NCBI GenBank assembly: GCA_938002655.1
Contig: CALLAC010000001.1
Span: 248,001-312,000 of the forward strand
DNA length: 64,000 nucleotides
From: an uncultured Cytophagales bacterium
GTDB taxonomy: Bacteria > Bacteroidota > Bacteroidia > Cytophagales > Thermonemataceae
Reading direction: 5' to 3'
Below the pieces are notes generated by a model, which made no database searches, was not told the origin of the DNA, and saw only the letters and a program-made list of their open reading frames with translations. Shown one piece after another: positions 1 to 64,000 of this stretch. A program made the translations under genes and the position numbers. Within the stretch, counting starts at the first letter, position 1. Each line of letters opens with the position of its first letter.

Positions 1-1920
1 ATTGAAAATGGTACGGGCGATACTATCGCTGATACGTGTAAGCAATTCATCTTCACGAGAGCCTTTGGGAATTTCTTCAAGAGCGGCAATTTCTAGAACA
101 CCATATACTTCACGCGTATCGGCAGTGATAAAGGGAGATATGTGTAAGAATTTAGGTTTTTTTTCGCCTAAAAGTCCAGACGTAATAGTTACATAATCGT
201 CAGGGATTTCGGTTCGTCGGATAGCTTCTTTTTCGATAGCGGCTTGCCCTACCAATCCTTCTGCGTAGCGATTTCTAAATACTTTGAAAGAAGCACTCAA
301 ATATTTTTTCTTATTGTAAGCATGGCTGGCAATCATTACAAGTTCTTCTACGCCGGTAGCTTCGTTGCGTTTCATTTCATAGAAAGCACCTTGAATAGCA
401 CCTACCTCACGTACTACATAAGCCAAGATTTTTTCAGCCATTACTTCCAGTTTATCGGTAGTACGCAAAATATCGTTGATTACATTGAGGCGTTCGTTCA
501 CCCAAGCATTGATGTTGGCTTCTTCGGCAGAGCGTATCAAACTATTACGGGCATTTATCAGGGCGTTTCCGAGTACGTCTTTTTCACTCAAAGGTTTGAA
601 ATCTACATCAAATTTTTGTGAACCAATATTTTGAGCGAAATTAGCGGTTTTTTCGAGGTTTTGCACTAATGCATTGATTTGTTCAGTCATTTCTCCGATT
701 TCATCTTGGCTATTGGTTGTAACTATAGGGGGCAGTTCACCTCTTCCGAGCAAAGTGATAGTTCTACGCAAAACAGCTAGCGGGCGGGTAAGTAGTTGAG
801 AAAAAAGTATTCCAATAACTACGGTAATTATAATTACTATGGCTCCAGCGATGAGAAATCTTCGGAGTAGAGCTACGGCAGGGGCATAAATTTCATCTTT
901 ATCATTTTTCACCACCATTCCCCATTCTACTGCTGGAATGTAGCGAGAAACGGCTAAAAAGTCGGCTTCATCAATAGCTTCGGTATGTTTGGCATTTTTA
1001 TCCAGAGCTCTGCGAATGATGAAAGGTGTGTTTGCATCTTCTTTGTCACCGGCTTTATCTAATGATTTAATTTCTTTATTTTTTGCTTTGAAACTATTTA
1101 GATACACAAAACGACCTTCTTGCTCTTGTAAGAGCCATACTTGCCCTGTTTCGCCCAAGCCTACCTTATCGGAAACGAGCTTTTGTACCTTATCCATATC
1201 TACTTCGTAGATAAGCAGACCAACAAGCGGGTTTCCTGTGATGTCTTTGTCGCGGATAGGAGCAGATACCCAAAATACGGTTCTTTTTTCTTTGCCGAGT
1301 TGTTGTAAAGAAACTTTGCTAAAATAAGTAGTATCTCTACCTTTTACTACGATATCGGGATCTATGGGTGGAGTTCTAAATTTTTCATTCAAAGCCTGTT
1401 CGGGAGTAGAACGGCCAATATATCTTACTTTGCCATCTTTATCTAGCAAGTAAACGTTATTGAGTTTGTAAGCAAACTGAATAGCGATTACAGCGTTTTC
1501 CAACTCTACATTGATGGCAAAATCAGTAGAAGGCGTAGGATTATTTTGAGCATCTTGTCCTGTCTGTGTGGTATCTAATTGTTGCAGGTCTTGTGCAAAC
1601 AGGTTACCGAGTTCATTATCATCAGTCTTTTTTTCCTCAGTGATTTGAGAGGGCGAGTCAATTTTTTTGAGAAAATCTATAATTGGTTTCAAATCGCTAC
1701 CTACTTTTACGGCGGCATTGATTTCGTTGATAAAAGTTTGGATTTTTTCCACTTTCAAATCTGCAACCCCATTCAAAGATTGCAAGTAACGCTCTTCGAT
1801 GGAGTTTTTACTTTGGTTGTAGGCAAAAAAACTTACCGAAGCTACCGCTAAAAGCACTACCAGTAGCAAGATAAGCGAAATTTTTGCACCAATTTTGAGT
1901 TTTTTGAATAGGTTGAGCAT
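1..1920 (-). CDS. Membrane sensor: Cache-like + HAMP + GAF (3' end cut by window edge)
   Basis: An open frame runs from an ATG at 1920 off the left edge, giving 640 visible codons without a stop. Residues 12-33 are a transmembrane helix. Residues about 35-345 form an extracytoplasmic dCache-like sensor region (a VYLLDKDGKV stretch near 156). A second helix lies at 351-374, followed by one or two HAMP units (RPLAVLRR, then DEIGEM near 407) and a GAF domain from about 485 (EGLVGQ at 554). The output domain lies beyond the edge and could be a kinase, phosphatase or chemotaxis domain. The gene starts 28 bases after a second GAF sensor on the same strand, and the two GAF domains look related, so a shared operon is inferred. 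Confidence 0.85.
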   Translation of the reverse strand, partial: MLNLFKKLKIGAKISLILLLVVLLAVASVSFFAYNQSKNSIEERYLQSLNGVADLKVEKIQTFINEINAAVKVGSDLKPIIDFLKKIDSPSQITEEKKTDDNELGNLFAQDLQQLDTTQTGQDAQNNPTPSTDFAINVELENAVIAIQFAYKLNNVYLLDKDGKVRYIGRSTPEQALNEKFRTPPIDPDIVVKGRDTTYFSKVSLQQLGKEKRTVFWVSAPIRDKDITGNPLVGLLIYEVDMDKVQKLVSDKVGLGETGQVWLLQEQEGRFVYLNSFKAKNKEIKSLDKAGDKEDANTPFIIRRALDKNAKHTEAIDEADFLAVSRYIPAVEWGMVVKNDKDEIYAPAVALLRRFLIAGAIVIIITVVIGILFSQLLTRPLAVLRRTITLLGRGELPPIVTTNSQDEIGEMTEQINALVQNLEKTANFAQNIGSQKFDVDFKPLSEKDVLGNALINARNSLIRSAEEANINAWVNERLNVINDILRTTDKLEVMAEKILAYVVREVGAIQGAFYEMKRNEATGVEELVMIASHAYNKKKYLSASFKVFRNRYAEGLVGQAAIEKEAIRRTEIPDDYVTITSGLLGEKKPKFLHISPFITADTREVYGVLEIAALEEIPKGSREDELLTRISDSIARTIFN

Positions 1921-1948
1921 ACGCACCAGATTTTTGAGAAAAACTATT

Positions 1949-2776
1949 TTAAGCCGTAATAATCAAATTTTCTTCCATTTGCTCTGTGAGCAAGGAAGCT
2001 ACTTGTTGCACATAACTTTTCTGTAATTCGGTAAAAGTTGAAAAAGAAGCAAGCTCAAAGATACCGATTACATCTTTGCCATCTTTTGCGAAAATAGGAA
2101 CTATCATCAAACTGCGAGGAGAGGCTTCACCTAGACCTGAAATCACTTTCATATAGCCTTCGGGGACATTTTTGAGTAAAATAGGTACACCATCTTTGCC
2201 TACTTGCCCTACCAAGCCTTCACCTTCTTCGTATTCCAATTTCTGACTTTCTGCTAAATAATATGCATATCCTGCTTGAAAGCTAAAAAATTTCTTTCTG
2301 CCTTCTTTGCGAATCAAAAATACAGCACCTTGGGCGGCCTCCAGATTTTTACAAATAAGACTTAAAATACGCTCCAAACGTTCTTCACCACTATATTCGT
2401 TTAAAACTTTATTTACCTCACCCAAAGCTGAAAGACTCATTGTTTTGTTTGTATGTTGAGCATCTGCTTTTTCTTTTTTTTCAGGATTTTGTTCATTTTT
2501 TATTTCTCCTAACACCATACCTTCTACATAACGAGTAGAACCTGCAATATTGGTGAGCAGAATAGCTAAAATAGCCATCGAAAAAGCTATGCCGAAAGTG
2601 ATAAAAGGCAAAAGAATAGTATTCGCCAAAATTCTTTTTTTGGTAATTTCTATAATTCCTAATTCTTCTACTATGCGTGTATCAAGCGTGTAAAAATCGT
2701 AAAATAGTTTCCCTGAAAGCAATACAAATAAAGCTGTTGCCACCCAAGCAAAAATTTTATAGCTTTTAGACTTCAT
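1949..2776 (-). CDS. Two-helix membrane protein with C-terminal GAF domain
   Basis: The 275-residue protein has two hydrophobic helices (about 8-26 and 50-75) and a charged low-complexity linker. A GAF domain fills about 120-270 (GEGLVGQ, then RSLMIVPIF and a VIGIFELAS strand). No catalytic domain is visible, so it is likely a sensor or adaptor subunit at the inner membrane. Its GAF resembles that of the Cache/HAMP/GAF protein encoded 28 bases downstream. Inference: the pair works as one signalling unit with this gene transcribed first. The ligand cannot be read from the sequence. Confidence 0.8.
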   Translation of the reverse strand: MKSKSYKIFAWVATALFVLLSGKLFYDFYTLDTRIVEELGIIEITKKRILANTILLPFITFGIAFSMAILAILLTNIAGSTRYVEGMVLGEIKNEQNPEKKEKADAQHTNKTMSLSALGEVNKVLNEYSGEERLERILSLICKNLEAAQGAVFLIRKEGRKKFFSFQAGYAYYLAESQKLEYEEGEGLVGQVGKDGVPILLKNVPEGYMKVISGLGEASPRSLMIVPIFAKDGKDVIGIFELASFSTFTELQKSYVQQVASLLTEQMEENLIITA

Positions 2777-3071
2777 TGTGTTGTTTTTGGTTCAAAAAGT
2801 AAATAAATGCAAACGAAAAAAGCAAATTTTTCTCGCAAAATAAACAAAAAAAAATCAAATTTTTGAAAATAATGAAAATTTTTCAGATGGCTGATAAAAA
2901 CCTGAAACAAGGGAGCCGAGTTGTTGTAGCTTTGCTTTTAATATCAAAAGCCATACTACTGCTTATGCTATTGGCTTAGAAAAGAGTTTCATATTTCTGA
3001 AACTATTTCAAAATTTATCTTAAACTCACAATGCGTATTTTTATATTTTTGTTTGTGTATTTATTGGCTAC

Positions 3072-3230
3072 TTGCTCGATGTGTCTGCGGTTATTTTTGG
3101 GTTAGGGATAGCCTGCTGGATTTTAGCCGAATGGGTTAGTAGTTGGCAAGCAGATGTAGAAAAAAGAGATAAAAAAATGATTGGATGGCTTAAAGTAATA
3201 ATAAACCTATGGGTTTTAAAGACCTCATAG
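3072..3230 (+). CDS. Possible small membrane protein, or remnant, ending inside a palindrome
   Basis: A frame open from 3024 to a TAG at 3228 encodes a hydrophobic stretch (LDVSAVIFGLGIACWILAEW) followed by a charged tail (ADVEKRDKK) and a short hydrophobic end. This looks like a one-helix membrane protein. No ATG starts it. A TTG at 3072 or a GTG at 3081 would have to serve, or an ATG at 3031 in another frame followed by a frameshift. The last codons and the stop lie in the palindrome at 3203-3234, so the 3' end may have been replaced by the repeat. No homologue recognised. Confidence 0.25.
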   Translation: MLDVSAVIFGLGIACWILAEWVSSWQADVEKRDKKMIGWLKVIINLWVLKTS

Positions 3231-3234
3231 GTTT
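3203..3234. repeat. Imperfect copy of the AAACCTATGAGG palindrome
   Basis: Left arm AAACCTATGGGTTTT and right arm AAAGACCTCATAGGTTT can pair with mismatches, followed by a short T run on the plus strand. It is the most degenerate of the four copies in the window (others at 6096, 57305 and 57355). Confidence 0.6.
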
Positions 3235-3261
3235 TTTGAATTTTATAGGTTTGTCAAATTT

Positions 3262-4650
3262 TTATTTATATCCTAAAATTTTTAGCATAGAGTCGCAATC
3301 TTGTTCGGGAGCAAATAGCTGTGAACTGATGTTTCCTTTTCTATCTCGATTGATAATAACATGTTTAGGAGCTGGCACCAGACAATGCTGAATGCCGCCG
3401 TAGCCACCTACCGATTCTTGGTAGGCTCCTGTATGGAAAAAACCAATATACTGTGTATCACCGTTTTCAACAATAGGTAAGAATACTTCTGAAAGATTGG
3501 CTTCGGTGCTGTAATAATCCAAACTATCGCAAGTTAAACCGCCTAAATGAACTTTCTGGTAAGGTTTATCCCAATTGTTGATAGGAAGTAAAATAAATTT
3601 TTGATTGATACCCCAAGCATCGGGTAGTTGGGTAATGAAGGAGCCATCAATCATGTACCAAAGTTCTTTATCGTTTTGAAGTTTTTGCCCAATTACCGAA
3701 TAAATTACTGCACCACTCTCGCCTACTGTGAAAGAGCCAAATTCAGTAAAGATATGTGGCACAGGAACATTATTTTTTTGGCAAATCCACTGAATGTTTT
3801 CAATGATTTGCTCTACCATATACTTGTAATCGTACTGAAAGTTCAAAGAGAGCTGAATAGGAAAACCTCCGCCAATATCTACGGTATCCAAATCGGGGCA
3901 CATCTTTTTAAGCTCGCAATACTTATACATAAAGCGGCTCAGTTCACTCCAATAATAAGCTGTATCTTTGATGCCTGTATTGATAAAGAAGTGAAGCATT
4001 TTTAGCTTAAACTTAGGATTATCGCGTATTTTTTCTTTGTAGAGTGGTACAATATCGCTATAACGTACGCCAAGGCGAGAAGTGTAAAATTCAAAATTAG
4101 GCTCCTCGTCAGCGGCAATGCGAATACCTACTTCTACGACTTCGGCTTTATTGTGCTGATAGGCATCAATTTCTTCCAGATTGTCCAGTACAGGAATTAT
4201 CCGAAAGCCATCGGAAAGCATTTCATTGATATACTGCAAGTAGAGGGGTCTTTTGTAGCCATTGCAGATAACGTATTGCTTTTTGGTAAATTTTTTCTTT
4301 TTGTAAAGAGCTTTCACAATGGGTAAATCAAAAGCTGAAGACGTTTCGATGTGAATATCATTTTTGAGAGCCTCTTCCAATACAAAACTAAAATGCGAAG
4401 ATTTGGTACAATAACAATAGACATATTCGCCTTCGTACTTATATTTTTTGATGGCATTGTTAAAAAGCTCTTTGGAATACTGGATGTGTTCTGTAATTTT
4501 AGGTAGATAAGTAATTTTCATTGGTGTTCCGTATTCTCGAATGATATCCATGAGTGGTACACCATTGAACAGCAGTTCGTTGTTTTTTACCTTAAATTCG
4601 GGTGTAGGGAATTCGAAGGTTTGTTCTATGAGGTCTATGTAACTTTTCAT
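3262..4650 (-). CDS. speA: Biosynthetic arginine decarboxylase (PLP, fold type III)
   Basis: Converts arginine to agmatine, the first step of the agmatine route to polyamines; cytosolic. The 462-residue protein has the fold III barrel with a likely PLP lysine at K83 in a CTKSSHF motif. It also has the DIGGGFP phosphate-binding loop, EFGSFTVGESG, and the GLTCDSLDY motif containing the active-site Cys-Asp. The length matches the short Bacteroidota-type enzyme rather than the 630-residue E. coli form. I chose the ATG at 4650 because the family begins with this MxxYIDLIEQTF pattern; a longer TTG start at 4674 is less likely. The gene is monocistronic by context, separated by 84 bases from the upstream gene on the same strand. 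Confidence 0.9.
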   Translation of the reverse strand: MKSYIDLIEQTFEFPTPEFKVKNNELLFNGVPLMDIIREYGTPMKITYLPKITEHIQYSKELFNNAIKKYKYEGEYVYCYCTKSSHFSFVLEEALKNDIHIETSSAFDLPIVKALYKKKKFTKKQYVICNGYKRPLYLQYINEMLSDGFRIIPVLDNLEEIDAYQHNKAEVVEVGIRIAADEEPNFEFYTSRLGVRYSDIVPLYKEKIRDNPKFKLKMLHFFINTGIKDTAYYWSELSRFMYKYCELKKMCPDLDTVDIGGGFPIQLSLNFQYDYKYMVEQIIENIQWICQKNNVPVPHIFTEFGSFTVGESGAVIYSVIGQKLQNDKELWYMIDGSFITQLPDAWGINQKFILLPINNWDKPYQKVHLGGLTCDSLDYYSTEANLSEVFLPIVENGDTQYIGFFHTGAYQESVGGYGGIQHCLVPAPKHVIINRDRKGNISSQLFAPEQDCDSMLKILGYK

Positions 4651-4734
4651 TTTGCTTTGGTTGAGGGGATTCAATTTGGCAAGCGAAATTAGAAATTTTT
4701 TTTAGTTTTTTTCAAGAATTTTTTGTCAAAAAAA

Positions 4735-6003
4735 TCAAAATACTTCACAAAACTGATTTCGGCAAATGGCTAAAATTTTACCTTGTAGTTTTTCACCGAT
4801 AAAAGGCGAATTTTGCGAAAGAGAAACAATTTGTTCGGCAGTAAAAGTTTGTTCTTGTTGGCTATCGAATATGCACAAATCGGCATAGCTATTTTCTTGA
4901 ATAATTGGGATAGGCAAACCTAGGATTTCGCGAGGCTTTTGGGCAAACTTTTCCACAATTTTTTCTAGTGCAATTTGTTTATTTGCTGTATGGGAAGCTA
5001 AAAAAGCAGTTTGTAGATTGATAGCTCCAAACTGAGCTAAATCAAATTCCAGCATTTTGCTTTCGGTATCTTGGGGCTGGTGGTCGGAAACAATGGCATC
5101 GATGGTATCGTCTGCAATACCTTGCCATAGGGCATCTCTATCTTTTGGGGTACGTAAAGGTGGATTGAGTTTGAGGTTTGTGTCAAAATCTTGCAAATTT
5201 TCCTCTGTGAAATAAAGATTTAGGGCAGAAACATCACAAGTTACTTGCAGACCTTCTTGTTTGGCTTTTCGGATGAGTTCTACGGATTTTTCGCAAGAAA
5301 TACAAGAAAAGTGAATTTTGCCTCCTGTGTAACGTAATATTTCTAAATCTCGCTGAATAATCAATATTTCTGCAAGAGCGGGCATACCTTTTAGCCCTAA
5401 ATAAGTAGCTGTAATACCTTCGTTCATTTGTCCGAAACGTGTCAGAACTGTATCTTCGGGGCGTTGTATAAGCAAGGCATTGAGGGGTTGTAAATATAAG
5501 AGGGTTTTTAGCAAAATATCAGTATGATAGATACCTTGTAAGCCATCGGAGAAGGCAATGGCTCCTGCATAGTGCAAATCTATCATTTCGGCAAGGTCTT
5601 TGCCTTGTGTTTTCAATGTAACAGCGGCAATAGGTAAAGTTTGTACCAGGTTTGTTTCATTTTTTTGCAGGATATATTGCAAGCTATCTTTGCTATCGAG
5701 AGCAGGTGACATGTTCGGTAGCAGGCAAATGTGTGTAAAGCCACCTCTTTCTGCGGCTTTACGAGCCGTAGAGAGTGTTTCTTTGTGTTCTGAACCAAGG
5801 TCTGGTGCCCAACAACGCAAATCCAAAAAACCGATGCTTACAGTTAGGTTATTGCTTTCTACAATGCGAGTATTTTCAGAAACAGAGAGGTTATCAGAAA
5901 TTTGTAAGATCTTGCCGTCTTTAATAAAAATATCTTTTTTTTGCAAATGAAAAGAGCTATTTTTGTCCAAAATAGTAGCTTGGCGAAGCAAAAGCGAATA
6001 CAT
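4735..6003 (-). CDS. Dihydroorotase-like amidohydrolase, metal ligands missing
   Basis: The 422-residue protein follows the type I dihydroorotase fold throughout: a GFLDL start of the barrel, AAERGGFTHICLLPN, GAIAFSDG, a GKIHFSCIS strand, CDVSALNLYFTE and SDHQPQD. The DxHxH motif that binds the zinc pair in active enzymes is replaced: after D61 the two His positions are R63 and W65. This matches the non-catalytic PyrC-prime group known to associate with aspartate transcarbamoylase. So it is probably a structural pyrimidine-pathway partner rather than the enzyme. No pyrB is present in the window. A TATTTTTG promoter box lies 18 bases upstream of the ATG. Confidence 0.8.
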   Translation of the reverse strand: MYSLLLRQATILDKNSSFHLQKKDIFIKDGKILQISDNLSVSENTRIVESNNLTVSIGFLDLRCWAPDLGSEHKETLSTARKAAERGGFTHICLLPNMSPALDSKDSLQYILQKNETNLVQTLPIAAVTLKTQGKDLAEMIDLHYAGAIAFSDGLQGIYHTDILLKTLLYLQPLNALLIQRPEDTVLTRFGQMNEGITATYLGLKGMPALAEILIIQRDLEILRYTGGKIHFSCISCEKSVELIRKAKQEGLQVTCDVSALNLYFTEENLQDFDTNLKLNPPLRTPKDRDALWQGIADDTIDAIVSDHQPQDTESKMLEFDLAQFGAINLQTAFLASHTANKQIALEKIVEKFAQKPREILGLPIPIIQENSYADLCIFDSQQEQTFTAEQIVSLSQNSPFIGEKLQGKILAICRNQFCEVF

Positions 6004-6020
6004 TGCGAAAAAATTTTCGC

Positions 6021-6028
6021 CAAAAATA
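6021..6028 (-). promoter_or_regulatory. TATTTTTG -7 box upstream of dihydroorotase-like gene
   Basis: Read on the minus strand this is TATTTTTG, an exact match to the Bacteroidota -7 consensus TAnnTTTG. Transcription would begin about 6-8 bases downstream, leaving a leader of roughly 10 nt before the ATG at 6003. No clear TTTG -33 element was seen. Confidence 0.4.
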
Positions 6029-6095
6029 ATAAAAATAGCTTATCACGAAAAGTTTGGTAACAATTTGTCGTATGTTTTTTGGTTTATCAAATTTG

Positions 6096-6136
6096 CACCA
6101 AACCTATGAGGTTTAAAAAACCTCATAGGTTTGGTG
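6096..6136. repeat. Perfect 19-bp palindrome of the AAACCTATGAGG family
   Basis: Left arm CACCAAACCTATGAGGTTT (6096-6114), a three-base A loop, and an exact complementary right arm (6118-6136). The arms extend four bases beyond the core shared with the copies after adk. It lies between divergently transcribed genes with no T run on either side, so a simple terminator role is not obvious. Confidence 0.85.
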
Positions 6137-6398
6137 TAACGATTTTTTAATGTTTTATGGGCAATTCTCGCCACTGAAAGCGATAAAAGATGACAGAGAC
6201 GATACCTATACGTTTCTCTTCACTGAAAGCTATCCCTGTTTTTCCAAAAGAAAGATGGAGTGAAATATATTTTTTTATCTTATCTTTGCCCCAGATGCTC
6301 ATCTTTGAATAGTTTGTTTTCCTAAACACAAAAGGATTCTTTTTGGAGCATCTCTCTAAATGTTTGTCTTGCAATAGGATAAACAATTTCGCCAAACT

Positions 6399-6626
6399 TT
6401 GACAAACTCATTATGGACATTCACAGGAATATCCACACAATTGGGGCAATTCTTTTTTATGATGGCTTTGGGGCTTATGGGTTTTCCTATTTTGCCAATT
6501 TTTATCGGTGAAGACCTCATTTTAGGACACGTGCATCAGAATCAATATCTATTAGCTTTTTTGATTTCATCATTTTTTGTGATAGAAGGCATAGCATTGG
6601 TTCGTTTATATGCAAACTTTTTTTAG
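6399..6626 (+). pseudogene. C-terminal fragment of a NuoL/DabB-like membrane subunit
   Basis: This 75-residue frame starts with TTG, an in-frame stop lies just upstream (6375), and the product has two hydrophobic segments. The stretch GFPILPIFIGEDLIL and the following helix resemble the end of the antiporter-like NuoL/NDH-5 subunits found next to SulP and DUF2309 genes in Bacteroidota. In DAC-type carbon transporters such a subunit is DabB. A full subunit has 450-650 residues, so almost all of it is missing here. I read this as a decayed remnant beside the SulP gene. It could instead be a genuine small membrane protein. Confidence 0.45.
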
Positions 6627-6722
6627 GCATACACTGCAAAAATTATCACGAAACCCCTCTGATAACAAGCTAAAAAATTGAACAAAACTTTTTTTGAAAA
6701 ACTTAAAAACAATTAGATTACA

Positions 6723-8960
6723 ATGGAAAATTTTAAAGCAATGAAACGTATTCAGAAAGTCCCTGCTGATGGCTTCAAGGGACTTGTAGAAAATTTTACA
6801 AATGATTTGAATGCTGGCTTTTTAGTGTTTTTAATTGCCTTACCTTTGAGTTTAGGTATTGCACAAGCCAGTAGCTTTCCTGCGGTAGCTGGAGTGCTTA
6901 CGGCGATTGTAGGGGGCATGCTGGTTTCGCTGATTAGTGGTAGTCATATTACTATCAAAGGACCTGCCGCAGGGCTTATTTCTATTGCTTTGGCCTCTGT
7001 GATGGAACTCGGATACGAAAAAACCCTTGCAGTGATTGTTGTGGCCGGTGGAGTACAAACTATTTTTGGTTTTTTACGTTTAGGACGCTTTGCCGAATTT
7101 TTCCCTGCCTCCGTAGTACACGGAATGATGGCGGCTATTGGAGTAATGATTCTTTCCAAACAAATTCATTATGTTTTGGGTATAGCTCCACACTCTAAAA
7201 CTCCGATTGAGCTACTTAAAGAAATTCCTGAAAGTATTGAAAATCTCAATCCTCAAACTACTATCATCGGAATTTTATCTTTGATTATTCTGTTCATTTT
7301 GCCTAACTTAAAAAATTCGGCTATTCGAAGAGTGCCTGCATCTTTGATTTTACTTGTACTCGTTGCTTTTCCGCTGAGTTTTTATTTTGAGCTAGATGTA
7401 GCTCACGAATATGTTTTTTTAGGAAAAAAATATTTCATTGACCCCCACAACGATTTGGTAGAATTACCTGATAATTTGCTATCGGCTATTCACTTTCCCG
7501 ATTTCAGTGCTATTACAAGTTGGGCAAGTATCAAATACATTATTATGTTTGCTCTGATTGTGAGTATAGAATCTTTACTTACAGTGAAAGCCATAGATTT
7601 TTTAGACCCCTACAAACGAGAAAGTAATGCAGACAGAGACCTTTGGGCAGTAGGTTTAGGAAACATGCTTTGTGGCTTTATTGGAGCTTTACCGATGATT
7701 TCAGAAGTAGTGCGTAGCTCGGCAAATATAAATGCAGGTGCTAAAACACGTTGGGCGAATTTTTTTCACGGATTATTTATGCTTATATTTGTAGTTTTTT
7801 TGGCAGACCTCCTACACCATATTCCTATTGCCGCTCTTGCCGCTATTTTAGTTTATACGGGCTATAGGCTTACTTCTTTCAAGGAGTTTAAGCATATTTA
7901 TGAAACAGGCTGGGAACAGCTACTTATATTTGTTGTTACAATGCTTGCAACGATATTCTCTAATCTTTTGGCAGGTGTCTTTGTGGGTTTAGTTTTTAAG
8001 ATTTTTTTAGAATTATTATTGGGGGTGTCTTGGAAAAACTTGTTCAAGTTGCGTTACAATATACACCAGCAAGATGATAAAATTCGTATAGAAGTGCTAT
8101 CGGAAATTGTTTTTACCAATGTATTACAGCTAAAAAAACTGCTTTACAATTTACCCAAAGGAAAAATCATAGAATTAGATTTGCAAAAGGCTACTTTCAT
8201 AGACCACTCGTCAATGGATAAAATTCGTCAGTTTGAACGAAAATATGGCTCGCAAGGGGGGGTAGTAGAAATAGAAGGTCTATTCTCTCACGTTGCTTTT
8301 GCTCCGCACCCCCTTGCAACTCATAAGATTTTCCCCAACCATGTAGTTTTAGAAAAAACCTTGAACGAAAGACAAAAGGCTCTACAAGAATTTGCCCAAA
8401 GCATTGGAGCTACATTTAAACCTGATAATGTTTTTGACCTTTATCGCTACGATGGATTTTTATTTGGCAAGCGTTTGCTATATCGTTGCAATAGAATTAT
8501 TTGGCAAGAAAATCCTGAAAGTCCTAAATTTATCACGGCTGAAATACATCTTTCCCAAGGAGCTCAACCAACTTCCAAACGTTATGCTACTACAATGCTT
8601 TTTATCAGCCAAATTTCTATGGAACTACCAGAGTTTGAGCTAAAAAAAGAAGACCAACTAGATAAACTCAAGCAATATATCGGTATCGATGACATTGATT
8701 TCAGCGATTATCCAAATTTCTCTTCCAGATACTTACTCAAAGGTAACGATGAAAACAAAATTCGTGAGATTTTCAGTCCTGAACTTATCGAATTTCTGGA
8801 AAAAAATGATAAGTATTTAATCGAGTGTAAGCACAACAACCTCCTCATTTACACAGATAAAGAGAGCCCAATGAATGTAAATGAAGTACAAGAGCTCTTT
8901 GAATTTGGTAAGCAATTCTTAACGATAATCTTGGCTAAAAAACTTGAAAGTGTAGTATAG
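6723..8960 (+). CDS. SulP-family anion transporter with STAS and extra C-terminal domain
   Basis: Inner-membrane anion transporter (sulfate or bicarbonate type; substrate not decidable). Of 745 residues, about 25-430 form the multi-helix SulP core, with IKGPAAGLISIA and the charged DPYKRESNADRDLWAVGLGN loop typical of the family. A STAS domain follows at about 450-550 (IIELDLQKATFIDHSS). The last roughly 190 residues are an additional soluble region rich in aromatic and charged residues that most SulP proteins lack. A NuoL/DabB-like fragment precedes it, which hints at an ancestral inorganic-carbon locus. The ATG at 6723 is used; an ATG at 6741 is possible. Confidence 0.9.
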   Translation: MENFKAMKRIQKVPADGFKGLVENFTNDLNAGFLVFLIALPLSLGIAQASSFPAVAGVLTAIVGGMLVSLISGSHITIKGPAAGLISIALASVMELGYEKTLAVIVVAGGVQTIFGFLRLGRFAEFFPASVVHGMMAAIGVMILSKQIHYVLGIAPHSKTPIELLKEIPESIENLNPQTTIIGILSLIILFILPNLKNSAIRRVPASLILLVLVAFPLSFYFELDVAHEYVFLGKKYFIDPHNDLVELPDNLLSAIHFPDFSAITSWASIKYIIMFALIVSIESLLTVKAIDFLDPYKRESNADRDLWAVGLGNMLCGFIGALPMISEVVRSSANINAGAKTRWANFFHGLFMLIFVVFLADLLHHIPIAALAAILVYTGYRLTSFKEFKHIYETGWEQLLIFVVTMLATIFSNLLAGVFVGLVFKIFLELLLGVSWKNLFKLRYNIHQQDDKIRIEVLSEIVFTNVLQLKKLLYNLPKGKIIELDLQKATFIDHSSMDKIRQFERKYGSQGGVVEIEGLFSHVAFAPHPLATHKIFPNHVVLEKTLNERQKALQEFAQSIGATFKPDNVFDLYRYDGFLFGKRLLYRCNRIIWQENPESPKFITAEIHLSQGAQPTSKRYATTMLFISQISMELPEFELKKEDQLDKLKQYIGIDDIDFSDYPNFSSRYLLKGNDENKIREIFSPELIEFLEKNDKYLIECKHNNLLIYTDKESPMNVNEVQELFEFGKQFLTIILAKKLESVV

Positions 8961-8983
8961 TTGTTCTTTTTAGATAAAATTTC

Positions 8984-8991
8984 TACTTTTG
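8984..8991 (+). promoter_or_regulatory. TACTTTTG -7 box upstream of membrane hydroxylase
   Basis: Exact TAnnTTTG match with a TTG 20 bases upstream (8961-8963). The expected start of transcription is around 8998, only about 7 nt before the ATG at 9005, so the mRNA would be nearly leaderless. Confidence 0.45.
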
Positions 8992-9004
8992 CCAAAAAAT
9001 TGCT

Positions 9005-9865
9005 ATGAACCTTCAAGATTTACTTCATGAAATCTTTGCTACCCCACAATCTACGGCTCAGGCTATTGCTACGATAGCTTTTGTTTCTTTACTATTGATT
9101 GAACTTGCTATCAGTTTGCGAAAAAAGCTCAAACTCTTTGAAACCAAAGATACAGCAGTAAATTTAGCTTTGGGCGGGCTGACCTCTTTTGTGAAAGTAT
9201 TTATCAAGGGAGCAACCCTTGTGTTTTTCTATTGGGTGCAATCGTTTTGGAAAATAACAGATATTCCCAATACTTGGTGGAGCATTTTGCTTTTATTTTT
9301 CCTGAATGATTTGATTTTTTATTGGTATCACAGAATTTCTCACGAAAGTCGTTTTTTTTGGGCTATGCACGTAGCTCATCATTCTTCTGAAATTTTGAAT
9401 ACTTCCACAGCCATTCGAGGAAATTTCTTGCACTTTTTTTATCGTTTTGTGTTTTGGTCGCCACTTGCCTTGCTCGGCTTTGACCCCATTATGATTGTGC
9501 TGGTTGATGAAATCAGCTTCTATTACCAAATGTATATCCATACTGAAATTATTGACAAGATGCCTGGTTGGTTTGAATTTATTTTCAATACACCTGCTCA
9601 TCATAGAGTACATCACGCCTCTAATGCTCAATATATTGATAAAAACTACGGGGCAATTTTTATTATCTGGGACAGGCTATTTGGTACTTTTGAAGAAGAA
9701 AAAGAAAAACCTATTTATGGCTTAACCAAAAATCCACCGAAAAAAAATAATATTTTCAGCATTATTACCCACGAATTGCTGGCTATCGCCAAAGATGTTC
9801 GCAAAGCAAAAACTTTCAGAGAAGTATGGATTTACATTTTTGGCAAACCTAATGCAAAAATGTAG
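9005..9865 (+). CDS. Sterol desaturase / fatty acid hydroxylase family membrane protein
   Basis: Di-iron membrane oxygenase of the fatty acid hydroxylase superfamily; the substrate is presumably a lipid. The 286-residue protein has four hydrophobic segments and the histidine clusters that bind iron: HRISH, HVAHHSSE and HHRVHHASN, with a further HTE near residue 180. It follows the SulP gene by 44 bases but has its own promoter-like box, so co-transcription is uncertain. In Bacteroidota such enzymes act on membrane or carotenoid-type lipids; nothing nearby fixes the role. Confidence 0.88.
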   Translation: MNLQDLLHEIFATPQSTAQAIATIAFVSLLLIELAISLRKKLKLFETKDTAVNLALGGLTSFVKVFIKGATLVFFYWVQSFWKITDIPNTWWSILLLFFLNDLIFYWYHRISHESRFFWAMHVAHHSSEILNTSTAIRGNFLHFFYRFVFWSPLALLGFDPIMIVLVDEISFYYQMYIHTEIIDKMPGWFEFIFNTPAHHRVHHASNAQYIDKNYGAIFIIWDRLFGTFEEEKEKPIYGLTKNPPKKNNIFSIITHELLAIAKDVRKAKTFREVWIYIFGKPNAKM

Positions 9866-9885
9866 ATTTAGGTATAATTTGCAAC

Positions 9886-9948
9886 ATGGAAACAGAAAAT
9901 AAAAAGCAGGATACAGGATTTAGAATATTGGATATCGAGATGAAGTAA
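9886..9948 (+). CDS. Possible 20-codon ORF in the rplY leader region
   Basis: A short ATG frame (METENKKQDTGFRILDIEMK) sits in the 190-base gap before rplY. It could be a leader peptide, the stump of a lost gene, or chance. No homologue recognised and no ribosome-binding evidence is available in this phylum. Confidence 0.15.
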   Translation: METENKKQDTGFRILDIEMK

Positions 9949-10055
9949 AACCGTTTACCTTAAACTTTTGAACCTAAATAATTACGAATTTACTTGCTTT
10001 TCTCATTCTTTTTTGCCTACTTTGCAAGCCAATTTTCACTTAAACCAAAAATTTT

Positions 10056-10658
10056 ATGAAAGTAGTCGAGATTATAGGGTATAAAAGAGCAAATCTCGGA
10101 AAAACCGCATCAAAAGCCCTCAGAGCCGAAGGAAATGCCCCTTGTGTCTTGTATGGAGGTAAAGAACAAATTCATTTTTACGCACCTATGAGTTTGTTCA
10201 GAGAGCTTATCTATAAGCCAGATGCCGCCTTCGTAAAGCTCAATATCGAAGGTGATGAGTATGATGCTATTTTGCAAGAAGCTCAATTTCACCCTACGAG
10301 CGAAATTCTTTTACACGCTGATTTTCTTTTATTACGAGATGACCGCCCCATTACCATGCAAATTCCTGTAAAACTTGTAGGAAATTCTGTTGGAGTACAA
10401 AAGGGGGGTAGATTGGTACAAAAATTACGCAAACTCACTATCAAGGCACTTCCCAAAGATATGCCCGAGTTTGTAGAGATAGATATTACTCCTTTGGAAG
10501 TGGGTAAATCCTTCAAAGTGCAAGATTTGGGCGAAAAGCCTTACAAGATCTTAAATAGCCCCAGCAATCCTATTGTATCAGTAGAAGTTACACGTGCTTT
10601 GCGTCAGGCAGAACAAGAAGCCGCCAAAGAGGCAAAAGCCGCCACCAAGAAAAAATAA
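10056..10658 (+). CDS. rplY: 50S ribosomal protein L25 (Ctc/TL5 form)
   Basis: Binds 5S rRNA in the large ribosomal subunit. The 200-residue protein has the L25 N-domain (about 1-90, with GKTASKALRAEGNAPCVLYGG) followed by the beta-rich TL5/CTC C-domain (about 95-185). A lysine- and alanine-rich tail ends the protein. This is the long form found in most bacteria outside the gamma-proteobacteria. It stands alone here, followed within 25 bases by a strong hairpin terminator. Confidence 0.95.
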   Translation: MKVVEIIGYKRANLGKTASKALRAEGNAPCVLYGGKEQIHFYAPMSLFRELIYKPDAAFVKLNIEGDEYDAILQEAQFHPTSEILLHADFLLLRDDRPITMQIPVKLVGNSVGVQKGGRLVQKLRKLTIKALPKDMPEFVEIDITPLEVGKSFKVQDLGEKPYKILNSPSNPIVSVEVTRALRQAEQEAAKEAKAATKKK

Positions 10659-10680
10659 TACAATTTTCTCCGCATCATCA

Positions 10681-10713
10681 ATGGCTAACGGAAATCACGT
10701 TAGCCATTTTTGT
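10681..10713 (+). terminator. Intrinsic terminator after rplY
   Basis: Perfect 10-bp stem ATGGCTAACG / CGTTAGCCAT with a 7-base loop, followed directly by TTTTGTT. It ends the rplY transcript and lies just before the promoter box of the next gene. Confidence 0.85.
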
Positions 10714-10721
10714 TATATTTG
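10714..10721 (+). promoter_or_regulatory. TATATTTG -7 box upstream of glycosyltransferase
   Basis: Exact TAnnTTTG match immediately after the rplY terminator and 18 bases before the ATG at 10740. It supports that ATG over a start at 10710, which would lie upstream of the predicted transcription start. Confidence 0.45.
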
Positions 10722-10739
10722 AGCTTGCTTTTGTACTTT

Positions 10740-11918
10740 ATGAAAATTTTACTTGTACACAATTATTACACCCAAAGAGGTGGGGAAGATGGCGTATTTG
10801 AAACCGAAAGAAACTTACTTTTGCAAAAAGGACACGAAGTAGAAAGCCTCACTTTTCAAAATCGGAAGCTACAAAAGTTTGCTGAAAAAATTAGAATGAG
10901 CTTTTCAAGTATCTACAACTGCCATTCGGCTATGCTACTTGCCCAAAAAATAGATGAATTCCAACCTCAAATTTTACATGTCCATAATTTTTGGAAAGAA
11001 GCCTCTCCTGCAATTTATTACGTTGCTAAAAGCAAGAAAATCCCTGTTGTACAGACTTTGCATAACTTTCGTCTGCTTTGTGCCAATGCTTTGCTATTGC
11101 GTAAAGGAAAGCCTTGTGAGCTTTGCATCAAACAAACTTTTCCAATGGCGGGCATTCGGTATGCCTGCTATGAAAACCACCTCATAACCGCCCAAGTTAC
11201 ATTTTTAAGCACTATTCATAAAATTTTGGGTACTTGGAAAAACCTTGTCTCTCAATACATTACGATTACTGAATTTGCCAAACGTAAGTTTTTAGCTTCT
11301 GCACTGCATTTGCAAGAAAATCAAATCAGTGTCAAGCCTAATTTTGTAGAAGATAGAGGAGAAGCAAGTATGGAAAGTAGAGAAAACTATTTTTTATATG
11401 TAGGCAGACTTTCAGCAGAAAAAGGTATTCAAATCCTTTTGGAAGCCGCTGGCCATCATAATTTTAGATTAGAAATCGTTGGAGGGGGTGAAATGGAAAA
11501 ACTTGTTAGAGAGTATGCTCAAAGCAATTCCAATATTATTTTTCATGGAGAGCAAAATCAAGAATTTGTTCTTGCTAAAATGAAAAAGGCAAAAGCTCTG
11601 ATTTTACCTTCCATTTGCTATGAAAATCTGCCTCTTACGCTACTAGAAGCCTTTTCTACGGCTACGCCTGTAATTATTTCGGATATTGACAATTTGAATG
11701 AGCTGGTAACTCATCAGCAAAATGGCATACACTTCCGAACAGGTAGCAGTGAAGATTTAGCCAACAAGATAGCTTTTTTTGAAAAAAATGCAAGTCCGCT
11801 TTGGTACGAAAATGCTCGCAATACTTATCTGCAAAATTATACTCCTGAAATTTCATATCGAAGACTTATGGAGATTTATCAGAAGGCTTTTGATACATTT
11901 TCTCGCCTGCCAAAATAG
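10740..11918 (+). CDS. Glycosyltransferase family 4 (GT-B)
   Basis: Cytosolic or membrane-associated glycosyltransferase transferring a sugar from a nucleotide donor onto a glycan. The 392-residue protein starts MKILLVHNYY. It has an N-terminal acceptor half (LHVHNFWKEA, VQTLHNFRLLCAN) and a C-terminal donor half (YVGRLSAEKGI, then ENLPLTLLE, the GT4 E-x7-E motif). A cysteine pair (CELC) lies in the middle. Its 3' end overlaps the convergent DUF1684 gene by 53 bases. The glycan product is unknown; no polysaccharide cluster surrounds it. Confidence 0.9.
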   Translation: MKILLVHNYYTQRGGEDGVFETERNLLLQKGHEVESLTFQNRKLQKFAEKIRMSFSSIYNCHSAMLLAQKIDEFQPQILHVHNFWKEASPAIYYVAKSKKIPVVQTLHNFRLLCANALLLRKGKPCELCIKQTFPMAGIRYACYENHLITAQVTFLSTIHKILGTWKNLVSQYITITEFAKRKFLASALHLQENQISVKPNFVEDRGEASMESRENYFLYVGRLSAEKGIQILLEAAGHHNFRLEIVGGGEMEKLVREYAQSNSNIIFHGEQNQEFVLAKMKKAKALILPSICYENLPLTLLEAFSTATPVIISDIDNLNELVTHQQNGIHFRTGSSEDLANKIAFFEKNASPLWYENARNTYLQNYTPEISYRRLMEIYQKAFDTFSRLPK

Positions 11919-12489
11919 GAAAATCGAGTTTATTTTCTTTAGGTGGAATGGGGCAGGTGTAATCGTCGTTATACACACAATAGGGATTAGTGGCATAATT
12001 GAAATCTAAAATAATTTGTTCACCTTTCGGGAAAGCTACGTTGTTGATGTATCTTCCACCTTTGTAGGTCTCTTTACCATTGGAGGCGTCGTAAAAGGGT
12101 AAGAATAGAAATTTATCACCTGTTTTATGTAAAAGCATTAGCTTATATTCTTTACCCTGATAGCTAAAATAAGCATAGGCATAAGGCAAGTAGGGTTGAG
12201 GCTCACTTTTGGTCATTGCAATAGCAATGGGTTTGCTGTTTTTGATATATGCTACACGTGCTTTGATACGCCAATCGGGGTTAGGCGGAAAATATTGCAA
12301 TCCTTGAAAACTATCGCGTTTGGCAATAGGAGATTCAGCCGAAAATTTGAACATCTGATTGCGTTGTTGGCGTTCAGTTTCAATTTTTTCAATATAGGCT
12401 TTTGTATCGTTTTGGTCAGAAACAACTACAAACACAATCAGAGCCAAAGTAACTATGGCTACAAGAAAAAGCAAGAATTTGAGCTTCAT
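11866..12489 (-). CDS. DUF1684 family protein, membrane-anchored
   Basis: The 207-residue protein has one N-terminal hydrophobic helix (about 4-24), which is either a signal peptide or an anchor. A coiled charged segment follows, then the DUF1684 fold ending in the characteristic NPYCVYNDDYTCPIPPKEN block. In this family that block carries cysteines and an acidic surface. The function of the family is unproven. It is transcribed convergently with the glycosyltransferase and the 3' ends overlap by 53 bases. Confidence 0.85.
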   Translation of the reverse strand: MKLKFLLFLVAIVTLALIVFVVVSDQNDTKAYIEKIETERQQRNQMFKFSAESPIAKRDSFQGLQYFPPNPDWRIKARVAYIKNSKPIAIAMTKSEPQPYLPYAYAYFSYQGKEYKLMLLHKTGDKFLFLPFYDASNGKETYKGGRYINNVAFPKGEQIILDFNYATNPYCVYNDDYTCPIPPKENKLDFPILAGEKMYQKPSDKSP

Positions 12490-12530
12490 AATAAGAATTT
12501 GGTACGATTATTGCCATAAAATACAAAAGG

Positions 12531-12554
12531 AAAAAACTCCACCAGAGGTGAAGT
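12531..12554 (-). terminator. Intrinsic terminator after rpmA
   Basis: On the minus strand ACTTCACC-TCT-GGTGGAGT forms an 8-bp stem with one G-T pair, followed by a T run. It lies about 40 bases past the rpmA stop. Confidence 0.75.
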
Positions 12555-12596
12555 CTTTTAAACCACTATAACTATGAAAACTTTTCTTTGAATATT

Positions 12597-12860
12597 TTAG
12601 GCTTCGCCTACTGGAACTACGTGTACGAAAGAGCGATTGTTTTTACCTTTTCTAAAAAGCACTACGCCATCAATGAGTGCATAGAGGGTATGGTCTTTAC
12701 CGATACCTACGTTTCTGCCAGGGTGATGTTTGGTTCCTCGCTGTCTTACGATGATATTTCCTGCTATGCACTTTTCACCACCAAAAATTTTCACTCCTAA
12801 GCGTTTACTTTCGGATTCTCTTCCGTTTTTAGAACTACCAACTCCTTTCTTGTGTGCCAT
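12597..12860 (-). CDS. rpmA: 50S ribosomal protein L27
   Basis: Large-subunit protein near the peptidyl transferase centre. The 87-residue sequence carries the conserved [16 protein letters not shown] start and [18 protein letters not shown] core. The N-terminus begins directly with AHKK and has no cleavable Firmicutes-type extension. It follows rplU by 63 bases on the same strand, the usual L21-L27 pair, and is closed by the terminator at 12531. Confidence 0.97.
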
Positions 12861-12923
12861 ATTAGTAAATGTTTTGGATTTTTCAAAAAAAAACTAAATT
12901 TTTTTTATGCGAATGTTAAGTTT

Positions 12924-13235
12924 TTACAAAGCGATTTTTTCAATCATTATTTTAGTGAGGTGTTGTCTGTGTCCTTTTTTTCTGCGATAGCCTTTTCTGC
13001 GTTTTTTCTTGAAAACTATCACTTTATCGCCTTTTAAGTGTTCAAGGATTTTTCCTTGCACGGTTGCTCCTGCTATCGTGGGAACTCCTACGGTTACGTT
13101 GCCTTCGTTTTCTACAAGCAACACTTTGTCAAAGGTCACGGCAGCGTCAGGTTCGCCTTCCAAACGATGTGTATAGATATAGCGATTCTCCTGAACTTTA
13201 AATTGCTGACCAGCGATTTCTACAATAGCGTACAT
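12924..13235 (-). CDS. rplU: 50S ribosomal protein L21
   Basis: Large-subunit protein. The 103-residue protein begins MYAIVEIAGQQFKVQ and carries the KKRRKGYRRKKGHRQ basic loop and terminal LTKIMIEKI. The frame is open further upstream to 13334, but the family start is the ATG at 13235. A two-box promoter ends 38 bases before that ATG, inside the open extension, and confirms the choice. It is co-transcribed with rpmA. Confidence 0.97.
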   Translation of the reverse strand: MYAIVEIAGQQFKVQENRYIYTHRLEGEPDAAVTFDKVLLVENEGNVTVGVPTIAGATVQGKILEHLKGDKVIVFKKKRRKGYRRKKGHRQHLTKIMIEKIAL

Positions 13236-13272
13236 ACTTAAATGATTTTTTAAGGGTTCAAAATTCAGACCG

Positions 13273-13304
13273 CAAATGTAGCTTATTTGTTTCAAAGAAA
13301 CAAA
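13273..13304 (-). promoter_or_regulatory. Two-box promoter of rplU-rpmA
   Basis: Minus-strand TTTG (13304-13301), a 20-base spacer, then TACATTTG (13280-13273). Both elements of the Bacteroidota consensus are exact. Confidence 0.65.
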
Positions 13305-13319
13305 TAAAATTGAATGTTT

Positions 13320-13350
13320 TTTGTAAAACGCCAAAATAAACCTACTTTTG
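13320..13350 (+). promoter_or_regulatory. Two-box promoter of the MBOAT gene
   Basis: TTTG (13320-13323), a 19-base spacer, then TACTTTTG (13343-13350), about 36 bases before the ATG at 13387. It is divergent from the rplU promoter, 16 bases away. Confidence 0.65.
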
Positions 13351-13386
13351 CAAATCTATCTGCGAAATTTTGCTTTTGCTTTCTAA

Positions 13387-14814
13387 ATGCTATCACAGAT
13401 GGTTTTTGCAAGCCTAACCTTTTTGATTTATTTTCTGCCGATAAGTTTGCTTTTGTATGCTATTTGGAAGAATAAAACTTATCAGGATATTATCCTGACA
13501 CTTTCGTCGTTTATTTTTTATGCTTGGGGCGAGCCTGTATGGGTAATTTTGCTATTTTTTTCAGCTTTGGTAGATTACCTGAACGGCTTATGGATAGAAA
13601 AGTACCTTGCAGGTTCGCAGAAAAAGGCTCGTTGGGGGGTGATAGCTTCATTAGTTATTAATTTAGGATTGCTCGTAGCTTTCAAATATAGTGGTTTTTT
13701 AGTAGAAAATATCAACGTTCTTTGGGGCTTGCACTTGCCCGTTCCTAAAATAGATTTGCCTATCGGTATTTCCTTTTACACCTTTCAGACTATCTCTTAC
13801 ACCATAGACGTGTATAGAGGCGAAGTGAAGGCTCAAAAGTCTTTTCTGAAATTTTTGATGTTTGTGAGTATGTATCATCAGTTAGTGGCAGGTCCCATTG
13901 TACGGTATGCTCATATTGCCCACGAAATAGAAAATCGCAAATTTAATTGGGTAGATATGGGGGCAGGCATACACAGGTTTTGTATCGGACTTTTCAAAAA
14001 GGTAGCCATGGCCAACATAGCCGCAGAAATAGCCAAAAACTATTTAGACGGCAATCTTTCAGAAATTTCGGTAGGAGAGGCTTGGTTTGGCATTATTTTG
14101 TACTCTTTGCAAATTTATTTTGATTTCTCGGGTTATTCAGATATGGCAATCGGCTTGGGGCGAATGTATGGTTTTCATTATTACGAAAATTTCAATTATC
14201 CATATATTTCCAAATCTGCAACAGAGTTTTGGCGAAGATGGCATATTTCTTTGGGAAGCTTTTTCCGAGACTATGTCTATATTCCACTTGGAGGTAATAA
14301 AAGATTTTTTTACCGCAATCTCTTTATCGTTTGGGGGCTTACAGGACTTTGGCACGGAGCTAGCTGGAATTTTGTGCTTTGGGGCTTGTATTTTGGCTTT
14401 CTTATTGCCTTGGAAAGGCTTTTTTTAGGAAAAATTTTAGAAAAAATTCCTGCAATATTTGCTCATTTGTACTTGATTTTTGTGGTTATTTTGGGCTGGG
14501 CTTTGTTTTATTTTACAGATTTTTCTAAACTTATGCATTTTCTCAAAATTTTATTTGGCTTTATGCCGAACCCTTTTTGGAACTATGCACTTACATTTAA
14601 GCTACAAGAAAATGCCTTTTGGTTTGCTTTGGCACTGCTTTTATGTACGCCTGTATACAGGCGTATAGCAAGGTGGTTTGTGCTGAAGATGAAATATCAG
14701 TCACAACTTTATATTTGGGTCATTGTTCATGCTTTCCAATTTATTCTACTTATTCTTTCTATGGCAATGCTTGTAGGAAAAAGCTACAATCCGTTTATTT
14801 ATTTTAGGTTTTAG
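13387..14814 (+). CDS. MBOAT-family membrane O-acyltransferase (AlgI/DltB-like)
   Basis: Multi-pass membrane enzyme that moves acyl groups to an extracytoplasmic acceptor, usually a polysaccharide. Of 475 residues about ten segments are hydrophobic. The catalytic region holds FWRRWHISLGSFFRDYVYIPLGG and then GLWHGASWNF with the conserved His. A downstream SGNH partner (AlgJ/AlgX type), common in such loci, is absent; yicC follows 34 bases later. The family usually begins near MVFxSLxFLxYFLP, so the ATG at 13399 may be the real start. The acceptor is unknown. Confidence 0.9.
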   Translation: MLSQMVFASLTFLIYFLPISLLLYAIWKNKTYQDIILTLSSFIFYAWGEPVWVILLFFSALVDYLNGLWIEKYLAGSQKKARWGVIASLVINLGLLVAFKYSGFLVENINVLWGLHLPVPKIDLPIGISFYTFQTISYTIDVYRGEVKAQKSFLKFLMFVSMYHQLVAGPIVRYAHIAHEIENRKFNWVDMGAGIHRFCIGLFKKVAMANIAAEIAKNYLDGNLSEISVGEAWFGIILYSLQIYFDFSGYSDMAIGLGRMYGFHYYENFNYPYISKSATEFWRRWHISLGSFFRDYVYIPLGGNKRFFYRNLFIVWGLTGLWHGASWNFVLWGLYFGFLIALERLFLGKILEKIPAIFAHLYLIFVVILGWALFYFTDFSKLMHFLKILFGFMPNPFWNYALTFKLQENAFWFALALLLCTPVYRRIARWFVLKMKYQSQLYIWVIVHAFQFILLILSMAMLVGKSYNPFIYFRF

Positions 14815-14848
14815 CTTGAAAAGTTTTTCATAAAAATCTTTATCGGTT

Positions 14849-15724
14849 ATGCTCCAATCCATGACAGGCTATGGAAAAGCCCACAACGAAGAAAATGGTT
14901 ATCAAATAGAAGTGGAAATCAAGACGCTGAATAGCAAATTTTTAGATGTTGCTCTGCGTATACCCAAAGAACTCAACGAAAAAGAATTGGAAATAAGATC
15001 GTTGCTACAAGAACACATAGAACGAGGAAAAATACAACTCACAATTAACTTTCAAAGACCACTGCAATTACAAACAACTTTGCTTGATAAAGATGCTATT
15101 TTAGCTTATTATCGAAAATTATCTGAAATCGCCCTCGAAGTAAATCCAAAAGCTGAAAATCTTTTTGGACTTGCCGTAGAGCTTGCCGAAAAAAATCAGC
15201 AGAGTAGCTTGCAAAATCTTTCGGAAGATGAGTGGAATTGGCTCAAAAAAACATTATTGCAGGCTTTAGAATATTGTAAAAAGTTCAGATTGCACGAAGG
15301 GGCAATTATTCAGAAAAAACTTTTGGAATACGCCTACAATATTGAAAAATATTTGCAGGAAATTGAAAAACAAGACCGAAATCGTTTAGATTACATCAAA
15401 AATAAGTTGCAAGGACGCTTGCAAGAAATCTTGGGAGATGAAAATTTTGACCGCAACCGATTGGAGCAAGAAATGATTTTCTACGCTGAAAGGCTGGACA
15501 TCGCCGAAGAAAAAGTTCGTTTGCAAAAACACATTGATTACTTGCGAGAAGTACTTTCAGATGAAAATTCTAATGGGAAAAAAATCAATTTCATTTCTCA
15601 AGAGATAGGCAGAGAAATCAATACGATTGGCTCAAAAGCCAATGACGCCACTATTCAGCGTTGGGTGGTTTTGATGAAAGAGGAACTGGAAAAAATTAAA
15701 GAGCAATCTATGAATGTATTATGA
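14849..15724 (+). CDS. yicC: YicC-family endoribonuclease
   Basis: Member of the YicC/YloC family of RNA-clamping endoribonucleases, cytosolic. The 291-residue protein shows the conserved start LQSMTGYGKA, the EIKTLNSKFLD strand and the C-terminal KKINFISQEIGREINTIGSKA motif with the metal-binding acidic residues. It is first of a tight set: the rluD start overlaps its last codons, and prmC overlaps rluD, so translational coupling is likely. Confidence 0.93.
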   Translation: MLQSMTGYGKAHNEENGYQIEVEIKTLNSKFLDVALRIPKELNEKELEIRSLLQEHIERGKIQLTINFQRPLQLQTTLLDKDAILAYYRKLSEIALEVNPKAENLFGLAVELAEKNQQSSLQNLSEDEWNWLKKTLLQALEYCKKFRLHEGAIIQKKLLEYAYNIEKYLQEIEKQDRNRLDYIKNKLQGRLQEILGDENFDRNRLEQEMIFYAERLDIAEEKVRLQKHIDYLREVLSDENSNGKKINFISQEIGREINTIGSKANDATIQRWVVLMKEELEKIKEQSMNVL

Positions 15725-16826
15725 CAGCAGACAAAATAAGTTGAACAAAATGAGTAAGTTAGAAAAAAAACAAGAGCAAGACTTTGCCAAAGAAAATTTT
15801 TTGGAAGAAGAAGACAGCACTGAACTTTATGAGCATTTTCGTATTACGGCTGATAAAGGGCAAAATTTGCTAAGAATTGATAAATTTTTGGCAGGCAGGC
15901 TCGAAGGTGTTACCCGTAGTAGGGTGCAAAATGCCATAGAGGCAGGTTTGGTTCAAGTGAATGGCAAGATTACAAAAGCCAATTACAAAGTAAAACCACA
16001 AGATACAATTGTAGTTTATTTGCCCAAACCGCCTGTCAACGAAGAAATTTTGCCCGAAAATATCCCATTGCAAATTGAGTACGAAGATGAAGACTTGCTC
16101 ATTATCAACAAACCCGCAGGAATGGTTGTGCATCCTGCTCTGGGCAACTGGAGCGGAACGCTCGTCAATGCTCTGTTGTATCATTTTCAGCACTTGCCCC
16201 AAACGGAAGGCAACGAAATTCGCCCAGGCTTAGTGCACAGAATAGATAAAGACACTTCGGGGCTTTTGGTAGTAGCTAAAAATGAAAAATCTTTGAACTA
16301 TCTTGCTAAACAATTTTTTGAACATACTATTCAAAGAACTTATCTGGCTTTGGTTTGGGGCGAACCCAAGCAAAGCAAAGGCACGATAGATAGCTACATT
16401 GGCAGAAGTAAACGAGATAGAAAAATTATGGACGTTTTTGAAGCTGATGAGCCTACTGCCAAAAGAGCCATTACGCATTACGAGGTGGTACAATCTTTTG
16501 GTTATGTGAGTTTAGTAAAATGTAATTTGGAAACGGGTAGAACGCACCAAATACGTGTGCATCTCAAATCCATTGGGCATCCGCTTTTTGCCGATAGTGC
16601 TTATGGTGGCGATAAAATCTTGAAAGGTTTACTTACACAAAAATACAAGCAGTTTGTAGAAAATTGCTTCAAACTCATGCCTCGCCAGGCTTTACACGCA
16701 CAAAGTTTAGGTTTTTTGCACCCAAGTACACGCAAAGAAATGTTTTTTGAAAGCCCTTTACCTGCCGATTTTCAGGCAGTTTTAGAAAAATGGCAAAATT
16801 ATGTCAGTCAAAAAAATCTTGCTTGA
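15714..16826 (+). CDS. rluD: RluD-type 23S rRNA pseudouridine synthase
   Basis: Isomerises uridine to pseudouridine in large-subunit rRNA. The 370-residue protein has an acidic N-terminal extension (about 1-45), an S4 RNA-binding domain (about 55-115, LLRIDKFLAGRLEGVTRSRVQ) and the catalytic RluA domain. HRIDKDTSGLLVVAK carries the catalytic Asp, and GRTHQIRVHL follows. The ATG at 15714 overlaps yicC by 11 bases; an ATG at 15750 is an equally plausible start. The 3' end overlaps prmC by 26 bases. Confidence 0.92.
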   Translation: MYYDSRQNKLNKMSKLEKKQEQDFAKENFLEEEDSTELYEHFRITADKGQNLLRIDKFLAGRLEGVTRSRVQNAIEAGLVQVNGKITKANYKVKPQDTIVVYLPKPPVNEEILPENIPLQIEYEDEDLLIINKPAGMVVHPALGNWSGTLVNALLYHFQHLPQTEGNEIRPGLVHRIDKDTSGLLVVAKNEKSLNYLAKQFFEHTIQRTYLALVWGEPKQSKGTIDSYIGRSKRDRKIMDVFEADEPTAKRAITHYEVVQSFGYVSLVKCNLETGRTHQIRVHLKSIGHPLFADSAYGGDKILKGLLTQKYKQFVENCFKLMPRQALHAQSLGFLHPSTRKEMFFESPLPADFQAVLEKWQNYVSQKNLA

Positions 16827-17643
16827 AGTTAAAGGAAGATTGTGTGCTTATTTTTCCCCTTCGGAAGCGGATTTCTTGGCATTTGTGCTTTTAGAAAAAG
16901 TTACTCAGCTGAGCAAAACTCAAATTTTACTCAATACGGCATTTACTTTCACCAAAGCACAGCAAGAGATTTTAGAAAACGATATACAAAGAATTATTGC
17001 CCAAGAACCTTGGCAGTATGTTGTAGGAGAAATAGATTTTTTAGGCTCAAAGCTGAAAGTCAATTCTGCGGTGCTGGTGCCGCGTCCTGAAACGGAAGAA
17101 TGGGTGCAAAAACTCATTCAAAAGCATAAAAACCAAAATTTTAGGCATATTTTAGAAATTGGAACGGGAAGCGGCTGTATTGCCATTACTTTGGCAAAGG
17201 CTTTTCCCAATGCAAAACTTACTGCCTTGGATATTTCACAGGAGGCAATAATTTTAGCTTTTCAAAACTCTTTGAAAAATAAAGTAAATATCTACTTTCA
17301 TCATCTTGATTTCCTAACCTGGCAAACCTCAACATCTTGGGATTTGATAGTGAGCAACCCCCCGTATATTTGCGAAAGCGAAAAAAAGCAGATGCAAAGG
17401 AATGTTTTAGCTTATGAGCCGCCGCAAGCTCTTTTTGTACCAGATGAAAAGCCGCTGCTTTTCTATGAAAAAATCGCCAGTATAGCCCAAAATCATCTTT
17501 CAGAAAGGGGCTGGCTCTATGTGGAAATCAATGAGCGTTTTGGAGCAGAAGTACAAACCTTGTTTGAACAACACGGCTTACAAAACGTAGAAATACAGCA
17601 AGATTTTGCAGGCAAAGAGAGAGTAGTAATTGCAAGAAAATAA
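16801..17643 (+). CDS. prmC: Release factor glutamine methyltransferase
   Basis: Methylates the GGQ glutamine of peptide chain release factors using S-adenosylmethionine. The 280-residue protein has the helical N-domain and the PRPETEEWV linker. The Rossmann motif is LEIGTGSGCIAI, and SNPPYI is the catalytic motif for amide methylation. It is the last gene of the yicC-rluD-prmC set, with its start inside rluD. Confidence 0.95.
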   Translation: MSVKKILLEVKGRLCAYFSPSEADFLAFVLLEKVTQLSKTQILLNTAFTFTKAQQEILENDIQRIIAQEPWQYVVGEIDFLGSKLKVNSAVLVPRPETEEWVQKLIQKHKNQNFRHILEIGTGSGCIAITLAKAFPNAKLTALDISQEAIILAFQNSLKNKVNIYFHHLDFLTWQTSTSWDLIVSNPPYICESEKKQMQRNVLAYEPPQALFVPDEKPLLFYEKIASIAQNHLSERGWLYVEINERFGAEVQTLFEQHGLQNVEIQQDFAGKERVVIARK

Positions 17644-17651
17644 CGAAGTTT

Positions 17652-18053
17652 CTACTGCAAAATCCCTTCTAAATCAATTTGCTTGATATATCTATAATTC
17701 GCTTCGGTGATATGCTCGGGTGCGAAGATAAATTGCTTGTCAAAAATTTGATTATCGATGTAGTAGCTAATCCAATATTCGCTATTAAGGGCAAATACTT
17801 CCGGAGAAATAGGCTCTATAATGCAATGACTGATAGCAGGAATTACCTCAAAATAATAGCGAATGGTGGAAGTCTTGCGTTTTTCTCCGTTGATTTCGCC
17901 GTAACCTCTGCACGTGATAATTACATTTTGCAAATCAATTTCGTTGGTATTGATAAGATACGCAAACCATTCGTATTCTTGATAATCATTTTTTTTGCGA
18001 GCAATGGCAATTTGTACACCTTCTACACTTGGAAATTCTATATCTTTTCGCAT
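17652..18053 (-). CDS. Small conserved Bacteroidota-type protein, unknown function
   Basis: The 133-residue soluble protein reads as an all-beta domain (EGVQIAIARKKN, WFAYLINTNEIDLQNVIITCRGYG, FDKQFIFAPEHI). Comparable short proteins are common in Bacteroidota, and some are mislabelled as phenylalanyl-tRNA synthetase fragments; this one has no synthetase motif. It converges on prmC with only 8 bases between stops, and has its own TAAGTTTG promoter box. Function not assigned. Confidence 0.75.
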   Translation of the reverse strand: MRKDIEFPSVEGVQIAIARKKNDYQEYEWFAYLINTNEIDLQNVIITCRGYGEINGEKRKTSTIRYYFEVIPAISHCIIEPISPEVFALNSEYWISYYIDNQIFDKQFIFAPEHITEANYRYIKQIDLEGILQ

Positions 18054-18487
18054 ATTTTTATTTTTTTACAGAAATATATCCTACAAACTTACAAAAAATT
18101 TGTATATTTTCAAGTATTTTTTCCAAAAACCTTTTAGAACTCAAAATTAAATAAAGTAAATACAGGAAAGGGCAGGCATAGAGCCTGCGATAGGACACTC
18201 GAAAAAAGAGCATAGATTGGGACACAATTTTTACAAAGGCATCGTGGGCAATAGCATCAATCTCTTGCTTTCAGCGGCTTTCAATTTCAAAGAGATGATA
18301 AACCATTCTTTTTTGCCAATTTTTTAGGCTCATTTTTACACGAGTATTCAATTTTTTATCCAAAAAATTGACTTTTTCAGAGCAACTATTTAGCATTATA
18401 CATATTTAAGAAAACCAAACATTTAAAGAAGCGACAACTCGTGTTGAGCAATGTTGTTGTTTTTTGCTTTTATTGTTGATTTGAAGT
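18054..18487. other. 434-base interval with a possible decayed minus-strand frame
   Basis: The interval contains the promoter box of the upstream small gene (18084-18091) and a 6-bp GC-rich hairpin GCAGGC/GCCTGC at 18172-18188. A minus-strand frame from about 18330 down to 18135 begins MSLKNWQKRM and reads through a single TGA into KQEIDAIAHDAFVKIVS. It could be a small pseudogene, but no family is recognised. The left part is AT-rich leader, and nothing else is evident. Confidence 0.4.
18084..18091 (-). promoter_or_regulatory. TAAGTTTG -7 box upstream of the 133-residue protein
   Basis: Exact minus-strand match to TAnnTTTG, 31 bases before the ATG at 18053. No clear -33 element. Confidence 0.35.
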
Positions 18488-19765
18488 TTACAAACGCTTA
18501 ATCATATTTTTGTAGGGGTAGAAATCAACTTGTATGGTATGGCGAGGTGAAGCTTTGTAGCGTTTGTATAGCTTTTTTTTGTAGCCTTCAATATCGGCAA
18601 GCATCGTTTCTTTGCTGGGCAGTTTGCTTTTGCCTTTCAAGATACGTGCTACCCATTCGGATTGTACTTCGGCAAGGGGCATAATTGCACCAAGAGGCTG
18701 TATAAGACCGATAAAAAATAGGTTGTTGTGTTCGGGGTGAATGACGTGCTTGTACAAAGAGATTTCATTGGTTTCTTCGGCGTTAAGGAAACTTTTATCA
18801 AAGAAAGGAAAAGAGATTTTATAACCTGTGGCATAAATGAGTACATCAGCTTTTTCTTGTGAGCCATCTTCAAAAATAATGGTGTCGCCTGCTAATTGTT
18901 GGATATTGGGTTTGATATGGATTTTGCCATGCCCTGCAAGTGAAAATAAATCTTGCGAAATAGTTGGGTGTTCGGAAAGGAGGGGGCGTTTGGGTTTGGG
19001 AATGCCATAGTTTTCTTGCTTTCCACGAGCTATCCACAAACAAAGTGAAAGTAAAGCTCTTTTGAACCACATCGGTAGCCAATCTACACTGTATTTGTTG
19101 AGGGTATCGAAGGGTTTGCCAAGAATGTATTTGGGTAAAACATAGGCTCCGCTTCGCGTAGAAATAATTACTTTGCCTGTACTGGTACGAGCGGCCTCGC
19201 AAGCAATATCTACGGCTGAATTGCCAAAACCTACTATCACCACATTTTTGTTGCCCAAGAAAATATCGGGTGTCTTATAATCATGAGAATGAAGAAGTAA
19301 TCCATTGAATTCTCCTTGGAAATTAGGATAGCGAGGCTTCCAATGATGCCCACTAGCTACTATTACTGCTGTGTAGTTTTTTCTTTCGCCATTATCTAAG
19401 GATACTTCATAAGAGCCATCGCTGAGCTTTTCAACGTGTTGAACGCCTGTTTTGAAGCGAATTTTATCGCGAAAACCAAAGTGATCTACATAGCTTTCAA
19501 AATACTCCATAATTTGATAGTGGCTCGGATAGTCGGGATAGTGCTCGGGCATAGGAAAGTCGGAATAAGCCATTACCTTTTTAGAAGTATTGATATGCAA
19601 AGAGCGATAAGCAGAGGACATTCCGTTGTCGTTCATATATCGCCAGTTGCCACCAATGCCCGAACCTTTTTCGTAACAATCAAAAGGGATATTATTTTCT
19701 TGCAAGACTTTGCAGGCTACAATACCACTTGAGCCTGCACCAATGATACAAACTTTATGTTCCAT
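18488..19765 (-). CDS. Flavin-containing monooxygenase
   Basis: FAD/NADPH monooxygenase, cytosolic, oxidising a soft nucleophile or carbonyl substrate. The 425-residue protein has the FAD site GAGSSG (9-14) and the arginine-rich EKGSGIGGNWRY loop. The FMO fingerprint around FQGEFNGLLLHSHDYK and the NADPH site VGFGNSAVDIA are present, as is the C-terminal ATGYKISFPF motif. Its size and motif set are close to plant YUCCA-type and animal FMOs. It lies 92 bases downstream of a GH3-type amido synthetase on the same strand. Confidence 0.9.
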   Translation of the reverse strand: MEHKVCIIGAGSSGIVACKVLQENNIPFDCYEKGSGIGGNWRYMNDNGMSSAYRSLHINTSKKVMAYSDFPMPEHYPDYPSHYQIMEYFESYVDHFGFRDKIRFKTGVQHVEKLSDGSYEVSLDNGERKNYTAVIVASGHHWKPRYPNFQGEFNGLLLHSHDYKTPDIFLGNKNVVIVGFGNSAVDIACEAARTSTGKVIISTRSGAYVLPKYILGKPFDTLNKYSVDWLPMWFKRALLSLCLWIARGKQENYGIPKPKRPLLSEHPTISQDLFSLAGHGKIHIKPNIQQLAGDTIIFEDGSQEKADVLIYATGYKISFPFFDKSFLNAEETNEISLYKHVIHPEHNNLFFIGLIQPLGAIMPLAEVQSEWVARILKGKSKLPSKETMLADIEGYKKKLYKRYKASPRHTIQVDFYPYKNMIKRL

Positions 19766-19857
19766 ATAAGCATACGAATGGTTTAGATAGCGTTTGTATA
19801 AAGAAAAACTTGGGATTTAAAATTTTTCTGCTTTTCAGATTTCGATTTTACATTTTG

Positions 19858-21426
19858 TTATCTTAAAACACTTGCAAAGCCTTTTTGTTTGATAAAGTTT
19901 TCCCAATCTTCTAAAATTTTACCTTTCATTACGCGTGGAAATTTAGTTTGCCCGCCTTCTTTACCTTTAGAACGCATCCAATCGTAAAATATGTGTGTGG
20001 GTAGCGTATGAACGAATATTTCTTTCAGAGCGGCACTGCGTTCTACTTTGTAGTCGTCGTTGAGTTGGCAGAGCTTATTATCTAAGCGTATTTTGAGTTC
20101 TTCGCTGTTGATAGGTTCATCGACGCCAATATACCAACGATGAGCAAAGAGGGTGTCGTATTTTACACCTGCTACGGTAAATTCTTTCACTATAAATCCC
20201 ATTTCATCAGCAACACTTTCGATAGCTTTATTCATATTATCTACGGAAAGATGCTCGCCACAAAGGCTCAAAAAGTGCTTGGTTCTGCCTGTAATGACAA
20301 TTTCGGAGTGTTCTTTATCTACCAGTTTCACAGTATCGCCGATAAGATAACGCCAAGCTCCGGCACAGGTAGAAAGCAAGATAGCGTATTCTTTTCCCTC
20401 TTCAATTTCATCGATGAGTAAAGTTTCAGGTTTTTCGATCATTTCGCCATTATCGTCAAAGTTTTTGTTATTGAAAGGCACAAACTCTAAAAAAATACCA
20501 TTGTTTAGCACTAATTGCAACTCTCCTTGTGGGCGAGCTTGGTAAGCGATAAATCCTTCGGAGGCAAGATAGGTTTCCATATACACCAGAGGCTTGGCGA
20601 GCAGTTTGTTGAAACTATTTTTGTAGGGTTCAAAGGCTACGCCTCCATGTACATAAATGGTAAGGTTTGGCCAGATATCGTGAATAGTTTTTACACTGTA
20701 ATGAGCAATGATTTTTTCAAAAAGAATTTGTATCCAAGCAGGAACACCTGCTACTATTGTGATGTCCCATTTGGGAGCTTTGAGCACAATTTCATCTAAT
20801 TTTTCGTTCCAATTGCTTTTTTTAGCAATTTTTCTGCCCGGTTTGTAAAAGTGCTGAAACCAAAAGGGAATTTTAGAGGCAGTAATACCGCTCAAATCGC
20901 CTGAAAAATAAGTGCCATTGTAGTTAAGATGAGTGCTACCACCAAGCATCAGAATGCCTCCTTCGTATAATTTAGGTGGGAGTTCAGGGTAGTGAGCAAG
21001 TGAAAGAATCTGACGGATACTCGTTTTACGAATGGCTTTTATCATTTCTTTGGTGATAGGAATGTATTTGCTAGAGGCTTCGGAAGTACCCGAACTTAAA
21101 GCAAAATACTTGATTTGCCCTCGCCAACAAACATCTTTTTCACCGTTGCGGGCTTTGTGCCACCATTCGTTGTAGATTTTGTTGTAATTGAATGTAGGAA
21201 CTTGTTCTTTGAATAGTTCGTAAAATTTTCTATCGTCTTTAGCATTTTTCTGAATAGTATCAATAATTTTGCTGAATTGGTATGTTTTACCAAATGCAGT
21301 GCTTTCGGCGTTGGTAAGCAGTTTGAGCAGTTCCTTTTTTTGTAAAATAAACGGAGGTTTATTTTCCTGCTCGATGCTTTTACGTAGTTTGATTCCTTTT
21401 TTGAGAAGAGTACCAAGAATTGCCAT
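19858..21426 (-). CDS. GH3-family acyl-acid amido synthetase
   Basis: ANL-superfamily enzyme that adenylates a carboxylic acid and joins it to an amine, usually an amino acid. The 522-residue protein contains FALSSGTSEASSKYIPITKEM (ATP motif 1), YMETYLASEGFIAYQ (motif 2) and YLIGDTVKLV with ITGRTKHFLSLCGEHLS (motif 3). Plant GH3 proteins act on indole-3-acetic or jasmonic acid; the bacterial substrate is unknown. The frame is open to 21561, but the family starts near the ATG at 21426. It may be co-transcribed with the monooxygenase. Confidence 0.9.
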   Translation of the reverse strand: MAILGTLLKKGIKLRKSIEQENKPPFILQKKELLKLLTNAESTAFGKTYQFSKIIDTIQKNAKDDRKFYELFKEQVPTFNYNKIYNEWWHKARNGEKDVCWRGQIKYFALSSGTSEASSKYIPITKEMIKAIRKTSIRQILSLAHYPELPPKLYEGGILMLGGSTHLNYNGTYFSGDLSGITASKIPFWFQHFYKPGRKIAKKSNWNEKLDEIVLKAPKWDITIVAGVPAWIQILFEKIIAHYSVKTIHDIWPNLTIYVHGGVAFEPYKNSFNKLLAKPLVYMETYLASEGFIAYQARPQGELQLVLNNGIFLEFVPFNNKNFDDNGEMIEKPETLLIDEIEEGKEYAILLSTCAGAWRYLIGDTVKLVDKEHSEIVITGRTKHFLSLCGEHLSVDNMNKAIESVADEMGFIVKEFTVAGVKYDTLFAHRWYIGVDEPINSEELKIRLDNKLCQLNDDYKVERSAALKEIFVHTLPTHIFYDWMRSKGKEGGQTKFPRVMKGKILEDWENFIKQKGFASVLR

Positions 21427-21537
21427 AAGCGTAAAAATATTTTGTTTGTTTTGGCTCCAAATATGTAGATTTGCTTTGAATTTTCCAAGAAAAATTATAA
21501 AAATTTGAAAAGTGCAAAATAAAATTTGAAAAATACA

Positions 21538-22197
21538 ATGTTTCAGTTTGAAAATTATCAAAAAATATTACAAGAACTCGGAAACGTGCATCTGATAGCA
21601 GTTAGCAAGACAAAGCCCATCAGGGATTTGCAAGAGGCTTACAATGCAGGAGTAAGAGACTTTGGCGAAAATAAAGTGCAAGAAATGTGCGAAAAGCAAC
21701 CACACTTGCCCCAAGATGTTCGTTGGCATTTGATCGGGCATTTACAAAGCAACAAAGTAAAGTACATTGCTCCTTTTGTTTATCTGATACACTCTGTGGA
21801 TAGCCTGAAACTATTGCAGGCAATCCACAAACAAGCTCAAAAACACAGCAGAACAATAAACTGCCTTCTACAAATTCATATTGCTCAAGAGAAAACTAAA
21901 TTTGGTTTAAGCTACAAAGAAGCTGAAAATCTTTTGCAGAATACAGCTCTCAAAGAGCTAAAAAATGTTTGCATAAAAGGTTTGATGGGAATGGCAACTT
22001 TTACCGAAAATACTGAGCAAATACGTAAAGAGTTCAGAGGCTTGGCAGAGTTTTTCAGGCATTGCCAGCAAAATTACAAGGATTTTAATCTTGATTTCCA
22101 AGAACTTTCAATGGGTATGAGTGGCGATTATCGAATTGCTATTGCCGAAGGTGCTACCATGGTACGAATTGGGAGCATATTGTTTGGTAGCAGATAA
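21538..22197 (+). CDS. Pyridoxal phosphate homeostasis protein (YggS/PLPHP)
   Basis: Non-catalytic PLP carrier with an alanine-racemase-like barrel. The 219-residue protein has the PLP lysine K24 in AVSKTKP, the FGENKVQE motif, WHLIGHLQSNK, and the terminal LSMGMSGDYRIAI and MVRIGSILFG phosphate-binding blocks. The ATG at 21538 is preferred to a TTG at 21526. It is transcribed divergently from the GH3 gene. Confidence 0.94.
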   Translation: MFQFENYQKILQELGNVHLIAVSKTKPIRDLQEAYNAGVRDFGENKVQEMCEKQPHLPQDVRWHLIGHLQSNKVKYIAPFVYLIHSVDSLKLLQAIHKQAQKHSRTINCLLQIHIAQEKTKFGLSYKEAENLLQNTALKELKNVCIKGLMGMATFTENTEQIRKEFRGLAEFFRHCQQNYKDFNLDFQELSMGMSGDYRIAIAEGATMVRIGSILFGSR

Positions 22198-22216
22198 ATT
22201 CAGCCTTCCTAATCAA

Positions 22217-22741
22217 CTAAAAAATAAATTGTTTAAGTTCATTTTTTAGAAAACTGATAGCGGCAATCGTGGGGCGAATATCGTAATTATTGGCATTGTC
22301 TAAAATTTTTTTTGCAAGTTCTATGGCATTACTTTCGGGGGCTACTTGTGCGGCAGAATTGTTGATAAGCGAAGTAATCTCTTCTTTGGCGGTTTGTATC
22401 ATATTCCAAGCTTCATTGCTCATATACATTTGTTGTGAGAAATTGTGGGCGAATTCGTTGCGTATTTCGTGCAAAAGGATTTGTTGGAGTTCATCGGAAG
22501 TAAATTGTGAAACTTGCAGGCGAGTAAGCATATTTTCGGGGCTAATTCTTTCTAAAAAAAGGCACATACGCTCATAAGCCTGCAAACGGATAGTTGTAAT
22601 AGTTTCGGTATTTTTGAGTTTGATTTCAGCCAAACGGCGTTGAAATTCTTTTTCTAAAAAATTGCGGGCTGTCAGGTACATTCCTAAAAGAACAAGACTT
22701 GCGGGGAGTGTAATTTTTAGCAAATCGGTAATTGCTTCCAT
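22217..22741 (-). CDS. Membrane-anchored alpha-helical protein, unknown
   Basis: The 174-residue protein has one N-terminal membrane helix (about 8-27) and a charged helical cytoplasmic region. No catalytic motif was seen. I recall similar single-helix proteins with an ETITTIRLQAYERM-like segment in other Bacteroidota, so it is probably a conserved hypothetical. It follows the purS-Nudix pair on the same strand; a TAAATTTG box overlapping the Nudix stop codon may drive it separately. Confidence 0.75.
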   Translation of the reverse strand: MEAITDLLKITLPASLVLLGMYLTARNFLEKEFQRRLAEIKLKNTETITTIRLQAYERMCLFLERISPENMLTRLQVSQFTSDELQQILLHEIRNEFAHNFSQQMYMSNEAWNMIQTAKEEITSLINNSAAQVAPESNAIELAKKILDNANNYDIRPTIAAISFLKNELKQFIF

Positions 22742-22803
22742 AGCAGGGCATTTCAGTTGTTTTTTTATTTATTTCTAATGTGTTTGGCTATCGGAGTACT
22801 GTG

Positions 22804-22811
22804 CAAATTTA
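22804..22811 (-). promoter_or_regulatory. TAAATTTG box overlapping the Nudix stop codon
   Basis: On the minus strand the TAA stop of the Nudix gene is the first three bases of an exact TAnnTTTG box, 62 bases before the next ATG. Confidence 0.35.
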
Positions 22812-23411
22812 GCTAATTTCTTTCAATTTGCACACTTTCAGTATGCCAATCATACTGATAGCATCGGTAATTTCATCGTTGAGTACCCATTGTAAAGCAG
22901 TGCTTAGATGCACTTTTTTTATCGTGAGCTGTTCAGTTTCTTCAGGGGCATTGTTGCCGAAGGTAAGTTGTTCGGCAACAAACACAAACCCCTCTTCATC
23001 TGTTACAGAGTTAGAAGTGTGAATACGAGCAATTTTTGTCCATTTTTCAGCAATAATGCCCGTTTCTTCCCGTAGTTCTCTTTGGGCGGCTTCTAAAATT
23101 TGTTCTTCAAAAGATTTTTGTGAAGGAAAAACCACTTTCCCGCCCCCCATAGGAATTTCCCAGCTGTATTCGTTGAGAGGGTAGCGATATTGCCCTACCA
23201 GCCAAGTAAAGCCGTTTTCGTCGATAGGAATAATACCAATAGCTTTATTTTTGAAACTTACCGTGCCATAGATACCTTGCTTGCCACAAGGATTGATAAC
23301 CTTATCTTCACGGACTTTAATCCAAGGGTTTTCGTAAATACTTGTAGATTGTAGAATTTGCCAAGGATTTTCGGTAGGTTTGGGCAAACTATCTTCTAAA
23401 AATTTTTTCAT
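22809..23411 (-). CDS. Nudix hydrolase (ADP-ribose pyrophosphatase-like)
   Basis: Hydrolyses a nucleoside diphosphate linked to another group; ADP-ribose is the usual substrate of its closest subgroup. The 200-residue protein has the Nudix helix E-x7-RELREETG intact. The loop between the preceding GGG and the first Glu is longer than the canonical five residues, and the Nudix Gly position is a Ser. The start overlaps purS by 23 bases, implying translational coupling. Confidence 0.88.
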   Translation of the reverse strand: MKKFLEDSLPKPTENPWQILQSTSIYENPWIKVREDKVINPCGKQGIYGTVSFKNKAIGIIPIDENGFTWLVGQYRYPLNEYSWEIPMGGGKVVFPSQKSFEEQILEAAQRELREETGIIAEKWTKIARIHTSNSVTDEEGFVFVAEQLTFGNNAPEETEQLTIKKVHLSTALQWVLNDEITDAISMIGILKVCKLKEIS

Positions 23412-23661
23412 TGATTTCTTGTAAAGTATACGAATAATTTTCCATAATTGGATTTGCCAGAAGCTCTGAGCAGGCTTTTTCTACTTTTTCTTTGGCTTGT
23501 TGTTCGTTATCTGCTTCCAGAGAAAGGACAATGTGTTTACCTACACGAACTTCTTTGATTTCAGAAAGTTGAAGATGTTTTAAGCCAAGCAGTACGGCTT
23601 TGCCCTGTGGGTCTAGGATTTCTTTCAGAGGCATTATGTTGATTTCGGCTATAAATTTCAT
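23389..23661 (-). CDS. purS: Phosphoribosylformylglycinamidine synthase subunit PurS
   Basis: Small subunit that bridges PurL and PurQ in the three-part FGAM synthase of purine biosynthesis. The 90-residue protein has the beta-alpha-beta form KFIAEINIMPLKEILDPQGKAV, the KEVRVGKHIVL strand and a LLANPIMENY motif near the C-terminus. No purL, purQ or other pur gene is nearby; its neighbour is a Nudix hydrolase overlapping by 23 bases. The family is small and this match is clear. Confidence 0.88.
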   Translation of the reverse strand: MKFIAEINIMPLKEILDPQGKAVLLGLKHLQLSEIKEVRVGKHIVLSLEADNEQQAKEKVEKACSELLANPIMENYSYTLQEINEKIFRR

Positions 23662-23757
23662 CTTTTTGAATGATTTTGAGCGTAAAAATACATTTTTATT
23701 GTTTTTGAAGTAAAAAAAAGTAAATTTTTATGTAGATTGAAGTTCAAAGTTTGTGTT

Positions 23758-24606
23758 TTACCTTGTTGCGACTTCTACATTTACTTCTCTTATAGGAGGG
23801 GCAGATGTTTTTTCTGCCAAGTATTTGGTTAATTTGGTTCGTAATTCTTGATAACTCAAACCTTGATACACTTCACCATTACGGGCAAGCGAAACTTGAC
23901 CAGTTTCTTCCGAAACCACCAAAACTATGGCATCGGTTACTTCTGTAATGCCGATAGCAGAGCGGTGTCTCAAGCCCATAGTAGCGGGTATATTAGGATT
24001 TTCAGAAACAGGGAGGATGCACCTTGCCGCAATAATTCTACCCGATTGCCCCACGATTACTGCTCCATCGTGCAAGGGACTGTATTTGTTGAAAATGGAA
24101 AGGAGCAGTCTTTTAGAAAGCAAAGCGTCTAACATATCGCCTGATTCGGCATAAAACCTCATATCTGTACTTCGTGCAAATACAATCAAAGCCCCTGTAT
24201 TGCTACTGCTTAGTGCTCGGGCGGCTTCTACGACGGCATTGATATCTACTTTGCTTTTTTTGGCATTTTTACGCCAAGGCAGTGCGTCCCAGAAATTATC
24301 ATCTCCGAATACTTGCGAACGACCTACCAAGAGCAAAAACTTACGTATTTCTTGCTGAAAGAGAATAATCATTGCAATCACACCAACTCCAAAGAATTGC
24401 CCAAGAATATTTCCCAAGAGTTTTAGTTGCAACAAATTGACAATCAGATAAACTATGCCAAGCATTACAATTCCCCACAAAATACGTACGGCAATGCTTC
24501 CTTTCAGTAATTTATAGAATTGGTAAACCAGATAAGCTACCAGCAAGATATCCAGAGCATCTACCCAAGTAAAATTAAAAAACCATATTTTGAACAAAAA
24601 CCACAT
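23758..24606 (-). CDS. cdaA: Diadenylate cyclase CdaA
   Basis: Membrane enzyme that makes c-di-AMP from two ATP. The 282-residue protein has three N-terminal membrane helices (about 8-90) and a DisA_N/DAC domain. The domain shows ALIVFARSTD, the catalytic SPLHDGAVIV motif (DGA) and GLRHRSAIG (RHR). It starts 2 bases after folP, so it is co-transcribed and probably translationally coupled. CdaA is normally paired with a CdaR regulator in Firmicutes; none is present here. Confidence 0.93.
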   Translation of the reverse strand: MWFLFKIWFFNFTWVDALDILLVAYLVYQFYKLLKGSIAVRILWGIVMLGIVYLIVNLLQLKLLGNILGQFFGVGVIAMIILFQQEIRKFLLLVGRSQVFGDDNFWDALPWRKNAKKSKVDINAVVEAARALSSSNTGALIVFARSTDMRFYAESGDMLDALLSKRLLLSIFNKYSPLHDGAVIVGQSGRIIAARCILPVSENPNIPATMGLRHRSAIGITEVTDAIVLVVSEETGQVSLARNGEVYQGLSYQELRTKLTKYLAEKTSAPPIREVNVEVATR

Positions 24607-24608
24607 AT

Positions 24609-25442
24609 TCAGCTTTCTAATAACTTTTGATACAGGAGAATTGTCTCTTTTGCTTCTTTTACATCATGAACTCTCAAAATATTTGCTCCTTGCGTCAGTG
24701 CAAACATATTAAGAGCCGTAGTGCCATTAAGGGCTTCGTAGGGGCTGATAGATAGTGTCTTGTAAATCATTGATTTACGCGATATTCCTACGAGCAGTGG
24801 CACTTGCAAGATTTGAAAGTACGATAAATTTTTAAGTAGGAAAAAATTTTGGTCTATGTTTTTTGCAAAACCGAAGCCTACATCGGCAATAATATCTTTC
24901 ACTCCCAAGATACGTAATTTTTTGATTTTTTGTTCGAAAAAATGTAAAATTTCTAATAAAATATTTTCGTAATGGCACATTTGGCTCATGGTTTGGGGTG
25001 TACCTCGGCTGTGCATCAGAATATAAGGTACTTGCAAAGAGGCTACCGTGTCAAACATTTTTTCATCAAGCGAGCCGCCTGAAATATCGTTGATAATATC
25101 TGCACCACACTCTACGGCTTTTTGAGCTACTTCGGAACGAAACGTATCTATGGAAATCAGGCATTCGGGAAACTTGCTACGCACTGCCTCAATAGCTGGT
25201 ATTACCCTTTGCAATTCTTCTTGTAAACTCACTTCATTTGCTTTTGGGCGTGTAGAGTAGCCGCCTATGTCTAGTATATGAGCTCCTTGTGAAAGCATTT
25301 TTTCGGCATTTTTGAGCAGTTCATCAATGTTTTTTTGTCGGCTTCTTTCAAAAAAAGAATCGGGAGTCATATTCAGAATACCCATTATCCAAGGATTATC
25401 CAAAAGCCACAAACGCCCTTTGCTTTGAATAGAAAAATGCAT
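24609..25442 (-). CDS. folP: Dihydropteroate synthase
   Basis: Joins p-aminobenzoate to the pterin pyrophosphate in folate biosynthesis; the target of sulfonamides. The 277-residue TIM barrel has MGILNMTPDSFFERS, DIGGYSTRP, ISIDTFRSEVA, INDISGG, a DVGFGFAK strand and GISRKSMI near residue 220. The real start is the ATG at 25442; a TTG three codons upstream also keeps the frame. It heads a two-gene unit with cdaA. Confidence 0.95.
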   Translation of the reverse strand: MHFSIQSKGRLWLLDNPWIMGILNMTPDSFFERSRQKNIDELLKNAEKMLSQGAHILDIGGYSTRPKANEVSLQEELQRVIPAIEAVRSKFPECLISIDTFRSEVAQKAVECGADIINDISGGSLDEKMFDTVASLQVPYILMHSRGTPQTMSQMCHYENILLEILHFFEQKIKKLRILGVKDIIADVGFGFAKNIDQNFFLLKNLSYFQILQVPLLVGISRKSMIYKTLSISPYEALNGTTALNMFALTQGANILRVHDVKEAKETILLYQKLLES

Positions 25443-25467
25443 TTTTTTCAAAAATTAAACAAAAATT

Positions 25468-25498
25468 TTTGCAAGTAAATTAGTTTTTTTTAGTTTTG
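25468..25498 (+). promoter_or_regulatory. Two-box promoter of the siaB-to-mutA gene run
   Basis: TTTG (25468-25471), a 19-base spacer, TAGTTTTG (25491-25498), then the ATG of siaB at 25529. Both elements are exact, and the start fixes the siaB ATG because the TTG at 25496 lies inside the box. Confidence 0.65.
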
Positions 25499-25528
25499 AA
25501 AGCAATTCACTACCAAAAACAAAGCTTA

Positions 25529-26083
25529 ATGAAAAAAGATTATAGCAAAGTTTATAATGAAATGCAAGACGAGAATTTTATCTTGTCTTACAAAGGGCAG
25601 GTAGGATTTGTACAAATAAACTCTTTGCTTCGTATTATTGAAGATAGGCTTGAAACTGCTGAACAAAACCCTAAAACTCGTAAGAAAGTCTACAACATTG
25701 CTACTGAATGTTATCAAAATTTGAGCCATCATTTGGAAAAACACAGTGAAGAAATTGGGACGAAAGGATTGGCAGTGTTTGAAGCCTATCAAGACAAATA
25801 CGTGATAGCCACAGGCAACTATGTTTTTAAGGAAAATGGACAAAAAATCAAAGAAAAAATTGACTATATCAACTCTTTAAGCAGAGAGGAATTACGCGAA
25901 TACCACAAACAAATACTTGCCAATGAAGCTTTTTCGGAGAAAGGTACAGCAGGCTTGGGCTTTGTAGATATTGCTCGAAAATCAGATGGAAATCTGCGTT
26001 ATGAATTCAGTTATTTAAACGATAATTTAGCTTTTTTCACTTTGAAAGTAGAGATTCCTCGCATTGAAAGCAAAAAAGAATAA
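25529..26083 (+). CDS. siaB: SiaB-type protein kinase (GHKL-fold switch kinase)
   Basis: Serine/threonine switch kinase with a histidine-kinase-like ATPase fold that phosphorylates SiaC. The 184-residue protein has an ExxxN N-box (E60 to N64 in TECYQNLSHH) and a glycine box GTAGLGFVDIA (139-149). It stands alone as a domain with no receiver or histidine site. The SiaC partner gene is 24 bases downstream. In Pseudomonas the phosphatase SiaA and cyclase SiaD complete the switch; neither is in this window. Confidence 0.87.
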   Translation: MKKDYSKVYNEMQDENFILSYKGQVGFVQINSLLRIIEDRLETAEQNPKTRKKVYNIATECYQNLSHHLEKHSEEIGTKGLAVFEAYQDKYVIATGNYVFKENGQKIKEKIDYINSLSREELREYHKQILANEAFSEKGTAGLGFVDIARKSDGNLRYEFSYLNDNLAFFTLKVEIPRIESKKE

Positions 26084-26088
26084 ATTTG
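26081..26088 (+). promoter_or_regulatory. TAAATTTG box overlapping the siaB stop codon
   Basis: The TAA stop of siaB is the first part of an exact TAnnTTTG box, 19 bases before the siaC ATG. It may give siaC an internal promoter and a different dose from siaB. Confidence 0.35.
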
Positions 26089-26107
26089 CCTTAAACAAAA
26101 ATTTTTT

Positions 26108-26497
26108 ATGGAAAGTTTGAGAATTGAAAAAACGCTTAACACCCCTTTTGTACATTTAGACCCTGATACAGGAAAGTTGGAAATCAAGGGGCGTTCTGTG
26201 CCTGAAAATCCTTTGGAGTTTTATACACCTATCAACGAGTGGTTGGAGCGTTTCAAGGCTCAAGCCGCTGAAAGAATTTTGAGCCTTGATGTAGAATTAG
26301 AATATTTCAATACAAGTTCTTCTAAATGTTTGCTTGATGTATTCAAAAAAGTGGCACAACTGAAAAATGCTGGTGCCGCCGTTGAAATTAATTGGTGGTG
26401 CGAAGAGTTTGATGACGATATGATTGAAGCAGGTAAAGACTATCAAGACCTTTTGGATAACATTCCTTTCAATATCAGAATTATTGCAGAAGAGTAG
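26108..26497 (+). CDS. siaC: SiaC-type regulatory phosphoprotein (DUF1987)
   Basis: Small antagonist protein switched by SiaB. The 129-residue protein has the family core YFNTSSSKCLLDVF, in which T69 matches the phosphorylated Thr of Pseudomonas SiaC. A WWCEEFDDDM stretch follows. In Pseudomonas unphosphorylated SiaC binds and activates the diguanylate cyclase SiaD. The effector here is unknown. ruvB begins 9 bases later. Confidence 0.9.
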   Translation: MESLRIEKTLNTPFVHLDPDTGKLEIKGRSVPENPLEFYTPINEWLERFKAQAAERILSLDVELEYFNTSSSKCLLDVFKKVAQLKNAGAAVEINWWCEEFDDDMIEAGKDYQDLLDNIPFNIRIIAEE

Positions 26498-26506
26498 ATA
26501 ACCTTT

Positions 26507-27538
26507 ATGCGTAAAGATTACCTCACAGGTGAGGAAGATAAACTATCGCCTTCGGATAGAGAAATTGAGAAGGCTTTGCGTCCTTTGAGTTTTGAAGATT
26601 TTGCAGGGCAAGAAAAAATCGTTGAAAATTTACGTATTTTTGTGCTTGCCGCCAAACAGCGTGGAGAAGCCCTAGACCATGTTCTTTTGCACGGACCGCC
26701 CGGACTTGGGAAAACCACCCTTTCTAACATTATTGCCAATGAACTTGGTGTAGAAATGATGACTACCTCAGGTCCTGTTCTGGATAAGCCCAGCGACCTT
26801 GCAGGTTTGCTCACCAAGCTCAATACCAATGATGTGCTTTTCATAGATGAGATTCATCGCCTCAATCCTATTGTAGAAGAGTATTTGTATTCTGCAATGG
26901 AAGATTACAGAATTGATATAATGCTGGATTCGGGTCCTAATGCTCGCACTGTGCAAATAGGGCTCAACCCTTTTACGCTTATTGGAGCTACTACACGTTC
27001 AGGGCTCTTGACTGCCCCTTTACGAGCCCGTTTTGCTATCAATGCTCGTCTGCAATACTATGATGCTCAGTTGCTTACGCAAATTGTCAAGCGTTCTTGT
27101 AAGATTTTAGGGATAAAAATTGAGGAAGAAGCCGCTTACGAAATTGCTCGCCGTAGTAGGGGTACGCCTCGCATTGCCAATAATTTGCTACGCCGCATTC
27201 GTGATTTTGCCCAAGTAAAAGGCAATGGAAATATAGATTTAGCAATTGCCGATATTGCTTTGCAGGCTTTGGAAGTAGATAAAAACGGCTTGGACGAAAT
27301 GGATAACCGCATTCTGCAAACCATTATTCATAAATTCAAGGGCGGTCCCGTAGGAATTACTACGATTGCTACGGCTTGCGGCGAAGAAGCCGAAACCATT
27401 GAGGAAGTCTACGAGCCCTTTCTGATACAAGAAGGCTACATTAAAAGAACTTCAAGGGGCAGAGAAGCTACTGAAAAAGCCTATAAGCATTTGGGAATCA
27501 GTCAGTTTATAAAGAAAAATGACTTATTCAACGATTAA
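26507..27538 (+). CDS. ruvB: Holliday junction DNA helicase RuvB
   Basis: AAA+ motor of the RuvAB branch-migration complex. The 343-residue protein has Walker [10 protein letters not shown], Walker [11 protein letters not shown], sensor GATTRSG, the [11 protein letters not shown] arginine region and the C-terminal winged helix ([23 protein letters not shown]). ruvA and ruvC are not adjacent. It sits between siaC and an amino-acid permease with gaps of 9 and 11 bases, so its level may be tied to theirs. Confidence 0.97.
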
Positions 27539-27549
27539 AACCTCTCAAA

Positions 27550-28926
27550 ATGTCTTTTCGTAAAGAAATTCGCTTATTTGACGCTGTCATGCTTGTAGCA
27601 GGTACAATGATTGGCTCGGGCATTTTTATTGTGAGTGCAGACATTGCTCAAAAAACTCAATCTGTTTTGGGTTTGCTCTTGGTTTGGCTTATTACGGGGC
27701 TTATTACAATGGCAGGAGCCTTGAGCTATGGCGAACTTGCCGCTATGATGCCCCAAGCAGGCGGGCAATATGTATTTTTGCGTAAAACCTACCACTCGCT
27801 TATAGCTTTTTTGTATGGTTGGACGGTGCTTGCTGTTATCCAAACAGGTACAATTGCGGCGGTAGCTGTGGCTTTTGCCAATTTTACAGGAAATCTTTTA
27901 CCATTCATTAGCAAAAATAATAAAATTTTAGAAATCGGCAGTTTTAGCATCGCCACCAATCAGTTGCTTGCAATTGCTGTGATTTGGTTGCTGACTTTCA
28001 TCAATAGCAAAGGAGTAAAATACGGAACACTTATCCAAAACCTTTTTGGTAGTACGAAAATCATTGCTTTGGTTTTGCTTTTGCTCATTATTTTTGTTTG
28101 GGGTAGAAATGCGGAAGCTATTACCGATAATTTTGGAAAATATTGGGCTTTGCCCGAAAATATTTCTCTGAAAGATTATTTGCCGCTTTTTGCCGTAGCC
28201 ATGATTGGTTCGCTTTTTTCTAGTGATGCTTGGAATAATATCAGTTTTGCGGGTGATGAAATTGTGAATGCAGAAAAAACGATTCCACGCAGTTTAGTAA
28301 TAGGTACAGGGCTCGTAACACTCATTTATTTACTTACAAATATCGCCTATTTGATAGCCTTGCCATTTCCACAAATACAAAATAATGAATTAGTTGCTAC
28401 TGCCGCCGCTTCTCAGGTTTTGGGGAAGATTGGTTTGCTTTTGGTAAGTATTTTGATTATGATTTCTACTTTTGGCTCGGACAATGGTTGTATTCTTTCG
28501 GGGGCAAGGGTATATTATGCAATGGCAAAAGATGGGGTGTTTTTTTCAGCATTGGGCAAACTCAACAAAAATGATGTGCCTCAAAATGCCTTGCTAATAC
28601 AGGCAATATGGGCTTCGGTTTTGTGCCTTTCGGGGGCGTATAGCGATTTGCTAGGATACGTGATGTTTGCTGTAATGCTTTTTTACTTTCTGACTATCCT
28701 TGCTGTTTTTCTTTTGCGAAGAAAAGTGCCCGAAGCTTCTCGTCCTTACAAAGCTTTGGCGTATCCTTTTTTGCCTGCTTTGTACTTGGTCTTGATAGCC
28801 ATTATCAGTGTGATTTGGCTGATTTATGAGCCTTATACGCGTTATGGTTTTCTGATTGTTCTTTCGGGCTTGCCCGTGTATTTTTTTGCCAAAGAAAAAA
28901 ACAATGTCCATGCTCAGTATTCTTGA
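27550..28926 (+). CDS. APC-family amino acid permease
   Basis: Inner-membrane amino acid transporter with about twelve hydrophobic helices in 458 residues. The first helix carries the MIGSGIF substrate-binding motif, and ALSYGELAAMMPQAGGQYVFLR follows. It is closest in layout to the LAT-like branch of the superfamily. The substrate cannot be told from sequence alone. Its 3' end overlaps the hybrid kinase start by 23 bases. Confidence 0.9.
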   Translation: MSFRKEIRLFDAVMLVAGTMIGSGIFIVSADIAQKTQSVLGLLLVWLITGLITMAGALSYGELAAMMPQAGGQYVFLRKTYHSLIAFLYGWTVLAVIQTGTIAAVAVAFANFTGNLLPFISKNNKILEIGSFSIATNQLLAIAVIWLLTFINSKGVKYGTLIQNLFGSTKIIALVLLLLIIFVWGRNAEAITDNFGKYWALPENISLKDYLPLFAVAMIGSLFSSDAWNNISFAGDEIVNAEKTIPRSLVIGTGLVTLIYLLTNIAYLIALPFPQIQNNELVATAAASQVLGKIGLLLVSILIMISTFGSDNGCILSGARVYYAMAKDGVFFSALGKLNKNDVPQNALLIQAIWASVLCLSGAYSDLLGYVMFAVMLFYFLTILAVFLLRRKVPEASRPYKALAYPFLPALYLVLIAIISVIWLIYEPYTRYGFLIVLSGLPVYFFAKEKNNVHAQYS

Positions 28927-30805
28927 ATATAGAAAACTTTATCTTTCGGAACAAACGTTTTATCAGTTTCTGAAACTTGATGACAATTTGACAATCTTGG
29001 ATAGCTGTCAGAGTATTTTCGAAATGCCTATTGGAGAAAATCTGGTGACAATTTTCCCTTTTTTAGAAAGTATTAGCCAAGCCATACATACCGAGAAAAC
29101 AATTTTCTTGCCGCGTATAGATATTTCGGAAAAGGAAAATGAAAGTAAACTTTTTGATTTTTTACTATTTCGCGAAGAGCGTTTTCCAGACAGACCTATC
29201 GTGTGCATTATTAAAGATGTTGGGCGTAGTGAGAAAAATGTGCTAGAAATGGAGCAACTAGCTCGGCTGGCAATGCTTGAAAACGAGTACCTGAACCTGC
29301 AAAATAAAAACATGCAACTAGAAAATACGATTTTACAAATGCGTAATGAAGAATTACGTAAAAGCCGAGATTTGAAAAATCTTTTTTTCTCTAAAATTAG
29401 CCACGAATTACGCTCACCTGTAAATGGTATTTTAGGGCTTTCGCAGATTATTCTAGAGCAAGAAAACCCCACAGGCGAACTAAAAGAATACATTGAAAGT
29501 ATCTATACAGCTTCAAAGCATTTACGAACAATTTTAGATGATATTCTAGACCTTTCCAAATTGGAAAGTGGCTCTATTCGCTTGCATAAGCAACATTTTC
29601 AACTCAATACTATCTTTCAGCATCTACAACTCAATTTCTTGCAGATTTTAGAAAAAAAACAACTAAAATTACATTTCCATATAGACGAAGCCATCCCTCA
29701 TGTGCTTGTAGGTGATGAAGTGCGTCTGACGCAAATTTTTTACAACCTTATCAGCAATGCTATCAAATTTACCGAGAAGGGGCAAATTACCGTAAAAGCT
29801 AGATTAGAAAGTTTGCAAGAAAACCAATGCAAACTTAAATTTGAAGTTACCGATACGGGCATAGGAATGAGCGAAGAAGAAACCAAACGCATTTTTGACC
29901 CATACGAGCAAGTGGGCAATCTTTCTTATCAAGAATTGGGTGGAACAGGCTTGGGGCTCTCGGTAGTAAAGCAACTTGTAGAAATTTTCGGTGGGAACAT
30001 TCAAGTGAGCAGTCAGAAAAATGTAGGAACAAGTTTTGTGTTTAGTATTCCATTTGAGTTTCTGCCCAAGCAAAAACTTTCTGAAACATATCAAAAATAT
30101 CAATTCTTTGCACTGAAAGCTCTTTTAGTTGATGATTCAGCGATAAGCAGGCTTTATGCCCAAAAATTGCTCAAACAATTAGGCTTTCAAGTAGATGTGT
30201 GTGGCGAAAGCCTAAAAGCTCTTGAAATGCTCAAAAATCAATACTATGATTTACTCATTACCGATTTGCAAATGCCTGATTTGCAAGGTGATGAAATGGT
30301 GAAAATATTTGAAGAAAGTAATACTCACAAGCAAAAAACAGCTATTCTTTTTGCTACGGGCAGTTTAGGTCTCCGAAAAGCTCCTTATCCTGTTTTATTG
30401 AAACCCTTTTCGCAAGAGCAACTGCTATCTATGCTTGAGCAAGTAATACCCCCTGAAAAGCAGACTTTATGCAGTATGAACTACTTGCAAAAAATTACTG
30501 ATGGGAAAAAAGATTTTCTGCAAGAGATGCTTCGCTCTCTGATGATAAGTATTCCCGAAGATATTGAAACAATAGGCAAATTTTTGGCTCAAAAAGATTT
30601 GCAAAACCTTCATAAAGCAATTCATAAAGTAAAGCCTTCTACTAGGCTTATTGGTAGCGAAGTGCTTTCGCGTATAGCTTCTGAAATGGAAAAAATGACA
30701 ACTTATAACCCAACTGACTGGGAAAAGCTACAAAAATATTACGAAGTTATGCAAAATTTAGTAACTTCGTGTAGCGATTCTATGAAAAAATTGCTTGAAA
30801 TTTGA
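28904..30805 (+). CDS. Hybrid histidine kinase: HisKA-HATPase-receiver-HPt
   Basis: Cytoplasmic phosphorelay protein with no membrane helix in 633 residues. An N-terminal region (1-110) of unrecognised fold and a coiled coil (112-158) precede HisKA, with the phospho-His H167 in KISHELRSPVNG. The ATPase domain shows NLISNAIKFTEKG, DTGIGMSEEE and GGTGLGLSVV. A receiver follows (about 405-520, acidic LLVDDS and LLITDLQMPD with the phospho-Asp). A C-terminal HPt module carries HKVKPSTRLIG. The ATG at 28904 overlaps the permease by 23 bases. No DNA-binding output regulator is nearby. Confidence 0.92.
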   Translation: MSMLSILEYRKLYLSEQTFYQFLKLDDNLTILDSCQSIFEMPIGENLVTIFPFLESISQAIHTEKTIFLPRIDISEKENESKLFDFLLFREERFPDRPIVCIIKDVGRSEKNVLEMEQLARLAMLENEYLNLQNKNMQLENTILQMRNEELRKSRDLKNLFFSKISHELRSPVNGILGLSQIILEQENPTGELKEYIESIYTASKHLRTILDDILDLSKLESGSIRLHKQHFQLNTIFQHLQLNFLQILEKKQLKLHFHIDEAIPHVLVGDEVRLTQIFYNLISNAIKFTEKGQITVKARLESLQENQCKLKFEVTDTGIGMSEEETKRIFDPYEQVGNLSYQELGGTGLGLSVVKQLVEIFGGNIQVSSQKNVGTSFVFSIPFEFLPKQKLSETYQKYQFFALKALLVDDSAISRLYAQKLLKQLGFQVDVCGESLKALEMLKNQYYDLLITDLQMPDLQGDEMVKIFEESNTHKQKTAILFATGSLGLRKAPYPVLLKPFSQEQLLSMLEQVIPPEKQTLCSMNYLQKITDGKKDFLQEMLRSLMISIPEDIETIGKFLAQKDLQNLHKAIHKVKPSTRLIGSEVLSRIASEMEKMTTYNPTDWEKLQKYYEVMQNLVTSCSDSMKKLLEI

Positions 30806-32334
30806 AACAAAAGTTTTATTTGCTTTTTTTTATTCTGTCTATCAATCTTTACTCTTTTTCTACAAAAGGGCAAGCTACTTTTTTTTCGCAATATTACGAG
30901 CCCAGCCCTTTACTGCAAAACCCTGCTTGGGCGGCGGCAAGGCAAGAAGTATGGGCTTTGCTCAATTTTCGTCGCCAACAGGTGGGCGTAGGGCAAGGGA
31001 TCAACACTACGGCTTTTCAGTTTATTTTTCCATTGATTGATAATGCTAACTATCAAGTAGGTGGCTTTGGATTGCTGGCTCTCAATGAAAGAGCAGGTAA
31101 AGGTGGGCTTCTGCAAACCAATGCTATCTTAGTAAATTTGGCATATCGTGTGAGTTTTAGTGATTATGAGCACTTGGCTTTCAGCTTGCAGGGAGGCTAC
31201 TTTTTTCGCAGGCTCAATGCGGGCTTACTCACCACTGAAAGCCAATATACTCTCAATGGATTTGATGCTTCATTGCCCCTCAACGAACCTTTGGCAGATT
31301 TTCGTTCCGATTTCCCTGCTGTCAATGCTGGGCTTTTGTGGTATGGCGAAGACGAAGAAAAATTGCTCTACTACATAGGCGTGGCAGGCTACACACTCAA
31401 TCGTCCTAATACTACTTGGTTTGCCGAAGTAAGCCGTATCCCTTTGCTTTGGAATGTTACAGGAGAGTTTTTTCTTGCAGAAAAAGATAATTGGACTTTC
31501 CATCCTACGCTACGTTATTGGGAACAAAGCATCAGGCGGCAGGCTCAGCTCGGAGCTTTGGCTCGCTACCATGCCAAAGAGCGTAACAAGACTAAATATC
31601 GTTTGGGAGCAGGCATGTGGTACAATACCAACAAAGCCTTAGTAGCCAGTTTTGATTTCTGGCAAAAAAACTACCAGTTTTCATTCAGTTATGATTTTGC
31701 TTTTGGAAATAGAAATATAGCAGGGCAAACTTTAAGTGCCTTTGAAATAAGCCTATTGTGGCGAAACCCTTTTGAAAGAAATAAAAAGCTAAAAAAACAA
31801 AAGCAAAAAACAGAAAAACAAGATATGGGCAATCCAATGCTTACGCAAACAGATAAATCTGCTATCGAAAATTTCCAAGATACACTCAACAAAAGCACTC
31901 AAATAGCCTTAGATACTACTCAAAAAATGATTAAACAAGCCGGTGAAGCGAACCGAGTGGAGCAAAAAGGAAGTTTGAAAGTGATCGTGCGTGAGCCAAT
32001 AGAAATTTCTGCCCAAAAATCCAAGTTGAAACTCTTGCCAATAGAAAAACAAATGCTTAAGCCTGTTTTCCCTGATAAAGATGGCTTTCTCGAATTAGAT
32101 AAAGCTAAAATTTATCAGATAGCTCAAATTTTAGAAAAAAATGAAGACCTGAAAATTAAGATTGTTATTTTTGCCGATAAAGATTATACCGAAACTGAAT
32201 TTTTGAAAATACAAGCTGACGATTTGAAAGAAAAACTTATTCTGCAGGGAATTACTCCCCAGCGTATTATCCGACAAAATGTAGTACGGAAAAATGAAAA
32301 AAATCGTTTGGAATGGGTACTTTTGCAAAAGTAA
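30802..32334 (+). CDS. PorP/SprF-like outer-membrane protein with OmpA-like tail
   Basis: Outer-membrane beta-barrel related to the T9SS/gliding PorP-SprF family. The 510-residue precursor has a signal peptide (about 1-24) and the family start ATFFSQYYEPSPLLQNPAW. A barrel runs to about 320, then a Lys/Gln linker (about 325-400) and a C-terminal OmpA-like fold (about 405-510). In that fold the peptidoglycan-binding residues are not conserved (QADDL where an N-x-x-L-S-x-x-R-A pattern is expected). It starts with a TTG at 30802 overlapping the kinase stop (TTGA); no ATG gives the signal peptide. Confidence 0.83.
   Translation: MKQKFYLLFFILSINLYSFSTKGQATFFSQYYEPSPLLQNPAWAAARQEVWALLNFRRQQVGVGQGINTTAFQFIFPLIDNANYQVGGFGLLALNERAGKGGLLQTNAILVNLAYRVSFSDYEHLAFSLQGGYFFRRLNAGLLTTESQYTLNGFDASLPLNEPLADFRSDFPAVNAGLLWYGEDEEKLLYYIGVAGYTLNRPNTTWFAEVSRIPLLWNVTGEFFLAEKDNWTFHPTLRYWEQSIRRQAQLGALARYHAKERNKTKYRLGAGMWYNTNKALVASFDFWQKNYQFSFSYDFAFGNRNIAGQTLSAFEISLLWRNPFERNKKLKKQKQKTEKQDMGNPMLTQTDKSAIENFQDTLNKSTQIALDTTQKMIKQAGEANRVEQKGSLKVIVREPIEISAQKSKLKLLPIEKQMLKPVFPDKDGFLELDKAKIYQIAQILEKNEDLKIKIVIFADKDYTETEFLKIQADDLKEKLILQGITPQRIIRQNVVRKNEKNRLEWVLLQK
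32318..32325 (+). promoter_or_regulatory. TACTTTTG -7 box upstream of mutA
   Basis: Exact TAnnTTTG match inside the last codons of the upstream gene, 36 bases before the mutA ATG at 32361. No matching -33 element at the right spacing. Confidence 0.35.
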
Positions 32335-32360
32335 GCAAATTTAATCTAAATGTAATTATT

Positions 32361-33485
32361 ATGCTTTTTTCTGAATTTCAATCTGTTTCGCCGCAAGAAT
32401 GGCTTTTGCAAATAGAAAAAGACCTTAAAGGTAAGCCATTAGAAGAAATTTTAGCTAAAAACTATGAAAATATTCCAATAAAACCTTTTTTTACGCAGAA
32501 AGATATCAATGAGCCGTTTTCAAAAGCACTTGCTCAAAGCCTACTGCGAGATAAAACATGCACCTTACCTGTGGGGGCGATAGGTAAAGCAGGAGAATAT
32601 ATGGGCGATTGGCTCAATAATGGTAAAAACTGGGACGAAACAGCTTTTGAAAACTTCTTGAAAAGTGCATTACAAGATGATTGCATAACTATTCATGCGG
32701 CTTTTTTACACAATGCAGGGGCAAATGCTATTCAGGAAGTTGCTACGATACTAGCTATTTTGCATGTGTATTTACAAAAATTGCAGTCAAGAAATCTTGA
32801 CCTTGAAGGATTTGTAAAAAAATTGCGGATAGTAGTTGCTGTGGGTAGCAATTTTTTTATGGAAATCGCTAAGCTACAAGTTATTCCTTTTCTGGCAAAT
32901 CGTTTGCTTGTACAATATTTGGGCAGGGAAAGCAAAATTTATCCATATCTGATAGGAGTAAATGCCTGTATCAATAAGTCAGCTCGTGATGCTTACAACA
33001 ACATCATCAGAAGCACTTTGGAGGTAATGGCGGCTCGTTTGGCAAGAGCAGACGAAGTCTCTGCTATTCCTTACGATTATTTTCTAGCAGGTGCAGAAAA
33101 TAGCGAAAGCCAGTATATTGCCGCTTGTATAGATAGAATTTTGCACTACGAAAGTAAAATTGATTTTGTAAAAAATGCTACACAAGGTACTTATTTTATA
33201 GAATATTTAGCCTATGAAATTGCTCGTAGAAGCTGGGAGTTGCTACAAGAAATGGAAAAAGCAGGAGGATTGCTTGCCTATGAGCAGAAAGGGCTATTAA
33301 GTAAGCAAATTCAGGAAATAGCAAAACAACGAATTATAGATTTTCAGCAGAAAAAAAGCGTACTTATTGGCGTAAATAAATATCCCAATCCCAAAGACGA
33401 ACAGCTGAAAATTGAAGGTAAAAATTTGGATAGCTTTTTTGAAGGTAGAGCTATTCGAGAATTTCGTTTAGAGGAGTTTTTGTAA
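32361..33485 (+). CDS. mutA: Methylmalonyl-CoA mutase small (beta) subunit, short form
   Basis: Non-catalytic partner of the B12-dependent mutase that converts (R)-methylmalonyl-CoA and succinyl-CoA. The 374-residue protein aligns by eye with MutA. It has EWLLQIEKDLKG near the N-terminus, the EIAKLQ helix in the barrel, the NIIRSTLEVMAARLARADEV region and [18 protein letters not shown]. It is shorter than typical small subunits and has no cobalamin-binding domain. No mutB follows; the next gene is on the opposite strand. Assignment to the family is firm, but whether it still pairs with a distant large subunit is open. Confidence 0.8.
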   Translation: MLFSEFQSVSPQEWLLQIEKDLKGKPLEEILAKNYENIPIKPFFTQKDINEPFSKALAQSLLRDKTCTLPVGAIGKAGEYMGDWLNNGKNWDETAFENFLKSALQDDCITIHAAFLHNAGANAIQEVATILAILHVYLQKLQSRNLDLEGFVKKLRIVVAVGSNFFMEIAKLQVIPFLANRLLVQYLGRESKIYPYLIGVNACINKSARDAYNNIIRSTLEVMAARLARADEVSAIPYDYFLAGAENSESQYIAACIDRILHYESKIDFVKNATQGTYFIEYLAYEIARRSWELLQEMEKAGGLLAYEQKGLLSKQIQEIAKQRIIDFQQKKSVLIGVNKYPNPKDEQLKIEGKNLDSFFEGRAIREFRLEEFL

Positions 33486-33488
33486 AAT

Positions 33489-34583
33489 CTATTGTATAAC
33501 TTCACTCAATTTCTGCCAAATTTGGTTTTGAATATCAAAAGAAACTAAAGTAGCAGTAGTTCCTCCGGTGCCCATACGTACTACAATAAGGTTTTGGCTG
33601 GGGATAATGTCCAGAATTTGTCCATTTTTTCCGATAGCCGCATACATATCGACGGGGGCATACGGACAGATGCTACCACTAAAAACGAGTTGCGACTGTG
33701 GTATCATAAACGAATTTTTGCCATTGAGCCACCACAAATAGCCATAGCTTTGATTAAGATTTTGAGAAGTGTTTATCATTGCTTCGATGTAATTGGCATC
33801 GTTTAGAATAATTTGGTTTTGCCACTTTCCTTTGGCTAATATCAGTATCCCAAAACGAGCCATTGCTCGAGCCGTGCTGTAATAGATATTATTGAAATTT
33901 TGCCCTATCCAAGAGCCGTCCATACCAATTTTATCACGAATACGACTTGCAAAATAGTTGTTGAAAGTTTGTCCTGTGGCATTTTCTACTACTTTGCTCA
34001 AAAGGGTATAAGGGGCGTTGTGATACGCCCAGCGAGAACCTGCATTAGCTTTGAAAATTAAGCAATTCGGAGTAGTACAATCTGGATTGCTTACGGCATC
34101 ATCAAGCCCGGAGGTCATTGTAAGTTGGTGGCGAATAGTAATTTGACTTTCTTGGGCGGCGGAGAGGCTTGTCCAGCCTATACCTAAAAAATCAGATGTT
34201 TTCTGATTGATATTCAAGAAATTTTCTTCTTGAGCTTTGCCTACAAGCGTAGCGGTAAGGGTTTTCCCTGCCGATGCCCAATACCAAAGGCTATTCTGTG
34301 TGAAGTTTTGTCCGAAAAGGTCGGTATGGTAGTATTTTTCTAAAACAATCCGCCCATTTTTCAAGATGATAAAGGCTCTTGTGCCATTTTGTTGGAGTGT
34401 ATTTTCCAAATCGGCAATTTTGGCAGTATTCCAGCCGAGGTCTTTGGGCTTTATCTGCTCCCATTCGGCACTTTGTAGAGGAGGAAAGTATAAATCGGTA
34501 GGAATAGAAGGTTTTACTTCTTTTTTCTTACAAGCCAAAGTAGTAACTGCAAGTAAGAGTAAAAGTGTTTTTTTCATAGACAT
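33489..34583 (-). CDS. Serine hydrolase lipoprotein, beta-lactamase/DD-peptidase fold
   Basis: Periplasmic or outer-membrane lipoprotein of the class C beta-lactamase superfamily, 364 residues. The lipobox LLAVTTLAC ends at a Cys near residue 18. The catalytic SAGK tetrad (S-x-x-K) and YHNAPY (Y-x-N) are visible. The third motif (usually K/H-x-G) lies near GTGGTT and is unclear. Substrates in this family range from peptides to esters, so resistance is not implied. It closes a minus-strand set with a TonB gene. Confidence 0.88.
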   Translation of the reverse strand: MSMKKTLLLLLAVTTLACKKKEVKPSIPTDLYFPPLQSAEWEQIKPKDLGWNTAKIADLENTLQQNGTRAFIILKNGRIVLEKYYHTDLFGQNFTQNSLWYWASAGKTLTATLVGKAQEENFLNINQKTSDFLGIGWTSLSAAQESQITIRHQLTMTSGLDDAVSNPDCTTPNCLIFKANAGSRWAYHNAPYTLLSKVVENATGQTFNNYFASRIRDKIGMDGSWIGQNFNNIYYSTARAMARFGILILAKGKWQNQIILNDANYIEAMINTSQNLNQSYGYLWWLNGKNSFMIPQSQLVFSGSICPYAPVDMYAAIGKNGQILDIIPSQNLIVVRMGTGGTTATLVSFDIQNQIWQKLSEVIQ

Positions 34584-34642
34584 TTTTTTGAATTTTAGAC
34601 AAAAAACAAAACATAAAGTTTAACAAAGAGTCACTTATTTTT

Positions 34643-35416
34643 TTAATTTTTGGGTAATTCAAAAGGGATTTTGAGCATTATTTTTTTGCGTTGAGCTTTG
34701 CCGTTGGCATCTAGTATTATGAAGCGGGGGGCATTGGCAATAAGCCTACGAACTTCTTCATTAAAATATTCTTCACAACTAAAATTAGCACGTTCTTTAT
34801 CTATTTCCATTTTACCATTTTCATCAATAATTACTGCTACAAAAACATTACATTCTTTCCGTTCTTGCAAACCTTGCGGCGGATAGCGTAAATTTTTCTT
34901 TACATAAACACTCCACATATCGGGTGAGTAGATTTGTGCAGGTTCGTTGGGTTGGTTTTCGGTAGAAGTAGGATTTTGGGTACTATCTTTATTGGGTTTA
35001 TTTTCCTTTTGCGTTGTAATATCGTTATTTTGTACAGGTTTATTTTGTGTGCTTTTCTCCACAATGCTGATTTCTCGGTTTATTTCGGTGTTATTTTCGG
35101 TGTTTTTTTGAGGATTATCTTCACTTTTGGGTGGAGGAGGTGCTTGTGGAAGCAATAAGATAGGAGTTTCATCAAAGTTGATATCCTCTAATTCAACCTC
35201 TTGCACTTGTAGCATAACCTCTTGCTTTGCGGATTTTTCTGTGGTTTTGGGTTGTTTTTTAGAGAAAAATTTTACATCAAGAGCTAAAAGTAAAATAATG
35301 GGCAAATTGGCTAAAAAGCCAATAGCAAGGGCTTTATGATAATTTTTGCGTAAGCGATATGCTCCATAGTATTTGTTCCGATTTTCAAAGATAATTTCTG
35401 TAAGGTCAAATAGCAT
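34643..35416 (-). CDS. TonB-family energy transducer
   Basis: Links the proton motive force to outer-membrane TonB-dependent transporters. The 257-residue protein begins with the Bacteroidota signature NRNKYYGAYRLRKNYH and has one membrane helix (about 30-48). A proline/asparagine-rich periplasmic spacer (about 70-165) leads to the C-terminal TonB fold (about 170-255, with VYVKKNLRYPP and VFVAVIIDENG). exbB/exbD are not adjacent. It is preceded by a DUF2279 gene at 32 bases, and a TATTTTTG box overlaps that gene's stop. Confidence 0.92.
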   Translation of the reverse strand: MLFDLTEIIFENRNKYYGAYRLRKNYHKALAIGFLANLPIILLLALDVKFFSKKQPKTTEKSAKQEVMLQVQEVELEDINFDETPILLLPQAPPPPKSEDNPQKNTENNTEINREISIVEKSTQNKPVQNNDITTQKENKPNKDSTQNPTSTENQPNEPAQIYSPDMWSVYVKKNLRYPPQGLQERKECNVFVAVIIDENGKMEIDKERANFSCEEYFNEEVRRLIANAPRFIILDANGKAQRKKIMLKIPFELPKN

Positions 35417-35448
35417 AGCTTTTGAACTTTGAGTTTGCTAGTTTTCTA

Positions 35449-36339
35449 TCAAAAATAAAGCCAGTGCCAATGAAATCCATTTCTAAAATTATATTCCAAA
35501 GCGGGGGCAGGTAAGCGAACAGTGCCAAGTGCCCAGCATACTTTTTTGAGCAAGCGGTTTTTGATTGGGATATTTTGCAGGTGAAAATCTAAACCTAAAA
35601 AAATACGCCTGTACGAATGAAACCCATTAGCATTATTTTCAGGCTCGCGAGCAAAAACCATTTCGCTAGCTCCCGTACCTATGGCAAGATTGAGCCAAGA
35701 GGGAAACTTTTTGATTTTTGTCAAATAAGCCAAATCTGCCGAAAGCCAGTAAGTTTGTCCGTTGTAATCTTTGAGCATTTGTTCGGGCAAATTTTTTCCA
35801 AGTATATCAGGACGCAAAGCCGCATAAGGACTTTGCGAAAAAGAAAACTTGAAATGCAAATGCGGTTCTTGCCAGAGTTGCCCTTGCCCCCACCAAAGCA
35901 AAGCTCCTGAAAAATTAGCAAGCAAATCGCCCCAAGATGCTCCATAAGAAGCCGAAAAGCCATCAAAAACTTCGATGGGTGTCATTAAGATTTGGCTTGT
36001 GATAGCTCCCCAAAAAATAGCTTTTTTGTATTGCAAGCCTGTCCATTCAAAAAGTTTGGTACTAGCTCGGCTGATATGATACGCCGAGTAAGCATGTCCG
36101 ATTTTATCTATTTGTCGCCATTGTGGGTTATCGTTAAAAAAATGAAAACTACTGCGAGGGGTATTTTTGTACCAAGCCTCGTTGAGCAGTACCAAAGAAC
36201 TTGCATAAGCTGTTCCGCCTGCTCCCATTACCCAATACAAGCGTTTTGTATGAAGTGATTTGCTAAGCGTATCTTGAGCCGAAAGCTGTAAAGATAGTAG
36301 TAAATGAAAACAAGGCAGAAAAAATATAACTTTGTGCAC
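35449..36339 (-). CDS. DUF2279 periplasmic/outer-membrane protein (GTG start)
   Basis: Secreted protein of a Bacteroidota family (DUF2279) with unknown function. The 296-residue precursor starts with a signal peptide (FFLPCFHLLLSLQLSA) and contains FFNDNPQWRQIDKIGHAYSAYHISR and GFSASYGASWGDLLAN, the family blocks. I use the GTG at 36339. The longer TTG frame (36363) would start at a TAACTTTG promoter box, and the GTG gives a normal signal peptide. It is first in the order DUF2279-tonB-serine hydrolase. Confidence 0.85.
   Translation of the reverse strand: MHKVIFFLPCFHLLLSLQLSAQDTLSKSLHTKRLYWVMGAGGTAYASSLVLLNEAWYKNTPRSSFHFFNDNPQWRQIDKIGHAYSAYHISRASTKLFEWTGLQYKKAIFWGAITSQILMTPIEVFDGFSASYGASWGDLLANFSGALLWWGQGQLWQEPHLHFKFSFSQSPYAALRPDILGKNLPEQMLKDYNGQTYWLSADLAYLTKIKKFPSWLNLAIGTGASEMVFAREPENNANGFHSYRRIFLGLDFHLQNIPIKNRLLKKVCWALGTVRLPAPALEYNFRNGFHWHWLYF
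35450..35457 (-). promoter_or_regulatory. TATTTTTG box overlapping the DUF2279 stop codon
   Basis: Exact minus-strand TAnnTTTG box sharing its last bases with the TGA stop of the upstream gene, 34 bases before the tonB ATG. Confidence 0.35.
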
Positions 36340-36360
36340 TACAAGAATTTTTATTGCAAG

Positions 36361-36368
36361 CAAAGTTA
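36361..36368 (-). promoter_or_regulatory. TAACTTTG -7 box that fixes the DUF2279 start
   Basis: Exact minus-strand TAnnTTTG match (TA-AC-TTTG). The predicted transcription start near 36354 is upstream of the GTG at 36339 but downstream of the TTG at 36363, so it favours the GTG. Confidence 0.4.
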
Positions 36369-36438
36369 CGAAAAAAGATAATTTGAAATGGATGAGCTAG
36401 CAAAACTTAATATTTAGAATACATTTACTCAGGATTTT

Positions 36439-36469
36439 TTTGCACTTTTTGAGGAATACGCTAATTTTG
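36439..36469 (+). promoter_or_regulatory. Two-box promoter of the leucine-type dehydrogenase
   Basis: TTTG (36439-36442), a 19-base spacer, TAATTTTG (36462-36469), then the ATG at 36499. Confidence 0.65.
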
Positions 36470-36498
36470 CGTACTTTTTAAATGCAAAAACTACGCTA

Positions 36499-37590
36499 AT
36501 GCAATCTGTATTCGAGCAATTAGACTTTCATCAGCACGAACAAGTGGTTTTTTGTAACGACCCTCACTCGGGTTTAAAAGCCATTATTGCTATACACAAT
36601 ACTATTTTAGGACCTGCCGCGGGTGGTACACGTATGTGGCTTTACAATTCAGAAGCCGAAGCCCTGAATGATGTTTTGCGTCTTTCAAGAGGAATGACTT
36701 ACAAGAATGCCGTTGCAGGCTTGAATATAGGCGGAGGCAAAGCTGTGATAATTGGCGATGCTCGCAAACATAAATCCGAAGCACTTTTTAGAGCTTTTGG
36801 GCGTTTTGTGGATAGTTTAGCTGGCAAATACATTACTGCCGAAGATGTAGGAGTATGCACGCAAGATATGGAGTTTGTTGCTATGGAAACTCCTTTTGTG
36901 GCAGGAAAACCCAAAAGTTTGGGTGGTGGTGGAGACCCTTCGCCTTTTACAGCTTATGGAGTGTACATTGCCATGAAAGCTTGTGCCAAAAAACTATATG
37001 GCTCTGAAAGTTTGGCAGGTAAAAAAATTGCTGTGCAGGGGGTAGGTCATGTTGGGCAAAATCTTGTAGAACATCTTATCAAAGAAAATGCACAAGTGTT
37101 GATTTCGGATATTTACGAAGACCGCTTACAGGCTATTAAAAATAAGTTTTCGCAAGTGCAAGTTATAGACAAAGAAAATCTCTATGATGCTGAAATGGAT
37201 ATCTATGCTCCTTGTGCTTTGGGAGCTACGCTGAATGATGATACCTTGAGTAGGCTCAAGTGCAAAATTGTGGCAGGTGCGGCTAATAACCAACTTGCCG
37301 ATGAAAACCGCCACGCCGATATGTGCAAGCAAAAAGGTATTTTATATGCTCCTGATTTTCTTATCAATGCAGGTGGAATTATCAATGTTTATTGCGAAAT
37401 TGCAATGCCTGTGTATAATGAAAAAAGAGCCTACGAACAAACAGAAAGAATTTATCAATTTACAACCAATATTATTGAAACTGCTGAAAAAGAAAATATC
37501 AATACACATCAGGCGGCAGTAGCACTTGCTCATAGGCGTATAGAAGCCATTGCCAAACTCAACGCAAATGCTTTTAATCGCAAAAAGTAA
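36499..37590 (+). CDS. Glu/Leu/Phe/Val dehydrogenase, leucine-dehydrogenase type
   Basis: NAD-dependent oxidative deamination of branched-chain amino acids is the usual role of this subgroup. The 363-residue protein has the catalytic lysine region (LSRGMTYKNAVAGLNIGGGKAVI), TAEDVGVCTQDM and the NAD fold IAVQGVGHVGQNLVEHL. A CALGATLND and AGAANNQL pair follows. Its length is typical of leucine/valine dehydrogenase and shorter than glutamate dehydrogenase. mannose-1-phosphate guanylyltransferase follows after 66 bases. Confidence 0.9.
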   Translation: MQSVFEQLDFHQHEQVVFCNDPHSGLKAIIAIHNTILGPAAGGTRMWLYNSEAEALNDVLRLSRGMTYKNAVAGLNIGGGKAVIIGDARKHKSEALFRAFGRFVDSLAGKYITAEDVGVCTQDMEFVAMETPFVAGKPKSLGGGGDPSPFTAYGVYIAMKACAKKLYGSESLAGKKIAVQGVGHVGQNLVEHLIKENAQVLISDIYEDRLQAIKNKFSQVQVIDKENLYDAEMDIYAPCALGATLNDDTLSRLKCKIVAGAANNQLADENRHADMCKQKGILYAPDFLINAGGIINVYCEIAMPVYNEKRAYEQTERIYQFTTNIIETAEKENINTHQAAVALAHRRIEAIAKLNANAFNRKK

Positions 37591-37656
37591 AAAAAATTTA
37601 AGAAAATTTCTCAAATTCTCTGACTAAAAACTTTAAGCCGAAAGTATTACGAGAAA

Positions 37657-38763
37657 ATGGCATCAAAACATTGGTACGCTGTAATCATGGCTGGAGGCAT
37701 AGGTACAAGGTTCTGGCCTTTTAGCCGTCAGCATTTTCCTAAACAATTTCACGATATTTTAGGAACAGGAAAAACGCTTATTCAGCAAACCGTAGAGCGT
37801 TTTAAGCAAGTTTGTCCATCGGAAAATATATATATTGTGGGCAGTAAAGAACATGAAGCTCTTTTTTACGAGCAATTACCCGATTTTGCTCCGCATCAGT
37901 TTGTTCTTGAACCTAATCGTCGTAATACAGCTCCTTGCATTGCATACAGTACTTTCAAAATTTTTCAAAAAGATAAGAAAGCTAATTTAGTGGTTTCACC
38001 TGCCGACCACTACATCAGCAATGAAAAAGAATTTGCCAAAACTATTCAAAAAGCACTCAAAGAAACTTCTCATAAAGATATTCTAGTTACTTTGGGCATA
38101 GAGCCTACGCGTCCTGATACAGGTTATGGATATATTCAATATTGCGAAGAAAAAACAAGCCTTTGGAAAAAGGTTTTAGGAATTAGTTCAATTATCAAGA
38201 AAGTAAAACTTTTTGCTGAAAAGCCTCCCTTAGAGCTTGCCATAGAGTTTTTGCGTAGCGGCGATTTCCTTTGGAATGCAGGCATTTTTATCTGGAATGC
38301 TCAGACGATTCTCAAAGAATTTGAAATTCATTTACCCGATATTTATGAAGCTTTTTGGGAAATCAAAGATAGTTTCTTTACCGAACAAGAAAGCAAAGCT
38401 GTTGAAAAAGCCTATACGCAATGCCGTGCTATTTCCATAGATTATGGCATTATGGAAAAATCGGAGCACGTTTTTGTTATTCCTGCGAGTTTTGGTTGGT
38501 CTGATTTAGGTACTTGGAAATCGCTTTTTGAGCTAAGCCCCAAAGATGAAAAGCAGAACGTTATCAGAGGAAATATAGTGGCTTTGGATACAGAAAATTG
38601 CATCATTCAAACACCTGATAATCGTTTGGTTATTGTAAAAGGTTTGCAAAATTTTATTGTAGCCGAATATAAAAACGCTTTGATGATTTGCCCCAAAGAC
38701 GAAGAGCAGAGTGTCAAGGAATTTGTAAGTATTGCAGAAAAGAAAGGACGAGAGTTTGTTTGA
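37657..38763 (+). CDS. Mannose-1-phosphate guanylyltransferase
   Basis: Makes GDP-mannose from mannose-1-phosphate and GTP for glycan synthesis. The 368-residue protein has the nucleotidyltransferase signature AGGIGTRFWPFSR and FPKQF, then VVSPADHYI, TGYGYIQY and the mannose site ASFGWSDLGTWKSL. It lacks the C-terminal isomerase domain of bifunctional forms. Downstream genes (FucP-type MFS transporter, nuoC) are not glycan enzymes, so its glycan partners are elsewhere. Confidence 0.93.
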   Translation: MASKHWYAVIMAGGIGTRFWPFSRQHFPKQFHDILGTGKTLIQQTVERFKQVCPSENIYIVGSKEHEALFYEQLPDFAPHQFVLEPNRRNTAPCIAYSTFKIFQKDKKANLVVSPADHYISNEKEFAKTIQKALKETSHKDILVTLGIEPTRPDTGYGYIQYCEEKTSLWKKVLGISSIIKKVKLFAEKPPLELAIEFLRSGDFLWNAGIFIWNAQTILKEFEIHLPDIYEAFWEIKDSFFTEQESKAVEKAYTQCRAISIDYGIMEKSEHVFVIPASFGWSDLGTWKSLFELSPKDEKQNVIRGNIVALDTENCIIQTPDNRLVIVKGLQNFIVAEYKNALMICPKDEEQSVKEFVSIAEKKGREFV

Positions 38764-38834
38764 AAAGTGAGTGATAGGAATAAAAAACAAAAGCAGAATC
38801 ATAAACTTTCCAACTTCAATCCTCAAATCTTTGT

Positions 38835-40061
38835 ATGTATCGTTTTGCACTCATTATTTTTGGAATTTTCTTTTTTGTATTTGGCTTTGTAACTTGGCTC
38901 AATAGCGTGCTAATTCCTTATCTGAAAATTGTTTGCCAACTGCAAAGCAACTGGCAAGCCTATTTGGTAGCATTTGCTTTTTATATTTCATATTTTCTGA
39001 TGGCTTTGCCTTCGGCTTGGTTTTTAGAAAAAGTAGGTTTTCAGAAAGGAATGGCTTGGGGCTTGCTGATAATGGCAATGGGTTCGCTGATGTTTATTCC
39101 CGCCGCCGAAAATAGATTGTATGAAATTTTTTTGGCAGGGTTATTTACACAAGGTACAGGACTTACAATTTTGCAAACGGCTGTCAATCCTTTTGTCGCT
39201 ATACTGGGTAAGCCCGAAAGTGCCGCCCAACGCATTAGCATTATGGGTATTGCCAACAAAACCGCAGGCATTATCAGCCCGATTGTACTGGGTTTTATTG
39301 TTTTCAGTGATATTGAAAGCATTGAAAAACAACTTTCTATTGCTTCAAATGCACAAAAAGACCAAATCTTGACCCAACTTGCCAGCAAAGTAATTGAGCC
39401 TTATAGCATGATGGCTCTGCTGCTTGTACTGCTTGCTGTAATGATACGCTTCGTTTCGCTACCTAATGTAGCACCTCAGAGCATAGAAAGTGATAGCTCC
39501 AAATCTTTGTGGCAATATCCGCAATTGGTTTTAGGGATGATAGCACTGTTTTTGTACGTAGGAGTAGAAGTGATTGCGGGCGATACCATTATTCAGTATG
39601 GAATTTCGTGGGGATATAGCAAGCAAGAAGCCAAATTTTTCACTTCTTTCACACTGACAGGCATGCTTGTGGGCTATGTGATAGCGATTTTCACTATTCC
39701 TCGTTTTCTTTCGCAGGCAAAGGTGCTGACGATTTCGGCAATTCTGGGGGGAGTTTTTAGCATACTTATTCTGCTTACTGAAAAAGCTTTTTCGGTAATG
39801 GCGGTAGCTCTTTTGGGGCTAGCAAATTCTGTAATGTGGCCTGCTATTTTTCCGCTTGCCATAGCCGATTTAGGCAAAAATACTTCCAAAGGTTCAGCTT
39901 TGCTCATTATGGCAATAGCAGGAGGAGCTTTGATGCCTTTGCTGTATGGTAGTATTGCCGATTGGCTCAAAAGTGAGCGTTTGGCTTATGCAATGCTTGT
40001 GCCTGCATACCTTTTTATTGCTTATTATGGAGCAAAGGGTTACAAAAAACGTAATTGGTAA
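38835..40061 (+). CDS. FucP-type sugar MFS transporter
   Basis: Proton-coupled sugar uptake in the inner membrane; fucose, glucose or galactose are typical for the family. The 408-residue protein has twelve hydrophobic helices and the FucP-family features FFVFGFVTWLN, FYISYFLMALPSAW, NPFVAILG and GVEVIAGDTIIQY. The final codons meet nuoC in a TAATG overlap. Confidence 0.9.
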   Translation: MYRFALIIFGIFFFVFGFVTWLNSVLIPYLKIVCQLQSNWQAYLVAFAFYISYFLMALPSAWFLEKVGFQKGMAWGLLIMAMGSLMFIPAAENRLYEIFLAGLFTQGTGLTILQTAVNPFVAILGKPESAAQRISIMGIANKTAGIISPIVLGFIVFSDIESIEKQLSIASNAQKDQILTQLASKVIEPYSMMALLLVLLAVMIRFVSLPNVAPQSIESDSSKSLWQYPQLVLGMIALFLYVGVEVIAGDTIIQYGISWGYSKQEAKFFTSFTLTGMLVGYVIAIFTIPRFLSQAKVLTISAILGGVFSILILLTEKAFSVMAVALLGLANSVMWPAIFPLAIADLGKNTSKGSALLIMAIAGGALMPLLYGSIADWLKSERLAYAMLVPAYLFIAYYGAKGYKKRNW

Positions 40062-40561
40062 TGGATAGCGAAGCAATCAAACAACTATTGCAAGAAAAAT
40101 TTGGTGAAAATTGCATTATTGCCGAAGATAAACGCTCACCGCAAACTATTTGGCAAGTTCCTGCCGAACTTTTGCCTGAAATATGCTCTTTTCTACAACA
40201 AAATTCACAAACCTATTTTGATTTTCTTTCTTGCATTACAGGTATTGATAATGGCAAGGAAGCGGGTACAATGGAAGTGATTTACTACTTGTATTCCATT
40301 CCTTACCAACATTGGGCGGTTTTGAAGGTGCTTGTAGCTCGTAATGCCGAAAACGAGCCTTTGCCCCAAGTTCCTACGATAAGTCATATTTGGAAAGCCG
40401 CCGATTGGCACGAAAGAGAAATTTTTGATTTGCTGGGCATTCATTTTACCAATCATCCCGATTTGAGGCGTATTCTTTTACCTGCCGATTGGCAAGGGCA
40501 CCCCCTTCGCAAAGATTACACAGCCCAAGAAAATTATCATGGCCTGCGAGTAAAATACTGA
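40061..40561 (+). CDS. nuoC: NADH-quinone oxidoreductase subunit C, isolated
   Basis: Peripheral-arm subunit of respiratory complex I. The 166-residue protein shows the 30-kDa subunit motifs HIWKAADWHEREIFDLLGIHF and DLRRILLPADWQGHPLRKDY. The ATG shares its A with the preceding stop (TAATG), so translation is coupled to the sugar transporter. No nuoA, B or D is beside it; the next gene is on the other strand with 2 bases between. Confidence 0.93.
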   Translation: MDSEAIKQLLQEKFGENCIIAEDKRSPQTIWQVPAELLPEICSFLQQNSQTYFDFLSCITGIDNGKEAGTMEVIYYLYSIPYQHWAVLKVLVARNAENEPLPQVPTISHIWKAADWHEREIFDLLGIHFTNHPDLRRILLPADWQGHPLRKDYTAQENYHGLRVKY

Positions 40562-40563
40562 CT

Positions 40564-41178
40564 TTATTCGCCTGTACCCTTCGCTCGGCTTGCCCAAATG
40601 CTCCCTTTTATACGAAATCGCCAAGGTAAGAAAGCATCTTCTTCGGCATAAGCAATACCTACACGTGTAGAGGCAAGAATTTCAAAATTTTCTTTGGCAA
40701 ACTGGTTTTCGGCTATCCAAATAGTATTTCCCCAAAGAATTTCGCCATAATGCTTTCTTGTTATGCCCAAAGCCTGTGATAGAGCACCCGGTCCTGCTGT
40801 AAGTTGGGGCTTTATTTTGGCAAAATTACGTCTTTGAAGCATTGTTTCAATGCCTGTCAGCGGCTCAATGGCACGCACCAAAACGGCATCGGCTTGGCCT
40901 TTTATGTTGGTAACTACATTGAAAAGCGAGTGCATACCATAACACAAATACACGTAAGCTCTACCCCCTTCCTCAAACATGATTTGCGTACGCTCTGTAT
41001 AGCGATTTCGATGAGCGTGGCAGGCTTTATCGCTTTTGCCACAATAGGCTTCAGTTTCTACAATTCTGCCCCCTGTGATTTTCCCTTCAATGTGGGTAAA
41101 AAGATATTTCCCCAATAAATCCTGAGCTATTTGTACTACATCGGCTCTTGTGTAAAATTCTTTGGAAAGTTTTTGCAT
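40564..41178 (-). CDS. DNA-3-methyladenine glycosylase (AAG/MPG family)
   Basis: Base-excision repair enzyme removing alkylated and deaminated purines. The 204-residue protein has FYTRADVVQIAQDLLGK, GRIVETEAY with the catalytic Glu, DKACHA and AYVYLCYGMHSLFNVVT, then LTAGPGALSQALGI and the ILASTRVGI segment. The frame is open to 41418, but the family starts at the ATG at 41178, and a promoter box lies at 41232. It converges on nuoC. Confidence 0.93.
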   Translation of the reverse strand: MQKLSKEFYTRADVVQIAQDLLGKYLFTHIEGKITGGRIVETEAYCGKSDKACHAHRNRYTERTQIMFEEGGRAYVYLCYGMHSLFNVVTNIKGQADAVLVRAIEPLTGIETMLQRRNFAKIKPQLTAGPGALSQALGITRKHYGEILWGNTIWIAENQFAKENFEILASTRVGIAYAEEDAFLPWRFRIKGSIWASRAKGTGE

Positions 41179-41231
41179 AAAAAAGGTGTTTGAAGTAAAT
41201 TTTTCGTAGTTCTGAAAATGAAAGCCGCACA

Positions 41232-41239
41232 CAAATTTA
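41232..41239 (-). promoter_or_regulatory. TAAATTTG -7 box upstream of the DNA glycosylase
   Basis: Exact minus-strand TAnnTTTG match 54 bases before the ATG at 41178, inside the frame extension, which argues against the longer protein. Confidence 0.4.
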
Positions 41240-41299
41240 GCAAGGCTTTTCAAAGAAAGTTTGGAGAACCTGTTGTAGTCAGAAAAACTGTGCGTATGC

Positions 41300-41345
41300 A
41301 AAAAAAATGCTTTTAGCAAGGCACCTGCTTGCGTGCTGATATACC
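41300..41345 (-). terminator. Probable terminator after porZ
   Basis: On the minus strand GCAAG and CTTGC arms enclose a 7-base loop, followed by AAAAGCA and a run of eight T. It lies about 60 bases past the porZ stop. Confidence 0.5.
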
Positions 41346-41404
41346 TTGTAATCGTTACGGAAAAGTTTTGCCAATACCATGTTGCAAGTAATTTGAAGGG
41401 CTTC

Positions 41405-43669
41405 TCAGAGTACAGCAATTTTAGCTACTTCTTCTGCTTTGCCTTCGGCATTTACAGAAAAAACTAAGTACATGCCTGGTGCGGCACGTCTGCCATTATA
41501 ATCTCTTAGGTTCCAAGTAGCTGTGCCACCTTTGGCGTTGGTTTGATAAATGAGTGTACCCGATAAATCAGTAATTTTGACTTCGGCGTTTTCGGAAAGT
41601 CCTTCAATGCCTACAAGCCCCGAAAAATCGGGCTTTACAGGGTTAGGAAAGACTTTTACTTTTCCTAAGTTTTCAGAAGCCAGTGTTACTCCTTCTCGAA
41701 ACGAACACAAACCTTGATTGGTAGTAATGAAAACTTCGCCGTTTCTGTCGTTTATGTTTATATGGCGAATTTGGTTGGAAATTAGAGGACTATTCTCGGC
41801 AGTAAAATGAGCTACAAGATTGCTTGTAGTGGCATCAAAAAGGTATACTCCGTTGTTGCGAGTGCCAAACCATTTCCGATTGGCTCCATCTATGGCAATG
41901 GCTGTTACGGCAATACTTTCTAGCAATTGTCTGCGTTCAAAAATAGGGAAAGTAACTTCAAAATTGCTGTTGAAGACATTTTGTGGGTTGAAAACGGTCA
42001 TTACACCACTTTCGGAGCCGAGCCAAATTACGCCGTTGCGGTCAATGGCAATGGAAAGAATATTAGGATTGGTAAGTTTGCCATTGGTAGGCGTAAGATG
42101 TTTATTTTGCCCGCCTTCGGTATCGCATACCCATACGCCTGTGGCAGCGGATGTAGGTGAAAGTCTTATCCATTTGTAACCTCTGGAGTCTATCACAATA
42201 TCTTCGGGAAAGCGTGTTGCAGGATTGAAACCGAAACTTTGCCAAGTGCCATTGGCTCTACGACAAAGCAAAGAGTTCGTTGCTCCGTATCTACCTGCCC
42301 ATAAATTACCCTGATTATCAGTAGCCAAAGCCGAAATTTTAACATCACTATCGCCAAAAAAAGGCGTATTGGGGGTAGTTTCATCTATGACACTAAAAGT
42401 GCCTGTTTCTAGATTTTGTTCAATAATTCCATTGCCAAACGAGCCAATGCTCAAAGTTTTTTGCGAAGCATTGTAAGTGGCACAATTCAAGTCAAAGGCA
42501 AAAGGCATAGGTAAAGTATTGGGCAAATTCTGAAAGTGGTAGCTTTGCCAAAAACCTTCGGAAAAAATATCAAAGCCCTCAGTATTGTTCAGATTGGCAT
42601 AACTGCTGTTGTAACCACCCGAAAGAGCTAAAATTTTTCCTGCAAAATAAAGAGTTTTCCAGTTTCTTATACTGAAAGTGCCGTTAGGGCTGTAAGATTG
42701 GAACACTCCTTCCCAATTAGAAAGCAAGCCATTGATTGCATCAGCTATCCAAAAACGATTGTTTATTTTCTGAATAGCGTTTACTTTTTGAAAAATTGGA
42801 TTAAATAAATTGCTGACTACTCCCGCTGAATTGAGCCAAATCACTTGATTATTTTGTGATACAGCAAGTTGGTTATCAATATTTTGTAAGTTGTTGTAGC
42901 CGTTAATAGGCATACCTGCTACAACTTGCCAAGTGGTAGGGTTGATGAGTTGGTACAAGCCAAAACCTTCTATTGAGGCATACAATACATTATGCGAGAA
43001 AACAATATTTTGTACGGCTACATTGGCAGGCAAACCGCTACCTACTCCAAAAAACTGCCAACTATGAAAGTCTTGTAAATTGGCAGAAACATTTGCAAAA
43101 CGCACTCCCTGAGGGGTAGCTAAATAAAATCGTAAGCCATCGGAAGCAATGGCATGTACGGGCAAGTTATTTCCTGTTGCACCCAAATTTTTCCAAGTTT
43201 CGCGGATTTCGTTTCTTTCCAAATCTACTACTATCACACCAAAATTAGTTGCTAGATACGCCCAACGCCCTTGTAAGAAAATATGATTGATGCTTTTCAG
43301 ATTTTCGGCAACTATGTTGGTATTGCGAATAGCAGATAAATTGATGATATTTTTGCCTGAAAGTATGTCTATATTTCCGTTGAAATAAGCAATAACAATT
43401 TTTTGATACTCTGCAGAATAAGCTATTTGCGTGGCTTGTGCTTCTGCCAGTCCGTTGTTTTTAGAAAGAATTTTCGTAGAGTTATCCTCTAAATTATACA
43501 CAAAAATTCCTGATTGAGCTAAGGCATAGACTTTGCTTTCGCTTACTGCCAAAGATTTTACAGAACGATAAGGCAAATGCACTCGCCAACTGCCCAAAGG
43601 GATATTTTCTTGGGCAAAAGCATAAGCAGAAACTTGAAAAATAAGGCAAAAAATTGCTATTTTTTTCAT
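41405..43669 (-). CDS. porZ: Type IX secretion protein PorZ
   Basis: Surface component of the T9SS attachment complex; in Porphyromonas it delivers anionic LPS to the sortase PorU. The 754-residue precursor has a signal peptide (about 1-20) and two seven-bladed propeller-like regions with repeated blade motifs (GIFVYNLED, GLRFYLATPQGVRF, GVIWLGSESGVMTVF, GNLWAGRYG). It ends in a C-terminal T9SS sorting domain with a VFPNPVKPD start and APGMYLVFSV near the end. The start is the ATG at 43669. It follows lptB by 1 base, so the two are co-transcribed. Confidence 0.87.
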   Translation of the reverse strand: MKKIAIFCLIFQVSAYAFAQENIPLGSWRVHLPYRSVKSLAVSESKVYALAQSGIFVYNLEDNSTKILSKNNGLAEAQATQIAYSAEYQKIVIAYFNGNIDILSGKNIINLSAIRNTNIVAENLKSINHIFLQGRWAYLATNFGVIVVDLERNEIRETWKNLGATGNNLPVHAIASDGLRFYLATPQGVRFANVSANLQDFHSWQFFGVGSGLPANVAVQNIVFSHNVLYASIEGFGLYQLINPTTWQVVAGMPINGYNNLQNIDNQLAVSQNNQVIWLNSAGVVSNLFNPIFQKVNAIQKINNRFWIADAINGLLSNWEGVFQSYSPNGTFSIRNWKTLYFAGKILALSGGYNSSYANLNNTEGFDIFSEGFWQSYHFQNLPNTLPMPFAFDLNCATYNASQKTLSIGSFGNGIIEQNLETGTFSVIDETTPNTPFFGDSDVKISALATDNQGNLWAGRYGATNSLLCRRANGTWQSFGFNPATRFPEDIVIDSRGYKWIRLSPTSAATGVWVCDTEGGQNKHLTPTNGKLTNPNILSIAIDRNGVIWLGSESGVMTVFNPQNVFNSNFEVTFPIFERRQLLESIAVTAIAIDGANRKWFGTRNNGVYLFDATTSNLVAHFTAENSPLISNQIRHININDRNGEVFITTNQGLCSFREGVTLASENLGKVKVFPNPVKPDFSGLVGIEGLSENAEVKITDLSGTLIYQTNAKGGTATWNLRDYNGRRAAPGMYLVFSVNAEGKAEEVAKIAVL

Positions 43670-43670
43670 T

Positions 43671-44411
43671 TCACATGTCAAATTTTTTCCTTTTGAACTC
43701 ATACAATTCGCCAAGATATTTGGCTCTTACTTCTTTATCGTTTACCAACTCTTCGGGAATACCTTCTTTGAATACTTTGCCTTCACTCATTACATACACC
43801 CAATCGGTGATAGAGAGTGTTTCGTCGGCATTGTGGTCGGTAATTAGTACTCCTAAATTTTTGAATTTGAGTTTATAGACAATCTTTTGAATTTCCTCTA
43901 CTGCCAGCGGATCTACACCTGCAAAAGGCTCATCGAGCAAGATAAATTTGGGATTGGTAGCTAGGGCTCTTGCAATTTCGGTGCGTCTGCGTTCTCCTCC
44001 TGAAAGCACTTTTCCCATACTTTTTCTGACGTGAGTGAGGTTAAATTCTTCCAAAAGGGCTTCGGTGCGTTCTTTTTGTTCTTGTTTGGAAAGGTTAGTC
44101 ATTTCCAAAACGGCTTTGATATTATCTTCTACACTCAAATTTCTGAAAACCGAAGCCTCTTGTGCCAAGTAGCCCAAGCCCATTCTTGCTCTCTTGAACA
44201 TTGGCAGTTGGGTGATATCTTCATTATCTACGAATATTTTGCCTTCATCGGGCTTTACGAGGCCTACGGTCATATAGAAAGTAGTAGTTTTTCCTGCTCC
44301 GTTGTGTCCTAAAAGTCCGACAATTTGCCCTTGTTCTACCTGAATAGAAACATTATTTACTACATAACGCTTGCCATATTTCTTGATTAAATTTTCTGCT
44401 CGTAGTTGCAT
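43671..44411 (-). CDS. lptB: LPS export ABC transporter ATPase LptB
   Basis: ATPase of the Lpt machine that moves lipopolysaccharide to the outer membrane. The 246-residue protein has Walker A GHNGAGKTT, the Q-loop GYLAQEASVFRNLSVEDN, the signature LSGGERRR, and Walker B ILLDEPFAGVDP, all in the LptB form. The ATG at 44411 is used; the frame is open to 44486. Downstream porZ begins after 1 base; lptC/F/G are not in the window. Confidence 0.95.
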   Translation of the reverse strand: MQLRAENLIKKYGKRYVVNNVSIQVEQGQIVGLLGHNGAGKTTTFYMTVGLVKPDEGKIFVDNEDITQLPMFKRARMGLGYLAQEASVFRNLSVEDNIKAVLEMTNLSKQEQKERTEALLEEFNLTHVRKSMGKVLSGGERRRTEIARALATNPKFILLDEPFAGVDPLAVEEIQKIVYKLKFKNLGVLITDHNADETLSITDWVYVMSEGKVFKEGIPEELVNDKEVRAKYLGELYEFKRKKFDM

Positions 44412-44472
44412 AATGAGTGTTTTTCTTTTTGCTGACGCAAAATTTATTCCATTTTTTACTTCATACAAACCT

Positions 44473-44493
44473 CCCCAAAGTTGCACTTTGGGG
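44473..44493. repeat. Perfect CCCCAAAG hairpin
   Basis: CCCCAAAG, a 5-base loop, and CTTTGGGG form a perfect 8-bp GC-rich stem between lptB and the dipeptidase, 11 bases past the dipeptidase stop. No T run follows on the minus strand. It differs in sequence from the AAACCTATGAGG family. Confidence 0.7.
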
Positions 44494-44503
44494 AATGGGG
44501 TCT

Positions 44504-45901
44504 TTATTGAGTGTTATTTTTCAGGCGAACATAGTTTTTGTAAAAAAGTGGTATGGTTTCAATTCCCTTGAAAAAGTTAAAAACTCCATAGTGTTCATTA
44601 GGCGAGTGGATTGCGTCAGAATCAAGACCAAAACCTAAAAGTACCGATTTCAAGCCCAATTCTTTTTCAAAAAGTGCTACAATTGGAATGCTTCCGCCAC
44701 CACGCGTAGGGATAGGCTTTTTGCCGAAAGTTTCTTCCATAGCCATACTTGCCGCTTGGTATTCTATGGAATGGGTAGGCATTACATAGGGGAAACCACC
44801 ATGATGAAAGCGAACATCAACCTTGACAGATTTTGGAGCAATGGCTCGGAGATGTTTTTCAAAAAGTTCGGCAATTTCGTCAGGGTGTTGATTGGGCACA
44901 AGTCGCATGCTGATTTTAGCGAAAGCTTTGGAAGGAAGTACCGTTTTAGCTCCTGCTTGGGTGTATCCGCCCCAAATGCCATTTACATCAAGCGTAGGAC
45001 GAACAGAGGTGCGTTCAATGGTAGAGTATCCTTCTTCGCCTGCTACATCATCAATGCCTAAATCTTTTTTATAGGCTTCCAAATCGAAGGGTATTTTTGC
45101 CATTTCGGCACGTTCTTCGGCAGAAAGTTCTTGTACTGTGTTGTAAAAATGAGGAATAGTGATTCTACCTTTTTCATCTTTGAGCGAAGCTATCATTTGG
45201 CAAAGCACATTGATAGGGTTGGCTACTGCTCCGCCATATACGCCCGAATGCAAGTCGCGGTTAGGTCCTGTAATTTCTACTTCTACATAACACAAACCAC
45301 GCAAACCTGTTTCTATCGAAGGAATATCGTTGGCAATAATACTCGTATCGGAAATAAGAATAACATTAGCTTGGAGACGTTCTTTGTTTTGCTTGATAAA
45401 AGGTTCTAAATTTCCTGAACCGCATTCTTCTTCACCTTCTATGATAAATTTGATATTGCAGGGTAAAGTATTGGTTTTTAGCATTATTTCTAATGCTTTG
45501 ACGTGCATGTAGGTTTGTCCTTTATCGTCGCAAGCACCACGGGCAAAGATAGCTCCTTGAGGGTGCAAAGGGGTAGATTTGATAACAGGCTCAAAAGGAG
45601 GGGAGTCCCAAAGTTCGTAAGGGTCGGCAGGCTGAACATCATAGTGCCCATATACAAGTACGGTGGGCAGATTTTTATCAATCATTTTTTCAGCATAGAC
45701 GATTGGGTGCCCTGCGGTGGGGCAAAGTTCGGCTGTATCGGCACCTGCTTCTAAAAGTTTTTTTTGCAAAAATTCGGCAGCACGCTTTACTTCGGCTTTT
45801 TTGGTTTCGTCGGTACTTACCGAGGGTATTTTTAACCATTCTATGAGTTCTGCTAAAAAACGTTCTCGGTTGGCTTCAAGGTAAGTTTGGTAGGTTTGCA
45901 T
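44504..45901 (-). CDS. M20-family dipeptidase
   Basis: Zinc metallopeptidase, cytosolic, cleaving dipeptides. The 465-residue protein has the family landmarks LVYGHYDVQPADP (metal-binding His and Asp), ARGACDDKGQ, IEGEEECGS (catalytic Glu and metal ligands), SDTSI and a late SDAIHSPNEHYG. A lid domain separates the two metal halves. It follows ispF by 28 bases and may share a transcript with ispF and doxX. Confidence 0.94.
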   Translation of the reverse strand: MQTYQTYLEANRERFLAELIEWLKIPSVSTDETKKAEVKRAAEFLQKKLLEAGADTAELCPTAGHPIVYAEKMIDKNLPTVLVYGHYDVQPADPYELWDSPPFEPVIKSTPLHPQGAIFARGACDDKGQTYMHVKALEIMLKTNTLPCNIKFIIEGEEECGSGNLEPFIKQNKERLQANVILISDTSIIANDIPSIETGLRGLCYVEVEITGPNRDLHSGVYGGAVANPINVLCQMIASLKDEKGRITIPHFYNTVQELSAEERAEMAKIPFDLEAYKKDLGIDDVAGEEGYSTIERTSVRPTLDVNGIWGGYTQAGAKTVLPSKAFAKISMRLVPNQHPDEIAELFEKHLRAIAPKSVKVDVRFHHGGFPYVMPTHSIEYQAASMAMEETFGKKPIPTRGGGSIPIVALFEKELGLKSVLLGFGLDSDAIHSPNEHYGVFNFFKGIETIPLFYKNYVRLKNNTQ

Positions 45902-45929
45902 ATACGAAAATTTGGATTAGGTAAAAAAA

Positions 45930-46409
45930 TCAATTTTTGTAAATGAGTGCTACAGCGGTGGCTGTAATACCTTCTTTTCTGCCTACAAAGCCTAGTTTTT
46001 CGGAAGTAGTGGCTTTTATAGAAACATCTTCGGGAGCGATGTGCATAATTTCTGCAAGAATTTTCTGCATTTCAGGAATATATGGATTGATTTTGGGCTC
46101 TTCAAGGCATATCATAGCGTCTATGTTACCGATTTGATAGCCCTTTTCGTGAAGCATAGCTACTACTTGGGTAAGTAATTTTTTGCTATCAATATTTTTG
46201 TAGCGGGGGTCTTTGTTGGGAAAATGGTAGCCGATATCACGCAGAGCCAAAGCTCCGAGCAAGGCATCGCAAATGGCGTGAATAAGCACATCGGCGTCCG
46301 AATGTCCTACAGCTCCGTGGGTATGCGGTATTTGTAAGCCACCAAGCCAAAAAGGGCGATTTTCGGCTAATTGATGAACATCGTAGCCCATACCAATACG
46401 AAATTTCAT
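45930..46409 (-). CDS. ispF: 2-C-methyl-D-erythritol 2,4-cyclodiphosphate synthase
   Basis: Fifth enzyme of the MEP isoprenoid pathway. The 159-residue protein has the metal ligands in GYDVHQL (Asp10, His12) and HSDADVLIHAICDALLGAL, DIGYHFP and the nucleotide motif ATTSEKLGFVGRKEGI. It is a stand-alone gene, not an ispDF fusion; ispD is not seen. A 27-base gap separates it from the upstream DoxX gene. Confidence 0.96.
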   Translation of the reverse strand: MKFRIGMGYDVHQLAENRPFWLGGLQIPHTHGAVGHSDADVLIHAICDALLGALALRDIGYHFPNKDPRYKNIDSKKLLTQVVAMLHEKGYQIGNIDAMICLEEPKINPYIPEMQKILAEIMHIAPEDVSIKATTSEKLGFVGRKEGITATAVALIYKN

Positions 46410-46436
46410 AGTTTAAGAGTTCAAAGTTTCAAAGCG

Positions 46437-46838
46437 TTATCCTAAAATCCACATAGCTATCATACAGGCAATAAAATAAGGAACAAGCCCTGCGGCTCCT
46501 ACATAATCTTTGGCAATCCGTTGCCCGAAGAATAGCATTACAATATTTGCTACGGCAAGTACAGCACCGTAGTAGGCAAAAATGCTTTTTCTTTCAAACA
46601 AAAGATGTAAAAACCCTACTGCTGAAAAAGCCCCTGCCGCTACTTCGGTAATAGTAATGATGCCCAAAAGCAAAGGTACAGCATTTTTGAGTATAGTTTT
46701 TCCGAAATGCTCTTTGAGCCAAGAAAGATTTCCTTTCCAATCTAATACTTTATCCAAACCAGATTGCAAGAATAAAATGGCTAAAAAAGCACTGCAAAAG
46801 AGTTTTGAAAGAAAGTTGATTTGCAAGAATTGTTCCAT
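46437..46838 (-). CDS. DoxX-family membrane protein
   Basis: Small integral membrane protein, 133 residues, four hydrophobic helices (about 12-30, 55-72, 80-98, 115-132). The start LSKLFCSAFLAILFLQSGLDKVLDW resembles DoxX/DUF417 relatives. The role of the family is poorly defined; some members are quinone-associated. It may begin the doxX-ispF-dipeptidase unit. Confidence 0.8.
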   Translation of the reverse strand: MEQFLQINFLSKLFCSAFLAILFLQSGLDKVLDWKGNLSWLKEHFGKTILKNAVPLLLGIITITEVAAGAFSAVGFLHLLFERKSIFAYYGAVLAVANIVMLFFGQRIAKDYVGAAGLVPYFIACMIAMWILG

Positions 46839-46896
46839 AGAAACATAAGTTTGGCATTGTGTTTCAAAGATAGCAAATAAGTGTCAGTTAGGAAAA

Positions 46897-47901
46897 TTAC
46901 ACGAATTTTTCACGCAAAATAGCAATTTCTTTGGCAGGCGAGGCTTTCTCGTACAAAATTCTATACACGGCTCTCGTAATGGGCATATCTACTTTGTACT
47001 TTTGCTCGTTGATGGTATAAACACTTTTTACGGCATAATAGCCTTCGGCAACCATATTCATTTCCATCTGAGCCGATTTTACGCTATATCCTCTGCCAAT
47101 CATATTGCCAAAAGTTCGGTTTCGGCTAAATTGTGAGTAAGCCGTAACCAGCAAATCCCCTAAGTAAGCCGTATGGCTCAAATCTCTGTGTTGCGGATAA
47201 ATGGCATCTAAAAAGTCTTTGATTTCTCGAACCGAGTTAGTAACTAAAACTGCCTGAAAATTATCGCCATAGCCTAAGCCGTGGCAAATACCACTGGCAA
47301 GAGCGATGATATTTTTCATCACAGCACTATATTCTACGCCAATCATGTCGTCATAGGGAGTAGCTTTGATATAGCGGCAAGTAAGCATTTGAGCGATTTC
47401 TTGGGCAAGTTCTTCGTTAGATGTGCCAATGGTTAGGTAAGATTGTCTTTCTAAGGCTACTTCTTCGGCGTGGCAGGGTCCGCCAATCACTGCCATTTGC
47501 TTAAATTTGATGCCTTTTTCTTCATGGAACAAATCAGTTACTAAATAGTTTTTGTTGGGTATCATTCCTTTTACGGCAGAAACGATTTTTTTTCCTTGTA
47601 AATCTTGTGCACTAATGTTCTCAATAGCTTCTTCTACAAAAGCGGCAGGTACAGCTACAAATACGTATTCGGCTTGTGCGATTGCTTGCCTAGGATTGAG
47701 CCAAACTTTTACTTTATTTTCATCGATATACACATCGCTCAGATAATTCGGGTTGAGGTGAAAACGGCGGATAAATGCGGCAGTACGGCTATTACGCATC
47801 CACCAATGGATACGTACATTCTCTTTTTCAGTAAGAATTTTTACAAGAGCCGTAGCCCAACTTCCACCACCTAAAATAGCTATGGTATGAATTTTTCCCA
47901 T
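46897..47901 (-). CDS. gpsA: Glycerol-3-phosphate dehydrogenase [NAD(P)+]
   Basis: Makes sn-glycerol-3-phosphate from dihydroxyacetone phosphate for phospholipids. The 334-residue protein has GGGSWATALVKIL (NAD site), VSAVKGM, GGPCHAEEVA and the catalytic-region lysine in VEYSAVMKNIIALASGI. GDLLVTAYSQFSRNR follows. It starts 2 bases after holB, implying one transcript. Confidence 0.95.
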   Translation of the reverse strand: MGKIHTIAILGGGSWATALVKILTEKENVRIHWWMRNSRTAAFIRRFHLNPNYLSDVYIDENKVKVWLNPRQAIAQAEYVFVAVPAAFVEEAIENISAQDLQGKKIVSAVKGMIPNKNYLVTDLFHEEKGIKFKQMAVIGGPCHAEEVALERQSYLTIGTSNEELAQEIAQMLTCRYIKATPYDDMIGVEYSAVMKNIIALASGICHGLGYGDNFQAVLVTNSVREIKDFLDAIYPQHRDLSHTAYLGDLLVTAYSQFSRNRTFGNMIGRGYSVKSAQMEMNMVAEGYYAVKSVYTINEQKYKVDMPITRAVYRILYEKASPAKEIAILREKFV

Positions 47902-47903
47902 TT

Positions 47904-49019
47904 TTAACGAATAATTTGGCTAATTTGCAAAGATGTTTCTAAAAAAACAATTTTTGGATTGGCATTTCTTTCCAAACAGAAAATGGCATGGTTGAGCAGT
48001 TCGTAAAATTTAGAAATATTGTCTGGACGAATAGTTTTGGCAAAGCCTTGTACGAAGGTCATTCCTTCTTTGGAAAGGCGATTGAGTTTGCCTTCGGCAA
48101 AACGATATACCAAAGTTTCCTGACACATATTTAAGCCGTATTGCAAAAGATTTCTTTGAGCTTCTTTGGGCATTTTGGCAAAATCTTCTGTCATTTTGTA
48201 AAGGTCGGCATACTTGCGGGCATAGCAAAGTCGCATCCAGTTCCGAAAAAGACTATGATTATCATCTTCAATTTCTTGGGCTAAATATTGTGCTTTTAGC
48301 AAATTACCTTCTGCTAAATAGACAATTTGTTCGGTTCGGAGTGGCTCTATTTGCATTTTTTCTTGTAAAAATGCTTTTACTTCCTCATCTTTGAAATTAC
48401 GTATGCGTATTGGTTGCAGACGCGAAAGAATGGTAATCAGTAGTTTTTCAGGTTCTTGACTTACAAGAAAAAAAAGAGTTTGAGGAGGTGGTTCTTCCAA
48501 AATTTTAAGCAAAGCATTGGAGGCGGTGGGGTGCATAAGTTCAGGAAGCCAAATCAGCATTACTTTGAAATCACTTTCAAAAGGCATTAGCGAAAGCGTA
48601 GTGATGATTTTACGGCTCTCTTCGGCACTGATGTTTGGCATTTTACTTTCTGCTCCAATATGCTCCAGCCACTCGGTTATGCCTGCATACGTTTTTTGTA
48701 AAGCAAATTCTCGCCACTCTTTGAGCAAATCTTGGCTTAAAGGTTTTGTGATTTTGGGAGTAGAACTGGTTGGGAAAACAAAATGTAAATCGGGGTGTAT
48801 GAGTTTATCTAACTTTCGGCAAGCAGAGCAAGAGCCACAACTATCGTATTCGCCTTTGTTTTGGCAAAAAATATAACGAATATACGCCAGTGCCATTGCC
48901 AAATTTGCCGAACCTACTGCTCCTGTAAAAAGTTGGGCATGAGCCACGTGATTCTGCCTAACGGCTGTAATAAGCGTTCTTTTGATTTCTTCCAAACCGA
49001 AAATATCCCTGAAATACAT
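47904..49019 (-). CDS. holB: DNA polymerase III delta-prime subunit
   Basis: Stator subunit of the clamp loader. The 371-residue protein has a P-loop-like GAVGSANLA with the Lys missing, as in non-hydrolysing delta-prime. A zinc module follows (C52, C61, C64, C67), then PTASNALLKILEEPP and LSRLQPIRI. The frame is open to 49076, but the family starts at the ATG at 49019. A terminator of the upstream gene lies just before, so it likely has its own promoter in 49020-49055. Confidence 0.92.
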   Translation of the reverse strand: MYFRDIFGLEEIKRTLITAVRQNHVAHAQLFTGAVGSANLAMALAYIRYIFCQNKGEYDSCGSCSACRKLDKLIHPDLHFVFPTSSTPKITKPLSQDLLKEWREFALQKTYAGITEWLEHIGAESKMPNISAEESRKIITTLSLMPFESDFKVMLIWLPELMHPTASNALLKILEEPPPQTLFFLVSQEPEKLLITILSRLQPIRIRNFKDEEVKAFLQEKMQIEPLRTEQIVYLAEGNLLKAQYLAQEIEDDNHSLFRNWMRLCYARKYADLYKMTEDFAKMPKEAQRNLLQYGLNMCQETLVYRFAEGKLNRLSKEGMTFVQGFAKTIRPDNISKFYELLNHAIFCLERNANPKIVFLETSLQISQIIR

Positions 49020-49054
49020 CTGAAAACCACATATTGGGTCAAGAATAAATTGAG

Positions 49055-49095
49055 CAAAAAAATCCCTCTTTATCAAATTGTTTGTAAAGAGGGAT
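49055..49095 (-). terminator. Intrinsic terminator after the transaldolase-CBS gene
   Basis: Perfect 11-bp stem ATCCCTCTTTA / TAAAGAGGGAT with a 12-base loop. On the minus strand it is followed by a T run. It lies about 11 bases past the transaldolase-CBS stop and isolates that gene from holB. Confidence 0.85.
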
Positions 49096-49105
49096 AGCAG
49101 AGAGA

Positions 49106-50131
49106 TTAGCCCATTAAGCCAATGTCAATCAAATCTTGTACGTCCAACATTCCTTTGAGTTTGCCTTTTTCAGTAACAATCAGGTTATCTACGTTTTTTT
49201 GCTTGATAAGTTGAACGGCATCGTTCAAAAGAGCATTGCTTTCGATGGTAAGAGGTGTTTTGAACTCAAATTCGCTCATTTTCTTTTTGAGTAAATCTTT
49301 TCCGTTTTCTTTGAGTTTTCTACGCAAATCGCCATCTGTGAAAACTCCGACGAGCTTTTGGTTGCTATCTATTACTGAAACTGCACCAAAGCCCGATTCT
49401 GTCATTTGCACGATAGCATCAAGTACTGTTTCGTTGAGTTGAACGATTGGATTTTCTTTACGAATAATATCTTTGACGCGTTTGGTCATGAGTTTGGTAT
49501 GTTCTTCAAATTGTTGTGTGCCAATAGCTGTGAAGTGGTTTTCGGTAAGTTGTTTCATAATTTTCCAAGGTACGGTGATGGTATGTACACCTATATTGAT
49601 AGCATTTCGGACATGTTCTACATTACGCACCGAAGAGAACATAATTTTGGAATGGTAGCCGTAATAATTTACGGCATCTACGCATTGTTCTACAAGAGCT
49701 AGTGCGTCGTGTCCTTGGTCTTGCAATCTGCCTACCAGGGGGCATACGTAGGTAGCCCCTGCCGCCATAGCCATATAGGCTTGTTGTAGGGTATACACCA
49801 GATGAATATTCACTTTATAGCCTTCGTCTGTGAGTTTTTTGCAGGCTTTTACACCTTCCAAAGACACAGGTATTTTGAAGACGGTTTTTTCTTTGCTCAA
49901 GCCTAATTTTACAAGTCTTTTGGCTTCTTTTATGATTTCATCTGCATTTTCGCCGAGTGCTTCTACTTGCAAAATAGGCACCATTTTAGAAAGTTTGAGA
50001 ATAATTTCATCTACATTTTTTATACCTTCGCGGTGCATAAAAGTAGGAGTGGTGGTCAGTCCTGTAAGAAATCCGAGTTGGAAGGCTTCTTCAATTTCTT
50101 TAATGTCAGCTGAATCAAGATAGAGTTCCAT
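49106..50131 (-). CDS. FSA/TalC-type transaldolase fused to two CBS domains
   Basis: The 341-residue protein begins with a complete small-type transaldolase/fructose-6-phosphate aldolase barrel (about 1-215). It has MELYLDSAD, TGLTTTPT, the Schiff-base Lys K86 in VFKIPVS, PLVGRLQDQG and the IMFSSVRN strand. Residues about 226-341 form a CBS pair (VIDSNQKLVGVFTDGDLRR, then LKGMLDVQDLIDIGL). The CBS part closely resembles the tail of arabinose-5-phosphate isomerase KdsD. So a sugar-phosphate aldolase or transferase seems to carry a nucleotide-sensing regulatory unit. A GC-rich terminator closes it. The activity (transaldolase versus aldolase) is not decided by the motifs alone. Confidence 0.9.
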   Translation of the reverse strand: MELYLDSADIKEIEEAFQLGFLTGLTTTPTFMHREGIKNVDEIILKLSKMVPILQVEALGENADEIIKEAKRLVKLGLSKEKTVFKIPVSLEGVKACKKLTDEGYKVNIHLVYTLQQAYMAMAAGATYVCPLVGRLQDQGHDALALVEQCVDAVNYYGYHSKIMFSSVRNVEHVRNAINIGVHTITVPWKIMKQLTENHFTAIGTQQFEEHTKLMTKRVKDIIRKENPIVQLNETVLDAIVQMTESGFGAVSVIDSNQKLVGVFTDGDLRRKLKENGKDLLKKKMSEFEFKTPLTIESNALLNDAVQLIKQKNVDNLIVTEKGKLKGMLDVQDLIDIGLMG

Positions 50132-50262
50132 TGCGTACAAATGTTTATTTTCCAATTACGCCCCAAAGTAAAGATTTTTCTTGTAAATCTCAAAATGGAT
50201 TTTACAGCAAGGCAAAATTTTCTGTAATTTGCGGCATAGTTTAGCAATATAAACTCCTCGAT

Positions 50263-51030
50263 ATGATGTTATATCATCAAGAATTAGGCAAGCAAGGCAA
50301 AGAAATCGTAATTATTCACGGACTTTTTGGTTGTTCGGATAATTGGCTCACGATTGGCAGGGCATTAGCAGATGAATACAAGATTTATCTCATAGACCAA
50401 CGCAATCACGGAAAGTCTTTTCATAGTTCTCAATGGACTTACGAAGCTATGGCAAAAGACTTACACGAATTTATTGAAGCCAAAAATCTGCAAAATCCTA
50501 TTCTATTAGGACATTCTATGGGTGGAAAGACCGCTATGTATTACGCTTGTACATACTTTCCAACCAAAATTGAAAAACTCATCGTAGTAGATATTGCTCC
50601 CAAGAGCTATCCGCTTCATCATCAGCATATTTTAGAGGGCTTACAGGCGATTGATTTGCAAAAACTGACTGCTCGTAAAGAAGCCGAAGAGATTTTAAAT
50701 CATTATGTCAAAGAAGCCTCTACCAAAGCCTTTTTGCTCAAAAACCTGTACCGAGAAGGAGAAAAATGGGCTTGGCGTATCAATTTACCCATTATCGCCG
50801 AACAAATTGCTAATGTTGGAGAGGGCTTGCATACCAATCTTAGTTTTGATGAGCCTACGCTTTTTATTCGGGGCGAAAAATCTGATTACATTCTCGATGA
50901 AGATTTTGAGCTCATTCGATATTACTTTCCGCAGGCACGCATAGAAACTATTCCTGAAGCTGGGCACTGGCTTCATGCCGAAAAGCCACAAGAATTTTTG
51001 GAGGTGGTGAAAAATTTTTTGAAAAATTGA
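50263..51030 (+). CDS. Alpha/beta hydrolase (YbfF-like esterase)
   Basis: Serine hydrolase of 255 residues, cytosolic. Features are HGLFGCSDNW (oxyanion region), DQRNHGKSFHS, the nucleophile elbow GHSMGG, and the catalytic His in GHWLHAEKP. The cap domain spans about 115-190. The order of blocks fits short-chain acyl-CoA/lipid esterases such as YbfF. The substrate is not fixed by neighbours. Confidence 0.9.
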   Translation: MMLYHQELGKQGKEIVIIHGLFGCSDNWLTIGRALADEYKIYLIDQRNHGKSFHSSQWTYEAMAKDLHEFIEAKNLQNPILLGHSMGGKTAMYYACTYFPTKIEKLIVVDIAPKSYPLHHQHILEGLQAIDLQKLTARKEAEEILNHYVKEASTKAFLLKNLYREGEKWAWRINLPIIAEQIANVGEGLHTNLSFDEPTLFIRGEKSDYILDEDFELIRYYFPQARIETIPEAGHWLHAEKPQEFLEVVKNFLKN

Positions 51031-51163
51031 CTTTAAGCTGTTAGGTTTTTGAAGCAAAATTATTTTAGGGTTTAAGCGTTTGAAGCTCAAAGGTTCAAAT
51101 TATCGTCCCCAAACTTTGAACATTCAAATTTCAAACCCAGCTACGTGAAATTTGGGAAAAGAT

Positions 51164-52093
51164 ATGGAGTATTTTAATTTTTTCATTTCGGTTCTTTGTG
51201 CAATTGTCTTGTTTATTTATAGCCTGAAAGGCTTTAGCAAAGAATTAGAGAGTATTGCTTCGGATACACTTCGCAATCGTTTGGAAAAACTCACAGAAAA
51301 TCGTTTTAGTGGCTTTCTGATTGGGGCTATTTTTACGGCTATCATACAATCCAGCAGTGCAGTTTCTTCTATGGTAGTGGCACTTATCAATAGTGGTATT
51401 TTGTCCTTCAAAAATAGTTTGGCTATACTCTTTGGAACAAATGTAGGTACTACTTCTACGGCTTGGATAGCTTCTTTTGATACTCGCTATATGGGACCTG
51501 TGCTTATTGTTTTGGGTTGGTTGATAGGTGCAATGCCACATCGCATCAATTTGCTTGGAAAAGCTATTTTTTACTTTGGGTTTATTTTCTTTAGCTTAAA
51601 TTTGATAGGCAGTGCCTTGGAAAGTGTAAAGAATAATTCTGAACTGTTAAAAACCATTCAATCGGTGGAAGGGCATTGGGAAGGCATAGCCATAGGGTTG
51701 ATTGTTACGGCTTTGGTGCAGTCAAGTTCGGTAGTGAGTGGGTTATGTATTTTACTTGTAAATCAGAACATTATTAGCTTATCCACAGGTATAGCAATTA
51801 TTATTGGGGCAAATACAGGAACAACTAGCACTGCTTTGCTGGCAAGTTCGCAATTCAGTCGCCCTGCCAAGATGGGAGCAGTAGCCAATTTTTTGTTCAA
51901 CTTTACAGGAACTATTTTATTTTTTCCCTTTATCAATTTGCTAAGCCAAGTGGTAAGCTACTTAATGAATAACCCTGCCCAACAACTTGCAATGGCTCAT
52001 CTTTTGTTCAATTTGATTACTTCTGCTTTGTTTTTGGTTTCTCTCACTCCTTTCCATAATTTCTTGTGGAAAGTGTATGAGGGGGAAAAGTAA
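51164..52093 (+). CDS. Na/phosphate cotransporter family protein
   Basis: Inner-membrane sodium-phosphate symporter of the NptA/PNaS type. The 309-residue protein has two inverted repeats, each with a QSSS motif (QSSSAVSSMVV and QSSSVVSGL) and GTNVGTTSTA / GANTGTTSTA. It is the membrane part only; the PhoU-like C-terminal domain seen in longer members is absent. The ATG at 51164 is preferred over a TTG at 51152. Confidence 0.9.
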   Translation: MEYFNFFISVLCAIVLFIYSLKGFSKELESIASDTLRNRLEKLTENRFSGFLIGAIFTAIIQSSSAVSSMVVALINSGILSFKNSLAILFGTNVGTTSTAWIASFDTRYMGPVLIVLGWLIGAMPHRINLLGKAIFYFGFIFFSLNLIGSALESVKNNSELLKTIQSVEGHWEGIAIGLIVTALVQSSSVVSGLCILLVNQNIISLSTGIAIIIGANTGTTSTALLASSQFSRPAKMGAVANFLFNFTGTILFFPFINLLSQVVSYLMNNPAQQLAMAHLLFNLITSALFLVSLTPFHNFLWKVYEGEK

Positions 52094-52199
52094 AGAATGG
52101 CAGAAATATTTTATAGAAAAAGTACTTTGTTTTTCAAATTAAAAATTAAAGAAAATAACCACGCTCCAAACATGGTGTCGTTTGTATTTTACTTGTGTA

Positions 52200-52619
52200 T
52201 TACTTGCCAAAATACTTTTCACGCAGTTTATCATCGTACAAATCGGCATAGTAGCCAATTCTATCGAGCATAGCGGCGGCTTCGGTTTTGTCTAATCCTT
52301 GTGCTTCGCGTATCATTTTAATGTAGGCGTAATTATCTTTGATTGTAAAAGCGACGCCGTACAAAGTATGATTGATTTGCAAGAGTTCATGGAAAAATGC
52401 CTCACGATTGGTAGGGGGTACGCCCACTACGGGTGAAAGCAATTGGAAATAAATTTGCTTGTTACTTTCCATTTCCCAAACATCTACCCAAACGCTTGCC
52501 GAGCCTCTTTTCAAGTTCCATTGTCCTTCTAATTCACCTCTGCAAGCTACGGGGTCTTCACCCATATCACGGATACAACTTTCAATAATTTCGTAATAGT
52601 ATTTGATAGGTTGTTGCAT
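52200..52619 (-). CDS. YbjN-domain protein
   Basis: The 139-residue soluble protein has the YbjN-type alpha/beta fold (type III secretion chaperone-like). It shows GSASVWVDVWEM, KQIYFQLLSPVV, FHELLQINHTLYGVAFTIKDNYAYI and a helical end. Such domains are thought to bind partner proteins. No secretion or stress partner is adjacent, so the role is open. It is separated from both neighbours by 107-171 bases. Confidence 0.8.
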   Translation of the reverse strand: MQQPIKYYYEIIESCIRDMGEDPVACRGELEGQWNLKRGSASVWVDVWEMESNKQIYFQLLSPVVGVPPTNREAFFHELLQINHTLYGVAFTIKDNYAYIKMIREAQGLDKTEAAAMLDRIGYYADLYDDKLREKYFGK

Positions 52620-52790
52620 AATTTTTTCAAGTTTTTGAGGCTAACGCAAAATCAAAACAAATACAATTTGGGCAAATATGCAAAAAAAACTTTGAAAAAT
52701 ATTTTTTTATCTCAAAAATTTTTGAGACGAAAGGCTGTAAATTAGAAAGAGAATTATTGGGCTTCAAACAAAATATTTGACTGAGGAATT

Positions 52791-53483
52791 TTAATGTTTG
52801 TTAGCTTCGTCAGTTTCTATTGAGCCGTCTCGTAGGCGTATGATACGATGAGCATGGCGGGCGATATCTTCCTCGTGTGTAACCATAATAATCGTATTGC
52901 CTTTTTGATGTAAGGCATCAAAAAGTGCCATAATTTCTTGAGAGGTTTTGGTGTCTAGATTTCCTGTGGGTTCGTCTGCCAAAATAATACTCGGATTATT
53001 TACCAAAGCCCTTGCGATAGCGACTCGCTGGCGTTGCCCTCCTGAAAGTTCGTTGGGGCGATGTTTGGCTCGGTTTTCTAAACCTACATTTTTTAGAGCT
53101 TCCATGGCTCTTTCTGTCCGTTCTTTTTTGCCTACGCCTGCATAGATAAGCGGTAAAGCAACATTTTCCAAAGCCGTAGAGCGAGGCAAAAGATTGAAAG
53201 TTTGGAACACAAACCCTATTTCTTTATTACGAATTTCTGCCAGTTCATTATCGCTCATATCGCTCACTTCTGTACCATTAAGAATATAGGTGCCTTCGCT
53301 GGGTGTATCCAGACAACCAATAATATTCATCAGCGTAGATTTACCCGAACCCGAAGGTCCCATAAAAGCTACGTATTCGCCTTTACGAATGGTGATGCTA
53401 ATATCTTTCAAGGCATGAATTACTTCACTGCCCATTTCGTATCTACGTGCTAAGTGATGTGTTTCTATGATAATTTTGCTCAT
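52791..53483 (-). CDS. ABC transporter ATPase, LolD/MacB type, without local permease
   Basis: ATP-binding subunit of 230 residues. Walker A is GPSGSGKST, the signature LSGGQRQR, and Walker [14 protein letters not shown], in the LolD/MacB/FtsE-like subfamily. LolD moves lipoproteins to the outer membrane; MacB-type pumps export peptides. No FtsX-type permease is within the window, so the partner is encoded elsewhere. A large membrane/TPR gene lies 76 bases upstream on the same strand. Confidence 0.9.
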
Positions 53484-53558
53484 AAAAGTTCGGATTTTGA
53501 AAGTTCAAGAGTTTGGTTTTAACTAATTTACTGCTTTTTGCTTCCTGTTTTTTACTAA

Positions 53559-56500
53559 TCAACGTTTTTTTTCTGCAAGCATTGCTTTGTAACGAGGCAA
53601 GTCTTGTGGAACAAGGCTTTGTATTTTGGAAAGAGTTTCTTCGGCATATTCCCAAAATTCGGCTTTGAGGCATTGCTCAAAGTATAATTTCCAAGCAATA
53701 GGGTGTAGTTCGGCGAAACGAGTTGCTTGTACTGCCCAATCATAAGCCTTGCCTTGCGGATTTTTATCCAATTCATTGGAAAGAGCTATCATATTGGGGT
53801 AAAACATTATTTCAAAGGGATTGCCCCAAATGGCTTCCTGGTAGCATTGATATGCATTATCGGGCTGATTTTTTTCTGCAAGAACTCCTCTGAAAAATTT
53901 CTGATAAGGCTCGTACAAAGCATTGAGTTTGTAATTTTCTACTAAACTTTTCAGCGTAACGAAATCATTTTTGTAAAAGGCTACTTTCATTTTTACCCAA
54001 ATAAGTTCACTTTGAGCATTTTGCCAAATAGAAAGATTATTGGGAATTTTCTGTAAAAATGTATCTGCCTCTTCTGTTTTTCCTTCTTTCAATAGCCAAT
54101 TGGCTGTTTCGGCAAAGGCTTTGGCTTTCAGGGTTTCATTCTGAATACTTTCTGCAATTTGCATTTTGAGCCTTACATCAAGGTCGGTTCGGTAGTAAAT
54201 CATTCCATAACGCACCGAATCGGAGTATTCTTGCCACTTATTTTTTTCTGCATAATGAACTTTGAACAGTGCTTCTGCTATTTTTTTGCGTTGTGGCTTC
54301 AAGCTATCCAAAGCAACCAGTTGCCATAAGCCTACGCATTCTTCCAGGTTTCTATCCTCGCTCAGGGCTACTGCCCACAAATAATTGATTTCTTGTTTGC
54401 TTTGCGAAGCAAACTCATTTCTGTGTATTTTTTCTATTGCCTGTACGGCTTGCCAAGATTGTCCTAACCTTATGAGATGTTTTACGAGGTTGTACTGATA
54501 GTCGGCAGCGGAAATATATGCCAAAAAACGACTTGCTTCAAGGGCTTGTTGATGGAAATTTTTCTTGAAAAAATGATTTCGCTTAGCTTGCAGGAGAAAA
54601 TCATTCAAAGATATATTCTGACTGCTATTAAGTAAACGATTGACTACGTGTAAAGCAGTGGTATCTTGCGTGTTTGCTGATAAAAAATTATACAGATAAA
54701 CTGCCTGATTTTTATTCAAAAGAGTGGTATCATCAAGATTTTTTCTTGCAAAACTTACATTGAAAGGGAAATCAGTTGTTTTTTGATAAGCATTAAAAGT
54801 AGCCAAAAGATTGCTGGTAAAAGTGGCATCATTTTGGGGGGAGATTTTACTCAAAGTATCTGGTTTCAGAAAAGGTTTGCGAGCCAAAAGCCCGAGCAAA
54901 TTGGTTTGAATTTCGAGAGAATTTTTGGTATAATTTTGGGCTTTTTGCAGGTAAAAGTAGGCAGAGTCTATCTTGTTTTCCAAGGAGTACATAACCCCCA
55001 AATTGCTGTAAAGAAAAGCATTTTGAGGAAACTTCTGTACGCCTTGTAAGTAATAGCTGATAGCTTGTGGAATTTGGTTTTTATCAATGTACTCTTGTGC
55101 AATAATAGCATAAGTAAAAGCCTGTGGGTTGCGAAGAAGTGCTTGTTTGAGCAATTTGATACGCTTTTCGGTTTGCTCTTCGTTCAAATTCTCGTTCTTT
55201 CCGATTATAGAAGCCTTTGCAAGCCACAAACGATGGCTGGCAGGGTCTCGGGTAAGAGCCGTTTCATAGAAATCATCGGCTAGCAAATGTTCGGTTTTAC
55301 GGGGGCTTTCTAAATATAAATCGCCTACACCATTGAAATATGCCGCAATAGCTTGGTTGAGAGTAATAGCATTTTCTTTGTAAATCACGAGCCCCATCAG
55401 TAGAAAACCTAGCCCTCTTGTCAGATACCAAGGAATAGGCTTGTTTTCTTGGTTACCATAAAATTCTTGTGAAAAGTTTTGATTAGCTTCCTGCAAGTTA
55501 ATTTTTTGGAAATTGAAAGTTACATACATCCATAAAGCTACGGCAAAACCAGCGTGCGAATACGTGATAAAATCTTCGCTTGCGGCGATAGCGTCTTCAT
55601 TGGCAGTGGTGTTGAAGTAGAAAAGTGTGCTATTGCTTACTATTACCATTGCCAGATATACCCACGTACGCATTTTTTCAGGAACAATCAACTGAAATAG
55701 CGGATTATGCCTTACCCCCCAAAAGCCTGCAATTTGCGAAATAGCTAAAATGTAAAAGTCATCAATCAGAAAAAAATTTGTATTGTACTGCTTGCTATTG
55801 CGTAAGTAAAGCAGATATAAATTGCTAAGATATAATGCTATAAACAAATGAAATCCGAATTTTTTGGGCTGTGTAGCAGTGATCGAAGCTACTAAATAAG
55901 GAATTTCGGAAGCAAGTAAAAAAATGGTACTAATGGTAATAACGGCAGGCAAAATAATTCCATAGCTTGCTAAATAAAGTGTAGGATTGTTTTCTTTGGC
56001 AAAAAGAAAAAGAAGTAAATCAAGCAATAACCAAAAAATGAGATTGATACCAAAGCGTTGCAAAAACGAATATTTTTGCCCAAAAGCGTGAAAATAATAG
56101 TTTGCTCCTACAATCAGTACAATCCAAATGCCACTCCATAGCCATTTGGCATAAATTCCTAAAATCCCAAGTAAATTGATTTGCAAGGTAATGATAAAAA
56201 CTATCATCAGCATTGCAGAAAGCAAAAAATAGGCTTTTTTGAAAAAACTTGTGCTTGCTCCTAGTAGGCTGGCGGCAAGTGAAATAAGTATCCACCAAAC
56301 TTGCGAAGCCCAAAAGGGAATTTTTAGGTCGGTAGCTGCGTATAAATATTGCTGAAAGTAAGAAGGCACAAGAAAATCTACTTGTAGAAGTCCTTTTTCA
56401 AAAGTTTCCAAAGGGATTTCTTGGGTTTGTGTAGTAATCAGGGTTTTCCATTCGTAAAGCCACTGATAGCCCCAGTGCCTGCTGATAAGCATTGCAATAA

Positions 56501-56585
56501 GGCTTGCAGTAGCCAAAATCATGAAAAAATACATAAGCCACTTATTGGGATAGTTACGCCAAAAAAGAAAATGTTTTTTTTGCAT
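53559..56585 (-). CDS. Large membrane protein with C-terminal TPR-like repeats, unknown
   Basis: The 1008-residue protein has a membrane half (about 20-420) of roughly eleven hydrophobic helices. A long extramembrane half (about 420-1005) is built of helical TPR-like repeats (RNPQAFTYAIIAQEYIDKNQ, NAFLYSNLGVMYSLENK). No catalytic motif was seen. It may be a scaffold or assembly factor for a surface or envelope process. A TATTTTTG box precedes it (56615). The ABC ATPase lies 75 bases downstream, but no direct link is shown. Confidence 0.85.
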   Translation of the reverse strand: MQKKHFLFWRNYPNKWLMYFFMILATASLIAMLISRHWGYQWLYEWKTLITTQTQEIPLETFEKGLLQVDFLVPSYFQQYLYAATDLKIPFWASQVWWILISLAASLLGASTSFFKKAYFLLSAMLMIVFIITLQINLLGILGIYAKWLWSGIWIVLIVGANYYFHAFGQKYSFLQRFGINLIFWLLLDLLLFLFAKENNPTLYLASYGIILPAVITISTIFLLASEIPYLVASITATQPKKFGFHLFIALYLSNLYLLYLRNSKQYNTNFFLIDDFYILAISQIAGFWGVRHNPLFQLIVPEKMRTWVYLAMVIVSNSTLFYFNTTANEDAIAASEDFITYSHAGFAVALWMYVTFNFQKINLQEANQNFSQEFYGNQENKPIPWYLTRGLGFLLMGLVIYKENAITLNQAIAAYFNGVGDLYLESPRKTEHLLADDFYETALTRDPASHRLWLAKASIIGKNENLNEEQTEKRIKLLKQALLRNPQAFTYAIIAQEYIDKNQIPQAISYYLQGVQKFPQNAFLYSNLGVMYSLENKIDSAYFYLQKAQNYTKNSLEIQTNLLGLLARKPFLKPDTLSKISPQNDATFTSNLLATFNAYQKTTDFPFNVSFARKNLDDTTLLNKNQAVYLYNFLSANTQDTTALHVVNRLLNSSQNISLNDFLLQAKRNHFFKKNFHQQALEASRFLAYISAADYQYNLVKHLIRLGQSWQAVQAIEKIHRNEFASQSKQEINYLWAVALSEDRNLEECVGLWQLVALDSLKPQRKKIAEALFKVHYAEKNKWQEYSDSVRYGMIYYRTDLDVRLKMQIAESIQNETLKAKAFAETANWLLKEGKTEEADTFLQKIPNNLSIWQNAQSELIWVKMKVAFYKNDFVTLKSLVENYKLNALYEPYQKFFRGVLAEKNQPDNAYQCYQEAIWGNPFEIMFYPNMIALSNELDKNPQGKAYDWAVQATRFAELHPIAWKLYFEQCLKAEFWEYAEETLSKIQSLVPQDLPRYKAMLAEKKR

Positions 56586-56614
56586 AGTTTGCTTTGCTCC
56601 AAATTATTTTCCTG

Positions 56615-56622
56615 CAAAAATA
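56615..56622 (-). promoter_or_regulatory. TATTTTTG -7 box for the membrane/TPR gene
   Basis: Exact minus-strand TAnnTTTG match about 30 bases before the ATG at 56585, back to back with the adk promoter on the other strand. Confidence 0.4.
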
Positions 56623-56652
56623 TTTGTATTTCTTGAAAAATATGTAACTTTG
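56623..56652 (+). promoter_or_regulatory. Two-box promoter of adk
   Basis: TTTG (56623-56626), 18-base spacer, TAACTTTG (56645-56652), 49 bases before the ATG. A second exact box TATTTTTG lies at 56662-56669 and could serve as a closer start. Confidence 0.55.
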
Positions 56653-56700
56653 GTTAAAGTTTATTTTTGCGTTAATCAAAAATCAAAATTTTACGAAAAA

Positions 56701-57282
56701 ATGTTAAATTTAGTCATTTTCGGTCCGCCGGGTGCAGGCAAAGGCACACAAAGCGATAAACTTATCGCTAAATACAATTTGTTTCATATTTCCACAGGAG
56801 ATTTGTTCCGAAAGCATATCAAAGAGCAAACCGAACTTGGAAAAAAAGTGGTTGAATACACTAACAACGGCATTTTAGTGCCTGATGAGATTACCATTGC
56901 TATGCTAAAAGAAGTATTAGATGCTCATCCCGAAGTAGAAGGATTTATCTTTGATGGTTTTCCTCGTACAGTAGTACAAGCAGAAATGCTGGATAAGTTT
57001 ATGAAAGAACGAGGGACTGCAATTCATGCCGTGGTAGCTCTTGATGTCAGCGAAACCGAAGTAAGAGAACGCTTAGCTAAACGTAAACTCATAGAAGGAC
57101 GCTCCGACGACGAAGAAGAAAAAATCAACAAACGTATTTTTGAATACTACAATAAAACTATGCACGTTTTGCCTTACTATCATAGCAAAGGCAAACTTTG
57201 TAAAATCAATGGTATTGGCGATATAGAAGAGATTTTTCAGAATATTTGCAAGGCTATTGAGCAAGTAAAGAATAAAACTTAA
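56701..57282 (+). CDS. adk: Adenylate kinase (short LID type)
   Basis: Interconverts AMP, ADP and ATP. The 193-residue protein has the P-loop GPPGAGKGT (8-16) and the AMP-binding STGDLFRKH and GFIFDGFPRT. The short LID KRKLIEGRSDDEEE lacks the zinc-binding cysteines of longer forms. The start is the ATG at 56701 (family start MLNLVIFGPPGAGKGT). It is followed by two palindromes acting as terminators. Confidence 0.97.
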   Translation: MLNLVIFGPPGAGKGTQSDKLIAKYNLFHISTGDLFRKHIKEQTELGKKVVEYTNNGILVPDEITIAMLKEVLDAHPEVEGFIFDGFPRTVVQAEMLDKFMKERGTAIHAVVALDVSETEVRERLAKRKLIEGRSDDEEEKINKRIFEYYNKTMHVLPYYHSKGKLCKINGIGDIEEIFQNICKAIEQVKNKT

Positions 57283-57304
57283 TGCCGAATCTATAAATGA
57301 TACC

Positions 57305-57343
57305 AAACCTATGAGGTTTTTTCGAAACCTCATAGGTTTTTTT
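57305..57343. repeat. AAACCTATGAGGTTT palindrome, first of tandem pair after adk
   Basis: Perfect 15-bp arms (57305-57319 and 57325-57339) around a TTTCG loop, followed by T residues on the plus strand. It is 22 bases past the adk stop and lies between convergent genes, so it probably works as a terminator. Confidence 0.9.
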
Positions 57344-57354
57344 ACAATGATACT

Positions 57355-57393
57355 AAACCTATGAGGTTTTTCGAAACCTCATAGGTTTTTTTT
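57355..57393. repeat. AAACCTATGAGGTTT palindrome, second of tandem pair
   Basis: Perfect 15-bp arms (57355-57369 and 57374-57388) around a TTCG loop, followed by eight T in all on the plus strand. With the first copy, 50 bases away, it forms a tandem duplication. The spacer bases (ATGATACNAAACC start) are also repeated. Confidence 0.9.
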
Positions 57394-57403
57394 ACACATA
57401 TTT

Positions 57404-60400
57404 TTATTTCATCACTTGCACCCAGCCGTTGCAAATAACTCCCGAGGGGCTTTCAAGGCGATAGTAGTAAATTCCAGCGGTAAGGTTCTTGTCGCTACCC
57501 CAATCGTTTTGATAATTATCAGATTTGAATACCAATTTTCCCCAACGATTCCAGATTTCAATTTTAGTGTTTTTTTCAGCTATTTCAAAGGTATCGTTAA
57601 TGCCATCGCCGTTAGGGGTGATAATATTCGGCGGGAAAATAGGAGGTTTGGGAATAGTTACCTGCTTGATAGACCTTGAAATACAACCATTCGGATTTTC
57701 TGCAAGTAGGGTAATGGTATAAGTTTTATTGTTTTCGGCATAGGTATAGTCATCAGGTTTTATGCCTTCCAGAATAGTGCCATCGCCCATATCCCAACGG
57801 AATTTGACAAACTTCGTTGTATCTACATTGTCTGCCAAACGCAATCGTACGCGGTAGGGCGTATTACATTCTTTGAGTAGTAAAAGATTAAAATCAGCTG
57901 AGTTAGCAGGAACTACTTCTACTCTTATGCGTACTACTCGTTCACAGATACCGTCACGCATTGTAAGTGTATAGGTAGTGCTTTGCGTAGGCGAAGCAAT
58001 TGGATTAGGGATATTTGTAGCACTAAGCCCTGTGGCAGGCTGCCATTGGTAAAAAGTAGCTCCACTAGCTTGAAGCTGTACACGTTCGCCTCGGCACAAA
58101 CGCACTGTATCGGGTGGATAGGTGAAGTTAGGAAAAATCACCTTCAAATCTTTTATAGCTTGGCTGGTTTGGTTACAATTCGTAACAGTGAGGCGAACTT
58201 TATAGTTGCCGGGAGTTGTGAAAGTATAGCTGAAATTTTTATCGGTATTTTGCGAATAAATTACATTAAAATTTGCGTCTAAAATTTCCCACAAAAAATC
58301 ATCGGCATCAATAGCACTAAATTGGAATTGAACTCTTTGCTCGCAGGTTTCGGAGCCACTGCTTATGATTTGCGAATTGCGAGGATTGAGCATTTGGAAA
58401 TCAGCAGAAACATTAAGCCTAAACTTAAAAACAGCATTATTGCAATTAGTACTGTTGTTGTTATTAGACCAAGCTCCGGGTGTAGTAGGAAAAGCGTTTG
58501 TGCCACCACAAGAAGCACAAACTGAATGGTAAATAGTGCCGTTTTTTGAAAAACGGCTTGTGCCGCCGTCAACGTGGTCTCCTGCTTCGTTGGCAATATT
58601 TTCTCCAAAATAGGTTGCATAGAGTAGTTTTTCCATATTACGCTTATAGACGGCAATGTAGAAATCTCTGCCATTTACGGTAGTGCGTCTGTAAGCATCT
58701 TCGGTAGTAGGCATATTTATTACGCTACTGCCCGAGCCATTCAAACTACCACCCCAGCCCGCAATATAAATATTGTTACAATTATTTTCTGTAACTACTA
58801 GAAAAGCAGTAGGGGATATATCAGGATTGCCGTCGCCTGCTCCTACACGTGTGCTCCAACGAGAGGTTGCCAAATCAGGACTTATTTTATGAATAAATTG
58901 TCCGCTATTAGGATTGTTGTATACGCCTGTACTGATAGGATAGTTGCCAAAGGTTTGTCCAAAGGCATATATTTCTTCGTCAGAGTCTAAATCAATAAAA
59001 AAGGCTACATCAGCGGCAGAAGTACCTAGGTAGGTAGTGCGAAGGATATTGCCCGAAGCGTCCAGACGCATAATGAAGCCATCGTCATTTCCCAAAGCAG
59101 AAGGGTTCAAGGCACCTACTGTGGCAGGAAGAGTATTACTATTAGTACCCCCTCCTACATAGACATCACCTGCTTGGTTCGTTTTCACAGAAAGGGCATA
59201 ATCAATACCAGGGCCACCAATGTATCTACCCCACAGAATTGTTAAGTTATTATCCATTTTTATGATAAGCCCGTCTGTTGTACCGTTCAGGGTACCAGTA
59301 ATCCCTGTAATAGTAGTAGAACGTGTAACAGAAGCCACATAAATATTATCATTAGCATCGGCATAGATATCTCCTCGAAGTTCGTCACCATAATTGTTGA
59401 TAGTCATACCACTAGAAGGCTTGATACCATCGTTGCCCGTACCACCTATGAGACGAGCGGCGTTGAGGGTGCCTGTGGGGTTGAGTTTTACGACAAAGAT
59501 ATCACTACCATTGTTATACGAAATGCCTGCAATAGGAGTTATATTTGTACCTCCTGCAAAAGAGCCAATTGTAGCAGGAAAATTGGTAGAGCTGGTTGTT
59601 CCTAGTACCCAAAGATTGTTCTGGCTATCTACTACCAAGCTATGAGGTACTTCTGAAGCAGAGCCTCCAATGAAGGTAAGTTGTTGCAAAGTTGTACCTG
59701 TGGCATTGTACTTGAAAATACCAACATCTGTAATAGTTCCTCCTGAACCTGTTGTACCAATAGTAGTGGCTCCTGTAAAATTAGGAAAGTTCAAGCCGAA
59801 TAGTGTAGCTCCCGAATACAGGTTGCCTGCATCATCAAAAGCGGCTGTATTGCCCCAATTATCAGAAGAACCGCCTGAATAGGTGGAAAATACAAGTTCA
59901 GGGTCTATGACAAGGTCGTAATTTTTATGATAGCCTTTGGGAAAATGAAAAGAAAGCAAATTGTTTTGCAAGCGAAACTCCGTAGGAACTTCCACTTTTT
60001 TCCCCCTAATAGTTTGATAACTTATGGGTTTTTTTTCATATACATCGCCCACAGAAGTTTGAATGCGTAAGGTACCATCAGGTAGAATTTGTATGTTTTC
60101 AGTGTATTTGTATTCCATCTGAATAACTTTCGGGTTAGTGCCTGCTTTTATGTAAAATTCGTATTTAAGATTTCTTTCTCCCTGAAAAATTGCATAATCA
60201 ATTCCTGTATAAAGGTTTTTGTACAAAATACCTTCATAGCCTCGTACGTTTTCAGCCCAACGATTTTTTTCGCCTATGTAATAATGATAAATTGTGGGTT
60301 TTACTTTTCCGAAAGGTTGTACTTGTACAGGATTAGCTCCTACAAAATTCACAACAAAACTATGAGCCTTGATGCCTTCTTGTTTTTCGTAGATAGCATA

Positions 60401-60652
60401 TTCAGGCTTATCTTTGTAGGCAGGTTTATGGCGTATGTATTCAAGAGCTTTGCTATCGTAGAAGCTAAATTGCAAAGCGTTGTTGTAAGCAAAAAGAAAA
60501 CCACTTGGTAGATCGGCACGAAAAGCAATTTCTTTTTCCCACTGATTTTTATTTTCAATAAATGTAATGCCTTGGGTAGTGTTTGGTTGTATTTGGGCAA
60601 GAGTTTGCGAAAAGCTACAAGCAACAACGTAAGAGAGTATAAATTTTTTCAT
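57404..60652 (-). CDS. Giant T9SS type B surface protein (SBBP repeats, PKD, CHU_C end)
   Basis: Secreted cell-surface protein of 1082 residues. The order is signal peptide (about 1-19), an N-terminal domain typical of Bacteroidota adhesins (about 25-250, ENKNQWEKEIAFRADLPSGF) and beta-propeller/SBBP-type repeats (about 260-700, DDAGNLYSGAT, DADDNIYVAS-like blocks). A PKD/Ig-like part follows (about 765-980). A gliding-motility type B C-terminal domain (about 990-1082) carries PNIITPNGDGINDTFEI and WNRWGKLVF. The type B end targets the T9SS. It has a strong two-box promoter and is transcribed alone. Confidence 0.9.
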   Translation of the reverse strand: MKKFILSYVVACSFSQTLAQIQPNTTQGITFIENKNQWEKEIAFRADLPSGFLFAYNNALQFSFYDSKALEYIRHKPAYKDKPEYAIYEKQEGIKAHSFVVNFVGANPVQVQPFGKVKPTIYHYYIGEKNRWAENVRGYEGILYKNLYTGIDYAIFQGERNLKYEFYIKAGTNPKVIQMEYKYTENIQILPDGTLRIQTSVGDVYEKKPISYQTIRGKKVEVPTEFRLQNNLLSFHFPKGYHKNYDLVIDPELVFSTYSGGSSDNWGNTAAFDDAGNLYSGATLFGLNFPNFTGATTIGTTGSGGTITDVGIFKYNATGTTLQQLTFIGGSASEVPHSLVVDSQNNLWVLGTTSSTNFPATIGSFAGGTNITPIAGISYNNGSDIFVVKLNPTGTLNAARLIGGTGNDGIKPSSGMTINNYGDELRGDIYADANDNIYVASVTRSTTITGITGTLNGTTDGLIIKMDNNLTILWGRYIGGPGIDYALSVKTNQAGDVYVGGGTNSNTLPATVGALNPSALGNDDGFIMRLDASGNILRTTYLGTSAADVAFFIDLDSDEEIYAFGQTFGNYPISTGVYNNPNSGQFIHKISPDLATSRWSTRVGAGDGNPDISPTAFLVVTENNCNNIYIAGWGGSLNGSGSSVINMPTTEDAYRRTTVNGRDFYIAVYKRNMEKLLYATYFGENIANEAGDHVDGGTSRFSKNGTIYHSVCASCGGTNAFPTTPGAWSNNNNSTNCNNAVFKFRLNVSADFQMLNPRNSQIISSGSETCEQRVQFQFSAIDADDFLWEILDANFNVIYSQNTDKNFSYTFTTPGNYKVRLTVTNCNQTSQAIKDLKVIFPNFTYPPDTVRLCRGERVQLQASGATFYQWQPATGLSATNIPNPIASPTQSTTYTLTMRDGICERVVRIRVEVVPANSADFNLLLLKECNTPYRVRLRLADNVDTTKFVKFRWDMGDGTILEGIKPDDYTYAENNKTYTITLLAENPNGCISRSIKQVTIPKPPIFPPNIITPNGDGINDTFEIAEKNTKIEIWNRWGKLVFKSDNYQNDWGSDKNLTAGIYYYRLESPSGVICNGWVQVMK

Positions 60653-60674
60653 GGTTTACCTAATTTTGGTAAGA

Positions 60675-60705
60675 CAAAATTAAGCAAATTATCAAAAAAA
60701 GCAAA
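60675..60705 (-). promoter_or_regulatory. Two-box promoter of the giant surface protein
   Basis: Minus-strand TTTG (60705-60702), a 19-base spacer, TAATTTTG (60682-60675). Transcription would begin about 16 nt before the ATG at 60652. Confidence 0.65.
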
Positions 60706-60733
60706 TTTAGAGATGAAAAATTTTTGTAAAAGT

Positions 60734-61513
60734 TTACTTGCCCTGAAATTGAGGTTTTCGTTTTTGTAAAAATGCTTGCACACCTTCGGCAAAATCTTGG
60801 GTTTTGAAATTTTTACCTTGATTTTCGGCTTCTATCTCCAAGGTTTTTTCCAAACTGCCTTTGAAACCTTCACGCAAATTGGCTTTGGTATGCCTGATAG
60901 CCACCCAAGGTCCTGAAGCCAAGCGTTCTGCCATTTCTTTAACAACTTTATCCAAAGTTTCCTCTTCGCAAATTTTATTGAGCAAACGCAAATGATAAGC
61001 CTCTTCGGCTGTGAAAATGCTTGCCATGGTCATGAGTTCAAAGGCTTTGTAATACCCTATACGGCGGGGCAAGAAAAACGCACCACCTCCATCGCTAGAA
61101 AGAGCGATATTAGTAAAAATTTCACTGAAACGAGCATCTTCTGAAGCAAAAAGCATATCGCAGGCAAGTGCCAGATTAAAGCCCAAACCTACACACACTC
61201 CACGAATTTTTGCAATAATAGGAATATCGGTGTAGTGCATTGCCAAAATCAGCGGATTGACGCAAGTTTTGAGGTATTCTGTAACATCTGCCATAAGTTC
61301 TGCTCCGCCTGCAATCAAATCTGCTCCGCTACAAAAGTCTTTTCCTGTTCCTGTAAGTATAATCACTCTTGTGCTGTCTGTTTCGCTTTCTTTAATAGCT
61401 TCGTAGATTTGCAAAACCATTTGCTTGGTGAGAGCATTTTTTCGTGCAGGGTTATTGAGTGTGATGGTTTTGATATGATTTTCAAGATGTACCAAAATAG
61501 AATTTTCGTTCAT
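60734..61513 (-). CDS. Enoyl-CoA hydratase/isomerase family protein
   Basis: Crotonase-fold enzyme of 259 residues acting on an acyl-CoA double bond. It has the CoA-binding NPARKNALT, the oxyanion-hole GTGKDFCSGADL and GVCVGLGFNLALACDM. The usual second catalytic Glu position lies near EIFTNIALSSDGG, which is aspartate/serine-rich here. It resembles the PaaG/PaaF group. It ends the lysS-pterin dehydratase-crotonase unit (gap of 6 bases). Confidence 0.9.
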   Translation of the reverse strand: MNENSILVHLENHIKTITLNNPARKNALTKQMVLQIYEAIKESETDSTRVIILTGTGKDFCSGADLIAGGAELMADVTEYLKTCVNPLILAMHYTDIPIIAKIRGVCVGLGFNLALACDMLFASEDARFSEIFTNIALSSDGGGAFFLPRRIGYYKAFELMTMASIFTAEEAYHLRLLNKICEEETLDKVVKEMAERLASGPWVAIRHTKANLREGFKGSLEKTLEIEAENQGKNFKTQDFAEGVQAFLQKRKPQFQGK

Positions 61514-61519
61514 ACAAAC

Positions 61520-61765
61520 TCATTTTTGAAATTTTTCATACAACTGGCTGATTTTTTCAGCCATTTTACGGTCTTTTTCGGTAATGGTATTGCCTGCATC
61601 GTGAGTGGTGAGAGCCATTTCAACTTTGTTATATACATTTGCCCACCAGGGATGATGATTCATTTGTTCTGCAAGCAAAGCAACTTGCGTCATAAAGGCG
61701 AAGGCTTCCGAGAAATCAGAAAACTCAAATTTTGCCCGCAATTCGTTGTTTTGTTCTTGCCACAT
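61520..61765 (-). CDS. 4a-hydroxytetrahydrobiopterin dehydratase (pterin dehydratase)
   Basis: Dehydrates the carbinolamine pterin. The 81-residue protein holds [22 protein letters not shown], split here only by its own spacing, which contains the active-site histidines of the PCD/DCoH family. It is shorter at the N-terminus than the usual 95-105 residues. The recycling partner (aromatic amino acid hydroxylase) is not in the window. It follows lysS by 14 bases. Confidence 0.9.
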
Positions 61766-61779
61766 AGTTTATTATTTTT

Positions 61780-63513
61780 TTAGGCCAACCACGAAGCTAC
61801 TTCTTCTTTGGTTGGATTTTTCACGTTATCTAGTTTCATTTTTTTTCGCATTCCGCAAATGTCGTTAAAAAGCTTATTTACGTCGTATTTTTTCAGCTCC
61901 TCAATAGTGATAATTCCTATTTTTTGTAAAATAGGTACGAGTTCTTCTCTGATGCCCAAAGCGGTATAGTCTTCTATTTTAGCTATTTGAGGCTTCTTTT
62001 CAGGACGCATTTGTGGGAAAAATATCACTTCTTGAATAGAAGGTTGGTTAGTCATTATCATTGTGAGCCTATCAATACCAATACCGATACCTGCTGTGGG
62101 GGGCATACCATATTCCAGAGCTCGTAGGAAATCTTCGTCCATAGCCATAGCTTCTTCATCGCCACGTTCGGCAAGGCGTAGTTGCTCTTCGAAGCGTTCG
62201 CGTTGGTCAATGGGGTCGTTTAGCTCAGAATAGGCATTGCAAATTTCTTTACCGTTGCAAATTACTTCAAAGCGTTCTACTAGTCCTGCTTTACTTCGGT
62301 GTTTTTTAGTGAGTGGCGACATTTCAATAGGATAGTCCATGATAAATGTAGGCTGAATAAGATGTGGTTCTACTTTTTCACCGAAGATTTCATCAATGAT
62401 TTTGGCTTTTCCCATAGAGCTATCTACTTCGATACCCATTTTTTGAGCTTCTTGGGTAAGCTCACTTTCAGAAAGTTTATCAATATCCAATCCTGTAAAT
62501 TGGAGGATAATTTCTTGCATGGTATAGCGTTTCCAAGGGCGTTTGAAGTCGATAGTATGCTCACCTACACGTATTTGGGTAGTGCCGTGCAAGTCGAGAG
62601 CCACTTTTTCAATCATTGCTTCTACGGTATCAGCCATCCAATGATAATCTTTGTAAGCTACATAAATTTCTACTTGTGTAAATTCAGGATTATGAAAACG
62701 GCTCATTCCTTCGTTGCGGAAGTCTTTGGCAAACTCAAAAACCCCTTCAAAACCTCCTACAATCAGTCTTTTGAGGTAAAGTTCGTTGGCAATACGCAAA
62801 TAAAGTGTCATATTCAGCGTATTGTGATAGGTGATAAAAGGACGAGCCGCCGCTCCGCCGTGTATGGGTTGGAGAATGGGCGTTTCAACCTCCAAATAAC
62901 CTCTTTCTTGCAAAAACTGACGAATAGAATTTACGAGTTTGGAGCGTTTGATAAAAATTTCCTTTACGTGAGGATTAACAATCAAATCCACATAACGTTG
63001 GCGATAGCGTTGTTCGGGATCGGTGAAAGCATCGTAAATTTTGGTATTACCTTGCTCATCTTTTACTTCTTTTACAATAGGTAAAGGGCGTAAGGATTTG
63101 CAAAGTAGTTTCAAATTTTTGACATGAATAGTAGTTTCTCCTGTTTTAGTGGTAAAAACAAAACCTGCTACACCGATAATATCGCCGATGTCCAGAAGTT
63201 TCTTAAAAACAATATTGTAGAGGGTTTTATCGTCGGTGGGGCAAATTTCATCTCTTTGTACATAAATTTGTATTCTGCCTGTGGAATCTTGCAGTTCGGC
63301 GAAGGAAGCCGAGCCCATAATGCGAAAGCTCATCAGCCTGCCCGCCAAAGACACTGCTTGGTATTTTTCGGGATTTTTGGGAAAATCTTGTAAAATTTCT
63401 TGGGCATATGCTGTAACTTCAAAAGTTTCGGCAGGATAAGGGTCTATACCCATTTTCATCAATTCTTCGCGTTTTTGGCGTCTTAAAATTTCTTGTTCGC
63501 TCAAATGTTGCAT
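61780..63513 (-). CDS. lysS: Lysyl-tRNA synthetase (class II) with C-terminal extension
   Basis: Charges tRNA-Lys. The 577-residue protein has an OB-fold anticodon domain (about 20-150, [21 protein letters not shown]) and the class II core (motif 1 [12 protein letters not shown], motif 2 [14 protein letters not shown], motif 3 [12 protein letters not shown]). After motif 3 and QMRPEK, about 75 extra residues form a helical HhH-like tail ([17 protein letters not shown]). The frame is open to 63549, but the family start is the ATG at 63513. Confidence 0.95.
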
Positions 63514-63600
63514 AGCTTGTTTACAAGTTAAATAGAGATATTTTGCCACCTAAATAAGACTGCAAATTTTGGAAAAATGTTTGGAAAAAGCAAAAATGCC

Positions 63601-64000
63601 TTACCAAGAATATGGTAAAAGTAAAGACGAATCGCCATAGCTGAGAAAGCGATAATTGTTTTGCAAAGCGTGCTGATAGATTTTTCGCCAATCTTCGCCT
63701 ACAAATGCCGCAACAAGTAAAATAAGCGTAGTTTGAGGTAGGTGAAAGTTGGTTATCAAGCCTTTACATACCTTGAATTGGTAGCGGGGGTAGATAAAAA
63801 TTTCGGTACTGCCTTGCAATTCAGTGAGTTTATGTTTCTGCAAGAGTTCTTTAATTGCCTGTAAAGCCTCTAACAACGATGGTTGTTTGCTTTCAGGAAT
63901 TTCATAAGGAGTTTGCTGTTTGATTTGCAAAATTGGAGTTTGTGTTTTACCTAAAATAATTTCTGTTCCGAACCAATACAAACTTTCAAGCGTACGCATA
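63601..64000 (-). CDS. queA: tRNA preQ1 transferase-isomerase QueA, C-terminal part
   Basis: Builds epoxyqueuosine in tRNA. Only the last 133 codons are present; the 5' part lies beyond the right edge. Visible motifs are SVRTLES-like MRTLES, FIYPRYQFKVCKGLITNFHLPQ and LLVAAFVG, then NNYRFLSYGDSSLLL near the C-terminus. The Met at 63999 is internal, since the family motif begins earlier (GTTSxRTLES). Confidence 0.92.
   Translation of the reverse strand, partial: MRTLESLYWFGTEIILGKTQTPILQIKQQTPYEIPESKQPSLLEALQAIKELLQKHKLTELQGSTEIFIYPRYQFKVCKGLITNFHLPQTTLILLVAAFVGEDWRKIYQHALQNNYRFLSYGDSSLLLPYSW

Follow-up and report, generated by a model that had tools for sequence, protein, structure and literature searches.

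A transaldolase–CBS fusion most likely supplies the arabinose 5-phosphate for Kdo synthesis in lineages that have no KdsD

Kdo is a core sugar of most Gram-negative lipopolysaccharides (LPS), and the pathway of its synthesis is studied as an antibacterial target. A passage of PMC10448790 names the supply of D-arabinose 5-phosphate (A5P) through a KdsD-type isomerase as the first committed step of this pathway. Since the step is described for that isomerase, the genomes that carry the fusion protein analysed here appear to be without it. An E. coli K-12 strain without kdsD and gutQ depends on added A5P + G6P for growth (PMC11301363). NMR measurements of A5P and of Kdo8P exist for a Bacteroidota strain, Bizionia argentinensis (PMC9478572, in excerpt). 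Enzymes of the KdsD/KpsF/GutQ type possess a C-terminal CBS pair with the motif FTDGDLRR, and their genomic place is beside kdsA and kdsC-like genes. The fusion resembles them in both respects; however, it has no SIS isomerase domain and its catalytic domain is a transaldolase-type barrel. The described enzymes closest to this barrel are TalC/FSA (TIGR00875; B. subtilis 3r8r, T. maritima 1vpx, E. coli FsaA 1l6w), with which it shares the fold, the barrel length, the Schiff-base lysine, D6, R135 and S167, with E57 as in transaldolases. The fusion differs from TalC/FSA in T28, H110, C130 (or T) and L132 in place of N, T, S/A and F/Y, in the additional CBS pair, in the linkage to Kdo genes, and in a score under the family cut-off. 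In FsaA, the donor dihydroxyacetone is stabilised by N28 and A129, and the catalytic water is held by Q59, T109, and Y131 (a passage of PMC13259622). For E. coli FsaA and FsaB, an excerpt of PMC6298115 gives glycolaldehyde as the preferred donor, which with the acceptor glyceraldehyde 3-phosphate (GAP) yields A5P. The same fold also serves a specialised sugar pathway in the sulfofructose transaldolase BmSF-TAL (8bc3, 8c4i), which differs from the fusion in its single-domain chains of 218–226 residues and in its substrate. That a transaldolase of this fold can bind A5P covalently is shown by the Francisella tularensis enzyme (PDB 3upb, according to its title); however, A5P is a reported inhibitor of transaldolase there (Light and Anderson, 2014, as cited in a passage of PMC7895386), whereas for the fusion it is the proposed product. 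Among open-licence papers in PMC, no title on a transaldolase–CBS fusion or on a transaldolase-fold A5P supplier was found, nor was a paper combining arabinose 5-phosphate, transaldolase, and CBS domain.

The fusion gene lies in the window, i.e., the whole stretch of 64,000 nucleotides from an uncultured Cytophagales bacterium that was analysed (Table 1). An earlier note, made from the letters of this DNA, had placed the gene rightly at 49106–50131, and its strand is corrected here to minus. Read from 50131 to 49106, the minus strand holds one open frame starting with ATG at 50131, and the plus strand of the same stretch is interrupted by stops. An alternative start, TTG at 50155, would give 8 extra amino acids; the alignment of relatives starts at the Met of ATG 50131 (MELYLDS or MELFLDS), i.e., it does not include the extension. 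The arrangement proposed in the note, a barrel followed by two CBS domains in the same frame, was confirmed, as the 341-residue frame matches PF00923 (residues 3–220, 136.3 bits vs. a gathering score of 27) and, in two separate stretches, the CBS family PF00571. The motifs it had named, K86, GRLQDQG, VGVFTDGDLRR and GMLDVQDLIDIGL, are all present in the translation. The PF00923 score, the barrel fold, and the Schiff-base lysine place the protein in the transaldolase/FSA superfamily, and the score of 168.6 bits to TIGR00875, the FSA/TalC equivalog, is below the cut-off of 245.95. The profile TIGR00393 (kpsF) is matched with 72.7 bits (cut-off 203.7) and at profile positions 152–267 only, and a Pfam scan allowing E values as high as 0.1 gave no SIS family; the protein has the CBS pair of KdsD/KpsF/GutQ and is not a full-length member. 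Among solved structures, the profile comparison places the CBS pair closest to those of A5P isomerases, with 4o9k (E 4.2e-25) and 3k2v (1.3e-20) as the best matches, which together with the TIGR00393 match upholds the earlier comparison with the tail of arabinose-5-phosphate isomerase.

Table 1. Positions in the window of the fusion gene, its parts, selected codons and a nearby LPS export gene.
Feature	Position	Strand	Remarks
Fusion gene, 341 aa, transaldolase-fold barrel and CBS pair	49106..50131	minus	Proposed A5P-supplying enzyme
TAL/FSA barrel, residues 1–213	49493..50131	minus	PF00923, predicted model, VIA-align
CBS pair, residues 214–341	49109..49492	minus	PF00571, TIGR00393 tail, profile matches 4o9k/3k2v, model
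FTDGDLRR motif, common to fusion and KdsD CBS pairs	49319..49342	minus	
K86 codon, Schiff-base lysine (FsaA K85, TalB K132)	49874..49876	minus	K in 81/81
T28 codon (N in FsaA, TalB, TalC)	50048..50050	minus	T in 81/81
H110 codon (catalytic-water Thr109 in FsaA, Thr156 in TalB)	49802..49804	minus	H in 81/81
C130, P131, L132 codons (A129/P/Y131 in FsaA; S176/P/F178 in TalB)	49736..49744	minus	Counts in the text
lptB (LPS export ATPase)	43674..44513	minus	TIGR04406 363 bits, cut-off 240; 4.6 kb beyond fusion, context only

The predicted model of the whole protein has a mean pLDDT of 90.6 and a pTM of 0.64, and because of the latter value the mutual placement of barrel and CBS part is not trusted; the CBS part modelled alone reached a pLDDT of 92.0. 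With VIA-align, the modelled barrel superimposes on the Thermoplasma acidophilum transaldolase 3s0c with Z 28.8 and rmsd 1.7 Å over 215 aligned residues, and on 3upb with Z 21.6 and rmsd 1.8 over 191. The barrel is thus complete, as the note had it; however, its active site differs from those of FSA and TalC. This was analysed in an alignment of 81 sequences, consisting of the window protein and 80 further loci, against E. coli FsaA and TalB. Residues D6, E57, K86, N108, R135, S167, and R169 are unchanged in all 81, and E57, N108, and R169 agree with TalB and not with FsaA. At position 130, 75 of the 81 sequences have C and the other 6 have T, position 132 is invariably L (81/81), and the position of FsaA A165 is occupied by S166 in 81/81. 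Both E. coli references have N at the 28 position and T at the 110 position, and 11 canonical TalC frames, one from the window’s own genome and 10 from nine sampled genomes, show N, T, S, F, and A at the 28, 110, 130, 132, and 166 positions that are altered in the fusions. Of the residues characteristic of FSA/TalC, N28 is replaced by T, T109 by H, and the aromatic residue at 131 (F or Y) by L in 81/81. Considering the roles of N28, A129, T109, and Y131 in FsaA, these replacements indicate that donor-specificity and acid–base positions were changed and the lysine chemistry was kept.

Conservation of the fusion, which the note had asked to be checked, was found in 80 further loci with 59–96% identity to the window protein (the best 80 of 106 relatives), the closest being that of Raineya orbicola with 96%. 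The gene is also found in Thermonema, and Runella and Flammeovirga type strains are examples of isolates that carry it and have no KdsD. These best 80 of 106 come from Bacteroidota, from Desulfobacterales and other Deltaproteobacteria-labelled MAGs, from one Ignavibacteriales MAG, from Chlorobiota-labelled MAGs, and from one SAR324 MAG. The frame has 334–343 codons for amino acids in 78 of the 80 loci, the two shorter ones being L073 (285 aa) and L079 (282 aa), and both Pfam domains are present in all 58 members scanned. A frameshift, an assembly error, a chimera, or a singleton is ruled out by the 80 loci, of which 78 are near full length, and by the two-domain result in 58/58. Within the window’s order, the fusion is present in 69 of 194 sampled genomes, about a third, a count that includes three matches with one internal stop (G320, G416, G429) and two partial ones (G291, G372). 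Outside this order it is uncommon, with 4 of 198 genomes in the phylum sample, and 8 of the 146 genomes drawn from the order that includes the Desulfobacterales MAG G011 have it; in this last sample the fusion was counted and KdsD was looked for only in G011 and G015. One locus of the Desulfobacterales-order sample (L162, G539:C166:24030–25035) has its TAL and CBS parts in different frames with a junction at about 24655, which is either a sequencing slip or a genuine split.

The genomic neighbourhood was analysed with tblastn on the 80 fusion loci, with the loci having enough flanking sequence as denominators. In 49 of 72 loci, the gene of KdsA, the Kdo-8-phosphate synthase, precedes the fusion on the same strand by less than 400 bp (median gap 37 bp), and in 48 of 74 loci a gene for a KdsC-like HAD protein follows the fusion within the same limit; the label “KdsC-like” is based on similarity to E. 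coli KdsC in 25 of the 54 loci of this cluster. Of the 80 loci, 23 have a KdsB-like gene no more than 6 kb away, and the KdsC-, KdsA-, and KdsB-like clusters are the three commonest among the neighbours. Both flanks are long enough in 66 loci, of which 56 have a KdsA or KdsC-like neighbour, 34 have both, and 10 have neither. In the order sample, KdsA is located 17–988 bp upstream in 36 of the 61 fusion genomes with a KdsA place among the matches listed; 8 of the 69 fusion genomes had no such place among them. In five KdsD genomes, KdsD follows KdsA at 119–154 bp, i.e., in the slot that the fusion holds elsewhere. In the window’s own genome these genes are scattered, with the fusion on C1, kdsA at C4:998–1765, and kdsB at C9:17215–17928. 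Adjoining the fusion on its strand of the window are a holB-like gene, gpsA, ispF, and a gene for a dipeptidase, none of them a Kdo-synthesis gene.

Decisive for the interpretation are the genomes, in which the fusion and KdsD almost completely exclude each other. Fifty fusion genomes were tested, consisting of the window’s genome (G000) plus 49 loci picked by hand from the 80 for isolates and long contigs; KdsA was above the cut-off in 50/50 and KdsD in 3/50. The window’s own genome, which is 97.5% complete, has KdsA, KdsB, and GmhA above their cut-offs, and KdsD above the cut-off was not found in it. A hidden SIS-type A5P isomerase was considered there and rejected, as the sole own-genome match to the SIS part of TIGR00393 among the matches listed (G000:C16, 28.5 bits) is GmhA (TIGR00441 234.4, cut-off 209.45; NF001628 289.3, cut-off 265). 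The exclusion was quantified with an evenly drawn sample, 194 genomes from the window’s order, in which fusion, KdsD, and KdsA were each searched for and found in 69, 90, and 155 genomes, respectively. Among the 155 KdsA genomes, the fusion is the sole one of the two enzymes in 65 and KdsD in 86, two have both, and two neither (G369, 6% contaminated, and G406, 79% complete), so that exactly one of the two enzymes is present in 151 of 155 (Fisher p 1.2e-38, a statistic that ignores phylogeny). The remaining 39 genomes have no KdsA, and 4 of them have the fusion or KdsD. At the level of genera (93 in this sample), the fusion occurs in 37 and KdsD in 45, and both occur only in g150 and g169. Eight families (f2, f4, f43, f44, f48, f53, f56, f57) contain both alternatives, which points to repeated exchange of the fusion and KdsD. 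In the phylum sample of 198 genomes, which overlaps the order sample in its members, the 146 KdsA genomes have KdsD in 141 cases, the fusion in four, both in none, and neither in one, and two further genomes have KdsD but no KdsA. The genome with neither enzyme is G072 (f22), in which KdsA and KdsB are present and searches for KdsD at E <= 1e-25 and for the fusion at E <= 1e-60 gave no match; it possibly uses a third source of A5P. KdsD and the fusion were found together in four distinct genomes examined (G308, G333, G011, and G036; G333 is the same genome as G010, judged by coordinates), and a second KdsA is present in three of these. G308 (L113, L131) and G333 (L119, L132) have two KdsA genes each, of which one precedes the fusion by 136 or 165 bp and the other lies in the vicinity of KdsD, on the opposite strand and at a distance of 483 bp and 5.6 kb; in G036 the second KdsA match is partial and sits at the edge of a contig, and G011 has one KdsA above the cut-off.

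The partner enzyme itself also largely separates the two groups of genomes. A KdsA tree was built from 90 sequences, 59 rows from fusion genomes and 31 from KdsD genomes including E. coli (89 of the 91 loci with a match, plus E. coli, with some genomes represented twice, e.g., L014 and L132). In this tree, for which the program warns of long branches, all 59 fusion-genome KdsA proteins fall behind a single long, starred branch, together with four rows from KdsD genomes; examples of this clade are L133 (G000:C4) and L131–L140. Compared with the clade formed by the remaining 26 rows from KdsD genomes (the E. coli sequence being noted where it deviates), they have fixed differences, such as KDNRS for KANR(T/S), M120 for R, R205 for Q, Y207 for P (R in E. 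coli), and others. Both clades keep C26, K60, N62, R63, D95, H97, Q113, K138, R168, H202, E239, and D250, and the metal-ligand and catalytic residues that were checked are retained in the fusion clade. As M120 replaces R120, which we take to be a contact to the phosphate of A5P, the substrate of the fusion-clade KdsA might differ; the altered site leaves room for a hand-over from the fusion or for a changed specificity. The four KdsD-genome rows inside the clade come from G272, G299, and G387 (f4, g130) and from G357, which have KdsD and do not have the fusion. A hidden fusion paralog was considered for these genomes and rejected, as their TAL matches at E <= 1e-5 are all canonical TalC. Judged from these genes, KdsD has apparently replaced the fusion in the four genomes, in a natural swap. 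Since the fusion-type KdsA would there work with KdsD, whose product is A5P, the swap is the best evidence for A5P as the product of the fusion.

It is proposed that the fusion is a non-homologous replacement of KdsD that supplies A5P to KdsA for Kdo synthesis, a role to which we assign a probability of roughly 0.8. The complementary presence and absence of the two enzymes is the reason for assigning the same role to both, and the partnership with KdsA in genomes is seen in the exactly-one pattern and in the kdsA adjacency described above. The link to Kdo and LPS synthesis, suggested in the note from the CBS motifs, is strongly supported by the linkage to kdsA, kdsC-like, and kdsB genes seen in many genomes and by the near-complete exclusion with KdsD. 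However, some observations speak against the replacement role. In the window’s own genome the fusion is adjacent to neither kdsA (C4) nor kdsB (C9), 10 of the 66 two-sided loci have neither of the KdsA and KdsC-like neighbours, the KdsA of fusion genomes forms a deep separate clade with fixed differences, four genomes hold both enzymes, and the fusion is uncommon beyond the window’s order.

The catalytic domain is most likely a neofunctionalised TalC-type transaldolase. For its chemistry, which we infer together with the A5P product, the preferred but tentative choice, held at somewhat below even odds, is a Schiff base between K86 and C1 of an aldopentose 5-phosphate. C1–C5 of A5P would take the places of C2–C6 of fructose 6-phosphate in the barrel, and ribose 5-phosphate and A5P would be interconverted at C2 via an enaminol; alternatively, a retro-aldol cleavage at C2–C3 could be followed by re-addition of an enzyme-bound glycolaldehyde enamine to GAP. 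C2–C5 of A5P have the stereochemistry of C3–C6 of fructose 6-phosphate, and A5P could therefore fit the barrel, minus the CH2OH group served by N28 and A129/S176. Its phosphate would occupy the R135/S167/R169 site, and in the changed T28/C130 pocket, holding the extra CH2OH of the dihydroxyacetone donor would no longer be required. L-ribulose-5-phosphate 4-epimerase, an aldolase fold turned pentose-phosphate epimerase, shares the logic of this mechanism; it has a metal-dependent class II fold and, unlike the fusion, is not a Schiff-base barrel. To our knowledge, no enzyme is known for Schiff-base C2 epimerisation of ribose 5-phosphate to A5P. The fuller picture, in which the fusion epimerises C2 of ribose 5-phosphate (or acts by retro-aldol cleavage and re-addition), was repeatedly swapped with KdsD, and has its own KdsA clade, maybe tuned for hand-over, likewise falls a little short of an even chance.

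Two other reactions would leave the KdsD-replacing role as it is. In one, which we consider unlikely, the carbon source is different, and A5P would arise from free glycolaldehyde, which is added to GAP in a net aldol reaction. The retention of D6, E57, K86, N108, and R135 and the change of the donor-pocket residues (N28, T109, A129, and Y131 of FsaA) are consistent with such an aldolase, and exactly this reaction is reported for FsaA and FsaB in the excerpt of PMC6298115. However, the annotation of neighbours, which covered the three most frequent clusters, gave the KdsC-, KdsA-, and KdsB-like proteins, and a glycolaldehyde-making gene was not recognised among these. It also counts against this reaction that free glycolaldehyde is generally considered scarce in bacteria. 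In the other, the fusion would catalyse the net reaction of KdsD, isomerising ribulose 5-phosphate to A5P non-covalently through an enediol, with E57, H110, and K86 as the base and electrophile set, for which triosephosphate isomerase is a mechanistic precedent. H110 is new and invariant (81/81), E57 and K86 are invariant as well, and the substrate pool would be the same as that of KdsD, so that repeated swaps between the two enzymes would be easy. The retention of the whole Schiff-base apparatus (D6, K86, N108, S167, R135, and R169), needless for an enediol route, argues against it, and this isomerisation is also judged improbable. Schiff-base epimerisation, the aldolase with free glycolaldehyde, and ribulose-5-phosphate isomerisation are not to be told apart by sequence alone.

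The remaining two explanations concern the role itself. It is decidedly unlikely that the fusion makes another aldose phosphate and that the fusion-type KdsA converts it to a relative of Kdo and not to Kdo. The separate KdsA clade with its fixed D61, M120, R205, and Y207, some of which are near what we take to be the A5P site, would fit this; however, the twelve checked KdsA residues are common to both clades, KdsB is present in 10/10 genomes tested, the KdsC-like gene is linked in 48/74 loci, and four genomes combine the fusion-type KdsA with an ordinary KdsD and no fusion. Least probable is the function given in the note, an ordinary transaldolase or fructose-6-phosphate aldolase of central metabolism tuned by a nucleotide such as ATP or CMP-Kdo. 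The TAL fold and the KdsD-type CBS pair agree with it, and its connection to the envelope is strongly supported; the ordinary enzyme is not, considering the TIGR00875 score (168.6 vs. 245.95), the active-site replacements, three of them in 81/81, and the separate canonical TalC in the window’s own genome (C9:2749–3375). An ordinary TalC of the pentose phosphate pathway as the main function was rejected on these grounds, and it would also leave unexplained why KdsD above the cut-off is absent from 47 of 50 fusion genomes.

The fusion is a specific candidate for the missing Kdo step in 69 of 194 genomes of the window’s order and 8 of 146 of the Desulfobacterales order, as well as in single Ignavibacteria and SAR324 MAGs. 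It is also worth noticing that annotation of such fusions as pentose-phosphate transaldolases would be a misreading. The CBS pair is plausibly a regulatory domain of the KdsD type, predicted by analogy to sense a nucleotide of the Kdo pathway such as CMP-Kdo. It retains the KdsD motif GxFTDGDLRR, and its relative 4o9k was presumably solved with CMP-Kdo. Feedback by CMP-Kdo is a natural guess and the candidate regulation of the fusion, and none of the observations favours ATP as the ligand. It looks as if the regulatory domain was retained and the catalytic domain exchanged; in the CBS tree, the fusion and KdsD domains form the two sides of one branch (support 95/52), with the rooting unsure because the branch of the IMPDH outgroup is too long.
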